The translations under genes were made by a program, and so were the position numbers. Shown here in pieces: positions 1 to 36,776 of a DNA stretch of 36,776 bases. Source of the DNA: an uncultured Lachnospiraceae bacterium (GTDB lineage: Bacteria; Bacillota; Clostridia; Lachnospirales; Lachnospiraceae); contig CANQYP010000005.1 of NCBI GenBank assembly GCA_947628045.1, positions 1 to 36,776 on the forward strand, in the 5' to 3' direction. A model generated the notes under the pieces. The model was not told where the DNA came from and made no database searches. It saw only the letters and a list, made by a program, of their open reading frames with translations. Positions within the stretch are counted from its first letter, which is position 1, and each line of letters starts with the position of its first letter.

Positions 1-100
1 CGCGGTGATATGAAATTTCCTCCAGACATCCCTGGCGGTTTTCGCAAAAATTTTCGCAGGATTTTACGCTCCCCCTACTGGCAGAAATCAAAAAGTATGT

Positions 101-106
101 TATAAT
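101..106 (+). promoter_or_regulatory. putative extended -10 promoter (TGtTATAAT) upstream of the GGDEF/EAL gene
   Basis: atgtTATAAT; ctggca about 17 nt upstream is a weak -35. Confidence 0.45.
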
Positions 107-159
107 TCAGGGAAAGAGTTCCGCTTAAACCAGTATATTATGGAAGAAACTCAGCCAAA

Positions 160-2121
160 ATGAAAGGCAGCGGCATAGGCAATGCACGCAGAAGGGATGA
201 AAACAGTATGGCCAGCTGGAATCTGTCGTTCGACTATGCGTCAGTGTTTTTTCTATTATTGATCCTCGTCTGCTACTTCAGCGAGAAGATGGTTCCCCTG
301 CGCAGTCACAGGGCTTTCCTTGTGATGCTCATCAACGACCTCTTATCGGCGACCCTTGAGATCGTCGCGACGTGGATGATACGCAATATAGAAGTCATTG
401 GCTACAATGGCGTTTTTTTCGCGCTCACGCTGTCAAACCTCGCGGTCAACATCACCTGCATCACCTTTACGTTCTACATTCTGCAGCTGGCCCATATCGA
501 TATCCTGAAAAGTAAGATTCAGCATTCCCTCTTCATCGGCGCGATCTCGGTCGAAGTCATTGTTCTTGCCATCAACTATTTCTCACACTGGGCGTTCACG
601 CTTGAAGACGGCGTATACCGGGTCTCTTATGCGTCGCTGATCCTGTACGCGATCGATGGCGTCATGTTCCTTGTGTGCCTCGTCACGATCGTTCGTTTCC
701 GGAAGCATTTTCAGTTTCTGCGGGTCGTGCCCCTTCTTTTCACCTTGGTCTTCTGTATCATTATGGCGGCGATCCAGCTGACGGCCTATGTGCCGATGCT
801 GCATCTCATGATCACCGCGCTCTGCCTGATCATGTTCCATTACCAGCAGAACGCCGGGACTGTGACAGACATGGTGACCAAGCAGTTCAACCGCCGTTTC
901 CTGAGAGAATATTTATATGGAAAGTTCTCGGAGGGCAAGCCCTTCGGCGTCGTCTCAGTGGCGATGGATGACTTCAAATTCATCAACAGGACCTATGGCG
1001 CGGAGACGGGCGATTCCCTGCTGCTCCAAGTGGGCGAATATCTGAATACGGTCCGATCCTCCGGCATCGTGTTCCGGCTTGGTTCCGACCAATTCTATCT
1101 TGTCGTCGACAGACGCGTCAGCCAGCTTTCCTCCGTCGCGGAAGAGATCAGGGAACGTTTCCATCAGCCGTGGCTTACAAGCGTAGGGACTGAGATCATG
1201 ATGTCCGCGTCCCTCTGCTACATCGAATGTCCAAAGGACGCCGATTCCTACGATTCCATGATCGATACGCTGGATTACTCGACCAGCCTCGCGAAGAAAT
1301 CCAGAAAGGGCGGCATCACTTACGTCGGCGACCTGGATCTCTCCAAGCTCAGACAGGAGAAGGCGATCGAAACCGCCATCAAACACGCGATGGACCGCGA
1401 CGAGCTGAAGGTGTACTACCAGCCGATCTTTTCCGTGAAGGATAACGTCTACAATTCCGCGGAGGCGCTCGTGCGTCTGAACGACGATGCGCTCGGCTGG
1501 ATCTCTCCGGAGGATTTCATTCCGATCGCGGAGAAAAATGGCATGATCGTCGAGATGGGCGAGATGATCCTCACAAAAGTCTGCAGATTCATCCGGGATT
1601 TTCATCTCGCGGATACGACCATACAGTACATAGAAGTAAACATCAGTCCCGTACAGCTGCGGCAGCCGGGATTCGCCGAGCGTTTCAAGCGGATCCTTGA
1701 GGATTACAACGTCAAGCCGCAGCAGATCAACATCGAGATCACGGAGATGACCACTTTCAATTCCTCCGTGATCGTCCAGAAGAACATTCAGGAGCTGGTC
1801 GACTTCGGGATCGTATTCTCCCTCGATGATTATGGCTCGGGAAACGCCAACATCGACTACATCAACCGTATGCCGTTCAAGCTGATCAAGATCGACAAGT
1901 ACATCATCTGGGATTCCTTCAAGAGCCGGAAGGCTGGGATCACCCTCTCCTACACGATCGGCATGCTGAACGCGCTCGACCTCTGCATCGTGGCGGAGGG
2001 CGTCGAGACGGAAGAAATGCGGGAACACCTCGCAAAGGTGGGCTGCCATTATCTGCAGGGCTGGTACTACTCCAGGGCTGTGCCCGAGCAGGAGTTCATT
2101 CGTCTGGTGGCAGCGCAATAA
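160..2121 (+). CDS. membrane GGDEF/EAL domain protein, probable c-di-GMP phosphodiesterase
   Basis: Multi-TM N-terminus; degenerate GGDEF (RLGSDQF); EAL motifs present (EALVRL, VNISPVQL, EITEM, LDDYGSG, KIDK, AEGVET, LQGWYYS). True start may be a later Met (MASWNL). Confidence 0.9.
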   Translation: MKGSGIGNARRRDENSMASWNLSFDYASVFFLLLILVCYFSEKMVPLRSHRAFLVMLINDLLSATLEIVATWMIRNIEVIGYNGVFFALTLSNLAVNITCITFTFYILQLAHIDILKSKIQHSLFIGAISVEVIVLAINYFSHWAFTLEDGVYRVSYASLILYAIDGVMFLVCLVTIVRFRKHFQFLRVVPLLFTLVFCIIMAAIQLTAYVPMLHLMITALCLIMFHYQQNAGTVTDMVTKQFNRRFLREYLYGKFSEGKPFGVVSVAMDDFKFINRTYGAETGDSLLLQVGEYLNTVRSSGIVFRLGSDQFYLVVDRRVSQLSSVAEEIRERFHQPWLTSVGTEIMMSASLCYIECPKDADSYDSMIDTLDYSTSLAKKSRKGGITYVGDLDLSKLRQEKAIETAIKHAMDRDELKVYYQPIFSVKDNVYNSAEALVRLNDDALGWISPEDFIPIAEKNGMIVEMGEMILTKVCRFIRDFHLADTTIQYIEVNISPVQLRQPGFAERFKRILEDYNVKPQQINIEITEMTTFNSSVIVQKNIQELVDFGIVFSLDDYGSGNANIDYINRMPFKLIKIDKYIIWDSFKSRKAGITLSYTIGMLNALDLCIVAEGVETEEMREHLAKVGCHYLQGWYYSRAVPEQEFIRLVAAQ

Positions 2122-2130
2122 ATTCGCGTA

Positions 2131-2323
2131 AGCAACGAGCCGTGCAAAGATGACGGATGACAAAGCGGCTGCTTGCAGACGGCTTTGTCAGGCGGCAGCT
2201 TTATAGGGCGACTGCCCGCGGCCGACACATTTGCCATTTGGCGAGGTTATTTCGAGCCTAGCGGCAAAGCGCACCATTGTTGGGAAAGCCAAAAGCTTTT
2301 CGAGGTTCGCATGGCTCGTTGCT
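2131..2323. repeat. 193-bp intergenic element bounded by imperfect 15-bp inverted repeats with internal hairpins
   Basis: AGCAACGAGCCGTGC (2131-2145) and GCATGGCTCGTTGCT (2309-2323); inner ACAAAGC...GCTTTGT and TTTGCC...GGCAAA stems. Confidence 0.5.
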
Positions 2324-2363
2324 ATTGAAGTGCACTATACACGAACAGAGGAGATCTAATCAT

Positions 2364-3248
2364 ATGTGGATCGCAGATAAATGGAAGGACTACGAGGTGT
2401 TGGACACGTCAGCGGGCGAAAAGCTTGAGCGCTGGGGCGATTATCTGCTCGTACGCCCGGATCCGCAGGTGATCTGGAATACGCCGAAACGACACCCCGG
2501 CTGGAAAAAATGCAGCGCCCACTATCACCGCAGCAAAAAGGGCGGCGGCGAGTGGGAGTTTTTTGACCTGCCCAAGCAGTGGGATATTTCTTACCAAAGT
2601 CCGGCGCTCAAGCGGGATCTTCGTTTCCAGCTGAAACCCTTCAGTTTCAAGCACACCGGGCTCTTCCCGGAACAGGCCGTCAACTGGGACTGGTTCTCCG
2701 AAAAAATTCAAAATGCGGTCTCGGCTGGGCGTCCGGTCAAAGTGCTGAACCTCTTTGCCTACACAGGCGGCGCGACGCTCGCAGCCGCGGCGGCAGGAGC
2801 CTCTGTGACGCATGTGGACGCCTCGAAGGGCATGGTCGGCTGGGCGAAGGAAAACGCCGCCGCATCCGGGCTCTCGGACGCCCCGATCCGCTGGCTCGTG
2901 GACGACTGCGTGAAATTCGTGGAACGTGAGATCCGCCGCGGCAACCGCTACGACGGCATTATCATGGATCCGCCCTCCTACGGGCGCGGTCCGAAAGGCG
3001 AGATCTGGAAGATCGAGGACGCGATCCATCCCTTCATTCAGCTCTGCGCGAAACTGCTGAGCGACGACCCGCTCTTCTTTCTCGTCAATTCCTACACGAC
3101 CGGGCTGGCTCCCGCCGTCCTGACTTACCTGATCGCGACCGAGCTGAAACGGTTCGGCGGTCATGTAGATTCCCAGGAGATCGGGCTGCCCGTCACACAA
3201 ACCGGCTTGATCCTGCCTTGCGGGGCATCGGGACGCTGGGAAAAATAG
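2364..3248 (+). CDS. class I SAM-dependent methyltransferase (RlmI/RlmK-like rRNA methyltransferase family)
   Basis: LNLFAYTGGATLAAAAAGASVTHVDAS (SAM motif) and IIMDPPSYGRGPKGE; ATG at 2364 preceded by gaggag RBS; ORF track starts earlier at 2277. Confidence 0.85.
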   Translation: MWIADKWKDYEVLDTSAGEKLERWGDYLLVRPDPQVIWNTPKRHPGWKKCSAHYHRSKKGGGEWEFFDLPKQWDISYQSPALKRDLRFQLKPFSFKHTGLFPEQAVNWDWFSEKIQNAVSAGRPVKVLNLFAYTGGATLAAAAAGASVTHVDASKGMVGWAKENAAASGLSDAPIRWLVDDCVKFVEREIRRGNRYDGIIMDPPSYGRGPKGEIWKIEDAIHPFIQLCAKLLSDDPLFFLVNSYTTGLAPAVLTYLIATELKRFGGHVDSQEIGLPVTQTGLILPCGASGRWEK

Positions 3249-3261
3249 AATAACAAAAAGA

Positions 3262-3310
3262 ATCCCCGCAGAATACATTTACTTTGATGTTTCTGCGGGA
3301 ATTTTTATTT
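3262..3310. terminator. bidirectional intrinsic terminator between the methyltransferase and ftsH
   Basis: tccccgcagaa...ttctgcgggaattttt hairpin with T run; genes converge. Confidence 0.75.
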
Positions 3311-3321
3311 CTTATTTGTAA

Positions 3322-5433
3322 TTATTCCTCTGACGCATTCTCCCCAGTCTGCTCCGGCTGGGCAACCGTCCCGACATCACTCGTCGGCGCTGTCTCCCCG
3401 GTCTGCTCCGGCTGGGCAACCGTCCCGGCATCACTCGTCGACGCTGCCTCCTTAGTCTGCTCCGGCTGGGCAGCTGTCTCCTCGACCGCCTTTTCGCTGA
3501 TGCGGGAGACCGGTTCTTTCTTCTCGTCCTCCTCGGAGATTCCCTCGACCTCGTGGAAGATCTGCATGAATTCCTTGCCGGTGATCGTCTCCTTCGCGAT
3601 CAGGAACTCCGCGATCTTGTCGAGCGCCTTGCGGTGCTCGGTCAGCAGCCGTTTCGCCTCCTCGTAGGAGTCCTTGAGCACTGCCATCACTTCCTGGTCC
3701 ACGTCCGCCGCCGTCGCGTCGCTGCAGTTCATGATCGGACGGTTGTCGAGGTACTGGTTCGCCTGCACCTCAAGCCCCATCAGCCCGAAACGCTTTGACA
3801 TGCCGTACTGCGTCACCATCGCGCGGGCGATGCGCGTCGCCTTCTCGATGTCGTTCGCGGCTCCGGTTGTCACCGTGTCGAAGACAAGCTCCTCCGCCGC
3901 GCGCCCCGCCACGCACTCGACGAGCATCGCGCGGATCTCTTTCTCGGTGTTCAGGTACTTCTCTTCCTCCGGCACATTCATCACATAGCCGAGCGCGCCC
4001 ATCGTGCGCGGCACGATCGTGATCTTCTGCACCGGCTCGGAGTCCTTCTGCAGAGCGCTCACCAGCGCGTGTCCTACCTCGTGGTAAGAGACGATCCTGC
4101 GTTCTTCCTTGCTCAGAATACGATCCTTCTTCTCCTTGCCGACAAGCACGATCTCCACCGACTCGAACAGATCCTTCTGGGAAACCGCCTTGCGCCCCTG
4201 CTTGACCGCGAGGATCGCCGCCTCGTTGATCATGTTCGCGAGGTCCGAACCCACCGCGCCCGAGGTCGCCAGCGCGATCGCCTCGAGATCGACGGTCTCG
4301 TCCATGTTGACGTCCTTGGAATGCACCTTCAGGACGTCGATGCGCCCCTTAAGGTCCGGCTTGTCGACGATGACGCGCCGGTCGAAACGTCCCGGACGCA
4401 GCAGCGCCTGATCCAGCACCTCCGGGCGGTTCGTCGCCGCCAGCACCAGCAGCCCCTTGGACGTGTCGAACCCGTCCATCTCTGCCAGCAGCTGGTTCAG
4501 CGTCTGCTCGCGCTCGTCGTTGCCGCCGCCGTAACGGCTGTCACGACTCTTGCCGATCGCGTCGATCTCATCAATGAAAATGATACACGGCGCGTTCTTC
4601 TTCGCCTCCTCGAACAGGTCGCGGACACGGGAGGCGCCGACGCCGACAAACATCTCCACAAAATCCGAACCGGAGAGCGAGAAGAACGGGCACTTCGCCT
4701 CGCCGGCGACCGCCTTCGCGAGCAGCGTCTTGCCGGTGCCCGGAGGTCCCACAAGCAGCGCGCCCTTCGGGAGCTTGGCGCCGATCGTCGTGTACTTGCC
4801 CGGATTCTCCAGGAAGTCGACGACCTCCTGCAGCGACTCCTTCGCCTCGTCCTGCCCCGCGACGTCCTGAAACGTCACGCCGGTCTCCTTCTGCACATAC
4901 ACCTTCGCGCGGCTCTTGCCGACGCCCATGATCCCGCCGCTGCCGCCGCCCATCCGGCGCATCACGAAACCGAAGATGATCCAGATCATCAGTACAGGGA
5001 ACACAAACGTCACGAGCATCTCCACGATCATCATCGACGTGGTGTCCGGGATCTCCTCGGTAAACTTCACATCCGCGCGCCGCAGCCGCTCGATCAGGTT
5101 CGGGTCGTCCGGGTTCCCCGTATAATAGGTCGTGTTCCCGGTGCCCAGAATATCGGAAAGCGCCTCGATCGTCTTCATCTCGATCTCGATGCGCGAAGAC
5201 GTGATCGTCACGCGCTCGACTGTCCCCGCGTCAAGCCGATCCAGAAATTCATCGTATGTGATCTCGACCGCCGCCGTGCTGTTTCTCATATTGTTCAGCA
5301 TCGCCACCGCCAGAATGGCTACCAGCGTCACGATCAGAAAAATCGTGAACGTGGAGCGGTTCTTGTTCGGATCCCCCTGGGGTCCCTGACCCCCTCCTGA
5401 CGGGCGATTGTTTCTCTGCTGGTTATTGTCCAT
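3322..5433 (-). CDS. ftsH: ATP-dependent zinc metalloprotease FtsH
   Basis: [32 protein letters not shown] region, zinc site HEVGH; two N-terminal TM segments. Confidence 0.97.
3347..3480. repeat. 54-bp in-frame tandem repeat in the ftsH 3' end
   Basis: gtctgctccggctggg starts at 3347, 3401 and 3455 (period 54 nt = 18 aa, AQPEQT-rich). Confidence 0.9.
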
Positions 5434-5564
5434 AGGTTCCTCCTCTTCTGTTGTCTAAGCCAAAATACATTATAAAGAGATGTATTCCATAAATCAATAG
5501 CATAAATCTAAAATATTTGCAAAATTTCTAGAAAAAAAGCATAGATTTTCCACGGAGAACGTTG

Positions 5565-5570
5565 TATAAT
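5565..5570 (+). promoter_or_regulatory. putative -10 box for pyrG
   Basis: gttgTATAATag; -35 is weak; implies a leader of about 275 nt. Confidence 0.45.
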
Positions 5571-5578
5571 AGCTTTCG

Positions 5579-5825
5579 GTTCAGTCATGCCGACGACGGC
5601 CTGATCCGTATGGTTCGTCGCACCCTGCGCATGGCTTTTTTATTGTGAAAGCCCGGCCTCCATGCATAGTCGGACGACAAGTTCACTTGTCGGACTGGCT
5701 CTGCATGAGAGACGCTGACCCGTATGAGCAAAAAAGCAGCGTGAGCAGAGCGAACGATGTAATTTGCAAATAACGGGTAGGATTGCGGGAGCACATAGTG
5801 CGGAGCAATCCGTAGGGCTCTCATA
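5579..5825 (+). promoter_or_regulatory. structured pyrG leader / intergenic element (uncharacterised)
   Basis: Hairpins CGACAAG-ttca-CTTGTCG (5675-5692) and GGATTGC..GCACataGTGC..GCAATCC (5780-5811); TCATGC/GCATGA closing stem (5585-5590/5703-5708). Confidence 0.45.
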
Positions 5826-5851
5826 CAAATAAGATAATACAGGAGGAAACT

Positions 5852-7462
5852 ATGCCAGTAAAATACGTTTTCGTCACCGGCGGCGTCGTCTCCGGCCTCG
5901 GCAAGGGGATCACGGCGGCATCGCTCGGGCGGCTCCTAAAGGCACGGGGCTACAAGGTCACCATGCAGAAATTCGACCCCTACATAAACATCGACCCGGG
6001 AACCATGAACCCGATCCAGCACGGCGAGGTCTTCGTCACGGACGACGGCGCGGAGACCGATCTCGACCTCGGTCACTATGAGCGTTTCATCGACGAAAGC
6101 CTGAGCAAAAATTCCAACGTCACGACGGGCAAGATCTACTGGTCCGTGCTCCACAAGGAGCGCCGCGGCGACTACGGCGGAGGCACGGTGCAGGTGATCC
6201 CGCACATCACAAATGAGATCAAGAGTCGGTTCCACCGGGATTATTCGACCGACGAGACACAGATCGCGATCATCGAGGTCGGCGGCACGGTCGGCGACAT
6301 TGAGAGCCAGCCGTTCCTGGAGGCGATCCGCCAGTTCCAGCACGACATCGGGCATGAGAACGCGATCCTGATCCACGTCACGCTGATCCCTTATCTGAAG
6401 GCGTCCGGAGAGATGAAGACCAAGCCGACCCAGGCGAGCGTCAAGCAGCTGCAGGGAATGGGCATCTGGCCGGACATCATCGTGTGCCGCTCCGAGTTCC
6501 CGCTCGGTCAGGGCATCAAGGACAAGATCGCCCTGTTCTGCAACGTTCCAAGCTCACATGTGCTGCAGAACCTGGACGTGGAATATCTGTATGAGGCGCC
6601 GCTCGCCATGGAGCGCGAGAACCTCGCGCAGGTGGCGTGCGAATGTCTGCACCTGCCCTGTCCGGAGCCGGATCTGTCCGACTGGCAGGCGATGGTCGAC
6701 GCCCTGCGCTCCCCGACCTCCGAGGTGGACATCGCGCTCGTCGGAAAATACATTCAGCTCCACGACGCGTACATCAGCGTCGTCGAGGCGCTGAAACACG
6801 GCGGGATCGCGAGCCGCGCGGTCGTCAACCTGCACTGGGTCAATTCCGAGGAGGTCACGCGAGAGAATGCCGCCGAGCTGCTCTCCGGCATGGACGGTAT
6901 CCTGGTGCCCGGCGGTTTCGGCGACCGCGGCATCGAGGGCAAGATCGAGGCGATCCGCTATGCGCGCCTGAACAAGATCCCCTATCTTGGGCTGTGCCTC
7001 GGCATGCAGCTCGCGATCGTCGAGTTCGCGCGCAATGTCGCCGGGCTCGGGGACGCGCACAGCATTGAGCTGGATCCGCAGACCCCGCATCCCGTGATCG
7101 CGCTCCTGCCCGACCAGAACGGCGTCGAGGACATCGGCGGCACGCTGCGCCTCGGCTCCTACCCGTGCGTGCTCGACGAGACCACGCTCGCGTACCGGCT
7201 TTACGGCGAAAAAGAGATCCACGAGCGCCACAGGCACCGCTATGAGGTCAACAATGACTACCGCAAGATCCTCACCGAAAACGGCATGACGCTCTCCGGT
7301 ATTTCCCCGGACGGGCGCATCGTGGAGATGGTCGAGCTGAAGGACCACCCATTCTTCATCGGGACACAGGCGCACCCGGAGCTCAAATCGCGTCCGAACC
7401 GCCCGCACCCGCTGTTCCGCGGATTCGTGGAGGCGGCGCTCACGCTGCGTCAGAGTCGCTAA
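5852..7462 (+). CDS. pyrG: CTP synthase
   Basis: [27 protein letters not shown]; glutaminase GLCLGMQ; aggagga RBS. Confidence 0.98.
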
Positions 7463-7471
7463 GACAGACAA

Positions 7472-7508
7472 AGGGCTGCTGCAGTATTCTGCGACAGCCC
7501 TGTTTTTT
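7472..7508. terminator. bidirectional intrinsic terminator
   Basis: agggctgctgcagtattctgcgacagccctgttttttt. Confidence 0.8.
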
Positions 7509-8500
7509 TACTCTGCCGCCGCCTCGGCGAACCTGGTCGTCACCAGGTCCTCGTACGGCACGCGCGCCTCAAGCTCGCCCGCGCTCTCAAGGATATCCTG
7601 CAGCAGCTCAAAGCTCTCTTTCTCAAAGATCAGATCTTCCTTCCATGTGTCCTGCTCGTAATAACGCGTCACGATCGCCGTGATCGTCTCAATGTCCGTC
7701 TCCGCGAACTGCGGCGCGATCGTCTGCGCGATCTCCTCCGGCGTATGGCTGTTTACGTAATCCATACCCTTCTGCAGCGCGTTCGTGAATGCCTGGATCA
7801 CTTCCGGGTGCTCTTCGATATAATCCGATTTCGCGCAGTACGCCGTGTACGGCACATAGCCGGAATCCGTGCCGAGGGACGCCACGACGTAGCCGACGCC
7901 CTCCTGTTCAAGCGTGGTCGCTCCCGGCTCGAACTCTACCGTGAACTCTCCCTGTCCGCCGGAGAACGCCGCCGCGGTCGAACCGAAGTCGATCGACTGG
8001 TCGATGTCCACATCCTTCTCCGGGTCGATCCCGTTCTGTTTCAGGATATACTCGAACACCATCTCCGGCATGCCGCCTTTTCTACCGCCGAGCACGGCTC
8101 TGCCTTTCAAGTCCTCCCAGGTGAACTCCGGCAGCTCCTCCCGCGCGACAAGGAAATTCCCGGCGCGCTGTGTGAGCTGCGCAAAGTTGACCGGAGCGTC
8201 CGCCGCCCCTCCGCTATACGTATAGATGGACGCCTCCGAACCCATGAACCCGATGTCCGCCTCGCCCGAGAGCAGCGCCGTCATCGTTTTGTCCGCACCA
8301 AAGCCCGTGACGAGCGTAAGGTCAATGCCTTCCTCCGCAAAACAGCCCAGCTCGATCGCCGCGTACTGTGGAGCATAGAAGATCGAGTGCGCGACCTCAT
8401 TCAGCGTGAGCTTTACCGGTTCCTCCGCATCGGCGGCACAGGGCGCCGCGCCCAGCGCCAGCGTCGCCGCAAGTAGAAATGACAGAATTCTTTTTTTCAT
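7508..8500 (-). CDS. ABC transporter substrate-binding protein, NMT1/SsuA/ThiY-like
   Basis: Signal peptide; LNEVAHSIFYAPQYAAIELGCFAEEGIDLTLVTG; no adjacent permease or ATPase. Confidence 0.85.
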   Translation of the reverse strand: MKKRILSFLLAATLALGAAPCAADAEEPVKLTLNEVAHSIFYAPQYAAIELGCFAEEGIDLTLVTGFGADKTMTALLSGEADIGFMGSEASIYTYSGGAADAPVNFAQLTQRAGNFLVAREELPEFTWEDLKGRAVLGGRKGGMPEMVFEYILKQNGIDPEKDVDIDQSIDFGSTAAAFSGGQGEFTVEFEPGATTLEQEGVGYVVASLGTDSGYVPYTAYCAKSDYIEEHPEVIQAFTNALQKGMDYVNSHTPEEIAQTIAPQFAETDIETITAIVTRYYEQDTWKEDLIFEKESFELLQDILESAGELEARVPYEDLVTTRFAEAAAE

Positions 8501-8572
8501 GATGTCTCTCCTTTTTTCTCAGCTACCGTAGTATATGTGAAAAGGCGAGGCATGTGAATTTCAGATGACGCC

Positions 8573-8896
8573 TCAGAACACCAGCTGCACCAGCGCCATG
8601 TAGAAAAGCGTGCCGCCGAGGATCGACAGCAGCGTGTTGTGTCTCCATTTGTGCAGCAGCGCGGTCGCAGCCACCGCCAGGAATTCCGGGATCGCGTGCG
8701 TGCTCCCGGTGATTGAGATATCCTTCAGGCAGTAGACGACCAGCATGCCCATGATCGCGTACGGCAGGACTTCGCCCAGGTAGAGCACGGTCTTCGGTGT
8801 GCCCTTGCGGAAGACGAGGAACGGCAGGAAACGGATCAGTGCCGTCACGCCCGCGATCACCGCGATCAGCAACAGAGAATGCACCGGATCGATCAT
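8573..8896 (-). CDS. azlD: AzlD family branched-chain amino acid transport protein
   Basis: About 107 aa, hydrophobic, RFLPFLVFRKG; 4-bp overlap with azlC-like ORF. Confidence 0.85.
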   Translation of the reverse strand: MIDPVHSLLLIAVIAGVTALIRFLPFLVFRKGTPKTVLYLGEVLPYAIMGMLVVYCLKDISITGSTHAIPEFLAVAATALLHKWRHNTLLSILGGTLFYMALVQLVF

Positions 8897-9759
8897 CGCT
8901 TGTCCCCTCCTTTTCCTTTCATATTCTCGTTCGTATCTTTCCCGAATTCATATCCGCCTCGGGCGCCACCCCGCGGGAAAAGCGCCTCTGCGTCGTCCTG
9001 TGCAGCCGCCACGGTTTTCGCGCTGTCCGGCTGTATCTTTCCCTTGAACAGAAACATCGCGGCGAGGATCCCGAGCATCGACGGGATCAGGAAACTCTCC
9101 GCGCCAAACAGCAGACGGCAGACGATGGTGACCGCAATACCGGAGATCGCCGGGAGATGCTGTTTTGTCTTCTCCCACTGTTCCACGAAGATCACGACAA
9201 ACAGCGCCGTCATCGCGAAGTCGATCCCCGCGGAATTGAAGGACAGCGCGGCTCCCGCCGCCGCCCCGAGAATGCTCCCCGCGATCCAGTAGCACTGGTT
9301 CATCAGGGAGAGGAAAAAATAATAATTCTTCCGGTCGACGTCCTCCGGCAGGTCCGGCGAGCACACGAGTGAAAAGGTCTCATCGGTGAGCGCGAAGATC
9401 AGATACGGCTTGCGCCAGCCGGTATCGCTGTACTTTTCCAGCATCGTCAGACCGTAAAAGAGGTGCCGGATGTTCACGAGCACCGTCATCAGCGCCGCCG
9501 CGATCAGCGTCGCCCCGCCCGCAAGCAGGTCGACCGCCACATACTGCATCGAACCCGCGAAGATCGTCACGCTCATCAGCGCCGCCCACAGCCAGTTGTA
9601 GCCCTTGTCCTGCAGCAAGACGCCAAAGCCTGTCCCGAGCACAAGATACCCCGCCATGACCGGAAGGCTGGCGACAAACGCGTACCTTGCGGTCCTTCGG
9701 ACAGCGGCGAAACTGCCGGGCGCCGTCCCGTTTGATTTTCCTGCATTGCTCTTTTCCAT
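8893..9759 (-). CDS. azlC: AzlC family ABC permease-like protein
   Basis: PVMAGYLVLGTGFGVLLQDKGYNWLWAALMSVTIFAGSMQYVAVDLL. Confidence 0.9.
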   Translation of the reverse strand: MEKSNAGKSNGTAPGSFAAVRRTARYAFVASLPVMAGYLVLGTGFGVLLQDKGYNWLWAALMSVTIFAGSMQYVAVDLLAGGATLIAAALMTVLVNIRHLFYGLTMLEKYSDTGWRKPYLIFALTDETFSLVCSPDLPEDVDRKNYYFFLSLMNQCYWIAGSILGAAAGAALSFNSAGIDFAMTALFVVIFVEQWEKTKQHLPAISGIAVTIVCRLLFGAESFLIPSMLGILAAMFLFKGKIQPDSAKTVAAAQDDAEALFPRGGARGGYEFGKDTNENMKGKGGDKR

Positions 9760-9823
9760 ACGGTATGTACCCTCTATCCTTCTGTTTTTTATCGGAGATA
9801 AATCGCGGCAAACGCGCCCCGGT

Positions 9824-10282
9824 TCAGCGCAATTTCTTCTGCATCAGCTCGTACACCAGCACCTTCCCGTTCTCCACCGGCGTGCTGCAGTGCCGGACCG
9901 TCCTGTAGCCCCTCTTCTCATGGAAGATGCAGCCGGGAAGGGACGTCTCGATCACCGCGTCCTTGAACAGTTCCGCCGCCTTCGCCTCCATGAACTCCAT
10001 GATCGCCGTGCCGTAGCCCTTGTTCTGGCTGTCCGGCAGCACATACCCTCTCTTCAGGTGCCTGCGCTCCACCGTGCCGGTCCCCACAAACCTGCCCTCG
10101 TCGCACAGCAGGTAGGTATTCCCCTTCCGAATGTCCTCCAGAATGTGCTCCATGTCGTTCTGCTCCAGAAAAAACTTCACAACCTCCTCGGTATAATACG
10201 CCGGATAGATCTCCCGGATCGTCGTCTCCACGATGCGGAGCACCTCCGGCGCGTGTTTCTCTTCCGCCTGAATAAATTCCAT
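9824..10282 (-). CDS. GNAT family N-acetyltransferase
   Basis: YVLPDSQNKGYGTAIMEFMEAKA acetyl-CoA binding motif. Confidence 0.85.
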   Translation of the reverse strand: MEFIQAEEKHAPEVLRIVETTIREIYPAYYTEEVVKFFLEQNDMEHILEDIRKGNTYLLCDEGRFVGTGTVERRHLKRGYVLPDSQNKGYGTAIMEFMEAKAAELFKDAVIETSLPGCIFHEKRGYRTVRHCSTPVENGKVLVYELMQKKLR

Positions 10283-10370
10283 GACTGCCTCCTTTTCCGA
10301 ATCCGTCTCTCACTGTGCTGCGCGCAGCCGCCGAACCCCTTTCTTCGATCCCTGTGCGGGTCTGCGCATA

Positions 10371-10402
10371 AAAAAGGACAGCTCGCTGCGGAGTGCCCTT
10401 TT
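10371..10402 (-). terminator. putative intrinsic terminator downstream of the crh-like gene
   Basis: Minus strand: aagggcactccgcagcgagctgtcctttttt. Confidence 0.5.
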
Positions 10403-10428
10403 GTCTCTGTATTCCTCTGTCGGCTTGC

Positions 10429-10686
10429 TCAGTGCAAGGTGCTCAGATACTCCTCTATATTATGAACAGCCTCCGTCTCGTCCGCCCCGTTGGCGGTCAC
10501 GACGATCTTCTCTCCGGCGGTGAGTCCGAGGGTCATCATGCCCATAATGCTCTTCGCATTGACCGTCTTGCCCTCGCTCTCCAGATGGATCTCGCTCTGA
10601 TACTGGCTCGCCACCTGCACCAGAAGAGCCACCGGCCTCGCCTCCAGGTCGTTGGGAAGCTGAATCGTGATTTCTTTTTTTGTCAT
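10429..10686 (-). CDS. HPr-family protein, Crh-like (Glu at position 15, Ser46 retained)
   Basis: MTKKEITIQLPNDLEARPVALLVQ...KSIMGMMTLGL; aaggagga RBS; directly after whiA as in the B. subtilis crh locus. Confidence 0.85.
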   Translation of the reverse strand: MTKKEITIQLPNDLEARPVALLVQVASQYQSEIHLESEGKTVNAKSIMGMMTLGLTAGEKIVVTANGADETEAVHNIEEYLSTLH

Positions 10687-10688
10687 AA

Positions 10689-11651
10689 TCATATTCCTCC
10701 TTGTCTTGCCCTTAAATCCTCTGCCAGCTGACTCAGTTTCCGCAGCCTGTGATTCACGCCGGATTTCCCGATCGGCGGCACAAGCATCTCCCCCAGCTCC
10801 TTCAGCGAAGCATCCGGATGCGCCAACCGCAGCAACGCTATATCCGCAAGCCCCTCCGGCAGTGTCTTCGCGTCCCGGCACTCCAGGAGATAGCGGATAT
10901 CTTCCATTTGCCTTACCGCCGCGCTTACCGTCTTGTTGATATTCGCGGCCTCGCAGTTCACCTTGCGGTTCACCGTGTTTCTCATGTCCCGGACGATCCG
11001 GATATTCTCCAGGTTCATCAGCGAGACATACGCTCCCATGACATTGAGCATATCGACGATCTGGGCTCCCTCTTTAATATATACAATGTAATATTTTTTA
11101 CGCTGTACATATTTGGCATCGGGACCAAAGGAATGGATCAGCGCGCCAAGCTGCCGCGCGCGTTCCACGGACGCGCACGCGATCTCAAAATGATAAGACC
11201 GCTCCGGGTTGCTGATCGACCCCGAGGCAAGAAACGCGCCCCGAATGAAAGCCCTCCTGCAGCAGGACTTCTGCACCAGAAGTTGATTCGCCGGCGAGAC
11301 CTGCTCCGTCACTTCCCCATCCTCGTCGAGGAGTTTCAGCGCACGGAGAATATGCATGACCCTCTCATGGTCCCGCACCAGCAGCGTATAGATCTGGGTG
11401 CTGTTTCTGCCGCCTTTATGTAAATGCACGGAGACGTCACTACATATATTAAATGTTTTTTGCAATAATGTAAAGCATTTTCTTGCCACACTGATATTTT
11501 CCGTGTGAAATTTTATGCTCCACCGCCCGGTCGCCGAGATGCAGACCGATCCGCACATGCCCGTGATCGCCGCCAATTCCGCCAGTCGGCAGTGCCTCGC
11601 CTCGGGAATCTGGCGCGATAATTCTTCTTTGACTTCCCCGGAAAATGACAT
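10689..11651 (-). CDS. whiA: DNA-binding protein WhiA
   Basis: MSFSGEVKEELSRQIP start; LAGLIDADG-like domain plus C-terminal HTH (ASLKELGEML..PIGKSGVNHRLRKL). Confidence 0.93.
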   Translation of the reverse strand: MSFSGEVKEELSRQIPEARHCRLAELAAITGMCGSVCISATGRWSIKFHTENISVARKCFTLLQKTFNICSDVSVHLHKGGRNSTQIYTLLVRDHERVMHILRALKLLDEDGEVTEQVSPANQLLVQKSCCRRAFIRGAFLASGSISNPERSYHFEIACASVERARQLGALIHSFGPDAKYVQRKKYYIVYIKEGAQIVDMLNVMGAYVSLMNLENIRIVRDMRNTVNRKVNCEAANINKTVSAAVRQMEDIRYLLECRDAKTLPEGLADIALLRLAHPDASLKELGEMLVPPIGKSGVNHRLRKLSQLAEDLRARQGGI

Positions 11652-11731
11652 TTTTTCCTCCAATACCACCGATCGTCAAAGGCTGTGCGCCCCATATGCG
11701 CGCCCGCCTTTTGCAGCCGTCGGCACGGCGC

Positions 11732-12589
11732 TCATCCCCGGATATCCCGGTGCTCCAGTTTCAGCCCATACTCCGAGTGCCCGCCAAATCTCCGGTACAG
11801 CTGCTCGGCAATCGTCACAGAGCGGTGCTGCCCGCCCGTGCAGCCGATGCTGATCACAAGCTGATTTTTTCCCTCGTCCACATAATACGGAAGGGAAAAC
11901 TCGATCAGGTCCGTGAGCTTATCCAAAAACTGTCCCGCCGTCTCCGTCCGCATCACATAGTCCTGCACCTCGGGATCCTTCCCGGTCTTCGACCGGAGCT
12001 CCTCCACATAGTACGGGTTCGGCAGGAAACGCACGTCGAACACCAGATCCGAATCCGTCGGGATCCCGTACTTGAATCCAAAGGAAAGGATCGTCACATA
12101 GATGTTGCAGTAATCCTCGCTGTCCACAAATATTTTTTCCAGCTCACCCCGCAGCTCCCTCGTCAGCAGCGTGGAAGTGTCGATGATATAGTCCGCCCTG
12201 CGTTTGAGAAAGGCAAGCTCCTCGCGCTCCTGCGCGATGCCCTCGGCGATCCTCGCATCCCGCGCCATCGGATGGCTGCGCCGCGTCTCCTTGTAGCGCC
12301 GCAGCAGCACCGTGTCGCTGGCGTCGAGGAACAGGATCTCGCTGGAGATCCCATGCTCCGTCAGGCGCTCCAGCATCGTCCGCACCGCCTCCGGCTCAAG
12401 CCCCGTGCGGCTGTCGATCCCGAGCGCCACCCGGTCGTGCCCGCCCTCCTGCATCACGGAAAGCTCCGCAAATTTCTCTATCAGCGGGAGGGGAATGTTG
12501 TCCGCGCAGAAATAGCCTCTGTCCTCCAGCACCTTCAGCGCGGTCCTCTTCCCGGCTCCCGACATCCCGGTCACGATCACAAATCTCAT
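11732..12589 (-). CDS. rapZ: RNase adapter RapZ / YvcJ nucleotide-binding protein
   Basis: VTGMSGAGKRTALKVLEDRGYFCADNIP; SIGCTGGQHRSVTIAEQL. Confidence 0.95.
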   Translation of the reverse strand: MRFVIVTGMSGAGKRTALKVLEDRGYFCADNIPLPLIEKFAELSVMQEGGHDRVALGIDSRTGLEPEAVRTMLERLTEHGISSEILFLDASDTVLLRRYKETRRSHPMARDARIAEGIAQEREELAFLKRRADYIIDTSTLLTRELRGELEKIFVDSEDYCNIYVTILSFGFKYGIPTDSDLVFDVRFLPNPYYVEELRSKTGKDPEVQDYVMRTETAGQFLDKLTDLIEFSLPYYVDEGKNQLVISIGCTGGQHRSVTIAEQLYRRFGGHSEYGLKLEHRDIRG

Positions 12590-12661
12590 CTTATCTCCTG
12601 TTTTCTATCGCTGTCAAACCGTATCTCTCCGCAAATTCTGTCAGGCTGACATTTTCTCCGC

Positions 12662-13579
12662 CTACTCTGTGGGGAACGCCCCGAGCAGTTTCACCTCGGG
12701 CTCCAGCGTGACGCCGGAATGCTCCCTCACGCGGGCGATCACCGCCCGGATCAGCCCGTACACATCCGCCGCGGTCGCCGCGCCTTTGTTGACGACAAAC
12801 CCGCAGTGCTTTTCAGACACCTGCGCGTCCCCGACCGCAAAACCTCTCAGTCCCGCCTCCATAATCAGCTTTCCGGCAAAATGCCCTTCCGGACGCTTGA
12901 ACGTGCTGCCCGCGCTCGGCAGGTCCAGCGGCTGTTTCCGCACACGCTGCTCCTTCAGCTCCTCCATGCGCTCGCGGATCTGCCCAGGATCTCCCTTCTG
13001 CAGCCTCAGCTTTGCCCCGAGGACGATCCAGCCCTTCTCCGGCACCACACTGTGCCGGTATCCCAGCTCCAGCTCCCGCGCCGGAACCGTCCGCAGCTCC
13101 CCCTCCAGGGTCAGCACCGTGACCTCCTCAAGCACATCTTTCAGCTCTCCGCCGTAAGCGCCCGCGTTCATCACCACGGCGCCCCCGATCGTGCCCGGGA
13201 TCCCGGACGCGAACTCGAATCCGGCAAGTCCCTGCGCAAGCGCCCGTTTCGCGATCACCGAGAGCATCGCCCCCGCCTGTGCTGTCATAGTATCCCCAGC
13301 TGCCGCGATCTCACTCAGGTTTTTGTAGAGCTGTACGATCACCCCTCGGTAGCCGTCGTCGGACACCAGCAGATTGCTCCCGTTGCCGATGATGTAATAC
13401 GGTGCGTCCTGTTCCCGGCAGATCCGCACGATCTGCGCCGCCTCCTCCACGGTCCGCGGCACCGCAAAGACGTCCGCCGGTCCCCCGATCCGAAACGTCG
13501 TGTGCCTGCTCATGCTCTCATTGGTCAGGATCCGGTCCTCGCCTATCTTCCGCATCAACAGTTCCGCTATACTCTGCAT
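12662..13579 (-). CDS. murB: UDP-N-acetylmuramate dehydrogenase
   Basis: TTFRIGGPADVFAVP, IGNGSNLLVSDDGYRG, SGIPGTIGGAVVMNAGAYGGE, LPSAGSTFKRPEG. Confidence 0.96.
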   Translation of the reverse strand: MQSIAELLMRKIGEDRILTNESMSRHTTFRIGGPADVFAVPRTVEEAAQIVRICREQDAPYYIIGNGSNLLVSDDGYRGVIVQLYKNLSEIAAAGDTMTAQAGAMLSVIAKRALAQGLAGFEFASGIPGTIGGAVVMNAGAYGGELKDVLEEVTVLTLEGELRTVPARELELGYRHSVVPEKGWIVLGAKLRLQKGDPGQIRERMEELKEQRVRKQPLDLPSAGSTFKRPEGHFAGKLIMEAGLRGFAVGDAQVSEKHCGFVVNKGAATAADVYGLIRAVIARVREHSGVTLEPEVKLLGAFPTE

Positions 13580-13666
13580 CCATTCTCCCCTCCCCCATCA
13601 AAACAAGCACTCGACTTTCCTCGTGTATAATGAATTTATTTTCCCGCACGCGTCCGGGGAAACGCA

Positions 13667-14845
13667 CTAAACGCGAACCGTCCGAATGATCCCGCTCTCG
13701 CGGATGCTCTCCACTGCCTCCCGCAGTTTCTCCGGCGGCAGCACCAGCGCCAGCCGCACATAGCCCTCCCCGAGGCTGCCGAAACTCGTGCCCGGCACGC
13801 AGATCACGCCGGACTTCTCCATCAGCTCCAGGCAGAATTTCTCGGAGTTCGTATAGCCCTCCGGCAGCGGAGCCCACACAAACATCGTGCCCTCGCTGTC
13901 CGGCACATTCCAGCCGATCTCGCGCAGACCTCCGCACAGCGCCCGGTTGCGCTCCTCGTACTTCGCGCACTGCTCGATCACACAGTCAAACGGTCCGGTC
14001 AGCGCCGCGATCGCGCCGTACTGCACCGGCAGGAAGGTCCCGTAGTCGAACTGCGTCCGCATCGCCTTGAATTTCTGAATGATCTGGGCGTTCCCGATCG
14101 CGAAGGACGCCCGCGCGCCGGTGTAGTTGAACGTCTTGGAGAGGGAATAGAACTCGATCCCCACGTCCTTCGCGCCCTCATAGTTCAGGAATGAGCCGCC
14201 GCGTTTCCCGCCGAACACGAGATCCGCGTACGCGTTGTCGTGCAGAAGGACAATGTCATATTTTTTCGCGAACGCGATCAGCTCCTCGTAAAAGTGATCC
14301 GGCGCAAGCTTGCACACCGGGTTGCCCGGATAGCTGAACACCATCAGTTTCGCGTCGCGCGCGACGTCCTCCGGGATCGCGCCGAGATCCGGCAGATACC
14401 CGTTCTCGGCGAGCAGCGGATACTCCCAGACCTCCGCGTCGCACAGCTGCGGTCCGATGCTGAAGATCGGATAACCCGGATTCGGCACCAGCACCAGATC
14501 GCCGGGATTGCACAGCGCCCACGCGATGTGCGTCATGCCCTCCTGCGAGCCGTACAGCGCCATGATCTCATCCCGCGCAAGCTCCAGTCCGAACCGTCTC
14601 GCGAAGAATCCCTGCGCCGCCTCCAAGAGCTCCGGCAGCTCCACCAGCGCGTACTTGTAATTCTCCGGTTTCTTCGCCGCCTCGCTGACCGCGTCTATGA
14701 TGTGCTGCGGGGGTCGGAAATCCGGCGTCCCCACCGAGAGGTTGTAGATCTTCTTCCCCTGCCGCTCCAGCTCGTTCTTCTTCTCGTTCAGCACCGCGAA
14801 GATGCCTGTCTCGATCTGCATTGCCTTGTCTGAAAACTGTCTCAT
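13667..14845 (-). CDS. aminotransferase (class I/II, LL-DAP-aminotransferase-like) from an internal start inside the larger ORF
   Basis: GGAGAAGGAGAATCAGACGATATGAGACAG: strong SD and ATG at 14845; complete fold with SLSKTFNYTGARASFAIG lysine site. Confidence 0.7.
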   Translation of the reverse strand: MRQFSDKAMQIETGIFAVLNEKKNELERQGKKIYNLSVGTPDFRPPQHIIDAVSEAAKKPENYKYALVELPELLEAAQGFFARRFGLELARDEIMALYGSQEGMTHIAWALCNPGDLVLVPNPGYPIFSIGPQLCDAEVWEYPLLAENGYLPDLGAIPEDVARDAKLMVFSYPGNPVCKLAPDHFYEELIAFAKKYDIVLLHDNAYADLVFGGKRGGSFLNYEGAKDVGIEFYSLSKTFNYTGARASFAIGNAQIIQKFKAMRTQFDYGTFLPVQYGAIAALTGPFDCVIEQCAKYEERNRALCGGLREIGWNVPDSEGTMFVWAPLPEGYTNSEKFCLELMEKSGVICVPGTSFGSLGEGYVRLALVLPPEKLREAVESIRESGIIRTVRV

Positions 14846-17785
14846 ATCGTCTGATTCTCCTTCTCCTGATCGACCCGCAAAGCGGCTCTTTCGTTTTTCC
14901 AGCACTCCGGAGGCCATGTAGAGCGCCGCGCACAGCAGCGTGAGGAACGTGCCGGGCCACAGCCCCCTCGGCGTGTATTTCATTCGTATCTCATGCGTTC
15001 CCGCCGTAAGGTGGATCCCCGTCAGCGTCTGTCCGACGGAGAACGGCTCCATCTCCTCGCCGTCCGCCGTGATGCGCCAGCCCGCATCATAAGGCACCGT
15101 CAGGAGCAGCGTCCCGTCCTCTTTCGCGTCCACCCTTCCGCTGACACGGTTGCCGTCCACGACCACGTCGGTCATCTGGCTCTCGGCAAGCCGGTCATGC
15201 ACCTGATCGTAGGCGTCGTTCGCGCAGGTATAGACCTGTGCCTGTACCGTCGACTGCCCGTCCTTGAGCCTTACCGTAAAGTCCGCCATGTCGTTTCCGT
15301 CCGCCGCGTTGATCACATACAGATGATCGGTGTAATCATCAAAGGATTTCGTGTATTCCGGCGTGTTCAGGCTGATGTTCGCCACGCGCGTGTCGATGCA
15401 GAGGTACACCTGCTTGTTCTCCGGGATCTTGATCCCGTAATTCCTCCCGTCCTCCATATCGATGTAGCGGTCCAGCACGTAGATCGGTTCCAGCCCCGTC
15501 GCGAGCTCCACGAAACTGTTCTGCACCTGCAGCGGCTCCCCCGCCTCGGTATCCCAGTTCGCGACGTCGTCGCGCACCATGAACCCGAGCGAAAGCGCCC
15601 CGTCGTTCTTGTAAAGCGCCAGCTCCCCGTCCTCCGCGACGCGCTCAAACTGATACATTGTACGCGCGACCTTCGACGGAGATGCCAGATAGCGAATGCC
15701 GAACACGTCGTTCATCAATTTCGTCACGCCGAGGTAGCCGTTCTTGTTCGTGCGCGCCTCAATGCCGAGGCTGTCGCAGAAATTGACGACCGACTCCTGC
15801 ATCGTGGAATTGAACATGACCATCGCGTTTCCGCCGGCAAACATCGTCACGTTCCGCATCCGCTGACGGTCGACCTCGCTGCGGAAAAACGTGTCGTCGC
15901 CCTGCTGCGCCATCATCGTCTGAAACGATTTCTGATCGTCGATATAGATGCTCCTCGTCACGCCGTCGTTGCAGATGATGCCGTAGACCGCGTTCGCCGA
16001 CGCCTCGGCAAGCGCCACCGCCGAGACGAGCGCGCAGAAGGTCTTAAACCGCACGCGTCTCGCCAGTCGCCCGAAGAGAAACAGGGCAAAATACAGCGTG
16101 AGCAGCCCGAAGGAGACGAGGTATACATAATCCTTGATCTCCCCGCTGCGCTGCGTGTAGTCGACCGCCACGAACCCCGCCGTCGCCACCCACGCAAAGA
16201 CCAGCGCCGGAACGCGGATGCTGCGGATATGTCCGAGCGCATCGTACGCCATCACGAGCAGAACCGCGATATACAGGAACGCGAAACGGTTCGGCAGCCC
16301 GTTCTGGACGTGGAACCCGTGCCAGATGTAATTCAACATATTGAAGGAAAAGCTCAGCAGCAGCAGCGCGCCAAGCCCGAAGTGCGCGAGGCGCTCCCGC
16401 AGGCGCAGTTTGCCGTCAAACAGATAGACCACCGCGAGCAGCACGGCGGACACTCCGCAGTAGACGTTGAGCCCGACCTGCGAGCTGGAGATATTGACCG
16501 GCGTCATGAGCGCCATATGGTTCTCCAGCAGCCCCCACAGACTCTCGTAAAACTTCACCATCGTCGGGAAACTGTTGCTCTGCATGGATTCGGACGAGCT
16601 CAGTCCCAGGTATGCCGGGAGCAGCACAAGCGCCGCCATTCCGCCCGCCAGCAGCGCGTACCAGGCAAAGACGAGGCTGCTGCGGAACACTCGTTTCGCG
16701 GTGATCCTGCGGCTCGCGATCCAGCGCACCAGAAAATACAGGCAGGAAAAAATGCAGAGCATAAAGCCGATGTAATAATTGCACCACAGCCCGTAAAACA
16801 GCGACAGCCCGAAGAGCCTGCCGCTGCCGCCCTTCACGATCCGCTCGATCCCCAGCATGATCAGCGGCAGCATCGCGATGCTGTCGAGCCACATGAGATT
16901 GAAATAGTAACCGATCATGAAATTGCTCAGCGCGAACATCATGCCGAACACCGCCGGCAGATAACGCCGCTCGGGGTCCCGTCGGTGCAGGTACCAGGAA
17001 AAGCAGCCGCCGCACAGCCCGATCTTCAGCAGGATCATCAGATCCATGAAATCGCAGACGTTCTCCCGCGGGATAAACGCCATCAGGAAATTCAGCGGGC
17101 TTGCCATATAGTAGGCGTAGGTCGACCAGAAATTGTACCCGAGCCCGCCCGAGAACGAGTAGAGCAGGGACTGGCTGTTCTGCAGCTTTCCGTGGAAATC
17201 CGTGTAGAACGGCAGATACTGGTGCAGAGAGTCGATGATCAGGACGGTATTGTCCCCGAACGGCCAGACGCGCAGCACAGCAAAGCCAACCGCCGCCACG
17301 AGCGCGGACAGGGCAAATCCCGCGAAGAAAAACCGCCGCGCGCGGCTTTTCTTCCTCTTCGCCTCCTCCGACTGCGCTCCTTCGGATGATTCGTCCTTAA
17401 ACACGACAAAGCGGCTGATCAGGTAGTTCAGCACCATGATCACGACCTGGATCACCAGTTTCGCAATCATGTCGTCCATGCCCCAGACGCTGTTGAGCAA
17501 TACGACGCCGAACACCTCCACGACCATCGTCCCCAGCCGCATCCCGATGAAACTGCACGCCTCTTTCAAAAGCGCCCACAGCGAATCCGTCCGGTGCTCA
17601 AACACAAAAAGCTTGTTCACCACATACGCGAACAGGATCGCCAGCAGGACCGCCGCCGTGTTCGCCGCCGTGACATTCAGCCCTGCCGCATTTCGCAAAA
17701 GCCAGGTGCAAAGCAGATTGAACCCGGTCGTGCAGAAACCGAAAAATATGTATCGGACGCCCTGATTTTGTACTAATTTCTTCAT
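13667..17785 (-). CDS. three-part ORF: GtrA-like domain + YfhO-like membrane glycosyltransferase + PLP aminotransferase
   Basis: GtrA-like N-terminus (YIFFGFCTTGFNLLCTWLLR); YfhO-like middle (IDSLHQYLPFYTDFHGKLQ..FSGGLGYNFWSTYAYYMASPLN); class I/II aminotransferase C-terminus. Confidence 0.85.
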   Translation of the reverse strand: MKKLVQNQGVRYIFFGFCTTGFNLLCTWLLRNAAGLNVTAANTAAVLLAILFAYVVNKLFVFEHRTDSLWALLKEACSFIGMRLGTMVVEVFGVVLLNSVWGMDDMIAKLVIQVVIMVLNYLISRFVVFKDESSEGAQSEEAKRKKSRARRFFFAGFALSALVAAVGFAVLRVWPFGDNTVLIIDSLHQYLPFYTDFHGKLQNSQSLLYSFSGGLGYNFWSTYAYYMASPLNFLMAFIPRENVCDFMDLMILLKIGLCGGCFSWYLHRRDPERRYLPAVFGMMFALSNFMIGYYFNLMWLDSIAMLPLIMLGIERIVKGGSGRLFGLSLFYGLWCNYYIGFMLCIFSCLYFLVRWIASRRITAKRVFRSSLVFAWYALLAGGMAALVLLPAYLGLSSSESMQSNSFPTMVKFYESLWGLLENHMALMTPVNISSSQVGLNVYCGVSAVLLAVVYLFDGKLRLRERLAHFGLGALLLLSFSFNMLNYIWHGFHVQNGLPNRFAFLYIAVLLVMAYDALGHIRSIRVPALVFAWVATAGFVAVDYTQRSGEIKDYVYLVSFGLLTLYFALFLFGRLARRVRFKTFCALVSAVALAEASANAVYGIICNDGVTRSIYIDDQKSFQTMMAQQGDDTFFRSEVDRQRMRNVTMFAGGNAMVMFNSTMQESVVNFCDSLGIEARTNKNGYLGVTKLMNDVFGIRYLASPSKVARTMYQFERVAEDGELALYKNDGALSLGFMVRDDVANWDTEAGEPLQVQNSFVELATGLEPIYVLDRYIDMEDGRNYGIKIPENKQVYLCIDTRVANISLNTPEYTKSFDDYTDHLYVINAADGNDMADFTVRLKDGQSTVQAQVYTCANDAYDQVHDRLAESQMTDVVVDGNRVSGRVDAKEDGTLLLTVPYDAGWRITADGEEMEPFSVGQTLTGIHLTAGTHEIRMKYTPRGLWPGTFLTLLCAALYMASGVLEKRKSRFAGRSGEGESDDMRQFSDKAMQIETGIFAVLNEKKNELERQGKKIYNLSVGTPDFRPPQHIIDAVSEAAKKPENYKYALVELPELLEAAQGFFARRFGLELARDEIMALYGSQEGMTHIAWALCNPGDLVLVPNPGYPIFSIGPQLCDAEVWEYPLLAENGYLPDLGAIPEDVARDAKLMVFSYPGNPVCKLAPDHFYEELIAFAKKYDIVLLHDNAYADLVFGGKRGGSFLNYEGAKDVGIEFYSLSKTFNYTGARASFAIGNAQIIQKFKAMRTQFDYGTFLPVQYGAIAALTGPFDCVIEQCAKYEERNRALCGGLREIGWNVPDSEGTMFVWAPLPEGYTNSEKFCLELMEKSGVICVPGTSFGSLGEGYVRLALVLPPEKLREAVESIRESGIIRTVRV

Positions 17786-17840
17786 AATAATTTACTCCTG
17801 TTGCCAAACGTCCAGCCCTTCCCGGCTGTTCGTATTATGT

Positions 17841-20800
17841 TCAAAGAGCGATCTCCTCGCCCAGGTGGAACGAGTAGATGACGCGCTCCGTCACCGGGCG
17901 CCCGGTCAGACGCTCCAGCGCCAGCGCGTAATAATCCAGCTGCGCGCGGTACTTCTCCGCCAACGTCTGCACGCAGTCCACGCGGTCCGTCTTGTAATCC
18001 AGCACCACGATCCCGTCCCCCTCATGGAAGTACGCGTCGATGATGCCCTGCACGAGCACGGTCTCCTCCTCGCTGAACTCAGCCCGGATCATATGCGCGG
18101 GAACGCCGAGGACGAACGGCCGCTCCCGGTACAGGACTCCCTCCAGCGCCGCCCGGCGCATTCGGGCGCCGACACCGCTGCGCAGAAAGGCGCGAATATC
18201 CGCAAGGTCAAGCGCCTCCGCCTCTTCCCCGGACATTTTACCACAACTTATCATTTCTTCCAACTGTATTTGTAAGAAATCCGAATCGTCCGTGTTTTGC
18301 TCCGGCACACGCCGGAAATCCAGGTTCTCCATGAACGCGTGATAGACCGTGCCCCGCGCCGCCCCGACGACCGGCTCCTTCCCCTTCCGGAATGCTGGAA
18401 TCAGCGGAATGACCGTCTCCGCGCGGTACAGCTCGGGCATCTCCTCGTCCTCCGGCGTCCGCGACAGCTTTTTCAGCTCGGAGACCGAGAGCTTGCCGGG
18501 GATTCCCGCGTCCGCCGCGTAGGGATAGGACGACGCAAACACCTTCTCCAGATAGGCGCGCGCGTCCTCGTCATAGCAGGCGTCGGCGTCAAGCTGCAAA
18601 AGCTCCCGCAGCCTGACCGCGGCGTCGCTGTTTTCCAGGCGCTGCTCCTGCTCTTCCTCGCCAGCCTCCGCGATCCGCTGTACAAACGGGGCATTTTCCC
18701 GCAGCAGCGCAGGCGCGACCCAATCCAGATAGGATGACGCCGCGCAGAGCCATGCGTACGAGAGCTGTTCGCCGCGGCGCATCGCCGCAGTCTGCCACCG
18801 CCCCAGCCCCTTCTCGAGGTCGCTCACACAGCCGGTCAGGATCAGTTTCTCCTTCGCGCGCGTCATCGCCACGTACAGCACGCGCAGCTCCTCGCCCAGA
18901 TTCTCGGACACGGTCTTCTGCTGGATCGCGCGTTTCAAAAGCGTCGCCCGGCGCGTCCGGCGCTGTGCGTCCACATAGTCGCAGCCTATGCCGAACTCCG
19001 GGTGCATCACGAGCCTGCTGCGCACGTCGGACTCGTTAAACTGCTTGCCGAGCCCGCTCACGATGACGACCGGGAATTCCAGTCCCTTGCTCTTGTGAAT
19101 GCTCATGATCCGAACCGTGTTGCCCGCCTCGGACCCCAGATTTGCCTCCCCGTAGTCCACCTCATACTTTTTCAGATTTTCAATGTAGCGGACGAAATGA
19201 TACACGCCGCGGTAGCTGGTCGCCTCGTACGCGATCGCCTTCTCCACCAGCATGTCGAGGTTCGCCCTGCGCTGCGCCCCCGCCGGCAGGGACTCCGCGT
19301 ACGCCCCGTACCCCGTGACGTCGAGGATCTCCCAGAGCAGCAGGTGCACCGGCGTGTGCGCGCATTTCTCCCGGAATCCTTCCAGCGTCGCAAAGAACCG
19401 CTCCAGCCTACCTCTCAGCTGCAGATCGTCCCCCGCCGCGCGGTAATCCTGGCAGCAGTCATAGAAAACGCGTTTCGGCGAGAAGACACGAATCTTCGCG
19501 AGCTCCTCATCGCTGATCCCGCCGATCGCGCTGCGCAGCACCGCCGCGAGCGGGATATCCTGCAGCGGATTGTCCAGGATCTGCAGGTAAGACAGGATCG
19601 TCCGGATCTCCACCGCTGAAAAATAGCCCTTCTGCGAACCGGTCACGCAGGGGATCCCCATATCGCCCAGCACCTCGCCGAAGGTCTCCGCCCAGCCGCT
19701 TACCGTGCGCAGCAGGATCACGATGTCGCCGTAGCGGACCGGACGGTATGCGCCCGTCTCCCGGTCCAGAATCGTCGCACGCCCGACCATCTCACGGATA
19801 CGGCGCCCCACGAGAGCCGCCTCCGCGCGCTGTCTCCGGCTGCCCGTCTCCTCCAGCAGCAGAAACTCCGGGGCAAGGAAAGCCTCATCCGCCCCCTGCG
19901 GGAACACCGCGCCCGGGTACAGCGCCGCGTCCTCATCGTAGACGATCTCGCCCGGATGCTCCGTCATGATCTGCCGGAAGATAAAATTGACCCCGTCCAG
20001 CACCTGCGCCCGGCTCCGAAAATTTCGGCGCAGATCGATGCGGCGCGCGCGTCCCGCCGCCCCGCCGTCGTTCGCCGCCAGCTCCTCCTCCCGGTAGGAG
20101 CGGTATTTCTCCATGAACAGCTCCGGGCGCGCCAGCCGGAACCGGTAGATGCTCTGCTTGACGTCCCCGACCATAAACAGGTTCCGCTCTCCCCGCCCTC
20201 TGCCGGAGACACTGTTCAGGATCATCTCCTGCACCAGGTTGCTGTCCTGGTACTCGTCGATCATGATCTCCTCAAACGTCTCCGCGTACTCCAGCGCGGC
20301 GGCGCTCGGGACCGCCCGCCCGTCCTTTTTCTCCACAAGGGCGCGCAGCGCCAGATGCTCCAGATCCCCGAAGTCCACGAGGTTCTGCGCCGCCTTCTTC
20401 CGCTCAAGCCGCTCCATGAACTCCTCTGTCAGCCGCGTCAGCGCGCGGACGATACGCCCGCTTTCCTCAAACTCCCGCCGCAGCTCCTTCGGATCCCCGT
20501 AATAATAGCGTTTGCGCAGCGCGGCAAGCCCGTCCTTCACATCGCCGCGCATCGCCTGCACCTGCAGCTTTTTCTCCTCACAGATGCCGTCGTCCTTCCG
20601 GGAACCGAGCCGCGCGAACGGCTCCAGCTGCGCAAAGGCGAGGGCATACCGCTCATAGGCTCCGGCTGCCCCGGCGTCTGTCCCGGACACGGACTGCAAG
20701 AGCATGTCCAGCATATCGAGGTCGGATTCGAGCGCGCCGATATACGGATACGGTCCGTCCGGCTCCCGCGCGATCCGCAGCGCCTCCTCGGTCTGGGCGC

Positions 20801-21482
20801 GCATATCCTCCAGCATCCGCGCGGTATCCTCCTGGATATAGGCAAGCCACGCGGGCGGCTCCCCGCCGTCCGGATCCTCTTCTCCCTCATACTGCGCGCG
20901 GCACTCCCCCAGCCAGTCCCGCGGCCAGGGCTGTCCGAGTGCAAAATGGTAGAGCTGCAGGATCGCCTCCTCCAGCGCCTGGTCGCCTTTTCCCGGCGTG
21001 AATGCCTCCAGAAAATGGTAAAACTCCTCGTCCGCCTCCTCGTACGCGGCGTCGACCGTCTCCTTCGCCGTGTCCTGCTCCAGGAGCGTCACCTCGCCCG
21101 GATCGGCGACCCGGAACCCCGGATCAATGCCGACCGTCTGAAAATGGCTGCGCAGCACCTGAAGGCAGAAACTGTGGATCGTCGTGATCTTCGCGTTGTG
21201 CACCAGCACAAGCTGCCGCTGGAGATGCTCGTTCTCCGGCTCCTCCTCCGCGCGCTGCTCCAGGGCGTCCCGGATCCGCTCGCGCATCTCCGCCGCCGCC
21301 GCGTTCGTGAAGGTCACCACAAGCAGCCGGTCAATATCGATCGGATGCTCCCCCGCGATCATATCCAGGATCCGCGCCACCAGAACCGCCGTCTTGCCCG
21401 ACCCTGCCGCCGCCGATACCAGAATGTTGCAGCCGCGCGTCTCTATCACGCTTTGCTGTTCCTCGGTCCATTTCACTGCCAT
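17841..21482 (-). CDS. addA: ATP-dependent helicase/nuclease subunit A
   Basis: MAVKWTEEQQSVIETRGCNILVSAAAGSGKTAVLVARI; UvrD helicase motifs; C-terminal nuclease VLDYKTDRV. Confidence 0.96.
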   Translation of the reverse strand: MAVKWTEEQQSVIETRGCNILVSAAAGSGKTAVLVARILDMIAGEHPIDIDRLLVVTFTNAAAAEMRERIRDALEQRAEEEPENEHLQRQLVLVHNAKITTIHSFCLQVLRSHFQTVGIDPGFRVADPGEVTLLEQDTAKETVDAAYEEADEEFYHFLEAFTPGKGDQALEEAILQLYHFALGQPWPRDWLGECRAQYEGEEDPDGGEPPAWLAYIQEDTARMLEDMRAQTEEALRIAREPDGPYPYIGALESDLDMLDMLLQSVSGTDAGAAGAYERYALAFAQLEPFARLGSRKDDGICEEKKLQVQAMRGDVKDGLAALRKRYYYGDPKELRREFEESGRIVRALTRLTEEFMERLERKKAAQNLVDFGDLEHLALRALVEKKDGRAVPSAAALEYAETFEEIMIDEYQDSNLVQEMILNSVSGRGRGERNLFMVGDVKQSIYRFRLARPELFMEKYRSYREEELAANDGGAAGRARRIDLRRNFRSRAQVLDGVNFIFRQIMTEHPGEIVYDEDAALYPGAVFPQGADEAFLAPEFLLLEETGSRRQRAEAALVGRRIREMVGRATILDRETGAYRPVRYGDIVILLRTVSGWAETFGEVLGDMGIPCVTGSQKGYFSAVEIRTILSYLQILDNPLQDIPLAAVLRSAIGGISDEELAKIRVFSPKRVFYDCCQDYRAAGDDLQLRGRLERFFATLEGFREKCAHTPVHLLLWEILDVTGYGAYAESLPAGAQRRANLDMLVEKAIAYEATSYRGVYHFVRYIENLKKYEVDYGEANLGSEAGNTVRIMSIHKSKGLEFPVVIVSGLGKQFNESDVRSRLVMHPEFGIGCDYVDAQRRTRRATLLKRAIQQKTVSENLGEELRVLYVAMTRAKEKLILTGCVSDLEKGLGRWQTAAMRRGEQLSYAWLCAASSYLDWVAPALLRENAPFVQRIAEAGEEEQEQRLENSDAAVRLRELLQLDADACYDEDARAYLEKVFASSYPYAADAGIPGKLSVSELKKLSRTPEDEEMPELYRAETVIPLIPAFRKGKEPVVGAARGTVYHAFMENLDFRRVPEQNTDDSDFLQIQLEEMISCGKMSGEEAEALDLADIRAFLRSGVGARMRRAALEGVLYRERPFVLGVPAHMIRAEFSEEETVLVQGIIDAYFHEGDGIVVLDYKTDRVDCVQTLAEKYRAQLDYYALALERLTGRPVTERVIYSFHLGEEIAL

Positions 21483-21486
21483 GCCT

Positions 21487-24400
21487 TTATTCCCTGCTTT
21501 CCGTGATCCGCTCCCACGCCTGATCCTTCGTGAGCGCGGCGGTTCGTTTTTTGTACCTGCCCGGGATCCTGCGGTCGAACCCGCAGACGTCCGCGTAGGG
21601 ACAGTAATCACAGGCGCTGTGTGTCTTGTCCTCGAACGGACTTGCCGCGATCTCTCCCGCCAGGATCTCCCCCGCCATGTCCGCCAGTTTCCCCGACACG
21701 AACCCGGAGAGCCGCGCGAACTGCTCCGTCGACGCCGCGCTGGACAGCGCCTTCAGCGACCCGTCCTTCTTAAGCCCCGCCGGGATCACCAGCGAGTCTC
21801 CGCCAAGCTTTCCGTCCAGCATCCGGAGCACCTCCGCGTCGCTGTTGACCACCCCGTCCGGGCGCAGCTTTTTCAGCAGCTTGTCCCGCATCTGCGCGTC
21901 GGTCGCATCGTCCTCCCGCTCCAGGACCGGATCGTCCAGATGATAATAAAAGATTCCGGCGGGCGCCACGTCCGCCCCGCCGTCCCCCTGCCGCCTGCGC
22001 TCCAGCTCAAGCGCCGCGTTCAGGTAGACGACCAGCTGCAGCTGCAAGCCGTAATAGAGCGAGACCGGGTCAAACTTCGTCGTCCCCGACTTGTAATCCA
22101 CGATCTTGACATACACCGTGCCGTCCGACTCCGCCGTGTCAATGCGGTCGATCCGACCCTGGAGACGGATCCTTCCGTTCTCCCCGAATTTCACATGCAC
22201 CGCCTCGAGGTCGCCCGCGTCCGCGAAGGATACCTCAAATCCCGTCGGCGTGAACTGCCCCGCGCGCAGCTGCTCATGCATCGCCCACGCGGCGCGGCAG
22301 AGGATCCGTTTGACCCTGCGCACCGTGTATTCCTCCCGCGCGCCGCCGTGCAGGACGCCGTCCCCGTAGTCCAGCGCGACCGCGTCCACGCAGGATTCCA
22401 TGAGCGCGCTCTGCTCCTCGGGCGTGACGTCCGTCCAGCTGCGCCCCTGCCTTCCCAGCTCCTCGGAGAACAATTCCATCGCGCGATGAAAGAGAATGCC
22501 CAGATCGGTCGGCTTGATTCCGTAGAGCTCCCGCTCGCACAGGCGCAGTCCATATGAGGCAAAATGCGCGAACGCGCAGGCGGCAAACTGCTCCAGCCTG
22601 GTCACGCTCGCCGTCAGCAGCTCCCCGTACAGCTTTCTGGAGACATGGTAGGACAGGCTTTCCTGCGCGCCCTGCGCAAACGCCGCGCGCGCAAGCTCCC
22701 GCACGCGCTCCCGGTATCGGTCTTCCCGGAGATACGAGGCGTACAGCTCCAGCCAGCCGGGGTCCGCGTTCCCCTCCCTGACCTCCTGCAGCCCGCGCGT
22801 CAGGTACAGCATCCCATTCTCCCGCGACGTCACCTGGTACACCGAGCTCCCAGCGTCCGGCTCCTGCACGCGGTGAAGTCCCGGGAACAGCTTTTCGATC
22901 GCGGACATCAGATAAGACGGGCGCATCGCCGTCCCGTCCCCGTCCACGGCACAGCAGGACAGATACAGGTGCTCCCGCGGTTTCGTCAGGTTCTGGTACA
23001 GATAAAAGCGCTGCGTGTAGCTGTTCTCTCTCTGAGACGGCGCCAGCTCGACGCCCGAGCCACGCAAAAGCTCCCGCTCCATGTCGGAGACGAGCCCGCC
23101 CCCGTCCCCGCGCGACGGCACCCAGCCGTCATTCAGACCGAGGAAAAACAGCTGTTTCACGTGCGCGAGGCGTGAGCGCCTGATATCCCCCACCTGCACC
23201 TGGTCAACGCCAGGCGGAATGATCCCGACACGCGCCTCCGCAAGCCCCGCGTCAAGGATCTCGGCGAACTCTTCCCCGCTTTGTCTCTCGTCCCCGAGCA
23301 GCTCGACCATCTCGTCGAGCAGCGCGATCAGGATGCCGTAGATCTGTCTGTATTCCCGCGCCTCCTCCCGTCTGCCCTGCCCTTCAAGCGCCGTCTCCCT
23401 GTCCTTGAGCTGCTGCTGCACATGACAGCTCTCCAGCAGCTCGCACAGCGCCTCCGCATACTGCCGCAGCGTCATGTCCTTTCTGCGCATTTTGCGCGCG
23501 AAAGGAAGGAGATGGCTCATCGCCCGCTCCCGCCATTCATTGCACTGCGCAAGCTCTTCCGAAGACATGTTCCCCGGCAGGTAAGTCCATTCCCTCTCCC
23601 AGCGCCCGCTGCCCCGGATCCCCGCGGCAAGCACATAGTTCTCCAGCCGGTCGACCTCCTGCGGCGCCACGCCGAACATGCCCGTGCGCAGACAGCGGAA
23701 GACCGTCTCACAGGAAAAATCCTTCTCCGCCACTAAGAGCGCGCCGCGCACGAACTCCAGACACGGATTCAGAAGGATATGCCTGGTCTCATCGAGAAAC
23801 GCCGGGATCTCATACATCGGGAAAATTCGTTTGATATAATTGTCGTAGGAACTCAGATTGCCCGTGATCACGGCAATGTCCTGATAGCGGAACCCCTCCT
23901 CCCGCACGAGGCGGCTGATCGTGCGCGCCGCGAAATGCACCTCCTGCGCCGGCGTGGACGCCGTGTGAAGAGAGATCTCCCTTCGACCCGCGGTCTGCGC
24001 GGAATCGGACTCTTCCGCCATCTCCCCGCGGTAGACCTCCCGCCTCCTGCGGAACAGGTTCTGCTCGAGATGGCGCAGCATCCCGCCCTCACGGAAACGC
24101 GGGAGCGCCCCCCTGCCCAGCACGATCGGCTCCTCGATCGTCGTGACCTCGCGCGCCGCCTCGCGGATGGCGCGGATCATCTTCTTGCTCAGCGCAAACA
24201 GCTCATGCTCCTGAATCTCTCCGTAGAACGGCTCCCGCGCGTCGATCGTGACCGTCACCCACAGGCGCGGGCACAGCGCAAGCAGCTCGCGCAGCACGTT
24301 CATCTGGGACGGCGTGAACCCGGCGAACCCGTCGAAGGCAAGCGTGCTCCTGCGCAAAAGCTCGGAACGCCCCGCCACCTGACACAGCACGTCCAGCAGC

Positions 24401-24936
24401 TCCTCCGGTTTCATGAAACGGTCTCTCTGGTACTCCAGAAACGCGCGGTAGAGCAGACGCAGATCCTCAAGCTTCGCGCGCAGCAGCGGGCGGTTTCCGG
24501 CAAACTCCAGCATCTGCCGCATCTCAAAATCCGTGATCTCATACTGCATCAGCTCCGAGAGCACGGATTTGACCTCCGAGACATAGCCGGGACGGTTCAT
24601 GCGGCTCGCGAGCACCTGCAGGGAATCCTCCTGCTCCAACGCCACCTTGCGCAGCATCAGGTTCTTGCCAGTCTCCGTGAGCACGTTTCTCCGGTCCGCC
24701 CCGACCTCCTCGAAGACACGGTGCGCGAGCCGGCGAAAGCTCAGGACGTCAATGTTCATGATCCCGCCGTCCGGGTGCAGCATGACGAGATCCCTCTGGG
24801 TCTGCATCGTAAACTGCTCCGGGACGATCACGATATAATTGCGCTCCGGGTGGCGGCAGGACTCCGCGATCAGATTCTCGTAGAGCAAATGGGACTTGCC
24901 GCTCCCGGAATTTCCGAAAATAAACTGAAGTGACAT
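21487..24936 (-). CDS. addB: ATP-dependent helicase/nuclease subunit B
   Basis: FIFGNSGSGKSHLLYENLI; nuclease KIVDYKSGTTKFD; Fe-S cysteines CDYCPYADVCGFD. Confidence 0.95.
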   Translation of the reverse strand: MSLQFIFGNSGSGKSHLLYENLIAESCRHPERNYIVIVPEQFTMQTQRDLVMLHPDGGIMNIDVLSFRRLAHRVFEEVGADRRNVLTETGKNLMLRKVALEQEDSLQVLASRMNRPGYVSEVKSVLSELMQYEITDFEMRQMLEFAGNRPLLRAKLEDLRLLYRAFLEYQRDRFMKPEELLDVLCQVAGRSELLRRSTLAFDGFAGFTPSQMNVLRELLALCPRLWVTVTIDAREPFYGEIQEHELFALSKKMIRAIREAAREVTTIEEPIVLGRGALPRFREGGMLRHLEQNLFRRRREVYRGEMAEESDSAQTAGRREISLHTASTPAQEVHFAARTISRLVREEGFRYQDIAVITGNLSSYDNYIKRIFPMYEIPAFLDETRHILLNPCLEFVRGALLVAEKDFSCETVFRCLRTGMFGVAPQEVDRLENYVLAAGIRGSGRWEREWTYLPGNMSSEELAQCNEWRERAMSHLLPFARKMRRKDMTLRQYAEALCELLESCHVQQQLKDRETALEGQGRREEAREYRQIYGILIALLDEMVELLGDERQSGEEFAEILDAGLAEARVGIIPPGVDQVQVGDIRRSRLAHVKQLFFLGLNDGWVPSRGDGGGLVSDMERELLRGSGVELAPSQRENSYTQRFYLYQNLTKPREHLYLSCCAVDGDGTAMRPSYLMSAIEKLFPGLHRVQEPDAGSSVYQVTSRENGMLYLTRGLQEVREGNADPGWLELYASYLREDRYRERVRELARAAFAQGAQESLSYHVSRKLYGELLTASVTRLEQFAACAFAHFASYGLRLCERELYGIKPTDLGILFHRAMELFSEELGRQGRSWTDVTPEEQSALMESCVDAVALDYGDGVLHGGAREEYTVRRVKRILCRAAWAMHEQLRAGQFTPTGFEVSFADAGDLEAVHVKFGENGRIRLQGRIDRIDTAESDGTVYVKIVDYKSGTTKFDPVSLYYGLQLQLVVYLNAALELERRRQGDGGADVAPAGIFYYHLDDPVLEREDDATDAQMRDKLLKKLRPDGVVNSDAEVLRMLDGKLGGDSLVIPAGLKKDGSLKALSSAASTEQFARLSGFVSGKLADMAGEILAGEIAASPFEDKTHSACDYCPYADVCGFDRRIPGRYKKRTAALTKDQAWERITESRE

Positions 24937-24957
24937 CTGCTTACCTCTGCCCTCTTT

Positions 24958-26124
24958 TTAATCCGCTTTTATCACATAGGACTCCGTCTCCGTCGGTTTC
25001 CCCTGCCGCCGCAGCGAATGCTCCGCGAGACGTTTCACAAGATAATACAAGGTCGCGAAGAGCGGAACGCCGACGATCATGCCGAGGAACCCCATCAGCT
25101 TGCCGAAGAGCAGCATCGCGACCGTCACGTACAGGGCGGAAAGCCCGGTCGAATTCCCGAGGATCTTCGGTCCGATGATATTTCCGTCGACCTGCTGCAG
25201 GGCGATGACAAAGATCAGGAAGACGACGCATTTCACCGGCGAGACCAGAAGGATCAGGAACGCGCTCGGGACCGCGCCGATGAACGGTCCGAACATCGGA
25301 ATGATGTTGGTCACGCCAACGATGACGCTCACCAGCAGCGCATACGGCATCCGCAGGATCGTAAGCCCGACAAAACAGATCACGCCGACGATCAGCGAGT
25401 CCACCAGCTTGCCCGAGATAAATCCGCTGAAGATGCGGTCGGTCTGCGCGACCGCCTCGAGCACGGCGTCGTTGAACCGCTTGTTGCGGCTGACCGCGAA
25501 GAACAGCTTGCGGCACTGCGCGAGATAGCGCTCACGATCCAGGAGCAGGTAGATCGACACGATGACCGCCACGCCCAGGCTGATCAGCAGCGAGCCGATC
25601 GAAAGCACGCGGCCGGAGATCGCGGAAACGGTGGAAAGCATGTTCGTCCGGATCCAGCCCGCCAGATAATTCTCCGCGGACTCGATCATCTGCATCACCG
25701 CCGCGCCCGCCTCGCTGTCCGATTCCAGATACACCCTCAGCCGGTCGAGCTGATCCTGCACCTGCCCGGGCAGCACCTTCACCAGCTCGCTGACGCTCCC
25801 CGCAAGCTGCGGAAGGACGATCGCACAGAACAGCCCCAGCACCGCGAACGCGAAAAGCATCGTCACCAGCACCGCCGCGATCCGCGCGAATTTGCCGAGC
25901 TTTCCGAACGCCCGCTCCAGCCTCCTCGCGATCGGGGTCAGCAGATAAGCCAGCACCATGCCGATCAGCAGCGGCTTAAGCGCCGACAGGATGACCGCCG
26001 CCATTTTCCGAATCTCTCCGAATCGGAAGATCAGAAAGAAAAAAACGATGGTCGCCGCCAGGCTGACAAAAATCGTCACTCCAAGTTTCCAATAACCCTG
26101 ATCCTTCTTTTCCATAACACACAT
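24958..26124 (-). CDS. AI-2E family transporter
   Basis: Multi-TM; GVTNIIPMFGPFIGAVPSAFLILL and QQVDGNIIGPKILGNSTGLSALYV. Confidence 0.92.
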   Translation of the reverse strand: MCVMEKKDQGYWKLGVTIFVSLAATIVFFFLIFRFGEIRKMAAVILSALKPLLIGMVLAYLLTPIARRLERAFGKLGKFARIAAVLVTMLFAFAVLGLFCAIVLPQLAGSVSELVKVLPGQVQDQLDRLRVYLESDSEAGAAVMQMIESAENYLAGWIRTNMLSTVSAISGRVLSIGSLLISLGVAVIVSIYLLLDRERYLAQCRKLFFAVSRNKRFNDAVLEAVAQTDRIFSGFISGKLVDSLIVGVICFVGLTILRMPYALLVSVIVGVTNIIPMFGPFIGAVPSAFLILLVSPVKCVVFLIFVIALQQVDGNIIGPKILGNSTGLSALYVTVAMLLFGKLMGFLGMIVGVPLFATLYYLVKRLAEHSLRRQGKPTETESYVIKAD

Positions 26125-26167
26125 CCCTCTCTTACTGAATCCATCTTATATCGCTGTCCGCCGCCTA

Positions 26168-27676
26168 TCAGAAATGCGCCCGCAGCGCCTGCAGATCCTT
26201 CTTTCCGTTCGGCAAAAGCGGGAAATCCGCGAGGCGCACGACCCTCCCCGGAGCCATGTACCCCGGCAGGGTCCCCCGGAAATACACCGTGATCTCCTTC
26301 GGCTCCGCCGTTCCTGTATAGAAGAGATACAGCTTTTCCTTCTGAGCGTCGTACAGCGCGCAGCACTCCTCGATCCCCGCCATCTGCCTCGCCGCGCCCT
26401 CGATCTCGTCGAGCTCGATACGGTGCCCCAGATGCTTGACCTGACGGTCCTTTCTCCCGTGGAACTCCAGCAGCCCGTCCTCGCGGTACCGTCCGAAATC
26501 GCCGGTCCTATAGAGCAGCTCCCGGTAGTCGGGATTCAGCGGGTTCTGGATAAACGCCTCCGCCGTCTTCTCCGGGTTTCCGTAATAGCCGAGCGCCAGC
26601 CCGGCGCCGCCGACGCAAATCTCGCCCAGCTCTCCCGGCGCGCTTTCCGAGCCGTCCTCCTTCAGCAACAGGATCCTGTAATTCTCATACGGCACACCGA
26701 TCGGGAGCACTGTGTCCTCCGAGACTTCCCCCTCGACCACGTAGTAGGTGCAGGACGCCGTCGCCTCCGTCGGTCCGTACTGATTCACATACCGGACGTC
26801 CGGCAGGTTCTGCTGCCAGTATTTCAGATCGCGTCCCGGCAGCACGGAACCGGAGAAACAGACCTTTTTCAGGTACTGCGGTTTCGATGCGCCGAACGCG
26901 CGGAGCCGGGCGAGCAGCTCCAGTCCTGCGGCGCTCCAGCACAGCGCCGTGACCCGGTTGGCGTTGAGCGTCTCAAAGAGCTGGCGCGGCATGGAAAATT
27001 CATTCTTAGGGATAATGACCGTCGACGCGCCGGTCCGGATCGGCAGGTAGATGTCGCGGACCGCCGCAATGTAGTCGAGCGGGGACTGGCTCCCGAAGAC
27101 CTCCGTCTCATCGACCTGGAGCACCTTGCGCACGGCGTCAATGTAGCACATCAGCGAATGCTGCGATGTGACGACGCCCTTGGGGACGCCCGTCGACCCT
27201 GACGTGAAGATCACGTAGAGCGGCGACTGCGCCGTGAGCATGCCCGCCGCCCGCCGCAGCAGCTCCTCATCGGGCGGCGTCTGCAGAATATCCTCCATGA
27301 CGACGATCTCCCCGGAGAAATCCAGTGCCTTCGCCGTCTCATAGCTCTCCCGGTCGACCAGCATGCAGTCCGCCTTTACGACGTCCATCATCTGCCTGAG
27401 CCTCGCGGGCGGCACCGTCGCGTCCATGGGCGCATAAAAACAGCCGGCACGAACCACGCCCAGAAAGCATGCCGGCGTGAAGACATGGCGCCCCGTCATC
27501 ACAAGGACAGGACGGCACGCAGGAACCTTCGCCGCCAGGCAGCTGCCGATCGATCTGGTCAGCCTGTCAAACGCGCCGAAGGTAAGCGCAGACCGCGCAT
27601 CCCGGAACACGACCTTATCCGGATAGCGCGCCACTGCCTCGTCCAGCCAGTTCAAAACCGATGTATCCAAACACAT
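26168..27676 (-). CDS. stand-alone amino acid adenylation domain protein (DltA/NRPS A-domain-like)
   Basis: YVIFTSGSTGVPKGVV, NQYGPTEAT, LYRTGDFGRYREDGLLEFHGRKDRQVKHLGHRIELDEIE. Confidence 0.92.
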   Translation of the reverse strand: MCLDTSVLNWLDEAVARYPDKVVFRDARSALTFGAFDRLTRSIGSCLAAKVPACRPVLVMTGRHVFTPACFLGVVRAGCFYAPMDATVPPARLRQMMDVVKADCMLVDRESYETAKALDFSGEIVVMEDILQTPPDEELLRRAAGMLTAQSPLYVIFTSGSTGVPKGVVTSQHSLMCYIDAVRKVLQVDETEVFGSQSPLDYIAAVRDIYLPIRTGASTVIIPKNEFSMPRQLFETLNANRVTALCWSAAGLELLARLRAFGASKPQYLKKVCFSGSVLPGRDLKYWQQNLPDVRYVNQYGPTEATASCTYYVVEGEVSEDTVLPIGVPYENYRILLLKEDGSESAPGELGEICVGGAGLALGYYGNPEKTAEAFIQNPLNPDYRELLYRTGDFGRYREDGLLEFHGRKDRQVKHLGHRIELDEIEGAARQMAGIEECCALYDAQKEKLYLFYTGTAEPKEITVYFRGTLPGYMAPGRVVRLADFPLLPNGKKDLQALRAHF

Positions 27677-27768
27677 TCCCTCCGATCTCCCGATCTGTTT
27701 TGTCCATTATTCTACACCAGATATACCCCGAATGCAATGTTTTCACATTTTCAAATTTTCAAAAAAAC

Positions 27769-27797
27769 TTGACAATAGATACGCATTATCCTATTAT
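27769..27797 (+). promoter_or_regulatory. sigma-A-type promoter of the amino-acid ABC operon
   Basis: TTGACA (27769-27774), 17-nt spacer, TATTAT (27792-27797). Confidence 0.75.
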
Positions 27798-27849
27798 TTA
27801 TAATGTAGGCAGAATTGCCGAATCGTTTTCATGAAGGAGGAGGATTATT

Positions 27850-28671
27850 ATGAGAAAACTGACAAAAGCATTTGCTGCACTTGGACTTGGCGCCGCGCTC
27901 GCGGTCACCGCAGTTGTCCCGGCTATGGCTGAGGAGAAGACCTGGGTCATCGCGACCGACACGGTATTCCGCCCGTTCGAGTTTACCGATGAGAACGGCG
28001 ATTTCGTCGGAATCGACGTCGACATCGTAGCCGCGATCGCTGAGGATCAGGGCTTTGAGTATGAGCTGCAGAGCCTCGGCTGGGATTCCGCCATCGCAGC
28101 GTGCCAGTCCGGTCAGGCGAACGGCATGATCGCAGGCGCTTCCATCACCGATGAGAGAAAGGAAAGCGGCTGGATCTTCTCGGACGGCTACTACAACGCT
28201 ACCCAGTCTATGACGGTTCAGGAGGGTTCCGATATCACGAGTTTCGCGGATCTGGAAGGCAAGACCGTCGGCGTCAAGACCGGTACCCAGGGTGCGTCCT
28301 ACGCGGAGAGCCTGAAGGAAGAGAACGGTTTTGAGATTACATACTTCGAGGATTCACCGACCATGTACCAGGCAGTGCTCGGCGGACAGGTCGTGGCTTG
28401 TTTCGAGGATACGCCGATCATGGCGGACTCCATCAAGAGCGGCAACCTTGCCCTGCAGATCGTGGAAGGTTCCGAGAATGAGGGCGCACCGTACGGTTTC
28501 GCGATCTTCAACGAGGACAACCAGGAGCTGCTCGACATGTTCAACGAAGGACTGAAGAACATCAAGGAGAACGGCACCTACGACGAGATCATCGCGAAGT
28601 ACCTTGGCGATGCCGCGGAGGCTGAGACGGAGTCCGAGCTCGAGACCACGGCGGCTGAGGTTGCAGAGTAA
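27850..28671 (+). CDS. polar amino acid ABC transporter substrate-binding protein
   Basis: Signal peptide; WVIATDTVFRPFEFTDENGDFVGIDVDIVAAIAED; SBP family 3. Confidence 0.94.
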   Translation: MRKLTKAFAALGLGAALAVTAVVPAMAEEKTWVIATDTVFRPFEFTDENGDFVGIDVDIVAAIAEDQGFEYELQSLGWDSAIAACQSGQANGMIAGASITDERKESGWIFSDGYYNATQSMTVQEGSDITSFADLEGKTVGVKTGTQGASYAESLKEENGFEITYFEDSPTMYQAVLGGQVVACFEDTPIMADSIKSGNLALQIVEGSENEGAPYGFAIFNEDNQELLDMFNEGLKNIKENGTYDEIIAKYLGDAAEAETESELETTAAEVAE

Positions 28672-28710
28672 TTTTCAGAGAAATGCACTGATTACAATGT
28701 CGTAATCCAA

Positions 28711-28744
28711 GGGGCACTGAGGTCTTGCTCAGTGCCCTTTTTTG
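28711..28744 (+). terminator. intra-operon terminator/attenuator between SBP and permease
   Basis: GGGCACTGAggtcttgcTCAGTGCCCtttttt. Confidence 0.85.
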
Positions 28745-28757
28745 AAAGGAGCTGTCT

Positions 28758-29432
28758 ATGGCTAAAATCATCTCAGGCTACGGGCCTCTTCTGCTGCGCG
28801 CGATGGGACAGACGCTGCTGCTTGCGCTGTGGGGACTGTTCTTCGCCTGCATCATCGGTATGTTTTTCGGATTGCTGGGCGTGGTGAAGAATCGGCTCTG
28901 CAACATCATCGAGAGCGTGTTCGTGGATGTGATCCGCGGCGTCCCGCTGATCGTCCTCGCCTACTTCATCTATTTCGGCATTCCGTTTGCCATCAACAAT
29001 CTCCTGGGCGCGAGCGGCTTTACGCTCTCGGCGCTGCAGGCAGGCACCGCCTGTCTCGCCCTGAACTGCGGCGCGTACATGGCGGAGATCATCCGCGCCG
29101 GCATCCAGTCCGTGGACGCCGGGCAGATGGAGGCGGCGAGGAGCCTCGGACTTCCCTACTGGCGCGCGATGGTGCGCGTCGTCCTCCCGCAGGCGATCCG
29201 CACGATGATCCCCACGATCATCAACCAGTTCATCATCACCCTGAAGGATACCTCGATTCTTTCCGTCATCGGCTTTCCGGAGCTCGTCAACACGGCAAAG
29301 AACGTCGTCGCGATCACCTTTATGTCCTTCCAGACCTGGCTGATCGTCGGCGTCATGTATCTGATCGTCATCACGCTTCTGTCCTTTGCGGCAAAGCGTC
29401 TGGAGAGGAGGCTGAACCGTGGACGTCAATAA
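28758..29432 (+). CDS. amino acid ABC transporter permease
   Basis: EAA-loop region [30 protein letters not shown]. Confidence 0.94.
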
Positions 29433-30165
29433 AAGCAACGTAAAGATCCATGTATCGCACCTGAAGAAATCCTTCGGCAGTCTGGAAGTTCTCAAGGACA
29501 TCTCCAACGACTTCTATGAGGGCGAGGTGGTCGTCATCCTCGGACCGTCCGGCTCCGGGAAATCCACGTTCCTGCGCTGCCTCAACCGTCTGGAGGACAT
29601 CACCGGCGGCGAGGTCGTGGTCGACGGCTTCGACATTACATCGAAGAAAACGAATATCAATAAATACCGCGAGAACATCGGCATGGTCTTCCAGCATTTC
29701 AATCTGTTCCCGCACATGGACGTGCTGCGCAACATCACGCTGGCTCCGGTGGATCTGAAAAAGATGACAAAGGAAGAGGCGGAAAAACGCGGCATGGAGC
29801 TGCTCAAACGCGTTGGTCTGGAGGAGAAGGCGAAGGTCTACCCGCCCCAGCTCTCCGGCGGACAGAAACAGCGTGTCGCGATCGCCCGCGCGCTCGCGAT
29901 GAACCCGGACATCATGCTCTTCGACGAGCCGACCTCGGCGCTCGACCCGGAGATGGTCGGCGAAGTGCTGCAGGTCATGAAAGAGCTCGCCGCATCCGGC
30001 ATGACGATGCTGGTCGTCACGCACGAGATCGGTTTCGCACGGGAAGTTGCCAGCCGCGTGATCTTCATGGACGGCGGCTACATCGTCGAGGAAGGGACGC
30101 CGGACGAAGTGTTCAATCACCCGAAAGAGGCGCGCACCATCGACTTCCTGAACAAAGTGTTATAA
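29419..30165 (+). CDS. amino acid ABC transporter ATP-binding protein (GlnQ-like)
   Basis: [58 protein letters not shown]. Confidence 0.96.
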
Positions 30166-30168
30166 CAA

Positions 30169-30273
30169 GTTCAGTCATGCCGACATCAGCCACGGCGAGA
30201 GCTGCGTTAGCCAGCGAGAGCTTTTCGCAGAAAGCGGCTGCGACGCAAAGCTAGTCCTGAAAGGATGGCATGA
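30169..30273 (+). promoter_or_regulatory. structured intergenic element upstream of the cytidylate-kinase-like gene
   Basis: TCATGCC (30175-30181)/GGCATGA (30267-30273) closing stem; inner GCTGCGTTAGCC..GGCTGCGACGCAAAGC hairpin; shares GTTCAGTCATGCCGAC with the pyrG leader. Confidence 0.45.
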
Positions 30274-30301
30274 ATGAGCCGGAAAAGAAAAGGAGACCCT
30301 C

Positions 30302-30886
30302 ATGAAGAAAATAGTCACGATCAGCCGTGAATTCGGCGCGGGCGGCGGCACGATCGGCTACCGCCTCTCCGAGGAGACCGGTCTGGAATATTATGACAAA
30401 GAATTGATCCTGATGCGCGCCGGCAAGGGAAACGTAGACCTCTACAGCCTGATCAAGTGGGACGAGAGCGTGCCGATCAACTTCGGTTTCACGCAAAGTC
30501 TCTTCGACTTCTACAACCGCCCCTTAAGCGAACGCATCTTCCAGGCGCAGAAAGAGACGATCCAGCAGGTCGGCGAGAAGGGCAACTGCATCATCGTGGG
30601 GCGCAATGCCAATACGATCCTGAAGGAATACGACAAGACGCTGCACGTCTTCATCCACGCGAGCATCGAGTTCCGCCTGGCGCGCATGAAAAAAGAAATG
30701 CCGGACCAGACAGATCAGCAGATCCTCGAACGCATCCGCAAGGTAGACAAGCAGCGTAAGAAATACTGCACCTACCACACGCACACAGAGTTCGGCGACT
30801 CCCGATACTACGACGTGTGCCTCGACTCCTCGCGTTTCGGCATCGACCGCTGCGTGGAGATTCTGAAAGAAATGATTCTGGAATAG
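30302..30886 (+). CDS. cytidylate kinase-like family protein
   Basis: KKIVTISREFGAGGGTIGYRLSEETGLEYYDKELI. Confidence 0.88.
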   Translation: MKKIVTISREFGAGGGTIGYRLSEETGLEYYDKELILMRAGKGNVDLYSLIKWDESVPINFGFTQSLFDFYNRPLSERIFQAQKETIQQVGEKGNCIIVGRNANTILKEYDKTLHVFIHASIEFRLARMKKEMPDQTDQQILERIRKVDKQRKKYCTYHTHTEFGDSRYYDVCLDSSRFGIDRCVEILKEMILE

Positions 30887-30894
30887 CACAGACA

Positions 30895-30940
30895 GCGCCA
30901 AAACGCAAATGGGGCAGGGTCAAAAACGACCCTGCCCCGC
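30895..30940. repeat. hairpin repeat copy A
   Basis: gcgccaaaacgcaaatGGGGCAGGGTCaaaaacGACCCTGCCCCgc; 11-bp perfect stem. Confidence 0.85.
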
Positions 30941-30943
30941 AGC

Positions 30944-31423
30944 TTATCCCTTTTCTCTCAACTTCCGCAGCAATTCCACGCCTCTTTGAATTGTTTCCTC
31001 TTCCCCCAGTCCCCTCGCCTCAATGATCCGTTCCACCGCCTGAGCCGGGTCAAGCGAATGATACGGATAATATAGGTTTTTAAGCTCCTCCGGCTTGATG
31101 ATCTTATACAGTCTCTTGCTGCTGATCTCCCGCATATAACACCAATATCGGTAAATGTACCCCATCCAGTACAACTCTTCCGTATCGTATTTTGTCTTCC
31201 CGTAATCGGAATCCCCATACTCTTCCGTTATCTCCTGAATCAGATTATCCGGAGACGATGCCTCGAGCAAAAAACCTTCCCCATCCATTCTTCTGGCTGC
31301 ATCGGAATACATAAAGCGTCGCAGAAAAACCGGAGAACTGCACTCCGCCTGTTCTCTGGAAACAGAAAATAAATTCGCCTGATACCTGCACAACTTCAAG
31401 CCGTATTCATCTATCTCTCTCAT
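30944..31423 (-). CDS. hypothetical protein, putative partner of the DUF3990-like gene
   Basis: ATGA overlap with upstream gene; ELYWMGYIYRYWCYMREISSKRLYKIIKPEELKNLYYPYHSLDPAQAVERIIEA; family unassigned. Confidence 0.7.
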   Translation of the reverse strand: MREIDEYGLKLCRYQANLFSVSREQAECSSPVFLRRFMYSDAARRMDGEGFLLEASSPDNLIQEITEEYGDSDYGKTKYDTEELYWMGYIYRYWCYMREISSKRLYKIIKPEELKNLYYPYHSLDPAQAVERIIEARGLGEEETIQRGVELLRKLREKG

Positions 31424-32280
31424 CTCACGATCTCCTCAATGTACCGCCCCTGTCCTCGGTACTGCTTTCTTGCAATCTTTACTTTATCCAGACTGATATT
31501 GACAGACTCCCTGCCGGAGCGCAGATAATATTCCTTCTCTTCGGAGCAGAGATAACAATGCTCCAAGATCTGTATCTGCCCCAAAGCCTTCTCCGTCAGG
31601 AAAACATATTGATTTCCCAGATTTGTCGCAGATAAACAGTGTTTGCACTGCACGTCTGTAATCTCTCCCTCCACAAAACTATCAATAATCTCAAACATCC
31701 TGTTGTCCGCAATCGGCGCTATGATATAATCTATGCCCTTAATACCAGCAATTAATTCCGAGATAACAGCGGAATTTTCAAATTCCTTTAAGCGTCCCCG
31801 AAAATATGCAATACTCAGCATCCAATCCCGGTCTACTGTAAATCTCTTTTCGCGCAATCCCGCAGGATCAAAATCGATCATATACAGGGAAGACTTCGGA
31901 AAGCCTAAAACGAACATCACCGATTGCTCCAGATTCTCACCGCAATAAAATCCCTGTCCGAAATCATTATTTTTCCTCGATTTCGTTATGTCAAGTTTCC
32001 CGTCTATCACCGTTTTCGCGCCATGAAACAAAACGCGATGAGATCCATTGGAATACTCTTCCTTATACAATTGTTCCTTTATTTTATTTAATCGAATTCC
32101 CCTTCTGAAAGCCATGCCGTAGAAAGCAGACAGATTGATCTGGCGTATCTTACTCTCATCGAGTCTCCAGTTGTTCAGTGTCATTCTGGACACTCCTATC
32201 TCATTCGCAACCTCACTGCTTGTCATTTTCAATAATTCTTTTACTATCTCTATATCATTCACAATTCTGTAATCCGCCAT
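31420..32280 (-). CDS. N-terminal HTH + DUF3990-like (ADP-ribosyltransferase-fold) protein
   Basis: HTH: SSEVANEIGVSRMTLNNWRLDESKIRQI; DUF3990-like: HRVLFHGAKTVIDGKLDITKSRKNNDFGQGFYCGE ... QYVFLTEKAL. Confidence 0.8.
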   Translation of the reverse strand: MADYRIVNDIEIVKELLKMTSSEVANEIGVSRMTLNNWRLDESKIRQINLSAFYGMAFRRGIRLNKIKEQLYKEEYSNGSHRVLFHGAKTVIDGKLDITKSRKNNDFGQGFYCGENLEQSVMFVLGFPKSSLYMIDFDPAGLREKRFTVDRDWMLSIAYFRGRLKEFENSAVISELIAGIKGIDYIIAPIADNRMFEIIDSFVEGEITDVQCKHCLSATNLGNQYVFLTEKALGQIQILEHCYLCSEEKEYYLRSGRESVNISLDKVKIARKQYRGQGRYIEEIVR

Positions 32281-32295
32281 TCATGCCCTCGCTCT

Positions 32296-32375
32296 CAAAC
32301 TTATTTGTAAAGTATTATACTGCATTCTTTCCCATTCGTCAAACTTATTTATAAAATACTTTACATATAAGTTTA
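32296..32375 (-). promoter_or_regulatory. promoter with three operator-like repeats for the DUF3990-like operon
   Basis: Minus strand TTGACG-17-TATAAT (plus 32337-32342 and 32314-32319); CAAACTTATTTGTAAAGTA-like copies at 32296, 32340 and inverted at 32356-32375. Confidence 0.75.
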
Positions 32376-32383
32376 TCAAGACC

Positions 32384-32496
32384 GATGCCGAAACGCAAAC
32401 GGGGCAGGGTCAAAAATCGACCCTGCCCCGCTCAGTCATCTAATTTTGATGTTTTTGCGGCTTTCTCCGCCGCCTATCTCTTTTGCACCTTTCCAG
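32384..32496. repeat. hairpin repeat copy B
   Basis: ccgaaacgcaaacGGGGCAGGGTCaaaaatcGACCCTGCCCCgctcag + tcatctaattttgatg...ctatctcttttgcacctttccag. Confidence 0.85.
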
Positions 32497-32631
32497 TCCA
32501 TCTCCTGATATATAGAATTCCTCTGCACCACATATTTATGAAATCCGCCGAAATCGGCAGAAACAGTCTCTCAGCTTTGGATCAAACGGTTCCTCCTCTG
32601 TGTGTGAATCGGCTTTTCCGCACACCGTCTA

Positions 32632-33513
32632 TCACGGCTGCGCATCGCAGGAAATACTCCGCACAAACTCCTCCACGGAATTTGCCGATCTCGCCTGTCT
32701 CAGGTAGCGTTTCAGCGTTTCCTCGTCCTTCTCCGCAAGGATCGCATTCTTCAGCTCCTCCGGCACTGCATCCGGTAAATCTGCCAGCAGGTCCAACACT
32801 GCCTCCGCCTTACCTTCTGTCCTGCCTTCCGCCTTGCCGGCTTCGTGTTCTTCCTGCAACATCTCCTGGAATATCATATACCTCGCCCCCATTTCCCGGC
32901 TCGCCTTCACGCCCCGCACCGCATCCTGCAACCGGCGCACATAGGCATCCTCTGACTCTTTCGTGCTCTCCTGCAAGCTTGCTCCTATGTATCGCAGAAA
33001 GCTGACAAGACACTCCGGCACTTCTTCCTGGTTCTCCCCGCGGGTGCTCAGGAACATCGTCGTCTGCCCGTTCTTAAGGGCAAACCCACTCTCCTCCAGG
33101 CACATGTTCCGGAATGTATAACGATACCTTCCACAATCAAACGGATCAAAGTCGCAGATAAAGATCACGTAAACATCCGGGAGGCTCTCATAGCCGCAGC
33201 CCCGCGCCAGCAGGTCCATGTCGATCTGGCTGTGATAGTACCTCGCCCTGCGCTCCAGCGCCGGTTTCGGGACCACCTGCATCTCGACGTTAAATCGAGT
33301 ATGGCTCTCGTCACTCGCCTCAACGTCCAGACGCACTCCCTTGTACTCCGGGTGGTACACCAGGCTCTTCTCGGTGCTGACCGTCAGCCTACCGATCGGG
33401 ACGCCAAGCGCCATCTCTAGGAACGGTCTGCAGTTCTCCGGGTCGCTCATCACAGCCCCGAACATGAAATTGTCCTTCATCGTCAGCGTTTCCAGTTTTT
33501 TGAATTCTGCCAT
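32632..33513 (-). CDS. Rpn family recombination-promoting nuclease / PD-(D/E)XK nuclease family putative transposase
   Basis: LTMKDNFMFGAVMSDPENCRPFLEMALG; KGVRLDVEASDESHTRFNVEMQ; RRARYYHSQIDMDLLARGCGYESLPDVYVIFICDFDPF. Confidence 0.92.
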   Translation of the reverse strand: MAEFKKLETLTMKDNFMFGAVMSDPENCRPFLEMALGVPIGRLTVSTEKSLVYHPEYKGVRLDVEASDESHTRFNVEMQVVPKPALERRARYYHSQIDMDLLARGCGYESLPDVYVIFICDFDPFDCGRYRYTFRNMCLEESGFALKNGQTTMFLSTRGENQEEVPECLVSFLRYIGASLQESTKESEDAYVRRLQDAVRGVKASREMGARYMIFQEMLQEEHEAGKAEGRTEGKAEAVLDLLADLPDAVPEELKNAILAEKDEETLKRYLRQARSANSVEEFVRSISCDAQP

Positions 33514-33641
33514 ATATTATCCTCCACTCTGGGCAGAGGAATTCTATGCATCCATTATAGAACAGTGGGGCAAAAAATACAAGCAATAAAATGTTTCATG
33601 GACCGGGAACTCAAATCGTTCAAGCTTGCGTGCAGAAATCA

Positions 33642-33757
33642 GCGCCGAAACGCAAACGGGGCAGGGTCAAAAAACACCCCTGCCCTGCTCAACCATCTAA
33701 TTTTGTTGCTTTTGCAACACTTTTCGCAACTTATCTCTTTTGCGCCTCCCCAGCTCT
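33642..33757. repeat. hairpin repeat copy C
   Basis: gcgccgaaacgcaaacgGGGCAGGGtcaaaaaacacCCCTGCCCtgctcaaccatctaattttg...cttatctcttttgcgcctccccag. Confidence 0.85.
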
Positions 33758-35286
33758 CAGGATTGCCGTCTCTCATTCATGTATTCTTTGGCATCTTTAA
33801 TAAACCCAACAATCATGACAATCATAATGATGCCGATTGGAAACGCGCTTATGATACTCACACTCTGTATGTTATTCATACTGCTTTCTGAAAACACCAA
33901 TGCAATTGGAAGTACAATGAGCAACAGGCACCAAAGCAAGGTGATCATGGCATGCGGCTTTTCATCCTGCCCCAGTTTCTTATAGCTATAGCATGCCGCT
34001 GTATATGCAATCGAGTCAAACGACGTGGCATAAAACGCTACCATACACACAAGGGTCAGCACCAAAATGAACGTCGCACATGGCATAGTATTAATGATGT
34101 TCAGGATCAGCTCATACAGGTCGCCACTTGTTTCGTACTGTGCAATGAAATCCGCCGCACCTTTAGTCTGGAGGCTGAGGCTGTAATTCCCAAGAATGAT
34201 AAAGCTCACGATCGTCGAGCCAACGCCAAAAACATAGCCGCCGAGAACCGTCTGCCTCACCGTCCTGCCACGGCTGATATTCCCGATAAAGAAAGGTGCG
34301 GCGATGCTCCAGACCATCCAGTACGCCCAGTAATAGATCGTCCAGTCCTGCGGAAAATTATTAGACCTCGACGGGTCTGTATATGTGGATAGCTCAATAA
34401 AGTTCTGGAACATCTTCCCCAGGGACTGAAACCCGTTCTCAATGATAAAACGCCCCTGCCCGCCAACCACCAACACGAAAATGAGCAGTCCAAAGAAAAG
34501 ATATATGCAGAGCTTTGCGAGAAAACCTATGCCCTTAAACCCATGCATAACAGCATATGTGTACACGGCGCAAGTGAGCAGCAGGATGATAATCGTGACC
34601 GTGGTACGGCTGATGCTCAGCCCGGAAAGCTTTAGGATTATGCCTGCCATAAGCGGGGTCGCTACCGAAAACGTGGTCGCTGTCCCAGCCAGGAGCGCAA
34701 ACAACGCAAAAAGGTCAATCACCCTGCCGAGGATGCCATCCGCACGGCCACCGATCACAGGGCGGCACGCCTCCGAATAGCGCTGCCTGTCACGTTTCCT
34801 GACATGGAGCATGAACCCAAAGGCGACTGCAAGCACAAGATAAAATGCCCACGGGATAAAGCTCCAGTGGAACAGAGGGAACACCCCTGCCCATTCCGTG
34901 ACACTGCCCATCTCAGCGATATGAGGGTTTGCCGCATACATGACCCACTCCGAGAAGGAATAAAACAGGATATCCGCCGCAAGACCGCAAGTGAACATCA
35001 TGCTGCCCCAGGTAAAAAATGAATACTTCGGTTTCTCATCCGGCTCCCCGAGTACAATGTCTCCATATTTAGAGAAAGCCAGAAACGCTGAGACAGCCAA
35101 CATCCCAAGCCCGATCACAAGATAATACAGCCCGACCGTATCGCCAAAGAAAAACCTGACCTGGCTTATCACCCGGTTCGACTGTTCCGGGAAAATAAAA
35201 AGCAGACCAGCCACCCCGCCGATCAAAACAAATGGCACCAATGTGACCAGCCAATCAATCCTGTTTTTATTTGCTTTTGTCTCCAT
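33757..35286 (-). CDS. BCCT family (betaine/carnitine/choline) transporter
   Basis: WTIYYWAYWMVWSIAAPFFIGNISRGRTVRQTVLGGYVFG; about 12 TM. Confidence 0.93.
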   Translation of the reverse strand: METKANKNRIDWLVTLVPFVLIGGVAGLLFIFPEQSNRVISQVRFFFGDTVGLYYLVIGLGMLAVSAFLAFSKYGDIVLGEPDEKPKYSFFTWGSMMFTCGLAADILFYSFSEWVMYAANPHIAEMGSVTEWAGVFPLFHWSFIPWAFYLVLAVAFGFMLHVRKRDRQRYSEACRPVIGGRADGILGRVIDLFALFALLAGTATTFSVATPLMAGIILKLSGLSISRTTVTIIILLLTCAVYTYAVMHGFKGIGFLAKLCIYLFFGLLIFVLVVGGQGRFIIENGFQSLGKMFQNFIELSTYTDPSRSNNFPQDWTIYYWAYWMVWSIAAPFFIGNISRGRTVRQTVLGGYVFGVGSTIVSFIILGNYSLSLQTKGAADFIAQYETSGDLYELILNIINTMPCATFILVLTLVCMVAFYATSFDSIAYTAACYSYKKLGQDEKPHAMITLLWCLLLIVLPIALVFSESSMNNIQSVSIISAFPIGIIMIVMIVGFIKDAKEYMNERRQS

Positions 35287-35405
35287 CTAACCCCACTCTT
35301 CCTTTCTCTCCTATATGCAGGTTTTTATATGATCCAGTTCTCAAGCTTATCAATCCAGGTATAAACAAGTCATTTTGCGGTCACACGGCAATCATTCTCA
35401 GGCTC

Positions 35406-36776
35406 TTACAACGCTAATCCACATTTTTCAAGATATCTTTTCAGTTTTACCGTTGTGTCATCCGCCAGTACGGTCTTCCCTTCTTCAATGATCTCCTTAA
35501 CCTTTGCCCCCGCACGTTTTTCGATATCAGGATAATCCTGCTCCTTCCATCTGTCGTAAAGGTTCCAATCCGACATAGAGGTCTGCCAGCCGTCATGGAG
35601 ATAGTCCAGCGTGGAATCATGCATCAGGAAATTTTCCCCATGGGCAGTCTCCATGATAATGTCCACGGAAAGCGTCTCGTCAGAGATCTCGATCCCCTGA
35701 ATGATTCTCCGCACACGTGAAATAACTTCATCATCAATAATCGTCTTTTCAAAGGAGAGGGACAGCAGGTTCTCCATTGAGCCCGCTGACTGGCTGGTCA
35801 CATCCACATCCATCAGCGCAGTCAGGAGCAAACTCTGCATGGTCTCGTAACCCGCCTGATAGTCCAGGCATTTAGAGCTTGTAACGCCGGTTTGCGCCCT
35901 TGCGGGAAGATGATAAAAGTCTTTATACATCTGAATTGCCCCAGCCAGCATCAATGCCGTATCCGGGCTTGCACATTCCCAGGAAGCGATCTTAAGGTTC
36001 CCATATGTGAGGGAGGCCGACGGGAGCACCGGAATCCCCGGACGGACGCACTGAGCCAGGCAGAGCCCTGCAAGAGTCTCTGTATTTGCCTGAACGATCG
36101 TCCCCAAAATATGAATCGGCGACGTGATCCCGGACATCGGCGCAGACACCAGCGCTACTGGCTGACCGCTTGCCGCAAACTCCATGATGGATTCACAAGA
36201 TGCCCGGTTATAAACCAGCGGGCTCTCCGGGGTGACAATGCTCCATGTCACATAATGACTCCTCACAAACTCCTCCCCAAAAACAAGCCGATACATATCG
36301 ATCTCCCGGCGCTTATCCTCCGCCCCGCCGACATCCATCGGCGCAAGCCACGGCTTGTCCGTATACAGCATCGTTTCATAAAGACACCTCAGCCCCCTTG
36401 CCTCCAAAGGGACATCGGATGGCGACAGCGGCTGGTATCCGGTCATATCGATATTATCGCAGACCTGATATATCTTCTGCAGATTGATAAAATCCTGGAT
36501 CCCTGTCTGCGCGCGGCGCACGCCGCCACATTCAATCAAGGCAACTTCCCCACCGGCCGGATGTATCGTAAGATGCCCTTCCCCTATCGTCACAGACTTA
36601 TTCGGGTTCACTGCCTCCATTCTGAAGGACGCCGGCACAGTCTTCAGGCAGGATTCCACCAATTCACGGGACAGATATACAATCTCACCATCGATTTTTA
36701 CCCCCCCCGCTCCCTAAAACGCTCTATCGCCTCCGTTGAACGGAATACCACCCCTTTGTGTTCCAAAAGGTAAAGC
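35406..36776 (-). CDS. MttB-family (non-pyrrolysine) corrinoid-dependent methyltransferase; 5' end frameshifted at a G8 tract and truncated by the window edge
   Basis: ORF 35406-36662 resembles MttB (GITSPIHILGTIVQANTETLAGLCLAQ; no internal amber); upstream frame encodes LYLLEHKGVVFRSTEAIERFRER before poly-G. Confidence 0.85.

What the first reader, a model, noticed from the sequence alone, without database searches (positions are those of the whole stretch)
30944..32375. HTH-DUF3990 ART-like protein plus partner as a candidate toxin-antitoxin or NAD-targeting module
Seen: two minus-strand genes overlap by ATGA, are more AT-rich than their surroundings, and are bounded by repeat copies A and B. 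The first encodes an N-terminal HTH joined to a DUF3990-like domain; the second encodes a small aromatic-rich protein of unknown family. Known: DUF3990 has been placed in the ADP-ribosyltransferase superfamily, and ART toxins occur in TA and phage-defence loci (e.g. RES-Xre, DarTG). Inference: here the DNA-binding domain is on the ART-like chain, not on a separate antitoxin, and the 159-aa partner could be the neutraliser or a modified substrate.
Basis: partly seen in the sequence, partly recalled or inferred. Interest (0 to 1): 0.7.

Follow-up and report, generated by a model that had tools for sequence, protein, structure and literature searches.

The report
Self-repressing ADP-ribosyltransferase toxin-antitoxin-like pair
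Two overlapping gut-bacterial genes form a mobile two-gene module: an enzyme of the ADP-ribosyltransferase family that carries its own DNA-reading domain and very probably switches off its own promoter, and a helical partner that is always beside it and probably keeps it harmless, which is the reverse of the usual arrangement where the antidote does the DNA reading.

Summary
P0001 (31420-32280, minus) is an Xre-type HTH plus a DUF3990 ADP-ribosyltransferase (ART) domain with an H-Y-Q triad, invariant in 73 of 73 relatives. P0002 (30944-31423, minus) is an all-helical partner with no Pfam or NCBIfam family. The genes overlap (ATGA), are AT-rich, and lie between two hairpin repeats. The pair is real: every one of about 56 chromosomal A genes checked has B next to it, whereas intact B often survives a destroyed A (10 of 95). 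This is the pattern of a toxin (A) with a neutraliser (B), but no toxicity was tested. The new result is regulatory. A 31-32 bp palindrome AACTT-N22-AAGTT lies on the promoter of most copies. Its inner half covaries with A's recognition helix more than with any other stretch of A or B, and in this genome its half-site occurs only here. So the ART chain itself is very probably the autorepressor. In sister modules the HTH sits on B instead, so the DNA-binding domain has changed sides. The nearest described system is PADLOC's uncharacterised candidate PDC-M42; this is an HTH-on-ART variant. Neighbourhoods are not enriched in defence genes, so a phage-defence role is unproven.

The parts
31420..32280 (-). 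gene A: Xre-type HTH (about residues 6-59) + DUF3990 ADP-ribosyltransferase-like domain (84-237) + C-terminal helical tail (246-285); putative toxin and autorepressor
30944..31423 (-). gene B: 159-aa all-helical partner (conserved WxGYxYRY and YHxxD motifs); putative neutraliser
31420..31423 (-). ATGA overlap of A stop and B start (translational coupling); the same spacing in 47 of 73 relatives
32341..32374 (-). operator O1, 34-bp palindrome AAACTTATATGTAAAGTATTTTATAAATAAGTTT, touching the -35 element
32297..32330 (-). operator O2, conserved right half ACTTTACAAATAAGTTT with degenerate left half, overlapping the -10 element; 44 bp from O1
32314..32342 (-). sigma-70-type promoter TTGACG-17-TATAAT (11 of 12 matches)
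30911..30938 (.). hairpin repeat copy 1, just downstream of B; terminator-like on the minus strand
32401..32429 (.). hairpin repeat copy 2, just upstream of the promoter; also present upstream of the homologous module of a sister species at a different site
33640..33753 (.). third, degenerate copy of the repeat beyond the neighbouring PD-(D/E)XK (PF12784) gene; brackets that gene, not the pair

Best explanation
A horizontally moving two-gene toxin-antitoxin-like module. A is a DUF3990 ART of the H-Y-[EDQ] type (H86, Y112, Q224) that probably spends NAD+, either by ADP-ribosylating a macromolecule or by destroying NAD+. B is a helical partner that probably binds A and keeps it inactive. A's own Xre-type HTH binds a 32-bp palindrome over the promoter and represses the operon, so the ART chain, not the neutraliser, is the repressor. 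If B is lost or titrated, A becomes active. Shown here: pairing, fold class, invariant active-site residues, operator, operator-helix covariation, HTH on B in sister modules, one-sided decay. Inferred: NAD use, toxicity, neutralisation by binding, and whether repression needs the A-B complex.
For: Pairing: about 56 chromosomal A genes with sequence downstream all have B adjacent; 73 of 80 B genes have intact A immediately upstream, 47 with the ATGA overlap; A and B divergences correlate at 0.91. ART: Pfam DUF3990 E 2.5e-26; DUF3990 is in the Pfam ART clan (PMC7955679); AlphaFold2 pLDDT 91.7, pTM 0.86; Foldseek to viral ART-PolyVal proteins E 3.4e-5 and a diphtheria-toxin homologue E 6.8e-3; H86, Y112, Q224 invariant in 73/73. 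Decay: ART destroyed or absent beside intact B in 10 of 95 B-anchored loci, against 0 A without B (Fisher p about 0.015 with 50 A). Autorepression: AACTT-N18-24-AAGTT in 54 of 73 upstream regions, 0.8% in shuffles; among 142 windows of A and B the recognition helix 31-41 is the best correlate of the operator's inner half after removing overall divergence, best single residue R32; half-site only at this promoter in the genome. Domain swap: sister partners are B-like domain + C-terminal HTH_3 with an HTH-less DUF3990 (B homology hhalign 99.3%, E 2.9e-20).
Against: No toxicity, NAD or binding data. Two rumen phage contigs carry an intact A-like gene with no recognisable B (L166, L167), so A alone is tolerated at least there. 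The decay asymmetry is modest in number and partly depends on which gene was used as the query. B's fold matches nothing solved, and no A-B interface was modelled. The covariation signal is a partial correlation of about 0.3 and could include a contribution from B.
Confidence: 0.58

Rival explanations
1. A dedicated anti-phage (abortive infection) system: B is the sensor or lock, a phage product releases A, and A spends NAD+ or modifies phage or host molecules.
For: PADLOC lists the HTH-less sister family as phage-defence candidate PDC-M42, and sister proteins match it strongly (A 5e-38, B 9e-15). Patchy, mobile distribution across gut phyla and two different sites in two sister species.
Against: Genes near the module are no richer in PADLOC families than random genes from genomes of the same family (against the control). 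P0001 and P0002 match the PDC-M42 models only weakly (7e-5 and 8e-7). No trigger is known.
Confidence: 0.25
2. Roles reversed: A, which carries the HTH, is the antitoxin and repressor, and B is the toxin.
For: In type II systems the DNA-binding domain is usually on the antitoxin (PMC4803016).
Against: A keeps an invariant ART active-site triad in 73/73 copies. Intact B survives loss of A repeatedly, which a lone toxin should not. In sister modules the HTH is on B.
Confidence: 0.08
3. A is a non-toxic NAD-sensing autoregulator, the ART domain being a ligand sensor, and B a co-regulator.
For: The HTH-operator link is the best-supported function.
Against: The operator half-site occurs only at the module's own promoter in this genome, so there is no regulon to control. 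Catalytic residues, not just a binding shell, are invariant. One-sided decay of A.
Confidence: 0.1
4. A selfish addiction module carried by hairpin-bracketed mobile DNA, with no host benefit.
For: The module is bracketed by the same hairpin family at two unrelated sites in two sister species; eight other genus members tested have no such hairpin. Three close relatives lack the insertion beside the same kinase gene.
Against: No transposase or integrase is tied to the module; the adjacent PF12784 gene has its own bracketing repeat. This is not exclusive of the best explanation.
Confidence: 0.2

Closest known systems
PADLOC candidate PDC-M42 (A = DUF3990, B = 138-aa model)
   Same: Same two protein families in the same order. 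Sister proteins from the same bacterial family match at 5e-38 and 9e-15; P0002 matches PDC-M42B at 8e-7. No paper naming it was found.
   Different: The better-matching A model (215 aa) has no N-terminal HTH. The window type has the HTH on A and a 32-bp operator with AACTT outer arms. PDC-M42 has no published mechanism in the library searched.
DUF3791-DUF3990-DUF3791 modules (PADLOC PDC-M13)
   Same: DUF3990 ART beside small helical partners; two examples in the same genome. B's two halves weakly resemble the two DUF3791 proteins (single-comparison p about 1e-4 and 4e-4).
   Different: Three genes, no HTH, partners 70-110 aa.
RES-Xre / NatR-NatT type II toxin-antitoxin
   Same: ART-fold toxin, Xre-type HTH, several palindromic operators over the promoter (PMC12204516).
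   Different: There the HTH is on the antitoxin and the ART is of the RES family; here the HTH is on the ART chain and the partner lacks it.
DarTG
   Same: ART toxin with an adjacent neutraliser (PMC9503650).
   Different: No DarT family match to A and no macrodomain in B. B is all-helical and has no enzyme-like fold match, so removal of ADP-ribose by B is unlikely.

Membership tests
DUF3990 / ART superfamily, H-Y-[EDQ] clade | match to PF13151 above its cut-off | tested here: met
   92.6 bits against a cut-off of 32.2
DUF3990 / ART superfamily, H-Y-[EDQ] clade | conserved H, Y and E/D/Q active-site residues | tested here: met
   H86, Y112, Q224 invariant in 73/73. The three-clade scheme is from PMC9503650; Q224 as third residue is inferred from its position in a strand of the model.
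DUF3990 / ART superfamily, H-Y-[EDQ] clade | ART fold | tested here: met
   Confident model; viral ART-PolyVal matches E 3.4e-5; PDB match only E 6.8e-3
DUF3990 / ART superfamily, H-Y-[EDQ] clade | NAD+ binding and turnover | not testable with these tools
   needs an assay
type II toxin-antitoxin system | two small co-directional, coupled genes always found together | tested here: met
type II toxin-antitoxin system | operon autoregulated through palindromes at its promoter | tested here: met
   comparative evidence only: 54/73 palindromes, recognition-helix covariation, half-site unique to the locus
type II toxin-antitoxin system | DNA-binding domain on the antitoxin | tested here: not met
   HTH is on the ART chain A; B has none. 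It is met in the sister modules.
type II toxin-antitoxin system | A toxic alone, B neutralises by binding | not testable with these tools
   indirect support from one-sided decay
PADLOC PDC-M42 | both protein models matched | tested here: inconclusive
   A 7e-5, B 8e-7; PADLOC's own cut-offs were not available
anti-phage defence system | location among defence genes | tested here: not met
   no enrichment among 140 neighbours against 137 control genes; small sample, simple gene calling
anti-phage defence system | protection against phage | not testable with these tools
   needs phage challenge
DarTG | DarT-family ART plus macrodomain partner | tested here: not met
   no DarT or macrodomain match
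RES-Xre | RES-family ART with Xre antitoxin | tested here: not met
   A is DUF3990; the HTH is on A; B has no Xre or toxin-binding-domain match

The most novel reading that the evidence does not exclude
A family of ART toxin-antitoxin modules in which the DNA-binding domain has moved between neutraliser and toxin, so that here the toxic enzyme is its own repressor. The operator has two layers: an inner half read by A's recognition helix, and invariant AACTT outer arms present only in the HTH-on-A type and read by some other conserved part of A or B. Promoter occupancy and enzyme activity could then be directly coupled.
Probability: 0.4. Interest if true: 0.72.

Novelty: new variant of a known kind. 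Interest (0 to 1): 0.6.

Why it matters
In the type II systems I know of, the antitoxin reads the operator, and models of regulation by toxin:antitoxin ratio rest on that. A clade where the toxin-like enzyme carries the reading domain, next to sister clades where the partner carries it, is a natural experiment for testing how such ratio control evolves. It also gives a concrete mechanism to test for DUF3990, a widespread ART family with, as far as the library searched shows, no characterised cellular member, and for PADLOC's orphan candidate PDC-M42.

Tried and rejected
Defence-island context was tested and not found. An apparent 3-kb insertion splitting B with A intact (L214/L256, G447) turned out to be a run of N with duplicated sequence, an assembly gap, and was discarded. 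B has no match among solved structures by sequence or by fold. B as two fused DUF3791 domains was tested by hhalign: suggestive only. B was not found in viral contigs or plasmids. The hairpin was considered as a general dispersed repeat of the genome and rejected: exact copies lie only at this locus. No paper on DUF3990 function beyond clan membership and passing mentions in T6SS/Rhs papers was found, and none naming PDC-M42.

Full report
Observation. GC falls to 0.41-0.47 across them against about 0.54-0.60 in the flanks. A 40-nt repeat with a 12-bp-stem hairpin sits just downstream of B (30893-30932) and just upstream of A's promoter (32383-32422). A longer but degenerate repeat pair (32387-32496 and 33644-33753) brackets the neighbouring PF12784 gene.

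What A is. A matches Pfam DUF3990 well above its cut-off, and DUF3990 belongs to the Pfam ART clan (PMC7955679). The AlphaFold2 model from 19 relatives is confident (pLDDT 91.7, pTM 0.86). Foldseek finds viral ART-PolyVal proteins (E 3.4e-5) and, weakly, a diphtheria-toxin homologue (E 6.8e-3). The N-terminal 59 residues superpose on Cro/C1-type repressors (P22 c2 at 1.1-1.2 A over 51 residues), and the family profile matches CylR2 and HipB. H86, Y112 and Q224 are invariant in 73 of 73 intact relatives. Q224 lies in a strand with the context NQYVF, which reads like the NEY of PARP enzymes (from memory, not tested), so the triad is H-Y-Q. Published surveys say the H-Y-[EDQ] clade contains both macromolecule modifiers and NADases (PMC9503650), so the chemistry cannot be chosen from sequence.

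What B is. B is all-helical (pLDDT 89.5). It matches no solved fold and no Pfam or NCBIfam family. It matches PADLOC model PDC-M42B at 8e-7, and A matches PDC-M42A at 7e-5. HTH-less sister proteins from the same bacterial family match those models at 5e-38 and 9e-15, so the window pair is a divergent relative of that uncharacterised candidate. The two halves of B weakly resemble the two DUF3791 proteins that flank DUF3990 in three-gene modules (p about 1e-4 and 4e-4 in single hhalign comparisons). This is suggestive only.

The pair. Starting from B, 80 named genome loci were fetched. They are mainly Lachnospiraceae, with Erysipelotrichaceae, Eggerthellaceae, Collinsella, Anaerovibrio and others; some are MAGs with doubtful labels. 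In 73 of them A is intact and immediately upstream, 47 with the ATGA overlap. Starting from A in family, order, class and genus samples, every A with sequence available downstream had B next to it, about 56 in all. A and B divergences correlate at 0.91. Decay is one-sided. Ten of 95 intact B genes stand beside an A whose ART domain is deleted, truncated or absent (L005 in this very genome, L021, L023, L030, L104, L110, L134, L142, L154, L158), and no intact chromosomal A lacks B (Fisher p about 0.015 using 50 A). The sample is modest and the two searches are not perfectly comparable.

Counter-example. Two rumen phage contigs (L166, L167) carry an intact A-like gene with its own N-terminal domain and no recognisable B. 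In L166 it overlaps a 581-aa phage gene. These may be phage-borne ART effectors; they show that A-like proteins can exist without B.

The operator. Upstream of A in the window there is a near-perfect promoter (TTGACG-17-TATAAT, 32342-32314). A 34-bp palindrome touches the -35 (O1, 32341-32374), and a second site with one conserved half overlaps the -10 (O2, 32297-32330). Across relatives, AACTT-N18-24-AAGTT is present in 54 of 73 upstream regions against 0.8% of shuffled ones. The inner half varies by clade. Recognition helix SRxTxxNW goes with TGTAAA..TTTACA, VEQVTISRNE with TTTAAGTAATATGATATAAA, VERVRIARIE with GTATCATTTGATAC, and SPETxxRW with TATTGAC..GTCAATA. After removing overall A and B divergence, the 11-residue window that best tracks the operator among 142 windows of A and B is 31-41, the recognition helix, and the best single residue is R32 (helix with ART divergence removed, permutation p 0.0005). 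In the genome, the half-site with up to two mismatches occurs only at this promoter. I therefore take it as well supported, though not assayed, that A is an autorepressor.

Domain swap. In sister modules (L066-L071 and L073-L077) DUF3990 has no HTH, and its partner is a B-like domain followed by a C-terminal HTH_3 (B homology 99.3%, E 2.9e-20). Several of their promoters carry shorter palindromes of about 20-24 bp, and none has the AACTT arms. Other relatives (L082-L084) have the HTH on neither protein. One genome (L218, G338) carries both architectures side by side. So the DNA-reading domain is on the partner in one branch and on the ART in the other. Which state is ancestral was not tested.

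Mobility. Among 47 genomes of the genus, A-like genes are found in 8. The nearest copy (90% identical, G314) lies at a different place, bracketed by two copies of the same hairpin family. Eight other genus members tested have no such hairpin. Close relatives (L258, L260, L261) share the kinase gene next to the window pair but not the insertion.

Defence context. PADLOC families among 140 neighbours are no more frequent than among 137 random genes from genomes of the same family. The candidate-defence label of PDC-M42 is therefore the only link to phage defence.

Verdict. This is a real, conserved, mobile ART-partner module that most likely works as a toxin-antitoxin-like pair in which the toxic-looking enzyme is also the repressor. 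It is a new variant of a known kind. Toxicity, NAD chemistry, neutralisation and any phage phenotype are untested.

Noticed in passing
G000:C123 about 4.9-5.9 kb (L005): Second copy of the pair in the same genome: B' intact (142 aa), A' missing its HTH and the catalytic His region.
   Followed up: yes
L001 (G000:C33), about 1-1460: A DUF3990 gene (PDC-M10-like) with an unknown 154-aa partner lies directly after what looks like a CRISPR array (regularly spaced repeats, seen as ORFs with repeated FESSVILYGSET).
   Followed up: no
L002, L003 (G000:C100, C186): DUF3791-DUF3990-DUF3791 three-gene modules (PDC-M13-like); the C186 DUF3990 copy is truncated.
   Followed up: partly
L166:675-1556, L167 about 1395-2291: Rumen phage contigs carry an intact A-like ART with an N-terminal HTH-like region and no B; in L166 it overlaps a 581-aa phage gene. 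Candidate phage-delivered ART.
   Followed up: partly
window 30911-30938, 32401-32429, about 33658-33685; L279: Hairpin repeat found only at this locus in the genome; in sister genome G314 it brackets the same module elsewhere and also follows a PD-(D/E)XK (Rpn-like) gene.
   Followed up: partly
upstream of A in most HTH-on-A loci: Outer AACTT/AAGTT arms of the operator are shared across clades with different recognition helices, and absent from HTH-on-B sisters; what reads them is unexplained.
   Followed up: partly
L218 (G338:C22): An HTH-on-B module lies directly upstream of an HTH-on-A module.
   Followed up: no
window 5647-5822: Clostridiales-1 sRNA (RF01699), E 3e-16, between ftsH-like and CTP synthase genes.
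   Followed up: no
window 13667-17785: A 1372-aa ORF joins a GtrA/YfhO-like membrane protein to an aminotransferase-like C-terminal part; possibly a fusion or a missing stop.
   Followed up: no
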